Source of the DNA: Bryum argenteum
Taxonomy: Eukaryota; Streptophyta; Bryopsida; Bryales; Bryaceae
Length of the DNA: 64,000 nt
Direction of reading: 5' to 3'
Assembly (NCBI GenBank): GCA_037043015.1
Contig: CM073321.1
Coordinates: forward strand, 687,001 to 751,000
Made by a program: the position numbers and the translations under genes. The notes beneath the pieces were generated by a model. That model was given only the letters and a program-made list of their open reading frames with translations, was not told where the DNA came from and did no database searches. This document shows positions 1-64,000 of the stretch, in pieces (the first letter of the stretch is position 1; each line of letters opens with the position of its first letter).

Positions 1-660
1 TCCACAGCTCCAAGAAAAAGCTCTCCAGCCTGAGTCACGTGCATGGCATTCAACAGAGGGCGACTAGTCACCCAAGAACATCCATCCATGGCCAAAGTTC
101 CTCCAAAGTTCCGAAGGCTCTTCGAGAGTTTACTATCTAGTTTTATTTGTAGCTCAGTCTTTACTTCTCCCAACAACCTTATCCACATGTCATGGTAAGA
201 TGGTGGAGCATAGGATTTTCTAAATCCAGCAATCCTTGTTACAATTACTTCAAACGTAATATTCCGTGCTACAAAACATGGTATATTTGCTTCATAGATT
301 TTTTTTGGCCAAATTTTATCTGACTCCCGTAAATCCGCTTTTGCAAAAGTAGCTTCAATTGAAGATTGCTTGATTTCCTTCATAGATTCATAGATGGAGT
401 GAGGAAACATTCAACAAAAAATCCGTCCAATCTTCTATTATATAGAGGGAACTCCCCGCCACATCTTAAAAATAGATGTCTAATTTGCGTAGGGAGCTTT
501 GGGCAAAGGGCGGAACTTGGATCGCAATGTCTAGGAATCGTTTCGTACTCATAATGACTCAGATTTTTACTCTTCTTCTTGGAAACTTTTACGAGACATA
601 ATGAGCATTGTATAAAGGACCTTGACACTTCGCCTTCCTTGTCGGTGTCTACAAACCAAG
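1..660 (-). pseudogene. hAT-type transposase fragment (BED-like finger, DUF659)
   Basis: On the minus strand an open frame runs from an ATG at 383 off the left edge (127 codons). It reads like the DUF659 part of plant hAT transposases: IPCFVARNITFEV, then YAPPSYHDMWIRLL, then GGTLAMDG and RPLLNAMHVTQAGE.FLGAVD. DUF659 forms part of the RNase-H-like transposase core. Further upstream (about 430-660) a second frame carries a CSLC pair and Lys/His-rich residues, consistent with the N-terminal BED zinc finger. That frame ends in a stop at 380 and is not in register with the DUF659 part, so one frameshift separates them. The gene is cut by the window edge, so the dimerisation domain is not visible. 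Family assignment is by motif recognition and is fairly secure; activity is unlikely because of the frameshift. Confidence 0.75.
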
Positions 661-3600
661 GCTCATATGAAGCCAGGCCAATTTTGATAAATAGGACACC
701 TCAAAGTTACAAATGTGGTAGGACCGGTACGTAGGAAAATAAAATGTCAAGAGTTCCTTATGGAAATTTTCACTTCCAAATTCAATGCTTACCAAGCAAT
801 GTATACATAACCAAATTATGAAGCTAAAAGCTCTTGGAAAGTATTCAAAATTCAGAAGTGAAGTGAGACTTTATGTGTCTTCTTTTATATATCATCGAAC
901 TCCGAATATAACCATTGCATTTTGAAAATGGCATGCTCTAGGGATCGTTGACCATTGCCACCCAAAGGCCTGAGTCAAAGACCAGTCGCCCAGGCCAACT
1001 GCCAGCCCAGGCCGGTTATCCGGGCCGACAGCCACCGCGGAGGTCAGTCGCTCGGGCCAACAGCCATCCCTGAGGCCAGTCGTCTGGGCACTCCGGCCAA
1101 TCAAAGCACCTTGATGGCGATTTATCCTTTGTAAAAAGTCCAATATCTCTAAGTCACAGACGCTTCCTTAAGCCTGAGCCAATGTTCAAACGACGTGACA
1201 TCTCTGCTCAAAATGTACTCCCAAGTAATCACTCTTGAAGTAATTCCATAAGCTTATATTTAGAAGATGAGACAATTTATGCACTAAGAAGGTCAACACT
1301 TCAAGGTTATTTGTTTGATTCACGATAATAACAACAACCATATGTTTTGAACCAAAAAACTCGAAACCCTAAGCCATTTCGAGTTTAGGATTTCATTCAT
1401 TCATTGATTATACACTCACTTCGTATACCCGGATGGCTATTTTAGCACCGTAGTGCTCAATATTTTATTTATCTTGTTGTTTTGAGATGGCAAATCCATG
1501 TTGCTCGCTATTAAGAATTTTTGAGTACAAATATGACTCCTGTTTTTTTTTTTTAAAATTATGAACTTTTAGGCATCTTAAAGTAGGACTTGACTTCTAA
1601 CGGAGTGGCAATGAAGGTACCGTAGTATAATGATTGAAGTGGTAATGTAGAATTGAATGCGGAGATGCGCTATGTAAGGAGGTTAGCCTGTCTAGGTAGT
1701 ACATCCTTGGCCAACTCCATAAAAGCTCTCTATGACATATTCCTTCTTCCATGACGTTCCTAGCCACCCTCTTCATTTTGTGCAACCTTTGACAAGTGCA
1801 TCGGAAACCAGAAGATTACAATAGAAGATTGGCTGGTAAGATCTCTTCAACAAGATCAATGAGATTGCTTGACCTCAAAAACAAGGACTGCTAATCATTG
1901 ATGTTCTTTTCAGCACACTTTTTATTCCGACCTAATGCCTTACTATAGAGCCTTTTTTCTCCTTAGCTCGGTATTGCTCCCTCTTCTCACCCTTACCTCC
2001 GGTTTCCTCTATTTTCTAAACTGGCTCCGCACCTCCGCACCTCCGCACCTCCGCACCTCCGCCACTGACCTACAGTGTACTTTATATTTTCTTTGACGCA
2101 ACATGCGGTCGACGGTTGCATTTTTTGTGTTTCTAGTTTATTAGACTTTAAATAGGTTTTTAATACTCTTAGTAGCTTTTATAGTTGCGTATGCTGCGAT
2201 CGTTGTCCTTCTCGGCGTTTATTGAATAGTTGCTACTGTTGGAATCGGCGTGAGGGTGAGTACAATCTTCTACTTTTTAGCATATGATAAGCTCAAATTT
2301 AACGTTTAAATGGCCATATGTTGTTCGGTCGTCATATCTTGCGTTCAATGTGGAGTAGGTTTCTACGAGAATTGAGGCCATTAGATTATATTATTTATGC
2401 AAAGTTTCCAAGAAGTATATTTGAGAATCATAATGCTTGAATGTCAATTAGGAATGGATATTCTTTTAGCTCACGTCGTGCTCATCCCTCAAATCACATA
2501 ATTTGCTAGTCTCCTGATACGCTGATTTTGAGAAGCTCATTTAGCTTGAGTCAATTTTCCATATCTTCTATATTTCCTAGAAGCTAATATTCTATATCAC
2601 ATGATTCGGTAATATCATGATACGTTGATTCTAGAAACTTCATATAGCTCGAGTCAATTTATAAAACTTACTTCATCAATATTTAGCTGAATCGCCTACT
2701 TAACAATGTAGGTTGAATTTTTTGTCATCATGATGATTGTATGATCAGATAATGTCTAAGCCCTCTTGCTCCTGTAAAACTTTCTAGTAGATAGAACGTA
2801 ATTGTTTAGCACGACTCGAGCTTATATTTTTTGTAAGGATGGTAGGGTTCCTACATCCATGTTTCAGGGACGTCGTTTAAACTCTATCAAATGTAAACAA
2901 AGAACCTTACGAGTGTCACCAACCGATGCAAGCTAAAGTCATTGTGTAATTTATAAGTTGATTATGTCAATAAATACACTAGTTTAAATCATCGTACATC
3001 AATCATTCAATTGTTTTTGGTCGTCACAATATTTAGCTTGATTAGAGCTAAATCAATTACCAAGTAAGTTTTTATTAAAACAAAATTTGTTCATATGACT
3101 ACTCTTTATCCAGTAAGTCATAATATCATATTACTATTATCGTCACTGAAATAATATATTGTAGTAGATTTGAAACACAAAAAGACTTGCGGTTTATTTA
3201 GCATGAGTCGAGCTAAATAAGAAAATGAAATCTTCATTTAATTGTCCTCCACCACATTGGTGTTATTCACGCGTCTCTTCAATCCCCTTATGAACAAAAT
3301 AGAAATCTTGTCACCGTTCCTATTTTTTTTAGTACACAGTTGTCTTAATTTAATCCGTTGTTGATTGTCTAAGTCACTATCATTATTCGTGGTCTTTCAA
3401 GACTTGAAGTCCTTTGCCGAGCTTGTCCTGTCCAATGATTTAAAGAGTTGCCCTAGTGTTCTGAGAATCAAATGGATTACTAAATTTGCAACACTTCTCA
3501 ACAACAAAGAGGATATTCTAGCTGATGACATTTGTCAGACCGTAAAATTATGATAAAATGTTATAGACTAATGACGTGCCTGTCAGAGAAGACCAAGTAG

Positions 3601-4870
3601 TTGTGCAAATTGTAAAGTGCTTGAATTTAGACTTTCTACTTGTTGATACCATATTTGCAACAAGGAATTGAATTCTTAGCTATGCCATCTATAAGGGTTG
3701 GTCACTCTTTAATCATTTACGAGTTGATCAATTCGACGCTGTCGTTTACTCCTGCAATCATCCAAAGACAAAAGGTATGTTTGTATGAGTTGAGACAAGA
3801 AAAACCTCGCTTGTTAGAGACCAAGAGAGAAGAAGTGCTACTAACATCAAATTCTATCAACTTGGTTGGAAGCAGAATATGCTGGAGCAAGAACCGTTGC
3901 AAACCTTTCCCCGGAAAGAAAATTATGGCTCTCCGAAAGCAGTTGTAGAAGTCATTGGATTTTAAATTCAATTCTCATTTGGAGATAGATGTCCATAATC
4001 GATTTCATCAAGTAGCAGTCAGAAGTATGATGGTGACAAGTGAAGGCATCTGTCTCTACGCGAGCGTATGGCAACATATTAGTTAAGGTCTCCTTTTAAC
4101 GTTATACAAGAGAAAGGCAGAAGCTGCAACCAAACTACGTGCTTGCCATTATGACAACGTTGGTCAGAAGAAACCTCGACTGCATGTAAAACAAGTTGTT
4201 GCTACTATGAAGACATTCATTAAGAGTGTTGTTGATCATATGCCTCATATAACAAAGATCTTGATAACTAATGAGAAGGTGGTATCGCAGTCCTAGGCGC
4301 CGTCTTTAAAATACAAGGATGCTATTCTTGGATTAATAACATCAATGAGAGATTGGGTGTGAGGTTAAGTCCCGGTCTTCCGGTTCTAACTCACAAGTCG
4401 GGCCGTGGGGGAGGAATGCAAACAATTTGACCTTCCAAGCAATGGACAACCTAGCAATCTTAGCAAATCTTCTCAACCTAAACTTTGAAGTTCGAAATTA
4501 AATTGGGCAGCGCTTCCGCGCTTGGTCCCAAATTCCCTAAATTTTAACCTAAATTTGTAAATTCAGCATAGAATTTGGGCAGCGCTTCCGCACTACCCTT
4601 ACTCTTAGTGTACTCTAGCATTCAATCATCTAAATCAACAAGGCAAACAAAACACAACCATTCCAATCCAAGGCCAACACCAAAGACAAGAGCATGCAAC
4701 ACAATTTAAATCATCACAACCAATTTTTGGGCAATGAAATTGCCATTTTTTAGGATAAAGTTCACAATCTCTACTATGTCTAACCACACAACCAAACCAA
4801 TTGCAAAAAACACAAATATCAAGGAAATGAGAAGGATGGGCTCCCTTCACGTTGTCTCCGACCACTGCTG
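661..4870. other. Gene-poor stretch, no supported gene
   Basis: AT-rich sequence with only short, unsupported frames. A GC-richer patch at about 955-1100 repeats words like GGCCAACAGCC and CCAGTCG. Frames at 3365-3553 and 3640-3948 are protein-like in composition but match nothing I recognise and are interrupted; they may be old transposon debris. Confidence 0.5.
2025..2063. repeat. 8-bp microsatellite (CTCCGCAC)n
   Basis: Four and a half perfect copies of an 8-bp unit, CTCCGCAC, in tandem. No gene is associated with it. Confidence 0.85.
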
Positions 4871-5263
4871 GACCCTCCTTCACTCCAGCTGCCACCACGC
4901 CTCCATCCTTGGTCCGCTGAGGACAAGCCTAGTATTGCTGGAAAGAGGGCTTGGAGACGCTTCCAAATCACCGAGCCTCGTCCCTCCACTCTTCGTAGAT
5001 CTCGAGTTGTCGCCCTTCAAAGTCGGCCTTCGAATCTGCTGCTACAGCCGAACCTCCTTCGCTCCAACTGCCACCACGCCTCTGTCCTCAATCCGCTGAG
5101 GGCGAGCCTAGTATTGCTGGAAAGAGGGCTTGGAGACGCTTCCAAATCACCAAGGTTCGTCCCTCCACTCTTCGTAGATCTCGAGTTGTTGCCCTTCAAA
5201 GTCGGCCTTTGAATCTGCCGCTACAGCCGACCCTCCTTCACTCCAACGGCCACCACGCCTTCG
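4871..5263. repeat. 179-bp tandem repeat, two full copies plus part of a third
   Basis: Units begin with GACCCTCCTTCACTCC or a close variant at 4871, 5050 and 5229, giving an exact period of 179 bp. The two full copies share long identical blocks, for example around the words AGTATTGCTGGAAAGAGG and TCTTCGTAGATCTCGAG. Long frames cross the repeat on both strands (4734-5099, 5017-5199), but the frame is not kept between copies, so I do not call a gene. Confidence 0.85.
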
Positions 5264-5876
5264 CCTTGACCCTTCTACCTACTCAAGAACACACACTCAT
5301 TCATCTTTCCAAACCCCTAGGGTTCTCCTTCACCAACAACCCCTTTCCAACAAAACATGCACATCAAACTAGATCTAAAACCGATTGCTACAAAAACCAC
5401 AAGCAAGAAGATTCAAAAACGGCCCTCCAAAAATAAGATCTAGATCTTAGATCTCCCAAAAAACCTTCCACACACACACACCTCTCCACACACCAACTTC
5501 TAACCCTAACTCTTCTTCCTCTCCCTAGTCGTGCACTTGGATGTGGTAGAATTTCATCCGGTTCAGCCGGATGAAACTTGTTCATCCAGCATTTCATCCG
5601 CAGGGTTTACTAATTCCCTAGTTTATTAACTAGGAGGAATCTTGAGCATTTATGAATAATGATAAAGTAATAAAACATAACCCAAAAACATGACTTGAAA
5701 CCTAGACGCAAGTTAGTATTACTAATTTAGGATAAAACAAACAACCACCGGGCCATTTAAGCAAGACCCCTCCAATTATCATAGAAATTCTGGAACCCGA
5801 CGGAATTAGCCTAAATGTCTCCATTGGGTGTTTTGTACATAAAAATATTGGTCTAATGCTTATATATAGTGTTTCA
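5264..5876. other. Non-coding stretch with short inverted repeat
   Basis: Contains CA-rich runs near 5470, and a short inverted repeat TTTCATCCGG..CCGGATGAAA at about 5550-5577. No gene seen. Confidence 0.4.
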
Positions 5877-8027
5877 AACAAGCGTGAACCGTTTCGGCGG
5901 TTCACATTGGGCGTGAAGTCTATCTTTCAGAGCACCCTTAGCATGAACGAGACAACAAAAAAATTTGAGTACTTAAAGAAGGCGCGAGAGGACAATTTTG
6001 CTCGTTGCTCTATGTGTGACGGGATGGAGAGAATGATCAAATCAATGGTACTTGAATCATCTCAAGAGAATATGTGGATCAAGAATCTAGAAGAGCATTT
6101 GTATCACCAAGAAACGCATCGTCAATATTACTATACGAACTGTTCTTTCTCTATCCAGAGACCAAGAGATATACTTTGTTTAATACATGTCAAGATGGAT
6201 CATGGAAAGATTGCGTGCCCTTTGTTTTTGCACAACACAAAGAAAAGGATGCATTGATGAAGCTTCCAATTGTTGTTAATAGCATGATTGCGCATGAACA
6301 TAGCGATGTTTGGTATACTCATTAGGGACTCAATATTTATCCAAGTTGCAATCACACAGTTGGATCAATATCAATGCTTCCCAAAGATCTTGAAGGTGTT
6401 CCAATTTCTTATTGTAAATCATCAGCGATGTTATCTAGGAAAAAATACTGTTTGAACTTTGTTCTTCTTGAAAGTGAAATTTCATGAGTAGCAAAGTCTC
6501 TTTCTCCTCTTGTGCAGGTGCAATTCAACAATGCACCTTCAGACAATAAGAATCAATTCATGTTTTGCTTTTGGTCTCTTCTAGTAGACATGTATGTTGC
6601 GTTGGTATATGTCAATTTCTTGTTGGTAGGACATACACATGAAGAAATGACACTCTTTTCGGATGTTAACACTAGGACCGATTGCTACCGTATCTGTAAC
6701 ATATAAGTTACGCTTATCCATAGGGTGGTGGAGGTTCATTGGTTGCACGAAATGACTTAGACTTTGGTGTAGCACTTCCTAACAACTTGCCTAAAATAGC
6801 TACAACAACAATATACCAATAGAACATACTTTAGATGCACTCATATGGAGTGAAATGAGTACGCCATGAGATTCTAGAAATGGTTCAAAATGGATAGTTC
6901 TGATTGGTCAAAGTCGTGGGTCATATCCCACATCAACAAGGTCTAATCAATCAAAATAGTTGCTAGGCAATGTATAGAGACCATTGATGTAGAAACATCA
7001 AGGGTTCAGACTCAAAGCACAAGAAAAAGATAGGTGTTTTTCAGCCCTATAAGCATAACACATATGTTACGCTTATCGGTCCTAGTGTTAAAGCATGATT
7101 TTGAAAAATAATGCCTTTCTCATGGTTCCTCATTTGATGAAGTCATTTATAAACGTAGAGTCATTGCAAGTCATTCTCTATTTGATTGAAGAGATTCCAA
7201 ACTTCAAAGGCTATATCAAAGACAATAGTGCTTCGAGAGATGAAATCTTATTTGTCATTTAAAAGGTCAGCAATTGAAGTTTTAGAAGCATGGTAATGGA
7301 TGGCCTAGGATGCATTTAAAGATGCTATGCTGAAACAATGAGTGGCTACCTTCTACAATTGGAGGGATAAAATTGTGGAAAGAGGACAAAATATAGAGAA
7401 ACCATTATTGCCTAGAGGTGAGATGAAACCTTTGGCACTATTTTCATGAAGAATTACAATGACATTTTAAAAGGCATTGGAGGGTTTATTAAGATGTAGG
7501 AGACTTCATGTGCAGAAGACATATCTAGAGAATATCGTTGGCAACACGAATTTGTTATCCGATATTGACAAGTTGTGAACCTTCCCTTCGTTGAGCTTAT
7601 AGAAGTGTCCTCATTTTTGAGGAATGGATGTTGGCATTTAACTCGAGTAGCTGTGGCAAGAGAATTCCTAAACACGGGCCAGTATTAAGAGGTATATGAG
7701 CATGATCCGCATTTTATTGGTCGCTTGTGTGATTGACCAAGAGAGTCGTTTTTGGTTGGTCGGGATGTTTCTACTGGGTATTTTATAGCCCTACGTTATG
7801 AACATGGGGTTGCTCGTCCTTTTTTATTTGCTAGGGCTCTGACTGACTTTGATGTCAATTACAACAATCTTGGTTGTATTAATATCAAATATTTTCAAGT
7901 TTCAGTAAAAAATAATTTGGTTCAAGAAATCTATGCCGGTCGAGATACAAAAAAAACTTTGAAATGGATAATTGATGACACTTACAAGCCGGAATGGCTT
8001 AATGCTGATGCTATTTCTGTATAATGG
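5877..8027 (+). pseudogene. Transposase-like gene with VGHTHE motif, split by a MITE
   Basis: Several plus-strand frames together follow a transposon-encoded protein type that I know from many eukaryotes but cannot name with certainty. From 5877 a frame gives a Lys/Arg-rich segment with CSMC, then HRQYYYTN and IHVKMDHGKIACP, which corresponds to the usual DGMDQ.K..LP block. A second frame gives SMIAHEHSDVWY. A third (6512-6670) gives VQFNNAPSDNKNQF and FLLVGHTHEEMTLFSDV, the typical DN...DNKN...VGHTHEDID core. Immediately after FSDV the frame is broken by the MITE at 6670-7087. After it, frames such as LMVPHLMKSF and a last frame at 7752-8024 continue the protein-like sequence. Multiple stops and frame changes show it is dead. 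Confidence 0.6.
6670..7087 (+). mobile_element. piggyBac-type MITE, copy 1 (418 bp)
   Basis: The element starts CACTAGGACCGAT and ends with the exact inverted complement ATCGGTCCTAGTG. It is flanked on both sides by TTAA (6666-6669 and 7088-7091), the target duplication typical of piggyBac elements. Subterminal near-palindromes of the type GTAACATATG..GTTACGCTTAT lie at both ends. It has no real coding capacity. It inserted into the VGHTHE transposase remnant. The second copy at 35728-36145 has exactly the same length and lies in the opposite orientation. Confidence 0.85.
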
Positions 8028-9690
8028 AAATCAAATGCAAAACCTAGCTCTTGAGGTCCAATAATTTCAATGTCGGAGCATTGGACCCACATCATCAAAG
8101 AGAGTATTCAGCGGTTTGACAATGCAGAGTAGCATGATAGTCCTGGTGTGTTTTGGCATGCAAATTTAGCTCCAATCTAGTTGAATGGGTTGACTATAAT
8201 TTTAACTTTCTATTTATAGTGTTTTTTTTTCTCATGAAATTGTCTTAAAAATCCATGTGGAAGTTTGTTTTCTTATCTTTGGTAAAAGTTGATTTCTGCA
8301 CTTAAGTATTTATTTAATTGTGTTGCTTTGAATACCTATCTATTGAAATGTTTGGATTTGTTTAGCATTTATGAATGCTTCCAATTTGATTGACTTTATT
8401 GCTTGATGTGAAGTTTTTGAATATTTTTTTTGTGAATGTCTTTTTGCAATTGCAACAACATGTTTTGTATGCACTTTAGCTCTATAACACGCGTTTTTTG
8501 CTCGATTCACATGTTGAAATGTAGGACGGTTAAGTTTTTGACATTTTGAATAGTCGCATTTTAACAAATTACGTGTTTTGTGATGTTCTAAGTGGAGGAG
8601 GCTTCTTCTTCTAACCTATACAGAAATACAAACAAACCCAAAGGTATTTATTACCTTTTAACAACTATTCAAAAACCAACTAGCACTTCACACAAGAGGC
8701 CCTAAATCTTTAAGACTCACGAGACACTTATAGACTTCGCGAATCCGGATCATGTGTAGACTGGCGTTGAACTATTGAATGTTACTTACTTGACAACCGG
8801 AGTATCTACTCGAAGTAGCCGTCCCTCTTATGGTATCCTACCGTATGTAATTCAATAAGCACAGTAGGGTCCAGCACTGTTCGTCACACATCCTAATGAG
8901 ACCAAATGCTTCCAAATGAAATCTTGAACAACTACCTTCCTTCTTATACATAATAGAAGATACTATAATGAACCTACTTGACCATTCTTATGGAAGGACT
9001 TGAGGATCACACAATATTAGTGCAAGAAGAAATAGAAAATGTTATTGATGATAGAATGATTGGAAACCATCCAATAAGTACAAGAATCAAAATGTTAGAA
9101 GGCGCATATTTTGTGGTCACTGCCTAACATGAAAAAAGCAAGGAATATAGAAGATCCCTATCCATATAGATTAAAAAAACTCCAAAATCCTATAAATCTA
9201 AGATCTGAGATCCAAAAATTCTAGGTATCAAAACGAGAATACTAACAGTCCATCGATTTAATTTCCACCCAGCTTTGCTCAAGGTATCCACTTAAACCCC
9301 ATGTTCTAGAGTTGTTTCTCCAACCTTGCAGTAAAGTGCTCACTTAGACGCTTTGTCATTGGACGAGGCTATTTTGCTAGCGGTGAGCGGTGAGCAATAA
9401 GAATTTTAGGAACAAAATAATGACGAGCATTAAATTTATGGTTTCTTTTTAAATTAAGATATTTTTGGATAATTATTTTGTACTATAGTTCCAATTAAAA
9501 CCCATGATCGTAGATACTTCCTATGGATACGCGCAGAGAATTGGATCTATGGCCGTGAAAAACTTGAGTAGCGGTCTATGGTCTTGGAATGTTTTTATAT
9601 ATAGTTGTAAGTGGATTTTAGGATACAAAACAAAACCTAGGGGTATACTAGTACAACGGTTATTCGTTCGGAAAGGTGAAACATTCTGTA
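8028..9690. other. Gene-poor AT-rich stretch
   Basis: No gene recognised. At 9379-9410 the sequence AGCGGTGAGCGGTGAGC followed by AATAAGAATTTTAGG closely resembles the ends of the 41979-51018 element and may be one stranded terminus of a related element. Confidence 0.4.
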
Positions 9691-11100
9691 ATTTAGTGAC
9701 TAAAGTCACTTACTTTTAAGATGGGTTTGACAATTTGTTTCATAAATAACTCGGGATCCTGATTGGGTTATTCAAATCACTCTTATACCCAATTTCACAT
9801 TCTCTCCATGAATAATGTTATTGACTGATGTATGTTGTCACAGTCTTGTCTAGTATTCTATAGAGTTGGCAATTTATCCGGAACGGGTATGCATTTGTCA
9901 ATTTGTCATGCATGCACTATCACTTAATCAAAGTGCCAATTTATATCGACTTATATATAAATATACACGTATATACAAGTAGTCAATCAACATGATTCCT
10001 TAATTTCATTAATTCTATGTTTAATTCGCCAGTACTACATTGTCGCAATTAGCTAATCAAATTGCTAATTTTCAGACTGATAATTCAAAACTGTAACCTG
10101 TGGCAATTTGTCTCTATAATAATGCAATGTAACTAAGGCAATTTGTCACTATCTAATGCAAAGGTAATGGTCGGTTAGTCTCACGCACATGCAATTCGTA
10201 TTAATGGCCTTATTACTTTGGTCGATGCGTCAATCAACTTCGGTAGCAGGCTCAACAATTTTGCTCAATTCGCCTTACTGTGATCACCATTTGTCTGGCC
10301 TTTGGTTCTCCATTAATTAGTCTCTCTCATTTTTTCTATTCGTCTCAGTCTCAATTCGTCAATCTCCCAAAATTCAATCAAATTAGTACTAAAAATGCAT
10401 CTGCCTATTCAAAAATTATACTCATAAAAGTCATAATTTAGAGTATAGTATTGTATGCAATTTTGACTTCTCACTTCTATACATACATCTCAGTTATTCA
10501 TAACATACATCTTATTCATTATTCAGTCAACCGGCTACAATAATTGTAAGCAAATTTATATCACAGTCAATTACGGTTTATCAGACCAAACACAGTAGGC
10601 TACCCGCCTTTCCATATACATTCGACTTAACATTTAACAATTCAATGTTTAACATGGCTATGCACTTTAGCAATTAGCTTTTATTCAATTGACTTACTCC
10701 AGTCGTCTCAAAAATCTCTTATTTCCAAGAATAATTCAATCAGTCACTACCCGTGACACTTCATAGAAATCAATTTGCACAAGAAGAAGTTCTACCCGAA
10801 CTTCGAGATTCAAACTCATAAATTGAGTTCTACCCGAACTCATCACTCTATTCACATTAATTTCACAAGTGGACTCTCTCAGTCTTTCCATACAATTCTG
10901 AATTCAACTCGACAATAACTCAATTAATCATAAAATATATTTATATTTTTATAAGTAAGTAGAGAACAAGAATACTTAGAGTTGTATTGTATGTGAATAG
11001 CTTTTCCCGAACCAAAGAAAAATAGCAAAAGTAATTGCCTATTGCTTCTAGCCACATGAGAGTCGTGACCATTTGCTTGAACCATCATTTAGTCAAATAG
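9690..11100 (+). repeat. Dispersed repeat, copy A
   Basis: From AGTGACTAAAGTCACTT onward this AT-rich region aligns by eye with the reverse complement of 28215-26950. Shared landmarks in the same order are the AAGTCACTT start, CAATTTGTCATGCATG, AAAGTGCCAA, a TTTCTGAC/TTTCAGAC..GATAATTCA block and CAATTTGTCTCTATA. Copies are strongly diverged. No protein-coding capacity was seen, and the type of element is unknown. It is also rich in scattered CAATTTGTC words. Confidence 0.6.
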
Positions 11101-12070
11101 CTACTTTCTAAATCTACCTTTTTAATCTAATTTAATTTCAATTGTCTTTTCACAACTAATTGTCCCACTGTAGCAAAGAGGAATTACAAAAGCTATTCAA
11201 CTCTATTTACATCAAAACTAGAAAGTTGATCAATTTGACAAAAAAGTTCGATGCACAATAGCCATTGGAACTTGTGATATATGAACGCTAAAATTTTGTC
11301 TACAATTATTAGTGATTGATGTTTACTGTAATTTATAATGAGGATCAAAGATGAATTTTCTTGCATAGACTTAAACAAAAACAAGCAAGCACTGTACAAA
11401 TTGACATCGGAGAAGAGGACAAGTGATGAAAGACGAGGGCGATGGCGATGGAAGTTCATATTGAGTGTTACTACATGACACAGTCAACCATAGTTAAATG
11501 TCAGTCTGTAAGGAAAACTTTACTGCAATAGTCAGACTGCAATGACCAACAAATCTTGGTAGAAAAAGTATTTTATTTGTGTCGCTCATGAAGCCTGCAC
11601 AATGGAAAGTGTGCAGACCCTCAACTATACAATCCAACTCCAACTCACTTATCCACAAAAGTGGAGGAAGTGTACTTAACACTCACAGAACATAAAATCA
11701 AGGGCTTTCATTTTATAAGCGTCTTAATCCAACTCACAGAAGAAAAGAGTCATATTTGTCTTCTTTCTAGTGAAAAAGAGAAAGCTGCCTTCAAGAGATG
11801 TCATAAAACTAGACAAAGAGTAAGAGTTAGGAACTTTACAAGAAAGCATCCCATCACTTCACCTGGCTATATATTCTTGTCAAATTTTTTTGAGCAAGTA
11901 ATGAGAATGTTGTACCATCTTGTTTTGAGATGTTTGGCTAATTTTGTTGAGTTTTTGGAACTAGCTTCTAAGTATTGAAGAGCTTGTTTCACAAAACAAA
12001 CAAGGTGTGAATGAAAATTCTTCAATTCGATAGAGTTTTTGTTACATCAAATGGGATTTAGGGTTCAATT
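11101..12070. other. No supported gene
   Basis: Short frames on both strands (for example 11661-11978 plus) have no recognisable domain. If the ADD-domain gene continues downstream on the minus strand, its next exons would lie here, but I could not identify them. Confidence 0.35.
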
Positions 12071-13354
12071 CTAACTTACCTTCTCGAATTTTTTGGCTGC
12101 ACTAGCAGCCTCTCCAGAATCACAAAGCCTACAAGCATCGACTGTCCATTTGAGTGGTTCATCCATATCTGTCAGTTCCTGCTTTTGCTTCTGTACTCGC
12201 CGTTTTCTCGACTTGTTCAACTCAATATCGTTATCATTTTTCTCCGGAGTTGGATTTAAGGGCCGAATCAAATCTGCATGGGCGTTAGTAAGTATTCTTT
12301 CATGAAGATTGTTATTTTGATAATTTTGTTTCAAATCAATGTACTCACCTTGACTGCTGTGATTTTTAAATTGCTATGAATTCGTTGATGCCAGTACAAA
12401 GTGGCATCACATCGCAGCAAAAACAAACCCAATCGTCGTCCTCCACAATGGGAATCCAACCTTTTTTGTGGCCAAAATTACACACAATGCAACCCTGGCA
12501 AAAGAATCTTTTGCATTCTCCACACAAAGCTACTAAAGGTATAATTTCACTGGCTACGTCCAAAGTGTAACAACACCAAAAATTGTTTTAATAACCCTCA
12601 CTATCCCACAGGATAGCACGGTCCCAACCACTTCCATCATTCAATCATTGAAGCATTAGTCTTTTTGCTTCCCAGGAAAATATAATTCTTACAATTGAGA
12701 AACAAGAGCATTGTTGTAGGACATGCCACATACAAGCAATGAATGTTCAATTTGGTGATTGCATAACATTAGGAAGCAGAGGAAATGGATACTTTGGTGA
12801 ATGTCGCTTTGACAACATAATTGTAGCACTCGGTACACACACCAATGCCTGGTACAAATGGGTGACCGTGAACTTCTGAGAGGCAATACATCTCATTCAT
12901 GCAGATAGTACAATCCAAACTGGGGCTATCGAAGAGGAGAATTGCAATTGTGATACTCCTTATTAGACCGTCCAACACTCAAAAAACAAAGTATTTCAAC
13001 CTCCTTGTCGGGTTTCCCATTTTTTAAAGATGAAATGGGTTTGACAACTTGAAGACACAATAACACACATGATTGATGAGAGCATCACCATTGCAAAAGA
13101 ACATGATTTGTCATAAATTTTTAGCATCATTTCTATCAACTAACCATTGATTTTCATCCTTTTTTTTTGCAACGTGGAGATGCACCGTTGTTGCTTTTGA
13201 TGTTTACTTCATTGGGCGCACTCTTGTTCTCACATTCACTGCTTTTGTCACTTTCTACAATGAAGGGCTCATTGTTAGCTTCTAAAGGTATTTGTTTTAT
13301 AAGAACTTTTCGTCTGGCTGATACGATTTTGGGCTTGTATTCAATTATGCACAA
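12071..13354 (-). pseudogene. ADD (ATRX/DNMT3-like) zinc-finger gene fragment
   Basis: Minus-strand exon-like pieces spell an ADD domain, a GATA-like finger joined to a PHD finger that reads histone H3 tails in ATRX and DNMT3 proteins. The piece at about 12945-12795 has DCTIC..., EVHGHPFVP and VCTECYNYV, the GATA-like half. The piece at 12550-12375 has LCGECKRFFCQGCIVCNFG and DDDWVCFCCD..PL, the PHD half, matching the W.C..C.P.PL ending of ATRX ADD domains. The middle CRWC-GG segment is only recognisable as a degenerate CMWH at about 12720 before a GTAAG donor. A preceding piece (13354-13154) and a following piece (about 12275-12083, acceptor CATGCAG, donor GAAG/GTAAGT) are Lys/Glu-rich linkers. 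No SNF2 helicase was found downstream. It is either a captured fragment, a broken gene or an unusual short gene. Confidence 0.6.
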
Positions 13355-13952
13355 TACTTACAAAATCTTATCATATTTAGAGTACAACAACAATAGCAAG
13401 AATAAACTCACTAATGTAATATTAGATGCAACGGCGAGCTTTAAATGAAACATTAAACAACAAAATAAATGAGTTTGTTGGATTTACTCACAGCCATGTC
13501 TGGTGAGTGAGGACGAAATTCGAACTTTGATGGAGCTGCGCACAAAGTTATCTGCTATTGCAACTCTAATTCAGCCATGACCTCAAGTAAACAGAGAAAT
13601 ATCTTAGGACACTCCCCTGTAAACAATGTGAGCTCTTTACGGATTATATATCTCTGTGGTGCAGAGGTTTGCCAATCAGAAAATCTTGATAATCTTCGCA
13701 CATACAAAGTTTGCAAAGTTCTGCAAGAAGGCTTCGACGTTTCACTGCTATAGAGAGGCGAGAATCAACCTGAAACAAGATGAATTTAGATTTGGGTGGG
13801 AATCAAGGAAAACAGAAATGTTCGGGAATCTGAGGCATGGCCGACTTGAAGCATATCATCATCTCAGAAAATTGTTGGCATCAACAAGGACTTCATGAAG
13901 CTGAGAATGGACCTCTAACTGACATGTAACATAGAAAAGAAAACAGAGCATC

Positions 13953-14045
13953 AAAAGAGAGCCTCAACGACTGAACAATCGTGAAAAGAGAGCCTCACTG
14001 ACTGAACAATCGTGAAAAGAGAGCCTCAACGACATATCAAAAAGA
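13953..14045. repeat. 31-bp tandem repeat, three copies
   Basis: The unit begins AAAAGAGAGCCTCAACGAC and recurs every 31 bp at about 13953, 13984 and 14015. No gene is associated. Confidence 0.75.
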
Positions 14046-14229
14046 ACCACTAAAAATGATTTCAGAGCATGTAGAGATGAGTGTGTAGATGTTACATCTT
14101 CCAAAATTGTTACTTCAGAAGCTTCCAAAAGTCGACACCATAGTATTGGATTAATGTAAGAGAACTCTTCATGTAAAAAATAATTAACAAACCTCAATCG
14201 ACACGATGGAATGTAGGTTGTGCTTCAGC

Positions 14230-15340
14230 TTCAGACCCGATCTCCATTACTAGTAAACCTATGCAAGTTCTGCGAATGGAATTGGTGCCGTCAACAGATT
14301 GGTGTTTCGGCCCTAAACAAATGTTAAGGCTCCGGACAGGATAGATGGCAAGTGTGCAGGATCGGCCCCATTCCAGTCAGTCGAGACGTGTTGCTTCAAT
14401 TTGTTCAATGATTCGCGTTGTTCAGTTTTCGATTGGCCGGCTGTCAAGATGATTCGGAGCCCACTGCTAATTTTCAACTCGAGCGGTTTAGGGTTTAAAA
14501 AACATAATCAGTTTTCTGGTTTGCAGTTTCGGTCCCAAACACATTGCCTGCAGTATCGGCACGGACATCCATGTCTTAGTATATTGGCCCCGATCAGTGT
14601 TTGATTTTGCACTGTCAGTGTTCAATTTCCCGGCTGCCTTGAAGATCCGCAGCCCGATCAGTGTTTGATTTTGCACTGTCAGTGTTCAGTTGCCCGGCTG
14701 CTTTGAAGATCCGCAGCCCGATCAGTGTTTGATTTTGCACTGTCAGTGTTCAGTTGCCCGGCTGCCTTGAAGATCCGCAGCCCGATCAGTGTTGATTTTG
14801 CACTGTCAGTGTTCAGTTGCCCGGCTGCCTCGATGGTCCGGAGCCCACTGCAGATTTCCAAATTGAGCGTCAGAGTAGGGACCGTAATCAGTTGGCAGAA
14901 TTGCTGTTTTGGCCCCGAAAAATGTTAGGGCTCCGGATAGGATCAAAGGTTAGTCTGCAGTATCAAGGTCGAGACCTCTCTGTGAATTACTTGTTCTTGC
15001 TTCAACGTTATTCAATGATTCGTGTTGTTCACTTTTCAATAGCCCGGCTGAAAGGTAAGATACGAGCCCACATCTGATTTACAACTTGACGACTAGAAGT
15101 AGGATCACTGCCGCTGACTGGTTTGCAGTTTTGGGCCCAAATACATTTTCTATTGGATCGGCGCCAACTTCCATGACTTGGTGTTTCGGCCCCGATCAGT
15201 TTATGATTTTGCCTCATAGAGTGTTCAATTGTCCGGCTGCCTCAATGATCCAGAGCCCACTTCTCATAGTCTATTGTCGCGGCAGAGTAGGATCGGTCCA
15301 GAGACATGGGGTCTCGTTACTCCGGAGAAGTTGAGTCATT
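14230..15340. repeat. Decayed tandem array with a 4 x 64-bp core
   Basis: A core of four nearly identical 64-bp units starts at 14589, 14653, 14717 and 14781 with CCCGATCAGTGTTTGATTTT; the last unit lacks one T. On both sides, more diverged pieces with the same words (TTCAGTTGCCCGGCTGCC, GATCCGGAGCCCACT, GCAGTTTTGGCCC) recur up to 15300, suggesting an older, larger repeat of about 300 bp that was locally re-amplified. Frames across it (14679-14861 minus, 14725-14928 plus) simply translate the repeat. Confidence 0.8.
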
Positions 15341-15502
15341 TCAGGAACTTGAGTTCACAATCCTTAGTTGCATTGCGCGTACGAAGCACTACTATTCCGA
15401 TAAGAAGAGACTGTTAGATTTCACATCCTTCTTGTGCATTATCACCATTTTTTGGAAGAGTCTTGAAGCATAATGATTGTCATTGGGTCAAAAAAAAATT
15501 AT

Positions 15503-15524
15503 GAGTTTCTGATATCAGAAACTC
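15503..15524. repeat. Perfect 22-bp palindrome
   Basis: The half-site GAGTTTCTGAT is followed at once by its exact reverse complement, centred on GATATC. It lies directly upstream of the decayed ParB-methyltransferase copy. Whether it is a protein-binding site or chance is unknown. Confidence 0.7.
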
Positions 15525-15528
15525 GATT

Positions 15529-18500
15529 GTGGAAGGCGCCGTAGCTGCTAATGATGTGGACCAAGTGGATCGTGAAGGCTTCATATATGCTCACGAGGAC
15601 AGTGTTGATGATGACGATACTGATGAGGAAGATGAGGAAGGAGTTGATGTAGCTGACAAGGTGAATAATCATTTCAATGGAGGAGAAGCTTTGTTCTATG
15701 TAACTACAATGCATGAGGATGAAAAGACTATAGATATTAGAGAGGCTATAAGAGCATCAAGAGGGCAATTTAGAATACAAAAAATGATGAGTATAATATG
15801 TACCTCTTGTCCATTCCAGAGCTTGCCAATCTTACCAATGTCATGTTCCTTGTTTGCGACGTAACCATCGCACAGAAGCATGGTTGAACCACATTGAGCG
15901 CCTTCACAATTCTGATCCGTCATAGCATTTTATAGTGGATACTATTCTTCTAAAACCAAAGGTAGAATCAGAAATGTCATGTAGGTTATGCACGACATTA
16001 AAAAGTGATATTCTTTTTAACTCCAAGTAATTTTTATGATACTGGTTATACATTGATTATATTCTTTTTCTTAAAACAATTAATGAATAATACTTCTTGT
16101 AAATCAAGAGGCATACCGAAGACTCTTATGTAAAGACCAATATTGTCAACAATTTGTTCACAATGGGGAAGTATGGATTAATGTCCCTTCACGCGCTTAA
16201 AGAAGTTCTTTCACCATTTGACTTAAGGAAGTGGCTAAAGTCCTCGAAGAAACTTAGTATTTTATGCCATTAAATGTCTTCATAAACTTTATATTTTAGA
16301 TAACTATCTAACAGCTCTTGACCTTAGGCATGCAATGTATAACACTTAAGCAAATAGTGGGTCTCAATGCAATTTACGTCTAATTCTTGTCTCAAAATGT
16401 ATATATGGGTATCAAATTTGACTATTTTAGCTAGCCACATTGGCTTGCATTGAGACTCTAGCATTACACGACAGGTTATTTTGTTATAATGAAATTCATA
16501 ACCTTAGAAAACGATATAACAAACTAGTGATAATATATCATTAATGCGCTTTCTGTGATTTGATATTAGGCTTAACAGGAGCTTGGGTTGGCGGCAGATG
16601 AAGGAGTCTGTCAGCTCAACGAAAACTCCGACGCGGATGTCGTCGAATCAAAGAAAGATGCATCAATAAAGTCTACTGTCCAGAAAAGGATTTTGGCGCT
16701 CCGGATGAAAATGCTAAAATTGGTTGTTGTAGCAAATTGTAAATTGACTGGCGGCTAGTTCCAAGAGGTGCTAAGTATACGATGTCAATGTCATTGTTCA
16801 TAGTTATATTTCTCATTAATAAATGTTTTATATATCGAATACAGATAGAACAACATTACTCCCAATATTTGATGTCCACCGAGCTCAATATAGAGAAGCT
16901 GCAAATGGTTGCAACTTCAAAAGCATTCACAACATTTAAAATAAAATGGCTGCAATATTTCAACTCGTCAACAGGCACAAGAGAAGCTCACAAGTTACCA
17001 CCAAAGGCAATCAACAAAGAGTGGTTATGAGGCTTTCTAGCTAGTGGTTGCTAGAGGGCACGGGTATAGTTCTTAGTCGAAAAATCATCTATGGATTTGA
17101 AATGATTGAGCATATTAAGGTTGGGTTTATTGTTTTCATTTGGGTAATATAATTCCAACCACCTTTAGTATTCTACTAACTTGTAAGGATTTTTAATTTT
17201 TTTTTTTCCATTTGTCCACATTCTTTTCAAGTTGTTTAATTTAAATGCATTTGTTTTCGTGCCACTCTTCTAAAACCTTCAGAAAATAGTATTCATGATC
17301 ACTTGCCACCAAAACAACTTACTTCTAGTTGAGCTTCGGGACAGACCCTTCTGTGACGTACATAGCCTTATACCGCCATGACAAAATATTAACATGAACT
17401 TATCCTTGTTAACCGTTACAATTGTATTTATTGTTTCAATTCCATGATTTATAAATCTCAAGTAAGAAATTATGAAATGACATGGATAATCACTAGTACT
17501 TCCGATCTAGGTAACATGACTTCATTTTCCAGCTTTTCCTTTCTCATTCAACTTTGTTTATCTAATTTTGTAGAAATTTCTCAATATCGAAAGTAATTGG
17601 ATTAAAAATTAAATTATGAATTACCAATCATGTGAATTGTGAAATTTAATTTTTTGCTTCCCTTGTTGTGGAGCACTCTCAAGAGAAGCCGCGACATATA
17701 AAAGGTTCACAAGATGATTGTTCTTTACTATACTTTATAATTGTGGAAATTCTAGTAGGCCTTCTATTACCTTGAATATTAATTCTAAATATATCAATTT
17801 CCAGTTGGAATCAAAAGCTAGCGGATTCCCTTCAACTGATAGTTGACTATGCAGATTAGCATTTCCAGCATAATGGAACAATTCTCCCTTTTCATTTAAG
17901 TATGAAATCAAGAATCTTAAGATATTGTGAGACATACCGTTATAAAGTTCGCAAGGAGTGGTGGAGCATGAATTGCTTCCACCTGACGTCTCTCCTTAAT
18001 CCATCTGTTAGTGCAAGTGTGCACTAAGCCTCTGATTTGATTTTCTTATGTTTTGTTTCATCCGCTTCCTGATGTACGAAAATAAAATTTAAAAAAGTAA
18101 AAAAAATTAAAAAATATATATACTTAAAGTGTTACTTTGAAATTTGCTTGTTATGTCATTATTAACCAATGTGCTCTCCAATATTGTACTCTCTAATATT
18201 TTTTTCTAGAGCATGCCATTCGGAATCTGTTTGGTTGTACGGAAATTTCCAAGACTCTGTTAATCAAGATTTGCATCCTGCCCTCGGTCCTCGCAGGGTT
18301 GACGACGCCCGTGACAATATCTTGCGGAAATATGTTTCCCGTGAGAACCAAAAGATAAATTGCGCTGTGCAATGTCATGCTCCTCGCGAGAAGTCAAAAC
18401 TTCTCATGCTATTGCTTATTGAGGCATAAACATCACGTGGAGACATTGTCCTTGATTGCACTACTCCAACTGGTTAGTCTTCTTAGCCTAAACGCCTAAA

Positions 18501-19713
18501 AATCCAGGCGTTTCCTCGACCTCCAGAACCAAAACTGCCATTTTTCACCTTCGTTGGGAAATGGGGAAATGGAGAAACTTTTTTTCTGTTTTTAGAGTTT
18601 GAACCATAAGATCTTGTATCTAACTTGTACACAAGGGACTGGTCAAAATTTCAACCGTTGGATGTTTGTCATTTGTGAGATCATAACAATCAAAGTTTGA
18701 CCAACACTTTTATTTGCCGCTGCGTGAGAGGCATTGTCTAAATGGTGGCAAGGGCAACTTGATGATTGTTACTCCAAACATTTTTCCCTCTTTTTTTTTC
18801 CATGTAGGTAATCAAGTTGGATATGCTCATGCAAAATTCTAGAGACCAATTTCACTTTTTGACCTTAATGTAAAATATTTTATGAAAGAAGGTCTAAAAA
18901 CAATCATATAGTAAAGCAAGCACCACATATGATATATTTAGTTTGAGAAAAATCTTGAAGGTGAGTAGGTGCATTTATGACAATGGGAATTTCGAAAAAA
19001 AAATCTTGGAAAAAATCCAAAATCTCGAATTTTGGCAATTTTTGAAAGAAAAATTTGTAAAGTTACTAGAAATTGTCAAGATTGTTTTTGAAAGTTTTGG
19101 AGGCTGCCCTTGTAAAATTGGTAAATTTTTTGACTTCAGATACTTTGGAATTTGAATAGTAATTTGGTAATGAAAATATTTCCAAAAAAAACAAAAAAAA
19201 TTAATATTATTTTAAACTACCCGTTTTGGACTTGAAACCTAAAATTTCTAGATGAAGGTTATTAAATTAAAATTTGATTTTACAAATTTTACCACATATA
19301 CATTACAGTATGGGGAGCATCCAGTAAATATCTTAGGCAATATTATCAATTTAATTCCTTAAAATGAGCTGCCCAAAATCTCAGAAAATCAAATCGGTTT
19401 TTTTGGATTTTTAGGGGTTGATATAAGTAGTCTTCCAGGTGTTTTTTAAATTGATATATTTTATCTCTATTATGCCCTTAACTTCTTTTGAATACCTTAT
19501 TCTCCTGGAAGATCATTCATCTTAGCTTGTTGCAAAGCACATCGCCATATTGCAGCTTTAGAGGGTGACAAGGACATATTTCAAGCTCTACTTTCTCCTT
19601 TTATTCGCAATGCTCGAGCGAGAGAGGTTACGAAAGAGAGAAGTCCCATCGCATTAGATGCCATAGAGGATGTAAATGTGATTATTGAGAAAATTGTGAA
19701 GAAATCAGGTTTT
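15529..19713 (+). pseudogene. Decayed copy of the ParB-DNA methyltransferase gene
   Basis: Pieces in the right order match exons of the gene at 42971-47317. A ParB block at about 15815-15935 reads LANLTNVMFLVCD then GNHRTEAWLNHIERLHNSDP after a one-base frame slip near 15861. Exon 2-like sequence is at 16115-16273 (TEDSYVKT...FTMGKYG), exon 3-like at 16576-16758, exon 4-like from 16845 (HYSQY..., MVATSKA, FKIKWLQYFNSS) after the same phase-0 acceptor. A fragment at 17941-18006 (VRKEWWS) matches exon 8. At 18210-18472 PREKSKLL...RGDIVLDCTTPTG gives methyltransferase motifs X and I with the donor at the same place as in the intact gene, and exon 10-like HRHIAALEGDKDIFQALL follows at 19526-19713. 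Several in-frame stops show it is dead. An acidic frame at 15529-15790 may be its N-terminal linker, which is less certain. Confidence 0.8.
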
Positions 19714-20546
19714 AGTGAGTTAGTTTGTTTCTCCTTTATTACTATAATTTAGTTTAAAATTATTTCATCATATAAAGTAGTGTCATGAACATGGTACAAT
19801 TTGTATTTGCAGGTGTGATGAGTTAATCCTTAAGCGGGCCAAATGTTGATTTTCGACATTCTGGATGACACCACGGATATTTGAACGTTCCCCGCCTTCT
19901 CGTCGTTGCAATTTTTCATCCGTCGATTTTTGCCCTTCATGGGTAAGTGGGGAAAGTTTATTGTGGGCTTTACTGCCTTTCCGAATTTGATTTTCACAAT
20001 TTACAATGGCGATTTTAGTGGCTGAATTCTTGGTTTTTTTAGGAGTTTGCTTCGTTCCGGTGTGAAGTTCTGCGATTTGGGCATTGAAATGGTGCAGTTG
20101 GGCATGGGGGCTAATTTTTAAACGAAATATTAGTGGAAAGAGGGATTTGGGAAGATAAGTCATAATTTGGAAAGAAGTGGGAGGATTAGTGCATAAATGC
20201 AACTGTCATAGCGGTTGAGCCACCAATTTCAGCCCCCACCACCAATTTGAAGGGTCTAGCTCTAGAGTATTGAACACCATGAACTTATTCAAATTCAAAC
20301 TTCTTGCCAACATAATTCCACCATGCAAATCCTATCCACCATCAATACTCTAATGGAAATTTGCATCATATGGTAGCATCCATCAATTCACATTCAAAAT
20401 TCTAACCACCACAATCACACCTAAGATATCACAACAATCAAAGCCATAATTTTTTAGTTTCAATTTGAATGTACATGAGTTTTCAAACAAACTCCTCCTC
20501 AATTGGGTCCAACACACCTACCTTCTATTTCTATTTAACACATATA
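19714..20546. other. No supported gene
   Basis: Holds a Lys/His-rich minus-strand frame (20202-19783) without recognisable motifs. No matches to exon 11 of the methyltransferase gene were seen downstream of 19713. Confidence 0.35.
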
Positions 20547-20765
20547 ATGGAGAGTTCAAAGGAGAGGTTGCTTCTTGATGCAAGGGAAGAGTTAGTAAGA
20601 TGGGCTACAATTGACAAGGGTTTGGGGGAGCAACAAGTGGGTTTTTTGTTAGAGCTTTTGGATAGAGATGTGTTACTCAATTTGCCATGTTCAAACAAGG
20701 TTGAGAAACGTGATACCTCTGAGGGAATTCGTCACCTGTTCTATCACCATGTTAGCAATGTTTAA
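20547..20765 (+). CDS. Small unrecognised ORF upstream of the piggyBac remnant
   Basis: A 72-codon frame from an ATG at 20547, preceded by a TTTAACACATATAA stretch, to a TAA. It is charged and Leu-rich (ELVRWATIDKGLGEQQVGFL, LELLDRDVLLNLP) and could form helices. I recognise no family. It may be the first exon of something larger or an N-terminal part associated with the piggyBac element; 530 bp separate it from the next frame. Confidence 0.3.
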   Translation: MESSKERLLLDAREELVRWATIDKGLGEQQVGFLLELLDRDVLLNLPCSNKVEKRDTSEGIRHLFYHHVSNV

Positions 20766-21299
20766 GGATGGAAGGAGAGAGTTTGTGAGGGAGATCCATT
20801 AGGAATGGGTTCTCTCTTATATTCTTTAGTTCGTCAAATCTGGCCTACTGAACACCATGCCAACAACGAGGAGCACAACACAGCAAGTATCAGGGGAGAT
20901 GTGGCAAGAGGAGACAATCAGCAACTTCCAGGTATGCTTACATGTCACCAAATCTTAGTGGCATAGAATATCCATGAAAATTGGGTTTCAACGAGCTGGG
21001 AGGATGGTATCTAGGGTAAACAGCGAAGAAGGGCAGGCATCTGCGAGCTGCTCCCATCGGACAACGGAAAAAGAGACCTCGCCCAGCGGCCGCAAAGTCC
21101 AGCGACAGCTGCTCCGAGCATCGTAGGAGCCACGTAGGAACGGCCCAAACGGTCAACAGCACCCTATTGGACCAGAGCATCAGCGGAGGGAATCTAGCGG
21201 AGACCAGCGGCGCCGGGACAACAACGAGCCAAGGGTGCTGGAAAAGGTGCCCAGCAGCGGTGCTTACGAGCAGCAGTCGAGGGTCCAGAGGCCTTGTCG

Positions 21300-24004
21300 A
21301 TGCCGACAACTTTGAGTCGCCAGCGACGGCCCCGTAACCCGCCTGCAGCAACAGGACGGGGAGGATCAGTTCGGGGGGGTCCTAGACGATGTGCAACGGT
21401 GTTCAAAGATCTAGCGCGCACTAATCTCATGGACCTGCAACAAAGCCGTGATGTCATGAATTTGCCACAAGAAATTATCGAGCCTCTAGAAGTTAGAGTA
21501 TTGCAAAGGCAACACATAGATCCCGAAAGTGAGATTGGAGACGAAGAAGAGGAAGGATTGATTCAATGGGTTAGGGGAACAGCTACTAGCAGTTTTGTGT
21601 GTCCAATGTCAGCCATGTTGATATATGTGGTGCAAATGAACAATGAAACTAAGCAAGTGCCATTTGGTGAGATTGCTCCTATCTTTGCCCACACCAAACT
21701 GCAGGAAACACAGGAAGAAGAAGGCTTGGGAGAACCTGAAGAGCCGGGGCTTGGTTCTGAAAGCAATTTAGAAGATTCAGTCAGTGGAGAAGAACTCGAT
21801 TTCTTACTGCTAAATGATGACCTTGGGCAGCGCCTCCATCAACAAATCCACCAAAGCGAAGAGTTTGCGGAATACGAGAGTCCACGACAGAGCATGGTAT
21901 TGTTCAAGGGCAGAGAAGTGCCTGTGATCAGAAGCGGAAGAGGAGATAAGCGCATCGCCGAAGTTGGCGCCAACGGCTCTCGCCTAGCGGGAGAGGGGCC
22001 ACGTAAACGGCATCGCAGGCGGGGAGTCCAGCTCGTCGAGCGGCTAGGCGAGGAGTCTAACTCCAATACGTACGAGGCGGGGAGTCGAGCTCGTCGGGCG
22101 ACCTCGTGGACATCGCAGGCCAGCCCTCCAGCCAGCTCGACGGGGTTTGGGAGGGGGGGGTCAGCGGGGCGCTGTGCATGAAGACAGCTCTGTCAGCGGA
22201 GCCCGCCAGCCCGAGCCCCTGACAGAAGTGGAAGGTATGGGGAGAGGGACCCGCCAGCCCGAGCCCATTGTGGGCCACAATCAATTCTCCCATGCGACAG
22301 AGCCCATTGTCGGGCACAGCCCCTTATCACATTCGAGTTTTGATCATACAAGGGTAAGTGGGCCACATGGAAGGGGCAGAGGACGGGGTGTAGGAAGGGG
22401 ACTAACTAATTGGGATGTTGGTCTAAGTTCCAAGGAATGCTTTCAAGACAAATGTTGGGGGAAATTTCAATCGACTTACACTCATGATAATGTTGTTTTC
22501 ACCGGACCTAGTGAGGGTCCTCCACGTGTTTTGAGGAAAATCTCTCCCATGTTAGACTTGTTCCACAAATTCTTCACTAAGAAGACTTTGAGGAAAATAA
22601 TGAGAGAATCTAACCGGTATGCCGCTTCTATTGATCCAGCCACGGGACTGACTAGGGGGCCAAAAGATTGGTGGAGTTTGACTGTGCCGGAGTTGGAGGC
22701 ATGATTGGGCATTAGCATATTAATGGGGTTATAAATTTTATCTAACCGTAGATGCTATTGAAAAAGTAGCGAGAAATTTTTCTATTGTCATACTATTGCT
22801 AACACTATGAGCATGAAGAAGTATGAGGCTATAACGAAGTGTTTACATATTCATGATGATTCCATGGCCCCCATGGATAGAAATGACCCTAACTTTGAGA
22901 AATTAGTGAAGTTGAGGTGGCTAATTGAGGAGGTGAGGCACCAATGTGTGTCAAATTGGAATCTTGGTCAATACGTAATCGTTGATGAGCTAATGGTGAG
23001 ATACAAGGGAATCTACGGCTACGGCATGAAGCAATTATACATGCCTAACAAGCCGGTAAAATTTGGATTCAAGATTCGGGCAGCCGCAGATTCGAAATCC
23101 AAGTACATCTACAACTTCCAAGTCTACACAGGGGCGGATGTGAAGAAAAATCTTCGAACGGCGAAACTGGGGGAGGCGAAAACGGGTTACAAAGTGGTGA
23201 TGGGATTGATAGACGGATTGCATGGGCGGGGCGACGTTGTCGTCAGCGACAACTTCTTCACTTTACCGAAACTCTTCGTGGATTTGCACTCCTTGGACAC
23301 ATATGCCACGGGCACCGTGTGTTCCAATCAGATTGGTTTGCCGAGCAACTTGGTGGACAAGCGGAGATGGGTGAAGCAACCCCAAGGGAGCTCCGATTGG
23401 CACATGCATTGCACCGGTACGTTATGTTTTCTTGTTTGGGTAGATAAAAAACCGGTGCTTTTATTGTCAACCCATGCGGAGCCGTTGTCACCGGATCCGG
23501 AGGTGCCTCTCACGGTGCCCTATTATACTTGTGGAAGGACGGAGCACATACCCACCTCTCCTATCCACTTGGAGTACACCCGCATGATGTGAGGTATGGA
23601 TGTGAGTGACCAACTCCGGGGAGTCTACACGGCCTTATCCAAGACCCACAAATGATGGCATAGGATAGATGTTCTTGGTAGATTTATCAATTACGAATGC
23701 ATGGATCATTCACAAGCGGGAGAGTTTGGATTTGGAGCTTGGTGCTATGAACCATTTAGACTTTGTCACGGCATTGGCATTCTCTCTCATGGAGAATTGG
23801 AGGCGGGACCGGATGGGCGTGGTCTCTCTATGCACTTATATCCCGGGCACTCATGGGCTTGAGAAGGTTCCTCGAGCTAGACACCAATGTGCCACGTGCA
23901 AAGACAAAAAAAAACTTACAAATTATGTTTGCAAGGATTGTGGTAGTGCATGGTATCACATGGGGGATTGTTTCAAGAAGTCACACTTTGTACTCCGAAG
24001 GTAG
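21300..24004 (+). pseudogene. piggyBac transposase (DDE_Tnp_1_7), inactivated
   Basis: Successive plus-strand frames follow a piggyBac transposase. From 21300 there is an acidic/basic N-terminal region. Frame 22147-22704 gives VVFTGPSEGPPRVL, ESNRYAA and WWSLTVPELEA, the start of the conserved core. Frame 22807-23592 gives VIVDELMVRYKG...YMPNKPVKFGFK (first catalytic Asp) and VVVSDNFFTLPKL (second Asp). After a stop comes GMDVSDQLRGVY (third Asp). Frame 23669-24004 gives LSITNAWIIHKRES and the C-terminal Cys-rich finger CATCKDKKK...CKDCGSAWYHMGDC. Between 22702 and 22770 three stops sit where Trp/other codons belong (ELEA-stop-LGISILMGL-stop, CY-stop-KSSEKFF). A further stop precedes GMDVSDQ, another follows KTHK, and a frame shift lies near 23665. 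No TTAA-flanked ends were located. Confidence 0.85.
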
Positions 24005-24283
24005 TGGGTTATTCATCTACATGCAAGATCCCCTTTCTTCCATCTTCTTTTGTTTATAGTTTGCTTGTCTTATTTTTAATCTTTTTAACTATGCATTTTA
24101 GAATTTCATTGAACTATACCAATGTTTTTTTTTTTTTTCCGATGGAAATACTCCAGAGACTCCTGGTTTGCAAGTCCAGGGACTCCCATGCGAGAGAGCA
24201 CCTTGTTTCCTTCCACATGGTTCACAGGGGCTAGATAATTGAATCAGGGGCGGGGGGAATCAGCAGCAGGCTTCAGCAGGCTT

Positions 24284-24600
24284 CGAAGGCGGAGTTCAGC
24301 AGCGGCGGGCTTCATGGCAGCTGCCGGCCTGGCCCCTTGCACAACGGCAGCAGGAGCATCCACGGCTCCTAAATCCAGCGGCCGGGGATAGACTTGGCGG
24401 GGGCATTGGGTGAGCCCTTTGGGGGGGTCACAATGACTGGTAATCGAAGGCGGAGTTCAGCAGCAGCGGGCTTCCTGGCAGCTGCCGGCCCGACCCCTTG
24501 CACAACGACAGCAGGAGCATCGACGGCTGCCAAGGCCCCTTGGATTGTGTAATCCAGCAGCCGGAGATCGGCGTGGCGGGGGCATCGGGTCAGCCCTAAA
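24284..24600. repeat. 161-bp tandem duplication, GC-rich
   Basis: Two copies starting CGAAGGCGGAGTTCAGCAGC at 24284 and 24445 share blocks such as GGCAGCTGCCGGCC and CAGCAGGAGCATC. The region directly follows the piggyBac remnant. No gene. Confidence 0.75.
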
Positions 24601-26949
24601 CAAACTAGGAACTTCTTTCATATACAAAAGATGCTGCAAATGAACTAGCCACTAGATGTTACCGTATTTTTTGATCGACATACGCACAACGTAAGAAAAT
24701 TGTCTTAAGTGATACAAAGGCCATTGAGTGCGGTGGTGAATCCTCTCCTCCAACTACTAATAAAGTTGGATCACAGACTCCTCGACCAGTAGCAGTATCT
24801 AAGAAAATGTATGCAGTCTATAGTTTCAGTTTAATTGTTTTAGATTAATATACCAATGTTTGGTTATTGGATTGATTTATGCAACCTCACCCCGTCATAG
24901 TGCAATCCATTAACCTTCAGCCTTCCAATTCACAACCTTTTGGTGTTTGCAGTTTGAAATGTATTTTATCCTACCATTCAATATGTATTAAGTTTAGTTT
25001 GAGGCTACTTCAATTTATTGAAAGCAATCTCAAGGTTCTATGTGATATCATAAACATGATAATGGTATATGACACTTTCAATTGCACTATATTTAGAACC
25101 TTATTAGATTTTTTATAGAGATCATGAAACGATATTACCATATATAGTTATATTCATAACAGTTATTGTTTTAATCTATGTCGAAATTCCATGTTTTTAC
25201 ACATATAGGCACGCACGGAAATAGGCCACACGATCTTAGGTAACATCAAGCCTTTCTTACTTTTAATCGTAGTACCCTTGGATAAACTCAACACACGCAC
25301 CAGCTGCTTGTCGGCACGCTCATCAACCTCCTTGATCCGCACTTCTATTTGCTCAAGAATCAAAATTACACTCCGATTACTCTTTTCAATATGTTGAGTG
25401 AACCTCGAGGTAGCCTTGATGAATTGCTTGAACATTGCAGCCTCAAAGATTACCAAGGGTATGATTTTTGCATCGTACTACTCTGCCTTTTAATTAACTT
25501 CTGTTGAAACGTTGCAAAAATAGCCAATTGCTTGAGACCTTTGTGAGCGTCCTCCATTAGTATCCAGATTTGAACTTGCTCCTTACCCATCATGGGCACG
25601 ATGTTCTTTAACCAAGTGATCTTAATTTGGTCAAATCTGCTTCAATTCCACCTTTTAAGTAGTCGTTTGGGTGCGTTCAAGAGTTGGAATGATGTCTTCT
25701 TGCTCTGCCACTCCAAAATGCTTGCACAACCTGTGGCCAAGGTCATCCATAAAATTAAACTCCTACCAGACACTTACGAGTGCGTCCACGAGCTCCATCA
25801 TTAGTTGTTAGCCTTGAGATTTCTCGGGTTTGAAAACTTAAACTCATCCGGATTCAGTTGTACCCTAACCTTGCTTCTTACCCCACGTTTGCTCGTCCCT
25901 TTCACCAACTTGGGCCCCTTATCACCCTTCTTAGCACTCGTACGTGGCAAAGTCAATGGAGGTTGGGGAAGATTGTCAAACCTTATTCTCTTAGAATTAG
26001 TTAGTTAGCACTTAGTGATGGTTAGGTCTTAATTTTTAGCTATAGAAGAGAGTGAGCAGCCTTAGAATGGATCTCTTTAGTCATAGAATGATGAGAGTGA
26101 GGAGGCACGAGGGTTGGCCTCTAGCTAGAGTGAATAACCGTATAGGAAACACAACACGGACTTCAACCATTATGACTCGGCCGCGATCAGTTCCAGACAA
26201 GCTGCATTTACTGGCGCGTACCGCTGGCTTCTACACAATCTTTCCCTGACTTCCTTTTGTTGTTTGTAGTCCTTGGTTGTGGAAGTTCAAGTTTTCTAGT
26301 TGATTAGAGATTTAGAGAAGAGCAACTTCTCCACAGTAGACACAAGCCGCCTAAGAGAGATGACGAGGGCGAAGGGACGAGCATCGCTACCCATGCCGTC
26401 TAAAGATACAAACATGTACTCGCATCCCATTATCACCAAGATTGTGTTACCCTAGGTGACTAAGAATCCGGTGAAGCAAGTTGAGGTGATTATAGACCAA
26501 GTAAGGTTGAGACGCGTCGGGTTTTCTAAGGTAGCGTGAGACATTGCCAAAGATAAGACGCACCGGGTTTTCTAGGGTAGCCCTTGCTCGGATTAGGCAT
26601 AGTGGAAAGTGGAGGTGTGAGTGCGACGTTTTTCAATCACCCCATTTGGGCAAAGCACCAAAATTGGAGTTTGTAGACGTCGAGGGAGGTTCAAATACTC
26701 GACCACCTTTAAGGTTACAAACCCTTTAGAGGAAATAGGAAGCTGACCGAGCTAGAAAAGTGGTTACCGGATAGTCGATTGTCTCGACTGGAGAGGGGAA
26801 CAAGTGTTGTCATTCCTAATGCCTAATTATTCTCAGTCTAGATAAGCCAAACACGTGCACAGTGAAGCTGACGAAGGCGATACTGGAATCTTACGCCGAG
26901 AGAAGAGATTGAAGGTGGGGCTAAAATCTATCAATTTGTTCCTTTTTTA
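24601..26949. other. No recognised gene
   Basis: A minus-strand frame at 25163-25456 (Lys/Glu-rich, ATG-less start uncertain) and plus frames at 25592-26008 have no recognisable domain. Near 26515-26580 the word CGGGTTTTCTAGGGTAGC occurs twice with one mismatch. I see nothing else supportable. Confidence 0.35.
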
Positions 26950-28215
26950 TACCACCGCTATGCAAAATTTGATTATTCAATAGAATAAGAAAGAGACGGA
27001 TACAAAAAGAAGCTAAGGGAAGAATTGGGGACCCTCCTACTTGTTGTGTCGACTAGAGTGACTCTAGTATTGTTACTTTTAGTCAATTGTCAAAGTACAA
27101 ACTGGCTATTTTGTAACAACCGAGAGTAAATTGTCCAGAGTAAGATTTAATGATTTGACAGTGTATGTAGGAGGCGGTGTAACTTGTTTGGAGTTTTATG
27201 TGCTAATTCATGCCAGTGAATAATTTAGCAATTATATGTATAAATGGTTGAATGCCGGCATGGGAAATTGATAAAGTACTTAATCGATTATGAGTGTAAA
27301 TGACTAGTTGATCTTAGCATGTGAAGGAAAGCTCAAAGCAAACTAATGTGAGTATCCTTCTTACATAATATTATGTGTATGTTAATTTTATCAATAGTTG
27401 GTGATTAAGGCAATTTAGCCTTTTATAAGAATTAAGAAACCAATTGTTGAAGGAGAATTCTTGTCTCTCAAGTGGTCTTTAATTGAGCCAGTTGAACATG
27501 TTGGATGAAATAATAACATTGTAGAATGAATTGTTCAGAATTCTAAGTATGACAATTGAGAGAATAACTATGATAACCGTTTAGATAATTCAAATTGAGA
27601 GAACCAATTTGGAAGGCAAGTCAAGAGCAGGTGCAACAAAAGCAAAACATTTGGCTAGAGTCAAAAGGACAAATTGACTCACCTATGACTTTGGGCCAAT
27701 GGACAGCGAACAAAAAGGAAGATTGGACTCAAGTCCGAAAGGTTAGCTAATATGCATCAATATAGAGACAAATTGCTATAGATTATTGATATGAATTCTC
27801 ATAAGTATTTTGAGAAATAAATTAGCCACACCATAGAATTGTTGAATAAACTAAAAATTAATGCATAATGACTGAATTATCCGTCAGAAATAAAATCAAA
27901 ATAAAATCAAAAAATAATAATTATATGAGTTAATATAACTTGGCACTTTGTTTAGATAATAGTACATGCATGACAAATTGAAAATTACATAAACGTTCTG
28001 GGCGAATTATCAACCTTGTACAAAACTAGAGTAGACAGGATTGTGACAGGTATACAACTGTGAGTAGCATTATTAATGGACGAAATACGAAATTGGGAAT
28101 AAAAGTGGTCTAGATTATAAAATTAAGATTCCCTTCTTTAAGATGAAACTTCTTGTCATACCAATCTTGAAAGCAAGTGACTTTAGTCACAAAACAACAT
28201 ATTGATTAACCTTTC
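26950..28215 (-). repeat. Dispersed repeat, copy B (inverted relative to copy A)
   Basis: The reverse complement of this stretch aligns by eye with 9690-11100 through the landmarks listed for copy A, beginning with GTGACTAAAGTCACTTGC at the 28200 side. It is AT-rich, strongly diverged and non-coding. Confidence 0.55.
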
Positions 28216-28469
28216 TACTTATCAAGGTCCCCCTTGGGACATATACAGGCTTGCCACAGTCTTGAGATACAGTCAAACGTATTTGTCGTAGCACAACATT
28301 CATCGTCTGCAATACAACATACCCCACATCCGCGTGTACATGATATATGACAATGACTCCCCTTTGAGGTATCTCTGAAAGTATTTAGAGCTTCCCTTAA
28401 CAGGACGACTTCGACGTGATTAACACGATAACAACTATTTTGATCTTTGAAAGTTTTTACATACGAAGG

Positions 28470-29060
28470 CTTAAAATACTAAAAAGCTCTCTGTTTTGTA
28501 CGACACTCAAGATGTACCTCTTTGAAACCTATAAACAACTGGCCTCGCACAGAGTATCCGGATCAAAGTTAGTACATCTGCACAGCCATATTCAATACTT
28601 GACCCTCACATAGAATATTGGGTATACAGTCTACATAATCATGTGTATGCATTTTGTACGAAGGAGTACACCAAGTACTGAAGTACATATGAACCCATGT
28701 AATGCACAATCTGAGTGACAATTTTAGTACAACAAATAATAGTAGCATTACTTGTATACCAACTTGGACTTGTGTATTACAGAATGTACTTTGAGTACTT
28801 AGTTTTCTACCTTTTATGATGAATCCATGACCCAATGGTACCACGAATACACCAAAGTGACACGTTATCTATTCAATGTACTTAGAACTGTATTTCCAGC
28901 TCAACAAAAATATACTAGCTACAAGTACTTAATGACAATATGTACCTTTGCTACCATGCCAGTGAACTAATTACGACAATAAGTACTATGTGTCAATCAG
29001 ATTGACTTATAAGTATATACGTACACATAAAACCGCATGAGTACCTTGCTTTGGTATAGT
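28470..29060. repeat. GTAC/AAGTACTT-rich stretch
   Basis: The palindromic tetramer GTAC, often as AAGTACTT, AGTACTTAG or TGTACTT, occurs well over a dozen times in about 600 bp, several-fold more than expected by composition. No regular period. The minus-strand frame at 28844-28569 has hydrophobic residues but no recognisable domain. Confidence 0.45.
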
Positions 29061-29189
29061 AAAAGTAATAAGTAACTAGCTTAACTTTTTACTTGTATAC
29101 ATGAGCAAACATTAAACTAAGCTTATAACCTGTCAGTCGAAGCCAAGCTTTAAGCAACACATAAAAACATTCAATTACACAAAGAATAT

Positions 29190-29460
29190 AGTAACCATAA
29201 AACTTGAGTATTCGTGAGGTAGTGAATAGCGTGCACAACATATTCATTCTTCCCTGTGCGACGCCGAATCACATCTTTCTCGTTAGGTGAGAGATGAGAT
29301 CTCCCATGCCACCTAGCTTACACAGTTTCCTTTACGTAATCGGACAAACCAGCACGCTTTGACCGCTCCAAAAGTTTGTACTGCTTTTGAACTTTGAAGG
29401 AGCCATTTCTCCTTTCTATAGCAATCTCCACACTAATAGTAGGTATGTTGGTTGAACTGC
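29190..29460 (-). pseudogene. Unrecognised exon-like frame with one in-frame stop
   Basis: After an acceptor-like TTTTGCAG on the minus strand (about 29459) a frame runs about 80 codons: IPTISVEIAIERRNGSFKV, then KQYKLLERSKRAGLSDYVK, one TAA, then RWHGRSHLSPNEKDVIRRR and VVHAIHYLTNTQVL. The charged, helix-compatible composition looks coding, but I recognise no family. The single stop suggests a decayed exon. Confidence 0.35.
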
Positions 29461-29949
29461 AAAAATTCAGCAATAGACTTCACTCCCCTCAAATTTCAGA
29501 CTACGACATGAAATGTGCAACATGGTCCCTAAATCGTAATTTACAAACTCGTTGTGTATACTGATGCAATAGCTAAATTTCTTTCAAACTTTCCACCTCT
29601 CTAAAACCCAAAACACAATTAAAGAAAGAGTTAGAACAAGTGTCCTCTTTATGGAAACTTTTCAGTGAACTGATTCTCACTAAGAAATAAAAAGAGTATC
29701 AAAATACTTAACCCTGATTGTACGGGAAATGGCACTTCAAAGTAAAACTTGCCATCCCCTAAATTTCTAAACAGGATCTGATCTACAAAATGGCCTCCGG
29801 CATAACCCTGACTGCAGAACAATGAGGTAATCAGCAGCTCAAACACTGGCAAAAAGGGGGTGATTAGGTGTACATGCAAGAGCCTAGAAGGAATTGCCTC
29901 TATGAAGTGTGAAAGTGGTATTCTTCCTACCCCTTCAATTATCTTATCT

Positions 29950-30580
29950 ACTGATCTCCAACTAGCCTCTAAACTGGACCCAAACTTGTCCCCATACTCG
30001 TTTCCAAACTAAACTCCAGATTGGTCCCGAACTAAACCTAAAATTGTCCTAGACTCAACACTGGTCCTGCCCAAGACTCCAAATTGGTCCCTAAACTGGA
30101 CGTGAACAAAACCTGAAATTTTCCTAGACTCAACACTGGTCCTGCCCAAGACTCCAAACTGGTCCCGCCTGGGACTCTAAACTAATCATGGCCTAGACCC
30201 CAAACAGGTCCCGACCTAGACCCCAAACTGTTCCTAGTCTGGACCCCAAATTGGTCCAATCCTAGACTCCAAGCTCGTTCTGGCCTAGACCTCAAACTGG
30301 TCCTGGTCTGGACTCCAAACTGGTCCTAGCCTGGACTCCAAACTGGTCCTAGCCTGGACTCCAAACCGGTCCTGCTCTGGACTTAGAACTGGCCTAGACT
30401 CAAAGCAGGTCCTGCCTTGGATTACAAACTCGTCTTGGATTAGCTCTGAAACTGTCTTAGACTCGAAACTGGTCTTACCCTAGATTTCAGACTTATTTTG
30501 AACTCGACCAGAAACTTGCGTGGACCTTCAATTGGTCCTGTCCTGGACTTCAAGCTGGTCCTGAACAAACCCTGACATTG
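29950..30580. repeat. Degenerate 23-bp minisatellite
   Basis: Tandem copies of a unit like TGGACTCCAAACTGGTCCTAG are spaced exactly 23 bp in the best-preserved part (30309, 30332, 30355). More degenerate copies fill most of the stretch. Non-coding. Confidence 0.8.
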
Positions 30581-30848
30581 GCCTAGACAGAACCTATACA
30601 AGCCCTAGACAATGCCACAATGGTACTAAAATTCCAACAATACTACTTATCAACACCACCTTCTAACCCTATTCCTCGAATATTGTAGAGAAGAAAACTT
30701 AGCATAACGTTCCAACTAATTTACTCACACATATCCAAACATACTTCACTGAAAACTCATGATAATACAGATAACTTCTGCCCATGGCAGTCCACTCTCT
30801 GGTCCTTTCAGATATTCTTAACTGCCTGAAGCAATAGTTCTCTCCACT

Positions 30849-30960
30849 ATCCAACACACACACACACTCATATTCACACACACACACACCTCCTAGCTCC
30901 AGCTCTAATTTCCTGAGAGAGAGAGAGAGAAAGAAAGAGAGAGAGAAAGAGAGAGAGCCC
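30849..30960. repeat. CA and GA microsatellites
   Basis: Two CA runs (30849-30892) and a GA/GAAA run (30914-30957). The flanks resemble a 5' untranslated leader (polypyrimidine, CCCTCCAAACCCTAG), but no gene start follows. Confidence 0.75.
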
Positions 30961-33173
30961 TCACTTCCAAACCCCCTCCAAACCCTAGCCGCCACACTGG
31001 TCACCTAACCCTTATTGCCATCATTCATCCACTAGAAATTCATCTATCTACCAGATGTCATCCATCTATGGAATTTCATCCAACAACCAGACTTAAGGTA
31101 ACTCAAGAAGTCCAAACTACTGCCGAGTAACTGAAGGATTATTGGCTAGGTAGTTACCCGGTTAACATTATTCCCCTTTTCGTTTACATATGTCCTCATA
31201 TGTTCCCTGTTGGGGCTTAATGCAAGTATACCCGGTAAAGATAGGAAACAAACTGACTGTACTCCAAAAAAAAAACGTAATAGTAAAATTCTGAATCTAT
31301 ATGGATCTATGGAACCTCTACGTTTAACAGTGTCACTCTAGTCCTAGCGTTCTTCCTTCTGCTACGTCTGCTGGCCCTTGTAGTGCTATCTCTTCAACTC
31401 TGGCCTGCTGGCCAGATAAGTGTCATGGACCGCTTAAGTAGAGATTTAGTGGTCCCCTACCTTCTCCACTAGCTGTCCTCCAAGCTACCACCCTCTAAAC
31501 TTGACCTCCATGTATACCTGTCTATACTCTTGAGGTAGTGCCTGGAGCGTTGCACGAAGCTCCAACCCCCTCTAATGATTGCCTTGTACTTGGCAATGTT
31601 GGATCCTCTTCATCTTCATATTCCTTCACTGACCAATAAACAAATTTGGGATGCTTTTCAGCAAACCTCATCAATTATCTATTAGACCTCTCCTGTTCTA
31701 ATGTATAGGCGTGGATCTCATGTAAGACTTGTTTCTTGGCAGTGGTCAAAAGATGTCTACTCAAGATCTCAAAACGAGTATAACCTCACAATGATTAGAA
31801 TGGAGCAAGGTCAACTACGGGAATGTTGATGCGGTAGGCTGCTCAAGGGACTTGTATGCCAGCCTGGTCGGGAGAGATTCAGAACGACCTGGTAAAAGCG
31901 TCCGTGCCGTCATCGAGCAGGATTGACGAAAGGTTGACGGCTGGGGTTGGCTGTGCCGTCATGAGGGAGTTGACGAGAGTTGTAATCGGGAGCAACGGAC
32001 GTCTATTTGACTGAGCTGTTGGGGGCGTTGCATCGGGTAGAGTGTCGGTCGGCTGTAGTAGATGAGAATTAGGCTATGGAGCTAAGGAGTCCTTCGGTGT
32101 CGTCTCCTCCGTGGTGTCCTTCTTGTCGAGTTGAACGGACTAGTCTTTGTCTTGGTGTCGTTGACAAGGTTGTTATTGCGCCGGCCGCTCTAGGTACTAG
32201 CGTCGCTCTCCAACTCGTCATCTGTTGTCGTCTCCACATGTTGCCGGGCCTGTTCGGCTGGTGTCAAGCGTTTTGATTGGATGTGGATGCCAGAGGAGTC
32301 GGAGGCGTCGTAGAAGTACTTGTCGTTGCTGCTGCTTTAGTCCTTGAAGTTGACGTTGGACGATGCCCAAGGTGCCTTAGGTGGTGGGCGAGTCAGTGTA
32401 GTGGCCAGGTCCTCCTCAGAGTCCAACTAGGCTAAGGCTAGAATGTGGTTAGTCTGCTAGACGGACATCATGTGGTGGCTATATAAGTCGAGTCAACTCC
32501 GCGTGTCTTAAAGCACGTGGTTGAGGAGCTAAATTTGGGTAGGTGCGCGTCTTCGTAAGTCGAGTTTCATCAAAGAAAATTTGAGGTGCGTGGAAGGCCA
32601 ACTTCTTTTTCAAATTAACAAAGATTTTAATTTGGAAGCTTCACGTTCTTGTGATACACGGTGCCATCATGAGATTTCAAGCAAGTTGCCATCAATTACA
32701 GAAGAGTGAGCCAAAAGTATATAATAAGCATCTATCGAGTGCAGGTATTGTTGGAACAATGATAGTTTATTGAAACATTGTCTTTTTTTCTCGCACCATC
32801 GGTTGCACACTGTAGGGATCATGATGCAAAATCAGAGGACATGTCGTATGTAGTCCCGCAGAGTGGAGTTGTGGCAGACGGTCAATGATGTGACTGTTGC
32901 CAACCTTTCGATGATGATTTTAAACTAACGGCAAGAATCATAGCTTGTAGCGGGTGTACATTTCTTCTTGCAATTCTTTCCTGTTGATGTTTAGCTTGTA
33001 AGAGTATCAACAATCGGCGACTACACAACGAGATTGCTGCTGTTACGCTTTTTAACACACACAATGAGGCGAGAGAGACGATACCAACTCATTATGAGAG
33101 GTTGTCGTTGAGGCTAAATTCAGGGAGGGATGGAACATGGGCAAGGTAGGCTCGCAAGCATGGAGGTGAGAGC
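30961..33173. other. No recognised gene
   Basis: From 31800 to 32500 the sequence is GT/GTCG-rich with short quasi-repeats (GGTGTCGT, GTTGACG). Frames such as 32076-32276 are Ser/Leu/Cys-rich translations of this and carry no domain. Confidence 0.35.
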
Positions 33174-34230
33174 ATGAGAGAGTTCTGCAAAGCCCAAATT
33201 GTGGACTTCAAGGTCAAGCATGTTCGCAACAAAGTTGTCATGAAGTCTGTGTTGGTTAGGCACGCATACCAGCGGCATCAAGTGCCCTTAGATCCTGAAA
33301 TTCCACTCAAAAGGGTTCGATGCAAGTGTAAGAACTCGTGCAGTGCAGTTGTGATTGACCGTTTTGAATTATTTTTCTCTACAGTTTAGAACCTAGTTTT
33401 TCGATTCTAATTTGTTGTCTTGTCATCTCTGCTGGATACAATTTTGTTTCAATCATTTTTCGAGGACTAGGTGGACCCTGATTCTATACTTGGACCCATT
33501 GGGGTTCTGCACAGTGACATTGAATCCACTCGCAATGGTAGATCTCACAACGAGCTTCTTGACAATGGCATTTTCTTCTCTAATCTTGTCTATGTTCCAC
33601 CCACACTAGGCCTCCTCTATGGATCAGTTGAGCCACTGCTTTTGCCGGCGTTCACCGACTCAGAGTGACCCCTCCTGGACATGCACACCAGCAAAGCTTC
33701 TAGATTCAAGTTGCGACAAGATTTTCAAGCAACTTAAAGCCCACAACCGGAAGCCAAATGGAACATCAGCAGTGGTTTTTGCTACATGTCTTTATGGATT
33801 TGTCTGCACCCAAAGACGTCAACATGAGGCGCACAAGTACCTTATACATTGTCAAAAATCCATCTGAAGAACTGTTTGTGAGTCTCATGGATCCGGGTTG
33901 GCATTAAAGAAAGGATATCATGAGGTGCAAGATATTGATGCACACTGTGACCTTCCTGTTCGTAGGTTGCTATTGTCAATGCTTTCATGCTAGTATATTC
34001 CAATTGTCAAGCTTGGGAGGAGGAAGCGGCTGTCAAGGAATACGGTTTTGGAGATTAGTTTAAGACCCTTAATGTTTGTTGTGCAACATAGGTACCATGT
34101 AGGGCGATCGACGTTGTATGCAAATTTAAAGTATGGGAGAGAGCTTGTAGGGCAAGATGGTGTAAGTTGGCAGCAAATTGACCAAGTGCAAAAGGAGGAT
34201 TTGGAGGTGTGACAGTGGCAAGGTTTGAAG
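33174..34230 (+). pseudogene. Unrecognised protein-like remnants
   Basis: Several plus-strand frames have coding-like composition: 33174-33389 ends in IPLKRVRCKCKNSCSAVVID, a Cys cluster; 33471-33668 reads DPDSILGPIGVLHSDIES; 33690-33870 reads KIFKQLKAHNRKPNG then TCLYGFVCTQRRQHE. They are separated by stops and frame changes. They could be the debris of one transposon or captured gene, but I do not recognise it. Confidence 0.35.
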
Positions 34231-34893
34231 TGGGGAAAACATGGCGATTGTCACATATTCGTCAAGAGGTCTGCATTACGTTGGAGGATATTATCCCAGT
34301 GAATTTTTGATCTAGGCACCGAAACCCGGCGTGCCGGATGTCAACATCAACTGCAGACACGAGAATGTCCATTCTGTAGCAAGAGTCCTACCTCCTTAGG
34401 CTTTCAAAATAGTGAATGTTACCAGCTAGGAGAGATACTACATGCTAGGAAGAGTGACTTAGCGGAAATTAGATCGTATTAGTATTGTTGCTATAGTGCC
34501 TGTGTACAAAGGGGATCACAATTTGAGGTCTAGGAGGATTTCAAACAGACTTTTAAACATGTAACCAATAGCCGCAAATCCATGATACAAAGCACCAAAA
34601 GATTGGACTTTTGGTATATATAATACAATGTCATTTTTGTAGCGCCTGCACAATTTGGGTGGCATCAACCAGTTGTTTGTTGTGAGCACTTTGCATTGAA
34701 GAGTGGTCTTAGAATATGTAGAAGAAGACTTGTTTTGAGTTTATGATGTAATGTTGCCAACAGATATCAAAACAAGGTCAAAATGCGACTTTTTTTCCAC
34801 CATATGTTTTTGGGTAAAACATGGGAGGAGTCCCAACTCTGAAAGCGCTTTCAACTTGTTCATAACGACTGAATAGCTCAATACAATCTTCGC

Positions 34894-37290
34894 CTAAGCA
34901 AAAGGTGGACCAAAGTCTTTCGTAATGAAGTACAAGAACTCTGATGAAGTTTGCATGCTCTCGAAAGAATCGAGTAGCTCATCTTCCAGTACTTGAGTAG
35001 AATTGGCTGATGCTTGTTTTTGTGGTTGAGCTCTTATTTCTGCCTCTTTAGATGTTTGATTGCTGGTGCTCAAGGCTGCTGCTTGAGAAGTGTTGGTCAA
35101 TTAAAGCACTATTTTCTCCGTTGATTGAAATTTTTTTACCCATTCAGGCTTCCTTCTTGGCGAACATGGTTTGAATTTAAGGTTGACTATGTCTTCCGGA
35201 GGTGGCATATACCTCAGCAGCTTAGCGTCTAAAATCAATGGTGGTCTAAAAGGATCTGGTGGAAGTTTAAAGGAGCACTGAGAACTCTTGGCAACATCAT
35301 CGCTTCTGGGAAGTGCCTCATTTAACAGAACAAAACTAGCATCACTAAGATATCATTTTTTTATAGACACAGTTCCATTCCAATAAACACATGGACAAGA
35401 GCATGCTCCATGATTGAGCAATTCATCCTTCTTTTTTTAACATGATCAAGAGAACATTGCCTACTCACCTTTGATACTAGGCAAATAAAAATTTAATAGA
35501 AATTGAATATGTTTTACTATACAAGTATTGATTTGTCTGGCGGACAGCTTCTGTGTGTGCTAGTTGTGCGTAAGAAATTGTCCATACAGTTGTTGATTTT
35601 TTACATGCCCGTTTTACTGGTCGTGCCCGTTTTAGTAGTCGTCCAGGAGGAATTGATGGACGCGGTTTGGTGGAGAATCTGATCAGTGCAATATGACATG
35701 CTAGTTTGGTTGCAGCAAGTTCTTTAACACTAGGACCGATAAGCGTAACATATGTGTTACGCTTATAGGGCTGAAACACACCTATCTTTTTCTTGTGCTT
35801 TGAGCCTGAACCCTTGATGTTTCTACATCAATGGTCTGTATACATTGCCTAGCAACTATTTTGATTGATTAGACCTTGTTGATGTGGGATATGACCCACG
35901 ACTTTGACCAATCAGAACTATCCATTTTGAACCATTTCCAGAATCTCATGGCGTACTCATTTCACTCCGTTTGAGTGCATCTAAAGTATGTTCTATTGGT
36001 ATATTGTTGTTGTAGCTATTTTAGGCAAGTTGTTAGGAAGTGCTACACCAAAGTCTAAGTCATTTCGTGCAACCAATGAACCTCCACCACCCTATGGATA
36101 AGCGTAACTTATATGTTACAGATACGGTAGCAATCGGTCCTAGAGTTAATTGTCACCCGCGGCTTTGGCGTGGTTGCTTTTGTAGGTCGTTCAGCTTCAC
36201 CTTCTCCATCACCTTTTCTCTGTTGTGATGTTGCCAACAGTCACGAAAACAAGGTCAATGTGTGAATAAGGATTTTCATTCCACACCCAAGTGTTTGGCA
36301 TTGGCAAAATATGTAAGAATTATAAATTCTAACATTGCTTCCAACTTGTCCAGCACAGTTGAACAACACATTGTAAAATACTTAACGTGTTAGGAATTCG
36401 CGCTTCAACTCACTTTCTCAATCACCGAATTTACCTTCTGTAACGACCGATTCTCTTTTAATGGTGAGCCAGCTAGAAAAGGACTGTAAGATGTACGTTT
36501 TTCCTTCTTGTTGTCTGTCAAATTAATTGTCTTGGTGTCCTCCTCATGCCCCTTTGTACGCTCTCCCTTCTTCTTGTCTTCCACTGCTTTAGCTTCTGTT
36601 TCCAATATACCACAACAATTAGTTTGTGTTAACATACACAATAAGGATCATGTCCTTAACTTAGGTGCACTACCATGGGCAAGCACATGGCTTAATTAAA
36701 CGAGTGAAAGTTGTCTTACCAGCCATAGGCAATAGGGTCCTCTCTTGCTTTAGCACCTCAGGAGGTGGTTCACCCTTTGCGACGGTAAGAGCTTGCCTCT
36801 TCCTTACCCTAAATTGCTTGTCTCTAAAAGGAACGTCGCTGTCAGTACTACCAGATTGGACTGCTTGGAGGCCTTGCGCCTCTTTTGATGACGCTAGATG
36901 TAACTTTGCGTTTGCTGAGCCGGTCTTGGTGTCATCTTTAGGCCCCTTGGTATGTTCTCTCTTCTTCTTGTCTTCCACTGATTTAGCTGTTGTTTCAACA
37001 TCCAGCACGACTATTACAACATCCTACATCAAGCACCACTCGTTCTACACATGTACACAAGTATGGGCCAACAATGACATTGTTTAAGTGAAACACGTGG
37101 TTGAATTTGCCTTACCAGCCTTAGGCAACGGAGTCTTGTTTTGCTTTGGCTTTTTAGAGGCTGCTTCACTCTTTTTAGAAGCCTACTCAACAGGAGATGC
37201 TTTCTTGCGCTCCATGACCGGCTCTTCTACCTGGACCGAGGCCTTTTCCTCAAGTTTAAGACTACCGTCGGGCATTTTCAACAAACCAAA
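34894..37290 (-). CDS. Unrecognised Lys/Pro-rich multi-exon gene, hit by a MITE
   Basis: Minus-strand exon-like pieces: 37279-37110 (MPDGSLKLEEKASV... ending KTPLPKAG before a GTAAGG donor, with one in-frame TAG); 37008-36714 (VEDKKKREHTKGPKDDTK ... LKQERTLLPMAG, GTAAGA donor); 36641-36405 (VEDKKKGERTKGHEEDTK); a piece running from about 36220 to 35530 interrupted by the MITE; about 35330-35110 (LPPDPFRPPLILDAKLLRYM then PRRKPEWVKKF); 35100-34894. The first three look like duplicated exons sharing VEDKKK.E.TKG and the (P)KAG/MAG donor context. The pieces flanking the MITE read KATTPKPRVTI and KELAATKLACHIALIRFS and join in frame through a single TTAA. The product would be basic and probably disordered; function unknown. 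Exon order and completeness are inferred. Confidence 0.45.
35728..36145 (-). mobile_element. piggyBac-type MITE, copy 2 (418 bp)
   Basis: Same length and sequence as copy 1, in opposite orientation, with ends CACTAGGACCGAT and ATCGGTCCTAGAG (one terminal mismatch). TTAA flanks both sides (35724-35727, 36146-36149). It sits inside an exon of the Lys-rich minus-strand gene, and removal of the element with one TTAA leaves an uninterrupted frame. The identity between the copies is high, with only scattered differences, so amplification was relatively recent. Confidence 0.88.
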
Positions 37291-37379
37291 CCTCCAAGAA
37301 TTCAACCACAAAGCGTCGACCACTTGTAAACACGACAGACAATCACGACATCTTGAAAGGAGTTCTGGCTACAAGCACC

Positions 37380-38330
37380 ATGGGTGAAATAAGCAATCAC
37401 AAGATAAAAGAACTACGTTGTTAGAAACAAGGGTTAGCTCGCGGAGCCCACATGGTGCGGTTGTTTTAAGGTTTTGCGCCCGTCCTTCACTTGCTATCTT
37501 GTTTCCATCAGGATTTTTTGGCTTGATGGAGTATTGAGCTGCTCTCTGTGCTGTGCATTTAAGGCCTTATTCATTAAATTGAGACAAAATATACATTTTG
37601 AGACTTTCAAAAATAGATGTAGAAGTCTAGTGAATCAATAGTTGTTGAACCCAACGATAGGTAGAAGTGATGTGTTGGTAAATACTCAAATCTTGAACTG
37701 AAGAAGCTTAAATTGAAATTTATTCTTACTCATCTCCAGCATTAATAGTGTGCAGGTTGCATGAAACTGACATGCATCTATGAAATATAAATGAAACAAT
37801 TGCTCATAGAAGAAAAAGTGAGTGCTTTTCTAAGAGGGTAATATATTTAATACGTAATTGTATACAAAGATATGCATTGCTGGAGGTCAACAAACATAGT
37901 AGACCTCAAAAGAATTAATGTACGGATATATACTACTACTGAAAGGTCTACATGTATAATTTTTTCAACATGACTTCTACTGCCATAGTAGTTTAATCAG
38001 TGCACGTCCAATTTTGTGTCACTAAGTTTAGCTGCTTCTCGTGCTTCTCGTGCCTTTGAAAATATTGTCGCGTCGTGATCGATGGAGGGGCCCACTTCCC
38101 CACGAGCAGGCTTCGCTTGCGCTAACTTGTTCAGGTGCACGAACCTTCCGTTTCGACCCTCGAACTTGAGTGGTGGTATCAAAGGGCCCACAAGCGGAGA
38201 CGGACCGTGATCAGCAAGGAGGTCGTCCGGAGTCTCTAGACACCGTCGTACTGGGAGTCTTTGTGTTCGTGACCGGTGTTGTAGTTAATGTAAGAAAGTG
38301 AGGACGACGCTCTAGCGAAACGCGGACACG
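37380..38330. other. Mostly non-coding; short basic frame
   Basis: A minus-strand frame at 38191-37997 reads PPLKFEGRNGRFVHLNKLAQ and then an Ala/Lys-rich tail; I cannot place it. The rest is AT-rich without supportable genes. Confidence 0.3.
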
Positions 38331-38609
38331 ATGTTGAAGAAGGCTCTTCGTGCACTCCCTACTAGCTTTGCCGCTAATATCCTTGAAAAAGTCGGAGCGG
38401 CCATGAGGGGTTCAGGTTCGAGCACCAGGACAAGAAGGAGGATTTGTTTGGAAATTGATCCCTCACCAGTCCAAGCAATAGGCGAGAAGCAATTGCCTGA
38501 GGTCGGCGATGTCCGTTTCAATGGAAAGGAAGAGCAAGTTGGAGTCCTAACGAATCCGCAACTCGGGGGCCTGTCGACTACGCCGTCTGCGATGTGCTCT
38601 TTGGAGTAG
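38331..38609 (+). CDS. Small unrecognised ORF
   Basis: 92 codons from an ATG at 38331, in a GC-richer patch than its surroundings. The N-terminus (MLKKALRALPTSFAANILEK) could be an amphipathic or organelle-targeting helix, followed by an Arg-rich stretch (STRTRRRIC) and an acidic/Gln-rich end. The opposite strand is also open (38755-38312), so coding status is doubtful. Confidence 0.25.
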   Translation: MLKKALRALPTSFAANILEKVGAAMRGSGSSTRTRRRICLEIDPSPVQAIGEKQLPEVGDVRFNGKEEQVGVLTNPQLGGLSTTPSAMCSLE

Positions 38610-38755
38610 TCTATGGCCGCAGATTTACGTCTGCGGCAGACCGGAGGAGGTACGGTACGGAGCAGACAGTAGTGCCGCAACTGCCCCCCTCCGACACGAA
38701 CCCCGAGAGGAGGCTCATGGATGGCCTCTGACGCGGCAGAGCCACGCGCATGCAT

Positions 38756-40984
38756 TCATCCTATGTACACAAACATTCATATAGTAGAGAACCGCATCAG
38801 GCAGGGTAAAACAAGAAGCATATTCCATCACAGTAGATTCAATGTTAGGAAATTCATCCATAGACAACCGATAGTAATAATACGAAGAATTAGGGGTAAA
38901 TCCAACTCCTTTATTATTAACTTCCGGTAAGTACATGGTATACATTACGGTACAATAATTACAAAATGTAGATGGAAATGTCAAAACGTAGATGGAAATG
39001 TAGATAGAGTAAGGAAGCTACAAAAAAACAGGTCTCCTAGTAACTGTGCGCCCATCTTCTATGACTAAGCTCATCCCCGGTAAACTAAATTGAGTCCCCA
39101 TGGTCTGCGAAGACATCAACATGTCGGCGATGAGTTTCTTGGCGGTCGGGTCACCGGGACGCTGTCGTCATGATATCAGTTATATGTTGTAAAAAACTAA
39201 ATATAAGTTGATAACCTCATAGTTTTCCATGTACCTGGTACGTGGTAAATATATGAGTGTATTATTAGATTAAAAATATGTTTTGTGGTGAGAACCACAG
39301 TATAGGCCTAGAGGGATGGATAATAAATTTTTCGTGACAGGCCTGTATCTTGGAGGCACTGCATCTTGTCACAGTCTGGAGGTAGGGGCGCCGGTTGGTG
39401 GCATTATTTCCTGCCGTTTACTCTCGCCAGCAGAGCCAAGTCACGAGCTGGTTGTGTCGCTCAACGGGTCCAGCGGGGTTCGAACCCGGACCGATAGAAC
39501 GCAGCATCGACTTTCAAGCCAACCAACCAAGTCCGCGACTTGGCGACTGTATATCGAGCAGCGACGGATTTATTCAACCATCGGGAGTCGGAACTACGAG
39601 CCTGAGGACGTGGTAAGGTGAAATTATCCTAGTGGGAACTCATTTAGTTTATTTATGATTGGAGTTGATGTTGAGTTTCTTACATAATGTTAATATATAG
39701 AATAATTCGGTGGAAATCCAACCATTTGGTTGGTACCGAATAGGTAGAATAGAGTATTTTGTATTTCATTAGTTAAGGAGATAATAAGAGATAAGGGGCA
39801 GCATGGAGGTGACCATCCATGCCCAATGGCATGAGAGATGTCACATGGGCATGGTATGGGCCTTGGTGGCCCCCCCTTTCTCTCTCTCCTTTCTCCTTGG
39901 GAGCTGCTGGCTTTGGAGGAGTAGTGTGTTTTGAGTTTTTGGAGTGAGTTGCTAAGTTTTGGGAGTGTTGTAAAGTGTTAAGAGAGCTTTCCGAAATGGT
40001 ATCAAGGGAGTTCATACGTTTTGTGAGGAAGGAGCAACACTCTTTTTAGTGCAAAGAGGTCTGCTGCCTTGTGATTTTGTTAACCGTGACTTTGAGGAGT
40101 CACTATGTTCTATAAAAAGCGTTTCTAAGTATGAAACTTTGAGTGTTTGTGTATCTTGAGGTCTTCTTTGTAAAAAGCTATTGAGTGATCAATTTGGAGT
40201 TAGTATGAAGCCGTAGTGTTCATTTGAAGAAGAGAGGGTATCTTACTCTCTCAACATAGGGGCGGTACTAACATTCGTATTTTAAACTGACCCTATAGTT
40301 TTTTTTTTGTACATCTTTTGATGTTGAGGTTTTTGAGAGTCTGTAGCTTAACAAGTTAGCTTTCTATAGAGCTATCACTCATCAAATTAGGAGCTTTTGA
40401 GAGTTGTTGACACTCTTTTTTAGTGAAGGGAGGTCTGCTGCCTTCAAATTTCGAAGGCCTAACTTCTACTGACGATATCATTTTGTGTTTTATTCCTTCA
40501 TATCTGTATTTTAACATGATTATAGAGTGTTGTATTAGCTTTCCAATGACATATCACTTGTATGATTCTAATACCGTATGAAACCGTGGTGTTTGATCAA
40601 AGTAGGCAGTTTATAACTATTAACGTTTGTTATAGTTAACAAATTATCTACTAAGTGTGTGCTTGATAGAAGGGTATCTAGAGAGAGGGTATCATAGAAG
40701 TCAGGGTATTGAAGGGTTATAGATAATTAAACTTAATTACCTTAATCATGTTTATTAACACTAATCATAATTAATTAACACTAACTCTATTTTATTAATC
40801 TAATCACAATTAGAGACTAATCAAGGTTAGAAGTTTTAACTAATCCTATTTAGTCAACTAATCTTTTGTCTAATCACTTATGATTAATTAAGTTAATCTA
40901 ATCTCAATTAAGGTTTACTTAACATATTAATACTAATCTTTTAACATATCCTTAATACTGTTTGTGTTATTTACAATGACTTTC
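38756..40984. other. No recognised gene; possible SINE fragment
   Basis: At 39477-39487 the sequence GGTTCGAACCC fits an RNA polymerase III B box on either strand; on the minus strand a TTGGTTGGTTGGC word about 45 bases upstream could be a weak A box. This may be a decayed tRNA-derived SINE. From 40680 to 40940 the sequence is a degenerate TTAATCTAATC/AACACTAATC-type simple repeat. Plus-strand sites TGGTATCAAAGGGC (38174) and TGGTATCAAGGGAG (39997) only loosely resemble a retrotransposon primer-binding site. Confidence 0.3.
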
Positions 40985-41782
40985 TTACATAGTTTGATAG
41001 TTTCTCCTACTTCTCCTATTTCTCATCTGACTTAGGTGCAGCCAGAAACCCAGAGTTTTCCTAGGGCTAATTCTCTCTACCCGACAACGCAGCGGGTTTT
41101 GGCCAATGCGATTGTCCTCCACGAATATTTGCAAATGTCCCTCGTGGGAATCTAGGCGGTTTAGCCAAGGCAGAAGGTCTTCGATGAGGAAGTCGTTCTC
41201 GCCATCTTGGGGACTCCAGATGCGGAGGAACACGGCATTACCGTTCTCATTGCAGATACTCTTTTGGGGAGAGTTATCAATGAGAAGAGTATTGTCTGGA
41301 GAAAAGAACGTGTCTCCACTAGGATTGCTGAACACAGCCTCCGAGAGCACTTTCATGTACACAACCTTGTGGCCGAGCTCAAAGGACTTCCCGTCGGGGA
41401 GCTGGATCGTGGTGCAATCCTTTTGGCAGAGGATATCGAAAGGATGTTTGCCACCCCTAAAGAGGTGGCCGACGACACCCTCAGCATTATGCTTCATCAT
41501 CGAAGTCCACACTAAGACCTTGTCCGCGATGTCGGAAACCTGCCGGAGAAAATCCTTGACATTTTTCCTTGCGAAAACCACTTTAGGACCAATGACAGTG
41601 GGAGTCTTATGTGGCCGAATATTGTCCCCCAGAGTGTACGGTGTGGGTCCACTGTGGTTGGACCCATACGTAGAATGGCAGAGAACGCCATTCAAGTTGA
41701 GGACAATGTTCAACCACTTCCTCCGCGGCGGAGGCGGAAGGGTCCTCCCGACGACCTCTATCGCACGCTCGACAGCTACCTG
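40985..41782 (-). CDS. NIF/FCP1-like HAD phosphatase exon, catalytic Asp replaced
   Basis: The minus-strand frame reads PPPPRRKWLNIVLNLNGVLC, then KVLVWTS, then a Lys-containing segment, then NTLLIDNSPQK and LRIWSPQD. These are the motifs of the NIF/FCP1/SCP family of HAD phosphatases, which remove phosphates from phosphoserine/threonine, for example on the RNA polymerase II tail. In motif I the two essential Asp of DLDGTL are both Asn here (N-L-N-G-V-L), so the product is probably not a phosphatase. No ATG precedes motif I; a GTCTTGCTCAG acceptor at about 41783 suggests an internal or last exon of about 265 codons whose earlier exons lie further right, where the 41979-51018 element now sits. 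The C-terminus is Arg-rich. Confidence 0.75.
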   Translation of the reverse strand, partial: QVAVERAIEVVGRTLPPPPRRKWLNIVLNLNGVLCHSTYGSNHSGPTPYTLGDNIRPHKTPTVIGPKVVFARKNVKDFLRQVSDIADKVLVWTSMMKHNAEGVVGHLFRGGKHPFDILCQKDCTTIQLPDGKSFELGHKVVYMKVLSEAVFSNPSGDTFFSPDNTLLIDNSPQKSICNENGNAVFLRIWSPQDGENDFLIEDLLPWLNRLDSHEGHLQIFVEDNRIGQNPLRCRVERISPRKTLGFWLHLSQMRNRRSRRNYQTM

Positions 41783-41978
41783 AGCAAGACAGATGACACA
41801 AAGAGATTGATCAAGGAGTTATCTGGGGTAATGAAGAAATGGAAGAGCCAGGGAGTGGACAGGAGCTTTCAGTCATCCTGATCAACTCCGGCCTCCCATT
41901 TGAGATTGCTTCCAGTTCAAATGAGATTGGTACGCAAACACTGATTGGTAACTGACTAACTGTGCAGCAGGGAAAACC

Positions 41979-42065
41979 ACCGGTGTAAGCGTTGAGCGTT
42001 GAGCCATGAGAGGTGAGCGGTAAAGTTTGAGCGGTAAGAAGAAAAAAATTTAAAAGTTAGGGGCC
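41979..42065 (+). repeat. Left terminal inverted repeat (candidate)
   Basis: Contains GTGTAAGCGTTGAGCG followed by degenerate GAGCGGTAA copies and an AAATTTAAAAGTTAGGG tail; it pairs in inverted orientation with 50957-51018. Confidence 0.55.
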
Positions 42066-42970
42066 CTATTACCATGGAATGGGTGGTTCAGGAATTTTGA
42101 CGCGGTAATTTTTAGGGTTTAAGAGTACACAAAACCGTGGACATAGGTCCTTCATCCATCCATTTTCATGGTATTGAGGTCCTACATTATTTCATAAGTA
42201 ATCCACATTTGCAAGTGTAAATAAAAGTTAATTTAATTATGAGATGGCATCATTATGTGTAACCAATACAATTCAAATCATATACAAATCTAAACCCCCA
42301 CTTTTGGATGGCCCTTTAGTTAATCAAGAAGTTTAATTTGTCAATTTTAAGATTTAGAGACTAATTAGGGCTGACGTCATCAATTTCCTATTCCACTTAT
42401 CAGAATTATATGTAAATGCTTCGGTTTATATAATCTAAAATTTATAACGACGGGTCGTCTTTTCATGTCTCCTTGTAAGGTGTACAGAAAGACATTCACG
42501 TAGCATTGTAGTGGTCCGAGTTCGATTCTCCTCGGCCTCGTTTGAGCGCTACATCGTCTTAAAGCAGCTATCCTGAGCTATACAAATACCGGACTATAGC
42601 CCCTACCAACATTGGCAAGAATCAATCACTCCAATGGAAACTAAAAAAACATTTTGAAAATTTTAGTTTGTATAGAGTTCAAAACTTAAACATTTACATA
42701 CACCAATGCATTGTAATTGGAGTTGAAGAATATACATGCATATTAGGGCTGACGTCACCGTTAAAGGCAAGCATGGCTTTAGCTTACATAGTATTGAAGT
42801 ACTTAGAGTAATACTTGAAGCACTTAGTGTAGGTTAAGTCTCGATAAAAAAAAATATCAAACCGTATATATTGAAAAACACATATAGATAGGATATAAGT
42901 AATAGATCATGGTAAACTACGAATGTATGGCGCTAACATGTCCAGTACCTATCAGAAAACAAATCACAAA
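42066..42970. other. Non-coding inside the element; SINE-like patch
   Basis: AT-rich. At 42501-42514 TAGCATTGTAGTGG resembles a pol III A box and at 42518-42530 GAGTTCGATTCTC a B box, but they are adjacent instead of about 35 bp apart, so this is at best a shortened tRNA-derived element. Confidence 0.3.
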
Positions 42971-45900
42971 CTAGGCAGACGGTGTAGTACCATTAAAGTG
43001 CTGATCACACTGATCAGCCTCAAAGTCTATAAACTTAAGCACACTATTGCTATAACGTCGACGTGGAGTGTCAGATAAAATGGAAGATGGAGCTTGAACA
43101 AACTCTTGAGCAAGACGCTCAGCGTACGATGGTAGGGTGAAGTTTGATGGAGGGCTCTTGTAGAGATGAGCGTTGCGAGTCAATCGTTCTTTCAAACCTG
43201 CGATCCTAAAAGTACAAAGAAAGTCAATACTACTGATTTGTAAGTGCGTAAGTTAAAATCGAGAAAGAGAATACAAGGTGGTATTACGTACAAATGAACT
43301 TGCGTGGTTTCTTCACGACCAATTCGTCAGAGTCATAATCTGCGGGAGGGGCTGATTCTACACTTTCTTCATCACCGGGGTGACCATTCTTGTATTCCGC
43401 TAGTACACCATCAAAAATTTCTTCGTCTGGTTCCATGGTGTCGAGGTGTCGGTTGGAGCGCGCGCAAGCAATCACAGATGCACCTAAAAGATTAGATGCC
43501 CCAGTTAAAAATGAAAAATGAATAAACAAATTCTAATGTAGAGTTTACGATAACATTACCTGTACTTGCGCTCCAATCGAAGACTATACCCCCGTCGTCC
43601 GTGAGACAATCAACAAAACATTGAATGAAAGAGGGGTCCTTCTCTCGTGAGCCTCGCCATGGCGTACCATCCGGACGATAACGCAATGTCTCTTTGTCTG
43701 CAAAGTTACAGAGGTGGTCTTCCTCATCAAGTACGATTGCCACACCCGCGTATGCGTGTGCCACTTCCCGAGTTGGAACTTCGGAAAAAATCTTTACGAA
43801 CATAGACTTTGATATGGAAGCAGTGAGTCTGCAAAACAGAAGTATACATACGTTAACATAGAAGCATAGAAGACAATAATCATGAAATGTGAAATAGGAA
43901 AATAGAATCTGGTCCGTACCTCTTTCGGTTTAGGCACGGTAGAGGCCATAGGGAGGGGGTTATATCCCCACCAGTCTCGAACAAGACGAAAACTATATGT
44001 ATGCGACTCAGAATCGAGAGTGCGTTCGATTCTACGACATTTTGGATGCATCAGAAGAATGGCTCCAACGTCTGTCAAATGATACGCGGCAAATACAAAG
44101 AGGCTCTCGAAGTAGGTTTTGTCACGTCGGTTCCTAGATGGAATTTCTGTTGGAGACACACCCGGTATAGGCAAGTTCTCAGGAGCATCTGCAAAAAAGA
44201 GATCAATTCCTGGATGCTTGGGTTCATACTCCATTGCCGAACACGGGTACTTACGGTCTTTGCCAATCTGAGATACAGGTGAAAAATTAGATAGTGGCTA
44301 ATAGATTCACTAGTACTCAACGTGCTTAGGGAGAATATAAATGACAAATGTATGAAATAATACCTTCTTGATGTGCTCGACGATATCGAGGATTTGCGAA
44401 TCCCATTTTGCAGTCTTCGACGACTGATGAACCAAATCTCCAATGTTCCCCTTCTCGAGATACATTGGCAGAGTAACTGAAATTTTCGACGACGAGCTGC
44501 TACCAATGTGATTGGGTTTCGGAAGAGGGCGTTTCGGAAACATTGGCTGGCTAAGGCGACGCGGGGACTGCTGGGAGTTGTGGTCCACGGTGAACGATTG
44601 AGGAGGAGACCCTGCATTTGTAAGTCCACCTGTAAAAAGCTGAGTCAGTCTTGCATTGCGTCGATTTGCATTGTTTGTCGCTCCCTCTCAAGCCTGAGTC
44701 AGATCAGCATCTTCTGGCCCTGCAATGTCTTCTAGAAGGGGAGCAGTTTCTTCACATTCTTGCTCTAGATCTACAACAAGTTCCGCAACAGCATTGCGTC
44801 GCTTTCTGGTTGCATGAGACTTGGGCACTGCAACTGGTGAAGAAGGAGAAGAGATTGGATCAGGTGCATCTGGTAAAATAGAGAGTTCGTCATCGTCATC
44901 ATCATCAATCTCCATAGGTGCAGTGTCAGCTGGATTGGTAGCCTGGTTTCGAATAAGATGCTTCTCCTCCTTGTGAACGTAGTTCTGGTCGCACTCAAGG
45001 AACCATCCACCGGTTATGATCTGGGAGTTTGTAAACCGCTCTTGTTGGGCTGAGGAGAAAAAACTGCGGGGATCATTCGTCACTGCAACGTCCTCGAACT
45101 CCATTGGAATGGAAAACGAAGGTAATGCTCCCTTGGCAATGAATTCTTGTTTTAAGTACCTACAAGAAAGTGAACAAATTAGATAGGGAAAATTGAATAC
45201 GTTGAACCACTTTCAATAATATTTAATAGGAAATGAAATACATACCGGAATAAAAGTCGCTTAATTGTAGCTTTGCCTCCAGTAATCTTACGAAGATTCG
45301 AGCCTTTAATGATCTTCGGACTTGCAGTTGGAGCAAGATAGTTTCCGAATGCCTTCTCCCATAAGAGCAACCTCGACTTCTCGGTATATGCAGATGGCTT
45401 TAGGACAACACTAGACCACTCAATATTGAGGTTCTCGTTGTCTACCAGATTCTGCAATTCACTTTCAAGTGATTGCTCAAGCTGAGAATACAAGAGACAT
45501 GTTAGTATTAAAAGTAACATATAATCTCAAATACTGTAATCACAGAACGAATATGCAAGTTACCTGTGCCCAAAGAGAAGCACGATGTAGAAATGAAACC
45601 AAAGCTTTGTCTTTGATCGGGCGTTCCTCTGGGAATCGAAATGATCGTCGAACTTTGTTTGGTGAGTTCCACCATTGTAGCCACTTTGCCTTGAAATCAA
45701 ATTGAACATTGCTAGTCGCTACCATGTGTAAGCGTTCAAACGTCATGTCGGGTTTCATGTTTTGGCTGTAATGAGAATTAATCTGCATATCGGAATCACA
45801 GTTTTGATTAGTGCAACCCTAAACGTAAAGATAGAAAAAGTGTCATAAATCGCGGAACCCAGGCAGCAATACCTCTCTCGCAAAGACTTTCCCGAGTTTG

Positions 45901-47317
45901 ATATTGGCCACCGCGACCATTTTGTCAAAATTCTTGCCACGTATTACTTTGATTTCAGCCTTGATGGCGTTATTCATGGCACTCCATACTCCAGGTCCAG
46001 TTTGTTTATCTTTTGGAACCGTGGCGTAGTACGTAGCTTCAGCGTCGTCGGATTTTTTGGCTAACCTCCTCTTTATAACAACCCGAACACAAATGAGAAG
46101 TTGTTTTAAATAAATTATAGCAAAAGGAGTCGATAACAATCATAGCGAACATACCGCGTATAGAAATTTTACAAAAACGTCTATTGTCACAGGATACCAC
46201 GTCTCCTTTTTTGCTTTGGCGTTCTTACAGATCCTGTAATCTTCGGGGGAAATGAGGTCCTTGAAATCTTCGAGTTTCAGTTTTCCAAATTTCCTCATGC
46301 GTTGCAGTTTCGCACACAAACTGTCTTTGACATGATCATGTTCAGTGGACCTACAACATAGAACGAAAGATGAGAAAACTTGTATATGACACAATCATAA
46401 AAGAATATGATATTAATTAATGACGCATTTTCTTACCAGTTTATGTCGTTCATAGCATCGAGGAGGAGATTGCTCTCTCCACGGGCATCGAGTACGATGC
46501 AATCAACCGAAATGTACCACGAGGGATCATTCTTGTGATACCTCTCGATATGGCGCATCCAGGCTATAACACGGTGGTTACCTTCGTAGACATAGAAATA
46601 TTTGTCAGAAAGGTTACAAAGATCTGGATCAGACCGCAGCGTGCTCTCGAACTCTTCATTCGCAGCTTTCCAAAGCGGGTTCTTCCAAAGTTCATCTTGA
46701 GTGTCAACGTTTTTTTCTCGGCCTTTTCTATCAAAGGGAGACACGTACATTACCCGATTGCCTTCGCGGTAGCCTTTGTTGAACTCATTCTCCTGTTTTC
46801 GGACGTCTTGATCAGAGATCGGCCAAACCTTCGGATAACAGACGAGGCGACAAAGTGAAATTAGCATACGAGACTTCTTAACATGTTTGTAGCGTAACCT
46901 GTTGTTGATTGCTATCGAATCACTCTTGTGGAGCATTCGCATCTCGTTAGCACTCCAGTCGGGGTCCTTGTTTTGAAGATGTGTGGGCATGTGAATCATT
47001 CCAACGTTGACACCTTCAGGCAATGTAGATTCTTCATCATCCGAGAGGGATTGGTGTCCATCATGGTCTTGCGTTGGTAGGTAAATATCTGCAGCTTCAA
47101 GAGGATCGTCACTTGAAACTGCATTGCATTCGCCTTCCACAAGTTGGCGATCAGATTCCGAAGGACTCTCTTGCAGAACTCCACCTCTGAAGTCATCAAC
47201 ATTTCTCACACTATCAAGCATGAGTTCATCTCCGACGGAAGGTACAGTTTGTGGAGGATTAAGATGAGGCGGAATGGCTTCTTCATATTGAATGAGATGG
47301 TCTTGACCTATGCTCAT
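42971..47317 (-). CDS. ParB-like domain / beta-class DNA methyltransferase fusion, 11 exons
   Basis: Exons (minus): 47317-46437, 46350-46155, 46070-45873, 45782-45564, 45481-45246, 45159-44756, 44629-44364, 44267-43920, 43806-43560, 43483-43292, 43197-42971. All ten introns are GT-AG and phase-consistent, giving 1,137 residues; the sixth donor (GAAT/GTGAAG) and ninth exon's acceptor are the weakest. Residues about 240-300 (YVYEGNHRVIAWMRHIE, then MNDIN) match the ParB/sulfiredoxin-like fold with its G-N-H-R signature at 246-249. The C-terminal third follows beta-class DNA methyltransferases in order: IDLFFADAPEN (motif IV position, residues 821-831), DVGAILLMHP (V), an SREKDPSFIQCFVDCL segment (motif X-like), then GGIVFDWSASTGASVIACA (motif I, SAM pocket, about 988-1006) and RHLDTMEPDEEIF. 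ParB plus methylase fusions are known from bacteria and phages. Motif IV is D-A-P-E, not DPPY, so catalysis is doubtful. Divergent to the MULE gene 252 bp away. Confidence 0.85.
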
Positions 47318-47569
47318 TTGGAAATCCAAGAAATCAAATACAACACACCACAATAAGCATAAGATAGTATAAAATGAATAATAATATATAAAAAGTAGTA
47401 CATAACCTTATTGTAACTTAATATATGATAAACATATCATATAATGTTCCGTTAAATCTAAGGAGATTGCATCTTTTCGGCAAGTCGCGGAGAACGTCTA
47501 GGTGCAAGTCTAGCAAATTCCTTTTCCTGGAGACGACGAGCTTTGGCCTCATTCTTTTATAATCGTAAA
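47318..47569. promoter_or_regulatory. Shared divergent promoter region
   Basis: The 252 bp between the ATG of the methyltransferase gene (minus, 47317) and the ATG of the MULE gene (plus, 47570). Very AT-rich in its left half, with TATATAAAAAG at about 47385 as a possible plus-strand TATA box. Both genes must be controlled from here; the elements are inferred, not proven. Confidence 0.5.
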
Positions 47570-50556
47570 ATGTATAGGCTACAGCCCGGACAGTATCGAC
47601 TCTATGGCCTAACAGAGTCCGTCATGAACGCCTCCACCGTGCTCCTCACTCCTCGTAGCTCTTCTACCATCTCCACAGTTGTTCCAGATATTGCTCCTGT
47701 CAATGTCGAACCCGGACTCGAAGTCCGAATCGATATTTCTGATTCATCCGACGATGAACGAAAAGCGTCCATCCAGTCCCGTCATTTATCATCGGATCTG
47801 CCTCCCCCATTGTCTGGTTCTGAATACAGTCTTAGAACCACCCCCCTTTCTCTTCCCGCGTCCAAAGTCGTAAAACCCAAAACCATTCTTTCCTCGCTCC
47901 GTAGACTAGGTAGTATGTCTCGCAACAAAACTATACTCAAAAAAATAGATTTTCATTCCATTCGTTCTCACAGCGTCTCTTTCCTGCCTCCCACTTTCAA
48001 TCGTGATGTTCTGTACATTCTCCCTCCCGTTCTACCAACTACTGCTCTCAAGGTAGCCAAATCTACGGAAGGGATGGACAAAAGATACGACGGTCATGTG
48101 TGGACCAGGACAATGACCACTAACATCAGTAACAACCTCGGTTTGTCATTCCGCTACTCTAACTGTGCAGGGCATCTTCAATGCCACAATGACAAGTGTG
48201 GCTTCTTGCTACGACCTGACCGCAGAGCACAGGTGAATGAGGTGGAGTTCGAGGGCTTTACCAAGGACCCCTTCTCTGTCGGCCACGCACCTCCTCCTTC
48301 TTCAACACTCGTCTGTAAGATCTGCAAAGAACCTCCCGTTTGTGTTGCACTATGCCCTTCTAAAATAATTTATGTCTTCGGAGAGGAGAGTCAAGAGCGA
48401 GCTTGTGTGCATATCGGTACCCACGATCATCCTGTCAATGTCGGAGACTACAGATGTGCACGTAAAATAACTGATGAGTTAATAGAGGAGCACGTAGAAC
48501 GTAACCCACAAGCTACCACGTCCAAAATAGTCATGGAGGCCAGCAAGGACTTACTCGGAAACTTACTTCTCCGTGAAGAAGGTAACCCTGTAACCTCCAA
48601 GCTCACCCTCCAGGAGCTAGAACCTATCTTCGATCAGTGTAAAGAGCTGAACTATGCGAGCGTTAGAAATCGTATTACCACTTTTAAGCACTTGCGCAGA
48701 TACGGTGTTCTTGATGGGATCACCAAGCTTCGAGGCCTCAGCAACTGGGCTTACATCCAACGTAATCAGTTCCCGGGCCAAGGAGATGAAAGTGACAAAG
48801 TGTTCATTTTCAAGATGTCCGAGGTCGGCCCCGGAAGCGGTGTTGACTTTGTTCGTCGTATGCAACCCGGAGGCGACCTGTCCCATGCTTGGATGATGTT
48901 CGACCACGTCAAGCGTGTCAAGAACTGGACCACCATGGCATGCCACGTTTATGACTCGAAAATCTGCCGCATTCTAACTATTGCATGTTGTGATTTCCAG
49001 TCTAAAGACGGGGATGCTCAAATCGTCTTCTGGAAGAACCTAAGCCACGTCATGGGCAGGAACGGAGTGGAAGCACCGCAGTTTAAAGGGTTCATGGCCG
49101 ACAGTGCGCAAGCCAACTGGAACGCTGTGCGGATCATTTACGGCTCCGGAGACCCTAAAGAGCCTATGGAAGACCACGAGCGGACTTGCTACTTCCATTG
49201 GACGCAATCCCTAGAGAAACACACCAAACAATACATCGTGCACGAACTGCAGGATCAACATCGACATCTTTATAAGCAATACAAAGATGCACGCACCATG
49301 GCTGAGGCGGAAACAAGATACTGGGCGATCCGAGCGTGGTGGGCATCGGCGCAGGCCACCTCCGAAGTTGGATTAGGTAACCTCGAACACTGGCTTGCAT
49401 TCTGGCATTTCCGATATAGGCAGTGGGGTGTCGTCATGGAATTGGTGAGTCCACAGTCACTGTGTTCAAGAAACGTAAGGCTGATGTTCCAATTGGAGCT
49501 GATGATGAAACGCACAGACCTGACACCGTGAGCTACTCACGTCCTCAAATTGGGAGAAGGGTTACCCGAGCTTGTGCTGAAAATCTGAGTACTATCCATG
49601 AAGAGGATGAAGTTGAGGAGCCACCGACAATACCATCCACTTTTGCTGGACCTAGTATTGAACGTGTGACCGCTGTTCAGGAGACTAAAGTAGACGAGAG
49701 GCTGTGGCACATTGCCCGTTTGAGGGAGAATTCTGCCAATGCTTGTTGGGGTATCATGCGTAAGAGTAAAAAAAGATGTGACTCGCGAATTATTCAGAAG
49801 GGGAAGGCAATCGCAGCTCCAACTTACACCGGAGTATGGCAGCGTCCTCAAGAGGGGCCAAGAAAAATTGATCAGTTCTTTTTTTGTGCGGATGATATTG
49901 ACAGGTGTGTGAAGGGTCATCGTCGCAAGTGGATTGAGCCATTCTCTCTAAGCCAAGACAGACCCCCTATTCCTTCAATATGGCCTGTAAAGGTAGGGAC
50001 TAACCTCACACGTGATGAAATGGAGGCGTTAGAGAAAGCGGGCTTTCGATTATCACAAAAAGAACAGCTTCCTACGAACCGCACATTCAATAATGTTGCC
50101 CCACCAAGAGACTTGTCCCATATTCCAGTCCCGGAGAAGCCGGACGTGTTCCCTAGGTCAAGAAGATCGAAGAACATGAAACGCATTCCAGCTATGACTT
50201 CAAAGCACATGAAGAATATTGAGTCTGCCACCTTAATGCAGGCCAAAATTCTGAAGGTGACCATGATCCCGCAGCCCAGATTTGGATGTATCGTAGACTT
50301 GGAGTCGGATTTGGATGCAGTTTATAGACTTTTAATTAGTAAATTTCTAGATTGCTCATGCCCAGTGTTCAAGAAAACAATTTCTTCGTTAGGACGGAGA
50401 GATCCATATCGACCATGCAAGCACCTATACTTCATCACGGTATTGGTTTGCAAATTTGATCCGGATGCTGACCTCTTCATCGACGCGGCCACTCTTAGTT
50501 TCAACGAGGTTAAGAAGATTCTGGAGGGAGGAATCCTAGACCATGCTACAGATTAG
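47570..50556 (+). CDS. MULE (MuDR-type) transposase with SWIM zinc finger
   Basis: Cut-and-paste transposase. The first frame runs from the ATG at 47570 (the upstream in-frame TTG at 47543 is less likely) to a stop at 49531, 653 codons. It has Cys-rich parts (CHNDKCGF, CKICKEPPVC), the DDE-fold core with SHAWMMFDHVKR (Asp about residue 445), FKGFMADSAQANW (Asp about 511) and the MULE C..H signature CYFHWTQSLEKH (540-543). The second frame, open from 49423 to 50556, has no usable start of its own. It carries the SWIM finger C-x-C ... C-x-H (CSCPVFKK at 50353, PCKH near 50415) that ends MuDR-type transposases, so both frames belong to one protein. A strong GTGAGT donor follows 49444, but no acceptor at normal intron length restores frame, so either a frameshift at about 49445-49530 or an unusual intron separates them. 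Confidence 0.82.
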
Positions 50557-50956
50557 AATGCCTTATATCTCCTCATCTACGTATGCTATGTGTTAGTCTT
50601 ATGATTGGGTGCTCTACACTGTATGTGATATTTTTTCACAACTTATTAAAAATTATTATACCAGTACCTACATGTACAGCAAACCTTGCCAATTTGTCTA
50701 ACTCGGAGTACTATTCACTTAGAAATATTACCTTAGAAACCTCTTGACATTTAAAAATTTGTGATTTACTGTCGAGTTTTGTAGCTCAAGTCTCACAAAA
50801 TTCAGGGAATTTAAGCTTTATTTCCACGGGTTTGGGTCACCAAATCCACGGTGATAAGTCTAGAATATTTGAATATTCTCAAGAATATTCGAAAATTATT
50901 CTCAATTTTTTAAAAAACTATTTTTAGAAACTTTTTTACTAAAAATACAAACTCAG
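50557..50956. other. AT-rich 3' flank of the MULE gene
   Basis: Contains GAATATTTGAATATTC and GAATATTCGAAAATTATTC type short inverted repeats at 50862-50905. No gene. Confidence 0.5.
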
Positions 50957-51018
50957 CCCTAAAAATTTTAAATCTTACCGCTCACCGCTCACCGCTCACC
51001 GCTCAACGCTCACACGGT
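50957..51018 (-). repeat. Right terminal inverted repeat (candidate)
   Basis: Reads, in plus orientation, CCTAAAAATTTTAAATCTTA followed by four CCGCTCA copies, then ACGCTCACACGGT. It is the inverted partner of 41979-42065, with cleaner GAGCGGT copies. Confidence 0.6.
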
Positions 51019-51472
51019 AGCAACGTCCTCCCAACTTGATGAACTCGCTATTCAGGGAGGCCATTTCGATACCCTCAAAGTACGTTATGAGGTCCTGAAT
51101 GTCGAAAATTCCATGCTCCTTTGTTGTACCGATGACAATAGAGTGGCAGTGATCTTGCTCAAATCCATTCACATCCACTGCACGGAGCACGATGATGATG
51201 TAGATGCCTCTGTTGCACTCGATGATGGTCACCTTCTCGTTGTGATTCCACGGTAGATATGTAGATGATCCGTTCTCCTTGTATCGAATGAACACAAAAT
51301 TCTTGAATTTGTTGACTCCAAAGTTCCATGTCTGAACGTGTGGCCTGAAGTGCCAGAGATCTGCATATGTCTCGGCCATTTCTTCGAAAAATGGCTTGTC
51401 TCCCAACAGATTCACGAACGGCTCGAGGTGATGCAAGGTGACTTTGTAGTCGTATGCTTCGACTTCCGCCAT
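51010..51472 (-). CDS. Unrecognised ORF running into the element end
   Basis: From an ATG at 51472 (MAEVEAYDYKVTLHHLEPF) a single frame runs about 154 codons before it enters the terminal repeat and stops there at 50996 (last residues RCYRVSVER come from the repeat). The protein is mixed alpha/beta in composition with FGVNKFKNFVFIRYKENGSS and EQDHCHSIVIGTTKEHG; I recognise no family. Because its end is made by the transposon terminus, the natural C-terminus is probably displaced to the other side of the element (left of 41979) or lost. The ten palindromes at 51556-52269 lie directly upstream of its start. Confidence 0.5.
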
Positions 51473-51555
51473 TTTAATTGTCTACATCATCGTCACAGAT
51501 TTGTGTTAGACGTTTCATCGCTATGCAATTAGTGTTGTGCTCATTATAAGGTACC

Positions 51556-52269
51556 TATCGTCAACCTGACAATGCAGTCTTCTGATATCTCTCGGAAAGA
51601 GAGACGTATGAGCGTTTCAGAAAACTCTTTTTGAATAATCTTAACAGCTCATCGTCGAACCGACGATAAGCTCTCATGCATTCGCTAAGAGCTACATAGT
51701 GATAGATCTCACTTATATCTTTCCTCTAGTGTCTAAGCTATCTACCTTGAACGTAGCTATCGTCGGACCGACGATACAGACGTCCTCCCTACACATTGTC
51801 TGTTGCAATATATTATATCAATGGCTAAGTTCTCTTCTCTGGAATGTACAATTTTGCAATACTGAAGGTTATCGTCGTGCCGACAATATCCTTTTTCCTT
51901 CTGGATATACTTTTTTTTTAGATTTACATGTTTCTTTTTCGATCATATTATTGACGGCTCGCCGATAACTTTCTAACTATCCTCTGGAATGTTTTATTTC
52001 TTCATTCTACTACATCTAAGGCCTTATTTAGCCTTGTATCGTCAACCCGACAATAATGTTATTTGAAGTCGTGTATCGTTGACCCGACGATAAGGCCATT
52101 TGAAGGCTTCTATCGTCGACCCGACGATAAGGCTATTGAAAGCCTTGTATCGTCGACCCGACGATAAGGCAATTTCTCTCTGAACTATATTCGGAGTTGG
52201 TAGCCTTTTAAATTCATTTTAAAACATCTTAGTACTACAATTTATTGTTGTATTGTCGGCCGGACGATA
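51556..52269. repeat. Array of ten 19-bp palindromes, TATCGTCGACCCGACGATA
   Basis: Copies start at 51556, 51650, 51758, 51870, 51949, 52037, 52074, 52111, 52148 and 52251. Consensus has 8-bp arms TATCGTCG and CGACGATA around a 3-bp centre. Four copies in the middle are spaced exactly 37 bp and are joined by spacers that are themselves partly inverted (AAGGCTATTGAAAGCCTT). The outer copies are more diverged. The array lies 84-800 bp upstream of the ORF starting at 51472 and just outside the element end. A dimeric DNA-binding protein target or transposon subterminal repeats are both possible. Confidence 0.85.
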
Positions 52270-53560
52270 TCGCCATGAGATAATATATGGACGGAATCTC
52301 AGCGAAACTACTAAAATATAGTCTCATATATATTTAGAAACCTTAATCTGACTAAAGAGTAGTCACCTTGTCGGTAGAGTTTGCCTTCGTCTTGATGATC
52401 TTGAGAGATAATACGATTTCAAATCTGTCAGTACAAGAATACAATGTTAGAGCTTCCTATGAACAACAGGGTCGTAGGAATTGCATGAATTCTATTAGAA
52501 TAAAGCCTGGACTTGCAAAATTTAATACGTTCTGAGCAGAAACCCTAGAAATTCAAAATTATAAGGAAGTTGAATCAACAATGAGCAAAAACCATAAAAG
52601 AACGGTGGAGGAAGAGAAAAAACTGAATGTCTAGAATCTGTACAAGAATCTGAAACCTGGAATACAAAATAACTGAGAATATGCGGTAAAATATACCGAC
52701 ATATGCTTCAAGCGTACCTCCTGTGAATGCTAAGCCCTAAATGCTTCAACCGCCATCAGCAGTGGCCGAAGTGCTGCAAATCAAACAGGAAAACATCAGA
52801 CTTCGAAGCAAAGTTCATGAGCATCTACACGAAGTTCCTGATCAACACGTTCAGGTGATAGAGCCGTAGAACTAGGCAATTTGAAAAATCAATCGACACA
52901 CAACGTGTACCTAACCTGCGTTGCACAGGAGGCGAGAAACTAATTGAAACCAGTGTGAACCTAACGTGCGTCGTGCAGGAGGCGAGAAACTAATCTGCAA
53001 CCTAATCCTAAGCGACACAAACAACGCACACGAGAGGTTTGGCGCATGAGAACCTGTCTGAAACCAGTTCGGCGTTGCACAAGTTCTACTGATTCAACTA
53101 CTAGAACGCACTCTCATAAGCTCCGGCGAGAACCTAATCTGCAACGCTGCAAACCCTAAATGATTCAACCGAAGTGTTCTGAGCAACGAGCGATTGCACA
53201 AGCGAGCGAGCGGAGCAAATGCAGTAGCGAGAGAGACAACTCGAGCTGCGCAGGAGGAACGGGAGAAAGGCGGCGCAGAGAAAAACGGTGTTTTGCGGAA
53301 GCTCGCTGGCGAAAGCGCCAACAACGAAGAGAGCTGACAACGAAGAGGAATGAAGATGAATGGTGGCGCAGGGGGCAGGGATGTCAATCCGGACGTCTTT
53401 TGGGTTTTTTTGGTCGGACGGACGTCTGTCCAGGGGATAAATCGGAATTACTATGCATGTAGTAAATTTTTTAACCGTCAGATCGTATTGAAAGTCGCAT
53501 CGTAGCCGTTCAAATACTGTTGTGAGTGTAGGTGGTTACCATTGGATTGTAAAGGGCGGC
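52270..53560. other. No recognised gene; short tandem repeat
   Basis: At 52903-52994 a 50-bp unit (ACCTAACSTGCG...GGAGGCGAGAAACTAAT) is present twice. Overlapping frames on both strands at 53094-53462 are Arg/Glu-rich or Ser/Leu-rich translations of a GAGCGAGCG-rich stretch and cannot be told apart as coding. Confidence 0.4.
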
Positions 53561-53715
53561 CCAGGACCGTCCGATTGGCCCTGGCCGATCGACCGGTCGA
53601 CGGCATCGGATTGGTCGCACCCGATGGATCAGTCGGGTGGGTCGGGCCGATTGGTCGGGCCGGTCGGCCATGCGACCGCGGCCTATATAAGGCCGACCGG
53701 TCCTCCACTCTCCTC
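53561..53715 (+). promoter_or_regulatory. GC-rich CGATCGG-type tract with TATA box (kinase gene)
   Basis: A tract of words such as GGCCGATCGACCGGTCG, CCGATTGGTCGGGCCGG ends in the TATA box TATATAA at 53684-53690, followed by a pyrimidine-rich leader and the kinase ATG 168 bp further on. The same tract-then-TATA design precedes the genes at 57229 (minus) and 62126 (plus). Confidence 0.65.
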
Positions 53716-53857
53716 ACTTCTTTCCTTCCTTCTCAGGGTGCGGAGTGGCTATAGGTTGGAATTTTTTTTTAATTTTCATCCACTGGCTCCTTATCCTGGG
53801 GAGGAAAGAAGTCTTTCCGTTTGTAAGGGGGGAGATTTTGCTTTTTTTTTCAAAAAG

Positions 53858-55210
53858 ATGCCCAAACATGGGGTTGGGGGCAGTGGGGGGAATCGAGGCC
53901 GGAGACCAAGGCCTGTTAAACATCTTGAGAAGTGGGAGCACCCATCCAATAAGTGCAAGAACTTTCTTCGGGAGAATGTAATCGTGCGATTTTATGAGGC
54001 TAACAGTCTTCCACGTTTGTTTAGCAAATACGTGAGATACAAAGAGGAAGCTGTGGCCAAATTCAAGGACGACATGATGGACCTCATGATGGAAGCGCTC
54101 CAAGATCCGGTGTGGAGAACGGAGACCGATAAGCGTGGTTTTACGGACTGGATGGAGGATAGATTAATTGATGCTATCTGGAATGCTGTCGACATATTGA
54201 AGAGGTATGAGAGAACCACTCGAGCGGGTGATGAGGAGTTCAGGGATGTGGTATTGAGGGCGGAGGCTTTTCAACAAGCGATGAGGCCGTATTCCAATAA
54301 TGCAAACCGGGTTGGTTCCATAGGATGGTGGCGCACGGAACAAGGAAGGTTAATGGAGTTGGTTCGTACGAATAATTTGGTAGTAATTCCTATGACGGCC
54401 CGTATCATCGAGCTTGAGAAGAGGACTCTAAGGGGAGGATACGGCACAATTTCCAAAGTTTACATAAGAGGGGTTGTGGCCATTGAAGAGTTTTGGGAAT
54501 TTGCTGCAAAGACTCCCAACCATGCTGTGACACGACCAGACTTGGGCAAGGTGGAGCATCTGAATGAGGCGTTTGCTGTGAGGATACAACATCCAGGTGT
54601 TATTTGTTTTATAGCCATTCATGCAAATAAGTTCCAAGGCTATACGTATTGGTGGAATGTCGGCACGATTCGATCGATGTTGGCCCTTGATGCAAGATAT
54701 AGAGATGATGTTCATGGAGAGATCGGACTCTCACCTCATTCTGATGATGAGCTTATTCGAGCTTGGCAGTTGGTCCGGTTTCGCAAAACACGAACAGAGC
54801 TTGCTTGGGCTTTAGTGCATATCATGTGTGAAGTCCACCAGTTGAACTACCTCCACAACGATGTGTCACCAGACAACATACTTCTTCACTTCCCTCAAGA
54901 TGAATCACGAGTGTATATTGGAGTATGCGATTGGGGGCTAACCACGAGCATAGATGATAAAATGAGGTCCTTGCATACGTTCACAAAACCCCAAGAGATA
55001 ATTGATACTCTACAAGTACGATATTTGGTGGATCCTCGCGTGGCGTACTTGTACAAACAGAGTGATGACATTGACGTTATTCACCTTTTTTATTGCGCTT
55101 CAGAGGAGTTTGCTACGGCACGAATAGCACAACGAATCCTCAAGAAGAGCATGTCGACGGCGTACGAGAATTGCCAAAGTACAACGGGGCCTGACCGGTG
55201 GTCCAATTAA
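53858..55210 (+). CDS. Divergent protein kinase-like protein, early stop
   Basis: 450 codons from the ATG at 53858 (MPKHGVGGSGG; frame open further upstream only through non-ATG codons). The first 180 residues are a charged helical region without recognisable domain. A kinase fold follows: glycine-rich loop GGYGTISKV (about 193-201), candidate beta-3 Lys in FAAKT (K218), catalytic loop YLHNDVSPDNILL (H333, D335, N340), and DWG instead of DFG at 358-360. No typical APE is evident. The HND..PDN loop suggests an active phosphotransferase of an unusual family, possibly lineage-specific. The stop TAA at 55208 is followed in the same frame by 45 more open codons (DLANAFDQYLEMVAGAKY ...) ending in TAG at 55346, so the original protein was probably 496 residues and has lost its C-terminus through a nonsense change. 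Confidence 0.75.
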   Translation: MPKHGVGGSGGNRGRRPRPVKHLEKWEHPSNKCKNFLRENVIVRFYEANSLPRLFSKYVRYKEEAVAKFKDDMMDLMMEALQDPVWRTETDKRGFTDWMEDRLIDAIWNAVDILKRYERTTRAGDEEFRDVVLRAEAFQQAMRPYSNNANRVGSIGWWRTEQGRLMELVRTNNLVVIPMTARIIELEKRTLRGGYGTISKVYIRGVVAIEEFWEFAAKTPNHAVTRPDLGKVEHLNEAFAVRIQHPGVICFIAIHANKFQGYTYWWNVGTIRSMLALDARYRDDVHGEIGLSPHSDDELIRAWQLVRFRKTRTELAWALVHIMCEVHQLNYLHNDVSPDNILLHFPQDESRVYIGVCDWGLTTSIDDKMRSLHTFTKPQEIIDTLQVRYLVDPRVAYLYKQSDDIDVIHLFYCASEEFATARIAQRILKKSMSTAYENCQSTTGPDRWSN

Positions 55211-55348
55211 GACTTGGCAAATGCTTTTGACCAATACTTGGAGATGGTCGCTGGTGCAAAGTATACGCTGACCCACGTTGTCAACCGCTTCATGGAATCA
55301 TTCCATTGGCCGGTACCAAATGATTATTATCGCACCAAGTATGATTAG

Positions 55349-56080
55349 CAAATTAGTTATGCGCATTTCTTTTAGTTCTTGCGGATTTATTAGCTTTTTA
55401 GATTCTTCATTGAAGTTCTCATGTAGATGTTGGCAAATTTTTTGTAGTCAAATGTATTACATGTCTTCTATATGTAGCGGCTTCAAGTACATTTTTGTTT
55501 ATATATACCTTGCACTGATTCCAATGAATGACTTCTTCTCCATTGTTTGTTATTTGATTTTATTACTTCATACCTTCAATAGAAATATCTCCAAATCTTC
55601 ATGAACAATATTTGAGAATATATAATGAATTGTGGAACTTCTTCATTACATCAACCTTGCGTAGTTGCGATATTAATGGTTTGTCCGAAGTCAGCTCAAG
55701 CATAATATGACTTTTCTTACATATGCTTTTATTTGTATGAATTGATGAACATATCATATGTTAGGTGAGAGTGTGAGACTATGAAAAAAGGCTTAAAGCC
55801 AAAAAAACAACAAATTATTGGTTAACAAATTATTACCACCAAGTGAACTCATGGTAAAAATAGAAGACATTGCGATAAAATCCTGAAATAACAAATTGCA
55901 TAGTATATCAATGTATAATAATATAGTCCGATATTCGAATAATCCATTCATAAACAAAATATGGATTTCAGTATCCTCAAAATTGGCCCCTAGAAAGGCG
56001 ATAATGGTGTAGACATTATCCGTTGCAAAAAACTACATAACCTTTACTATAATGACACTATGTATGATGATTTGTCATTC
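55349..56080. other. Intergenic, AT-rich
   Basis: 3' flanks of two convergent genes (kinase plus, Cys/His gene minus). No gene seen. Confidence 0.6.
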
Positions 56081-57229
56081 TTAATCCGAGTCTTCATCAT
56101 CATGTTCACAACTTGGCGCAACGCCGTAAGAAGGTGGTCCTCGAGAAGATTCTCCAAACAAGTAAGTTTGCCTAAAGTTTCTTTCGGCTTCAAGTTGTTC
56201 AATGTATTCCTTCTGACTTAGAAGTGTGGCTTGTTGCAGATCTCGTTGGTACCTCGCCTCTTCGTCCTCAAGAGATAGTAAAGGTGCTGAAGGCATGTCG
56301 TTACTTCCGTATGCATTCTGACCATATCCATAATTTGTGTAGCCAACAATGTCTGATCTTCTATCATATTGACCTCCATACTCGTATGTTTCCTTCGGGT
56401 GTGATGGCCTAAGGTACTCGGGACTTCCGAATGTTGTAGCGTATTGGTTCCCAGGACTGTATGGGTTTATAGGATGAGTTGGGCTTGATTTGCATTGAGC
56501 ATTGGATCCGCTACCCTGCTCACCTCCTAAACCATGTGTACCTCCTGTATACATTGAAGATGGGTAGTTCGAACTAGATCCACCTCTACCGTACTCGCGT
56601 TCGGCTCCATACGTGTTTTGCTGATGAGGTGGCATATAACTCACCGGAGTACTGAATTGGTGGTTACCATGGTAATACCCCTCACTTCCTGTGCCAAAGA
56701 ATACTGGTGCTTGACGATCGTCAAGGTTTGAGTCTTGGTTAGTGCCCCCATATGCCCTTGGAGTTCCATGTTGTTGAAGTTGGGCATCCATATTAGCTGA
56801 ACGTTCTGAATAAGTAGTATAACAATTGCTTGGTCCCATCCAATTTGTGGGAATGAATCGGTTGCTGCAATCCAATAAATGCACGTTCAAACCTATCACA
56901 GTAGTCCAGTCAATGTCCTTGTGAAGGACTATTTCAGCCCAGACCATGGCCATGGTAGAATACAACATCGATTCTGGCCTTGTGTTCTTGATTCCAACCG
57001 CAATTGTGACTTCATGATATCTGTGCGCAAAATGGTCGCTCTTGCAACTCTTCACTGGGCCTTCGCGACAAGGACCATATTTCTCTGCTTCCTGCCACGG
57101 CCATAACTTCATTATGTGATACATCTTCACGTACTTCTTGCACATGGTGCAATTCCAAATGTTTGCCCTCTCCTCCCGCCAACCCGGTCCTGCAACACAG
57201 TTTGGGTCACTCCATGCTTCCCAATCCAT
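56081..57229 (-). CDS. Unrecognised Cys/His-domain protein with Tyr/Gly-rich region and UIM-like motif
   Basis: 382 codons from the ATG at 57229 (MDWEAWSDPNCVAG). Residues about 25-110 form a conserved domain, CTMCKKYVKMYHIMKLWPW then CREGPVKSCKSDHFAHRYH then STMAMVWAE, shared with the gene at 62126; spaced Cys and His suggest metal binding. The middle (about 150-320) is rich in Tyr, Gly, Ser and Gln and probably disordered. The end, DEEARYQRDLQQATLLSQKE, fits a ubiquitin-interacting-motif pattern (acidic patch, L..A...S..E) and continues as a short coiled coil. The frame is open upstream to the TATA region without another ATG; an out-of-frame ATG at about 57332 with good context may act as an overlapping upstream ORF. 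The leader holds three copies of a 15-bp repeat. No family recognised. Confidence 0.65.
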   Translation of the reverse strand: MDWEAWSDPNCVAGPGWREERANIWNCTMCKKYVKMYHIMKLWPWQEAEKYGPCREGPVKSCKSDHFAHRYHEVTIAVGIKNTRPESMLYSTMAMVWAEIVLHKDIDWTTVIGLNVHLLDCSNRFIPTNWMGPSNCYTTYSERSANMDAQLQQHGTPRAYGGTNQDSNLDDRQAPVFFGTGSEGYYHGNHQFSTPVSYMPPHQQNTYGAEREYGRGGSSSNYPSSMYTGGTHGLGGEQGSGSNAQCKSSPTHPINPYSPGNQYATTFGSPEYLRPSHPKETYEYGGQYDRRSDIVGYTNYGYGQNAYGSNDMPSAPLLSLEDEEARYQRDLQQATLLSQKEYIEQLEAERNFRQTYLFGESSRGPPSYGVAPSCEHDDEDSD

Positions 57230-57235
57230 TTTTGG

Positions 57236-57285
57236 AGGGTCGCCCTTTGGCGGGTCGCCCTTTGGCGGGTCACCCTTTGGGTCGA
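57236..57285. repeat. 15-bp tandem repeat in the leader
   Basis: About three copies of GGGTCGCCCTTTGGC directly upstream of the minus-strand ATG at 57229. In the gene's frame they would encode repeats of GDPPK, hinting that translation may once have started further upstream. Confidence 0.75.
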
Positions 57286-57462
57286 CTTGGCCTCGCCCCT
57301 CGAACGTGAAAACTTCGGCGCCATTCTCAACAGCGACAAGTATGCACAGTGTGGGCGTGGGTGACCCACGCGGACTCTGAGCAACGCAGTCGATGCAGCT
57401 TAAAAAAAAGCCGCAACGTACAGCCCGTTCACCAGAGTGAGGGAAAATGAGCCCCTCCCCTC

Positions 57463-57760
57463 CTATTTATGCCGACCGGGGATCGGACGCCATTGGCCAG
57501 TTGACACTGGCCGTCCGATCCCGGACGGTAGCCGTCACATCGGCGATCCAGCGGCCGACGACCGGTCAGTACGACCGATTGGGGTCGCACGACCGATTGG
57601 TCGATCGGGGGCCGCCCGATGGCGCGGCCGATCGGTCGATCGGGGCCGCCGATGCCGGCCGACTAATCGAAGCGACCGGCGACCGGCCATGCGGCCGGGC
57701 CGGCGACCGGGCGGGCGACCGACCACGTCCCCCGGGCGACCGGTCGGTCGCTCGTTCCGC
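57463..57760 (-). promoter_or_regulatory. GC-rich CGATCGG-type tract with TATA box (Cys/His gene)
   Basis: On the minus strand a tract with CGATCGGTCG, GGCCGATCGG, GACCGGTCG and GGCCGGCCGG words ends at the TATA box ATAAATAG (57463-57470), about 233 bp before the ATG at 57229. Long plus and minus frames in it are artefacts of its lack of AT-rich stop codons. Confidence 0.65.
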
Positions 57761-59609
57761 TTCCCCTCTTCCCCCTCCTCCTCTTGCCTCTCCCCAACAC
57801 CTCCCGTTTGCACAACTTTGATCACTTCCTCGCGTTGCATACCTGCAATTTCAAAATTACTATATTTAGCCTGTATGGTCCACGTGGCGTCTAAATATGG
57901 ACAAGGAATGCTCTGACAAGGGAATGTCGGGAATATCTTTTCGTCATGAACGGGAATGTTTTATGACAAAGATACTATCGGCTTTAAATATATCTATAAT
58001 AAGGGACTCTTTGCAAGAGGAGTGAAGGCCAACAAATCTCCAAGCCAATTCACTCACTTTTTGAGTTATGTTGCCCAATTAGCTTGAATTGGACAAAACA
58101 TTTAACAATCAATTTAGTGGGGCCAATTTTCCGAGTCGTGAAGTCCTTCGGAGTTGAAGCTCATGTCTAGAAGGAGAGCCAAGGCCATGGGGCCAATTCT
58201 TATTATTAACTAGAGTCCATGTTTTTTATTTGTACACATTTATTTTTTATTTCTTATTTTTTTGAAATATTCTTTCCTAACACCTTAACAACCATGGCCA
58301 CTATTTCGTCTTTTATCGTCACGGCCAAAAAATGTTTCATATTCAACTTCAAATGTTATGATCTCGCATCTAGTGATGATCCAACGGTTGAAGATTTCAC
58401 ACTACTACATATGGTAGTCTACTCAAGATCCTATGGTTGAAATTATAAACTATATCCCAAAATATTGGACATAGCCCTTTTATGGTGAAACCACCTATTG
58501 TCGTGCACTTAAGGAAAATTGAGGGAATCTATATACTTGGTGTGAGAAAGGAGTGGGTTACTATTTTTCACGGATAGGGAATAGAAAAAGACAAGCTAAC
58601 CCTATTTATGTGCTTTTTTAAAGCACACACATAAAGAAATACAAAATTTAGAAGGAGAACCCTAAAGGCGGGCACCCTAAATATGTACGCATGAGGTACA
58701 TGCAAGGGAGGTGAGATCTTTATAAGGGCAAGAATCTTTGCCTCCCGCCTTTAGGTGGTTTCACCATAGTTCATAGTGGTGAGTGCTAGTATTGCAAGCT
58801 CCCATGGATTCACATTCATTTCTTGTATCTCCCAACTTTTGTCAAAAGTTATCCATTCTCACTAGGAGATTTTGCCATGTTTTGGCCCCTATTCATGGCT
58901 TGCCCCCTAGTGTGTACCCTGAGGTGGTCTTAAATCCTCTCAGATTACATTCCATAAATTTTAACTATTCCTTGGTGAGAGTATATTGATGTCTAACATT
59001 GGAGAGATCCAAGTATATATGAAATGTAGGTGAGCATGTGTGAGCATTTACTTTTCATAACTTTGGTATTACTGTATTTGTCAATATTTAGACTTTCTAT
59101 TTGGGCCTTAACTTTTCCACATTGTATGGTCTATATTATTTGATGGGCATTTGGAAATTTCTCCATCGTTGTGTATCTAATTTAGTAGTACTTATAATAA
59201 AAAACATTGTGCTTAAACAATTAATTCTATTATTCGCTATTTTTTGTCTGACAACCTTCAACTAACCTAGGAGTATATATATAATCTAGTACATATAATT
59301 GTAACTCATTTGCAAAAATACTTTTTTTAAAATTAATTGTAGCATTATTCTTATTGTATGGATTTGAATAGTTACTTATTTCCCTCTTACAAAAGTAATA
59401 GAAATAAGTTTCTATTGTTACTATTTTGCAATCATAAAATAAGAGAAATAAATAGGGAGATAAATAAATTTTAAAAAATATCCCACCCTATAAGTGTTTA
59501 ACATATGGCAATAATGGCATCAGCTTCTAAATTTTTAATCATATTTGATATTGTACACGTATAGTACATTAGTACTAAGATTAGATGTTATATAAAATTG
59601 ATTATTCGT
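57761..59609. other. No recognised gene
   Basis: AT-rich. A plus frame at 58219-58440 starts with a hydrophobic segment but has no other support. Two words, AGGTGGTTTCACCATA (58749-58764) and TATGGTGAAACCACCT (58480-58495), are exact inverted complements about 250 bp apart and could be ends of a small element. Confidence 0.4.
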
Positions 59610-60605
59610 ATACTATGATTGGTTGATTTGGGAATAGAATATTTTGAAGAGCCATCACTTCTTCATTTACAGTATGTAATGGATAAAATCACTTGTGGAT
59701 AAAGTTTAAGTTCTTGGTTTAAGATGTATGAATTACTATCTAGGCCTCTAGGGTATAGGGTTTAGGGTTTAGGGTTTAGGGTTTAGGGTCTTGAGGATTT
59801 GGGGTGGATTTCATTTTAATCCTAGTTTTTGTGTTGCAAAGCTTTGCAAACACAATTGTGTGTGGAAGTAAAAAAATGGATCCCTGTATGAATGGTGTAG
59901 TTCTCAATTATATCTTACATGGATACAAGTTGCACTTGTCTACATCGCATAGTTAATATGTGCAAAATAATCTATTTTGTATTTATCATTTTTGATTGAA
60001 GATGTTATTGACATGGAATGAATCACACATTTATTGCAAAGAATATATAGGTACAATATTCAGCATCAACATAGGAATTAAGATTCCAGAGTCTTCAATA
60101 TCATAGCCTATTTTTAACCAATATTGGAATAGAGTTTCTATTAAAGGTCATGTGGCTCAGAGTTTAATTCATAGAGCCTCATAGATCATAACGTATGAGT
60201 ACTGAAGTAGTATTTGTACGAAACATCTTTAAATTCGTGAAGATCTATACTTTTATGGAGTCCACTCGAAATGGTTATGAACTTAAAATTTAAAGTTCAG
60301 ATGTATCCGTGAAAAAAGAATACTTAGCATTTCAGAAATCAACATAGGATTCCTTTTTTCATTGAGTAGTAATTATCGAAAATCGAGTAACAGAAATCTT
60401 TGAGGAATAGAAAAAGAATCCTATGCAATTTTATTAGATTTTAGTGATATATATAGAAAAAAAAAGTTTAATTTTTTTTTTTAAAAAAACCCCTACAGCG
60501 GCCGCCCATATCGGTCGGCCGCCATCAGGCGGGCGTGCGACCGGCCCGGCGTCTGGCGACCGGCGACCGTCCCGGCGTCCGGCGACCGGCTCGGCGACGC
60601 TTCCG
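59610..60605 (+). repeat. Tandem duplication, copy 1 (with orphan GC tract)
   Basis: Aligns with 60622-61895. Shared landmarks in order: TCTTCTTCATTTA, CACTTGTGGATA, TAGGCCTCTA, TTTAGGGTCTTG, GTGTTGCAAAGCTTTG, ATTTTGTATTTATCATTTTTG, ACATAGGATTCCTTTTTTCA, GGATCCTATGCAATTTT-type words and an A/T run. It ends in a GC-rich CGATCGG-like tract (60494-60602) that lacks a TATA box and a gene. Confidence 0.8.
59761..59788 (+). repeat. Interstitial plant telomere repeat (TTTAGGG)4
   Basis: Four perfect TTTAGGG units following TATAGGG. In the second tandem copy the matching place (about 60764-60790) holds only degenerate units (TTTACGG, TTTAGGG). Confidence 0.95.
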
Positions 60606-60621
60606 AATTAACTCTTCCTTC

Positions 60622-61895
60622 TATTGATTGTTTTGAGAATATAATATTTTAAAGAGGCATCTCTTCTTCATTTAGAATATCTAGTGGATAAATTCACTTG
60701 TGGATAGGATTTATGGTTTATGGTTTAGGATGTATGAATAACTCTTTAGGCCTCTATGGTATAGGGTTTACGGATTACTGTTTAGGGTCTTGGGATTTTG
60801 GGATAGATTTCATTTTAATTCTAGTTTTGGTGTTGCAAAGCTTTGTAAACAACATTGTGTGTGGAAGGGAAATATTGGACTCGTGTATGTATGGTGTAGT
60901 TCTAAGTTATATTTTAAATGGATAACAACTGCAGTATTGTACATCGCATAGTTAATATGTGCAAAATAATCTATTTTGTATTTATCATTTTTGATGAAGA
61001 TGTTATTGACATGGAATAAATCACACATTTATTGCAAAGAATATACTGGTACAATATTGAACATTGAACATTCAACATAGGATTTAGGATTATAGAATCT
61101 TCAATCTCATAGCCTATTTTTTACCAAATGACGCTGTTCCAAAATAAGTGTCCTATATTAAAATGAGGATACTCCAATTGACATTCTCAACCATGCAATA
61201 TTGGAATAGAGTAACTGTTGTAGGTCATGTGGTTCAAAGTTTGATTCATGAAGCCAATGGTCAATTAATTTACAAAAGGAAAATAGACAAGAAAGATATT
61301 GATTCGAACCAAATGAATGCCTTATGAATGAAACATCTATGAATTTGTGAAGATTTACACTTTAAAGATCCACTCAAAATGGTTATGAACTTAAAATTTA
61401 GAGTTAAGATGTATCCGTGAAAAAAGAATATATAGCATTTCAGGAAATCAACATAGGATTCCTTTTTTCATTGTGTAATAATCACTGAGAATCAAATAAC
61501 CGAAATCTTTGCGGAATAAAAAAGGATCCTATGCAATTTTTAAAGATTTTTGTAGTATATATTTTTTTATTTTTTTTATTTTTTTATTTAAAAAAAAAAA
61601 TTGAAAAAAATTTTACAAAAAAAAACCGCAGCGGCTGCCGAGATCGGTCGGCCGCCTTGGTCGACTGGCATCGGTCAGCCGACATCAAGTGGCCACGATC
61701 GGCCGGCCACATCGGTCGGCCGTAATCGGTCGGTCGATCGTGGCCGGTCGGCAGCGACTGGCCAGCACGAACGACCGGCCACGATCGGCCAGCCCTGATC
61801 GGTCGACCGAATCGACCGGCCACGATCCGTCGTCCGGACCGGCCGGCCAGCATCGGTCGCGGCCGTGAATGGCCCACCGACCGGTCCGTGTGGCC
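60622..61895 (+). repeat. Tandem duplication, copy 2 (ends in the functional-looking tract)
   Basis: Second copy of the unit at 59610, with an insertion around 61125-61300 relative to copy 1. Its terminal GC-rich tract (61626-61895) leads into the TATA box and gene at 62126. Confidence 0.8.
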
Positions 61896-61932
61896 GTTCT
61901 CTAGGGTTGGGAAAGGGGGGGGGGATAAAAGG
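61626..61932 (+). promoter_or_regulatory. GC-rich CGATCGG-type tract with TATA box (62126 gene)
   Basis: Words such as GAGATCGGTCGGCCGCC, GGTCGGTCGATCG, GACCGGCCACGATCGGCC recur for 270 bp. A G run and the TATA box GATAAAAGG (61924-61932) follow, then a leader of about 190 bp to the ATG. An A/T run of about 65 bp lies on the distal side. Confidence 0.65.
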
Positions 61933-62125
61933 CCTTTGGGGCCTCATTTCCCCCCACTTCTTCTCGTATTCATCCACCTCAAGTGGGCTGCAACCGTTGG
62001 CATTAGCTTCTCGTGTGCTGCATTTGTGGTGACGGGGGGAAGTCAGTGCGATACTTGCGGCTGCTGCATCGAATTTTTGCATACTTGGGATATCTTCGGG
62101 GTATTTTAAATACTCCCTATTCTTC

Positions 62126-63965
62126 ATGGCGACGGATACCGATATCACGAACATGGAGGCTGATTCTGAACAGACCTTGAGGTCACCTGCGACAGAAAAC
62201 ACAAACGCAGGATTGGTGGGGACTGAGTTGGTTTTACAAGAGACACCGTCAAAGAGAGTGAAACCAAAAGGAGCGAGACATGAGTTGCACTACGAGATCT
62301 TGGATAATGAGGCCATCAAAGCTGAGAGCGGTTGGGCCAATGAAACGGAGGAATACTGGAGAATGGCGACGTGCAAGAAATATGTGAAGATGTATCACAT
62401 TGGGAAACTTTGGCCTCGAGAATGTCACAAAGTTAATACCAATAATTTTACTTGCAACCCTCAAACATGCAAGGATGATCACTTCCTTCATTGTGCTGAA
62501 GAAGTTTGGGTGGCATTGTTTGGAACTGGTCTCAAGAGCAAAGGTTATTTTTCCTATACGCTTTTGAGCATGGTGTATGCTGAGCACATTCACGGCGAGT
62601 AGTGCATATCCTCTTCGAATCGGGAGAAATCAGAAGGATATCCCAGATATGTTTGACCCAGAATCAAACTTTACAAAGGCCTTATTGCAGCACTTGAGGA
62701 GGAAAACTCATGAGACGGCGGTGAAGGAATCTCCTCCAACAACCACGACACATCAGGAGGATGGAAGGAATATGGTTGCCACGGATGCCCCAATCGTAGA
62801 ACCGACTATAACTGATAGGCTCGAAGGTGCAAACGTAGTTGAAGAACCTAATGTAACATCGGTATCAACATCAGAGGAGACAGGGCCAAGTGAATTACGG
62901 GAAACCAGAGCACAAACTGATGCCATGGATGACTCCGATCTCGATTCGGGTGTGGCGCCAAATTTTGAGGGGTATCTGCATAAGGTACTAAAGGATAACA
63001 AATTGGATGAGTGGATGAAAAAAACAGAAAGATTGGCAGATTGGTGCAATGAGGTAGATAAAGAGCAAGGTTTGCCAGAGAATGATTGGGGAGATACTTC
63101 GGCTGAAAGGTTAACTGCTCTAGGGTTCAACTTGAAGGCAGGGTCAGAAATACTTGCGGATATGGCTCCTCGTTTTGTGGAGATGGCTCACACTTCTGCA
63201 CGTATCACGCCCAACGTTCTACGAGCTGCCATAAATTTTGAGGCACTCGTAGATCGGTTTGATCCTCTACAGACGGGCCGAGTGAAAGATTATCAGATCA
63301 TAATCAAAATGCAACAACAACACCAAATTACGCAACGTCTCCTTGACGAGTTTTACAGGGAATTGCGGTTGTTTGGCCAAGGTCCTCCTAGCAAGTATGT
63401 GGCAAAGTACCAAGAAGAAATGCGCGAAAGGGATGCGTTAGAAGACTTAGAAGATAATGACAACTTTGTTCCATCGCAGAATGACACTCAGGAGGCTTCA
63501 TGTAGTCATGTTGTTCCAGAATGTGATGCGGGTGGTAAAGACGATGGTAAAGAGGATGGTGAAAATGATGGTAATAAAGATAAGGGGAAGACCATTATCG
63601 GGACTTCTGATAGTCTTTTTCTTTCACAAATTGATGCGGGTGGTAAAGAGGATGCTGAAGAAGATAATGGACAAGCCTATATCAAGGGTTTATCTCCTCT
63701 CAGAGAGGTTGGTGAAGAGGATGGTAAAGAAGATAAGAGAAAAACCATTATCAAAATAGACGATGATGACGATGATGAAATTCCGGAGGAATTGAAGTTA
63801 ATATCACAAAAGGAGATAGATGATGCACAGATTGAGCGACAACGAGCATGGGCGATGAAGTTCGCGGCACTGAAGAAGGAGAGAGATGTTACAATTGCGA
63901 AATTGGAGGAGGAAGCAAAAGCATGCTCAATGAAGTTGGAGGCTACAAGTATTGGGAGTTGCTGA
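62126..63965 (+). CDS. Paralogue of the Cys/His-domain protein, frameshifted
   Basis: From the ATG at 62126 a frame of 158 codons reaches a TAG at 62600. It contains ATCKKYVKMYHIGKLWP, CNPQTCKDDHFLHC and SYTLLSMVYAE, clearly the same domain as in the 57229 gene. A second frame, overlapping from 62577 and shifted by one base, is open to 63965 (462 codons): a Thr/Glu-rich linker, a helical central part (DEWMKKTERLADWCNEVDKE and following), acidic Gly/Asp/Lys repeats of the type DAGGKEDAEED and EEDGKEDKRKTII, then a D-rich run, EELKLISQKEIDDAQIERQ and a coiled coil. The SQKE segment is also in the paralogue's C-terminus, so the two frames are one gene with an indel near 62600. After the TGA at 63963 another frame (VAELEALRKTFKT) continues the coiled coil to the window edge, suggesting a second indel or an intron. 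Confidence 0.65.
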
Positions 63966-64000
63966 ACTGGAGGCATTACGGAAAACCTTCAAAACGGTAG

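Follow-up and report, generated by a model that had tools for sequence, protein, structure and literature searches.

The window, a stretch of 64,000 nucleotides from Bryum argenteum (GCA_037043015.1, contig CM073321.1, 687,001-751,000, forward strand; all positions given here are those within the window), contains a methyltransferase-like gene on the minus strand and a transposase-like gene on the plus strand, enclosed by imperfect inverted repeats rich in GAGCGGT (41983-42028 versus 50970-51015, 46 nt, 85%; 41993-42021 versus 50984-51012, 90%). A first-pass annotation had taken such ends as the exact bounds of the two genes, at positions 41979 and 51018. Both the ends and the genes that they enclose were confirmed, but the borders had to be corrected: as set by the termini of seven other copies with target-site duplications, the element spans 41970-51028 (9059 bp) and thus reaches ~10 bp further outward on each side. 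Its termini read GGGGAAACCACCGGTGTGAGCG... (left) and ...CGCTCACACGGTAGCAACGTCC (right) and belong to terminal inverted repeats, of which the left one (41970-42038, plus strand) contains GAGCGKT repeats and the right one (50970-51028, minus strand) GAGCGGT repeats.

The minus-strand gene (42969-47317), a relative of bacterial DNA-methylating enzymes, combines a ParB-like with an amino-methyltransferase-like part and contains several introns, whose splice sites were placed by eye. Its N-terminal exon (46436-47317, minus strand) includes a ParB-like GNHRxxA segment, followed by a motif IV that reads ADAPEN in place of DPPY (44175-44192, minus strand) and a motif I that reads DWSASTG in place of DPFxGSG (43558-43578, minus strand). 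The upstream part of the gene is deleted, and comparison with a second copy, C10, points to a frameshift near 43785-43795; the gene also has an in-frame stop (44688-44690, minus strand) that is absent from C10. The transposase gene consists of an N-terminally truncated exon 1 (47561-49448, plus strand), for which 68 further matches were scored (84-94% identity), and a remnant of exon 2 (49469-50556, plus strand) with a SWIM-like CxC...CxH signature near 50350-50424. The two genes adjoin because the sequence between them has been deleted (junction at 47560-47565), and a second deletion (junction at 49463-49468, plus strand) has removed ~0.58 kb of the transposase gene, comprising an intron and the AESIHNKW segment. 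A search for a target-site duplication at both borders of the window copy yielded none. Judged by its sequence, the element in the window is a dead copy, shortened by internal deletion, from an abundant family of large DNA transposons. The initial view of the locus as a 9-kb transposon does have two genes and two ends in its favor, but the two deletions, the stop, the frameshift and the absent duplication leave an intact, autonomous 9-kb element with virtually no probability, and we rejected it.

A family of large elements with two divergent genes

The end sequences each recur at 40 scored places in the genome (from 779 right and 396 left first-look candidates, which are not confirmed copies), with the left and right ends forming the two termini of complete copies. 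Because of this recurrence and arrangement, both ends belong to one element, and the possibility, raised in the first-pass annotation, that they are unrelated small repeats was rejected. Target-site duplications of 10 bp define the borders in all seven non-window copies in which both ends were located. In six of them, the two flanks share an exact word of at least 10, and in one they agree at 9 of 10 positions; in C10, the duplication and the consensus start of the element have one base in common. In three of ten copies, the left end was not found within the stretch examined. The elements are large (12-21 kb), and in the scored lists five of the seven complete copies hold both genes, while one holds the methyltransferase gene only and one neither gene. 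Complete copies also have, beside the transposase gene, a third conserved coding part, an exon that may belong to the methyltransferase gene.

The association of the two genes extends well beyond these copies. When the lists of N-terminal and catalytic methyltransferase exons are combined, a divergent methyltransferase neighbor is found for 40 of the 69 transposase copies, including that of the window (with the random control run per list rather than jointly), so that the proposed pairing withstood the search for genes lacking their partner or the ends. In 25 other pairs, the genes are separated by 4.9-9.0 kb (22 pairs) or 12-17 kb (three pairs). For the remaining 29 of the 69 copies, the scored lists contain no divergent methyltransferase gene, and transposase copies without such a partner may exist. 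Considered separately, the N-exon list provides a partner within 20 kb for 26/69 transposase copies, all 26 of them divergent (random control, any orientation: mean 1.8, maximum 6), and the catalytic-exon list yields 25 partners within 22 kb, 23 of them divergent (random divergent control: mean 0.42, maximum 3). These values refer to scored methyltransferase candidates (133 of 1222 and 150 of 2066). The N-exon pairing used 133 of 140 rows, with seven short, weak rows of copies already listed dropped; the catalytic-exon pairing used 136 of 150 listed rows out of 229 existing matches, with 14 next-exon rows dropped, and its N-exon input comprised only the 26 rows paired in the N-exon list. As a control, none of 52 MULEs detected with PF10551 lay within 20 kb of a scored methyltransferase N exon; this control included 30 catalytic rows that were partly picked for their nearness to left ends. 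The family constitutes one mobile unit, and all three of its coding parts have been under long-term purifying selection.

For the methyltransferase gene, median dN/dS values are mostly 0.13-0.20 in older pairs, close to those of the transposase gene (~0.09). The gene has been kept by selection and hence probably helps the element to spread. It could also be viewed as a captured passenger in the style of Pack-MULEs, given that MULEs often capture fragments of host genes, as described in the accessible parts of PMC6446971 and PMC13317346. However, the dN/dS values and the recurrence of the gene in the same place and orientation in 40/69 copies make a passenger very improbable, and this explanation was rejected on account of the selection acting on the gene.

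Superfamily of the transposase

The transposase reaches no MULE model: PF10551 does not match it, and Transposase_mut matches only two of 50 relatives (best E 0.034). Across these 50 relatives, the aspartates in MFDH and ADSAQANW are invariant, a C-x2-H signature is conserved after the second of them, and AESIHN was read in exon 2 of three copies. The SWIM-like CxC...CxH was recognized by eye, with a Pfam SWIM score below the cut-off (E 0.36), and the full transposase protein of another copy, C3, gave no SWIM match. A Foldseek search with an exon-1 model retrieved no DDE transposase and no match of any kind at E 0.001 or better; it pointed to a GCM-like N-terminal fold (E 0.018). WRKY-GCM fingers occur in MULEs. 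The duplications of 10 bp fall within the 8-11 bp range of MULE target-site duplications given in the available text of PMC6446971, and the terminal inverted repeats are imperfect, ~30-45 bp long and followed inward by short repeats.

The element might instead belong to a different DDE superfamily whose target duplications are similar, consistent with the failure of PF10551, the short terminal repeats and the lack of a DDE match by fold. We regard this assignment as rather unlikely in view of the duplication length, the SWIM-like end and the C-x2-H signature, the two Transposase_mut matches and the GCM-like fold. The initial description of a MULE transposase and a DNA methyltransferase on one unit is supported at the family level for a MULE-like transposase and a methyltransferase-like gene between shared ends.

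Fold and active site of the methyltransferase-like protein

The ParB-like part is weakly matched: the C10 homolog reaches a PHROG ParB-like profile with E 0.013 over the GNHR segment, searches for ParB in Pfam and the PDB gave no match, and the only Pfam match of this part was TAZ1_RBM (E 0.038, in three of four members). In the C-terminal part, PF01555 was matched in five of five members, with the best value (E 0.00044) below the curated cut-off, and a PHROG DNA methyltransferase profile was reached with E 2.5e-5. A PDB sequence profile (E 0.4) was carried by motif I, with the motif IV stretch aligning but scoring -0.6 bits, and a PDB search with a single sequence found no relatives. Foldseek matches to SAM methyltransferases include CcrM (E 5.4e-4) and M.BceJIV (6.1e-4), although the best matches of the model, which is poor (mean pLDDT 45), are not DNA enzymes and TM-scores are low. 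Fold and motif order agree with the PF01555 class, as judged from sub-cut-off sequence matches and a low-confidence model, which together suggest a C-terminal amino-methyltransferase fold. Scans of viral contigs detected no relatives. The one annotated relative comes from Ceratodon purpureus and shares 49% identity across 73% of the query; the 7998 candidates scored contained no other match.

Beta-class amino DNA methyltransferases (PF01555) have a catalytic D/N/S-P-P-aromatic motif, and the forms listed in the accessible text of PMC8885841 are SPPY, DPPY, NPPY and DPPW. Among 22 copies read (with 20 loci chosen for diversity and for long frames), we found DxPE in 20, DxSE in one and DxPK in one, with DPPY in none; relatives have DxPE, in one case DxPD and in one DxPS. 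Motif I lacks one glycine and the aromatic residue and keeps one glycine, while motif IV retains its Asp and one Pro; a later Glu that presumably binds ribose is retained too. The residues that replace the usual ones, Glu, Ser and Thr, do not vary either among four subfamilies in the genome and Ceratodon. Because the catalytic motif departs from SPPY/DPPY/NPPY/DPPW, DNA methylation by the protein is putative, and the consistent change of the motif raises the question of whether the enzyme still methylates.

One reading, to which we assign a substantial probability that nevertheless falls short of even, is that the fold is catalytically dead and that its sole role is to assist the transposase as a cofactor, in DNA binding or in assembly. 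It agrees with the loss of DPPY and of the motif I residues, with the inactivity of bdelloid N4CMT once Ser and Tyr of SPPY are replaced by Ala (PMC8885841, in part) and with the DNA-binding accessory gene mutB of the MULE Mutyl (PMC6446971, in part). The retained Asp, Pro, glycine and later Glu argue against it, and the invariance of the altered residues is equally compatible with a changed active site and with a dead one. More tentatively, the ParB-methyltransferase may possess a rebuilt active site (DxPE for DPPY, STG for GSG), kept by selection, and thereby a hitherto undescribed type of activity, in DNA modification or SAM sensing, with which it would mark or shield its own copies.

Possible role and relation to known systems

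As an overall explanation, we favor with reasonable confidence a presumably self-binding ParB-methyltransferase of a MULE-like transposon family that would mark or occupy its own DNA. Complete copies of this large cut-and-paste DNA transposon (12-21 kb) encode a MULE-like transposase and an oppositely transcribed protein that joins a ParB-like segment at its N terminus to an amino-methyltransferase fold at its C terminus. The latter protein would bind its own element, with either the terminal repeats of GAGCGGT type or the internal tandem repeats as the likeliest site. There it would mark the DNA (N6-adenine or N4-cytosine) or else occupy it, such that the element would escape host silencing or be recognized by its transposase. 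A transposon that encodes a DNA-modifying enzyme of its own would bring its epigenetic instructions with it, and the many copies of differing age, together with the selection signal, make such a role testable by long-read sequencing.

The family carries a methyltransferase gene as an accessory gene inside a DNA transposon, opposite to the transposase. A similar arrangement is described in the accessible part of PMC12477816 for Sola1-1_Ec32 of Ectocarpus, a giant 21.5 kb DNA transposon whose accessory gene, opposite to the transposase, encodes a 1104-aa protein with ParB-like and N4/N6 amino-methyltransferase parts; the same source reports ParB-methyltransferases of algal transposons by citation. 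That element has a Sola1 transposase, whereas the moss family combines a MULE-like transposase with 10-bp duplications, a land plant host and a DxPE motif. ParB-methyltransferases in transposons have already been reported; what is new is that the element is MULE-like and that the active site is both changed and conserved. If the moss protein is kin to the Sola1 and algal ones, with which it was compared by description only, this kind of accessory protein was acquired repeatedly, by transposases that are not related to each other.

The first-pass annotation had knowledge of no MULE with a methyltransferase, and none was found in the literature searched, to which this statement is limited. MuDR, VANDAL/VANC (with VANC inducing hypomethylation of related elements), the ULP1-bearing Kaonashi and 14 Phytophthora MULEs with SET likewise join a transposase to an accessory gene or domain, but one of another fold, and a count of the word 'methyltransferase' in the main text of each of the two sources, available in part (PMC6446971, PMC13317346), gave zero. 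A methyltransferase is also carried by DNA transposons with a Mariner transposase, a viral host and an adjoining endonuclease; that of Mariner-1_OLpv is a C5-cytosine enzyme. DIRS1-like retrotransposons, as far as covered in the available text of PMC3266345, share a methyltransferase domain of unknown function, which is part of pol in an element with a tyrosine recombinase. The bdelloid N4CMT is likewise a bacterial-type amino-methyltransferase in a eukaryote and linked to transposons, but is described in the accessible text of PMC8885841 as a host gene with an SPPY motif and a chromodomain that takes part in silencing transposons rather than being borne by them.

Copies, borders and pairing of the two genes

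The methyltransferase-like and MULE-like transposase genes, whose back-to-back remnants lie at about 42-51 kb of the window between related inverted repeats, travel as a co-mobile unit with constrained genes. Searching the 258.8-Mb genome (25 contigs, the window being C1:687001-751000) returned 69 scored matches to the transposase exon (1659 first-look candidates), 140 rows with 133 scored candidates (of 1222) for the methyltransferase N-terminal exon, 229 rows with 150 (of 2066) for its catalytic exons, and 40 right ends (of 779) and 40 left ends (of 396), figures that count candidates rather than confirmed copies. Both ends were sought in ten copies outside the window, three of which lack the left end in the stretch examined. 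The seven with both ends located span 11.8-21.3 kb, and all carry a 10-bp target duplication, with an exact shared word of at least 10 in six and a 9/10 match in the seventh. The distance from duplication to end is constant among the six exact-word copies except on contig C10, where the duplication overlaps the consensus element start by one base and measures 9 bp if that base is counted as the element's. For unrelated flanks, the chance of such a match, per copy at one register, is ~1e-6 (10/10) or 4e-5 (at least 9/10). The genome-wide search proposed in the first-pass annotation recovered five duplication-flanked copies with both genes and both ends (C10:12572279-12588026, C11:6386539-6401846, C3:19392209-19406483, C3:102656-116909 and C1:26488100-26509413). 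Two further copies with both ends and a duplication contain the N-terminal exon and no scored transposase (C1:30846736-30859235) or neither gene among the scored lists (C1:32554773-32566581).

A scored N-terminal exon lies within 20 kb of 26 of the 69 transposase copies, including that of the window, and all 26 pairs are divergent; random placement gave 1.8 pairs in any orientation (maximum 6, 500 runs). Within 20 kb of the 52 PF10551 (MULE transposase) matches in this genome, no scored N-terminal exon was found. Using 136 catalytic-exon rows, 25 transposase copies have a partner within 22 kb, divergent in 23 (random control: 1.8, maximum 6, in any orientation; 0.42, maximum 3, if divergent). 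Of the two other cases, C1:35003709 has no divergent partner and C3:10497031 has a divergent N-terminal exon. Genes lacking both their partner and the ends had initially been named as evidence against a unit; some transposase copies have no divergent partner in the scored lists and may lack one, but 40 of 69 transposases are divergently paired when both lists are pooled, the random controls covering each list singly. A methyltransferase exon aimed at the left end lies within 7.5 kb of 21 of 40 left ends, in rows partly picked near such ends.

The window copy itself, first described as a 9-kb transposon-like unit, proved to be degraded, with ends at 41970 and 51028, two deletions, a stop and a frameshift; no target duplication was found at these ends. 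Comparison with copies on C3 and C1 shows that the inter-gene sequence is gone (junction 47560-47565), leaving a 0.2-kb gap, versus 4.9-9.0 kb (22) or 12-17 kb (3) in the other 25 pairs. The second deletion (~0.58 kb at 49463) takes away a transposase intron together with the beginning of exon 2, including the AESIHNKW segment, where the catalytic Glu is expected as in MULEs. The methyltransferase gene has a stop (44688-44690) and a frameshift (near 43785-43795), both absent from the C10 copy, whose transposase is interrupted by a different stop; in the C3 copy, both transposase exons are open. A minus-strand ORF (50996-51481) runs into the right end, and its 3' end may, from its position, have been cut by the insertion. 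Further right (52017-52168) lies a tandem array of 37-bp units that includes the near-palindrome ATCGTCGACCCGACGATA.

Identity of the encoded proteins

No scanned exon piece of either gene reached a Pfam cut-off. PF01555 matched the spliced C10 protein at E 0.012 and its domain alone at E 0.00066, under the curated cut-off, as well as all five members of the A1 set (best E 0.00044). Among NCBIfam models, PRK13699 matched 5/5 (best E 0.033) and CcrM 3/5 (best E 0.011), far under cut-off where shown, while a PHROG DNA methyltransferase matched the Ceratodon purpureus relative at E 2.5e-5. The PDB profile search was weak (M1.HpyAVI, E 0.4); it aligned motif I at 10.7 bits and the stretch around motif IV at -0.6 bits. 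The AlphaFold model of P0001 has a mean pLDDT of 45 and is good only at about residues 510-560; Foldseek placed Asc-Orf2 first (1.8e-4), then the RNA methyltransferase PH1948, followed by CcrM (5.4e-4), M.BceJIV (6.1e-4), M.PvuII (1.0e-3) and M1.HpyAVI (1.1e-3), all of these hits having low TM-scores. These matches to SAM methyltransferases of several kinds support the predicted fold, not a substrate. Motif IV reads DxPE in 20, DxSE in one and DxPK in one of 22 copies, none having a P-P-aromatic motif; further relatives in which motif IV is present have DxPE except for one DxPD and one DxPS. Motif I was read in 18 of 22 copies (with a pattern demanding D.S), STG being kept in 14, and the Ceratodon protein shares both motifs. 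The N-terminal GNHRxxA segment appears ParB-like by eye and by a weak PHROG match (E 0.013); Pfam returned only TAZ1_RBM (0.038) and PDB nothing relevant.

The transposase has 50 relatives at 43-78% identity (ena, jgi, lgn and ncbi sources), probably largely metagenomic, in which the D of MFDH, the D of ADSAQANW and the C and H of CxxHW are invariant. The Pfam MULE model gave no match, and Transposase_mut matched 2/50 relatives (best E 0.034). AlphaFold modelling gave pLDDT 76; in Foldseek, the transposase relative P0003 matched a DNA-binding GCM domain best (E 0.018), then DIX and ubiquitin-like domains (E >0.1), with no DDE match. Since the assignment rests mainly on the duplications and motif layout, we use the term MULE-like. 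Elsewhere in the window, overlapping frames at 21198-23592 match DDE_Tnp_1_7 (E 3.2e-37), presumably a piggyBac-type transposase.

Selective constraint and a third exon

Pairwise Nei-Gojobori dN/dS values are medians per dS bin from non-independent pairs, with dead copies kept in. For the transposase exon (29 copies, 406 pairs) they are 0.22 at dS <0.1 (10 pairs), 0.11 at 0.1-0.2 (97) and 0.09 at 0.2-0.35 (299). Over successive bins, the N-terminal exon (13 sequences, locus L039 and the window being the same place) gives 0.76 (12), 0.35 (10), 0.15 (17), 0.13 at dS 0.35-0.5 (24), 0.10 (1) and 0.05 (3); the motif IV exon (22 copies) 0.61 (6), 0.36 (8), 0.20 (26), 0.15 (6), 0.27 (5) and 0.16 at dS 0.8-2 (30); and the motif I exon (21 copies) 1.09 (8), 0.16 (9), 0.17 (15), 0.37 (6), 0.33 (3) and 0.17 (61). 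Saturated pairs and those with dS of zero or >2 were excluded (N-terminal 11/78, motif IV 150/231, motif I 108/210). Constraint between subfamilies that relaxes once a copy has inserted is what genes required for propagation are expected to show.

A third conserved coding exon (KKKRRGGTKFTNSKAQRRSALRKRDG...DGYDILIDDDVLPPFRRTIKMRSLNLDSVPES) adjoins the transposase on the opposite, methyltransferase strand (at L053:4720-5205 and in 26 of the 29 loci L010-L038), with dN/dS of 0.11-0.13 at dS >0.2 (27 sequences, two from the same place and one frame-shifted). The window copy has lost this exon, which may represent either an independent small gene or exon 1 of the methyltransferase gene.

Possible role, precedents and distribution

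The ParB-like part would bind DNA, which the methyltransferase fold could then modify or occupy, and the element might benefit through silencing escape or transposase recognition. Because motif IV is altered, a non-catalytic role is nearly as likely as methylation. Diverged repeat arrays with units of a few hundred bases, lying between the genes in two large copies (L051:2700-8200 and L053:7050-8450), are candidates for the site that the ParB-like protein would bind.

KDZ elements with TET/JBP provide a parallel. The initial view that a MULE with a methyltransferase is unknown holds insofar as none was found in the literature searched, but Ectocarpus Sola1 is known to carry a ParB-methyltransferase. 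That protein has been described as possibly founding a new class of accessory proteins by which transposons bind and modify their own sequence, and cases from green and red algae are cited as well (PMC12477816). The element described here, probably from a moss, can be regarded as a variant of this kind.

The scored left ends are concentrated on C1, the contig of the window (25/40 on 17% of the genome, P 1.7e-10, counted by eye), an excess that concerns the window subfamily because the end used for searching came from the window itself. On the same contig lie 10/52 PF10551 MULEs (P 0.39), 12/40 right ends (P 0.03) and 21/69 transposases (P 0.004). C1 could be a sex chromosome.
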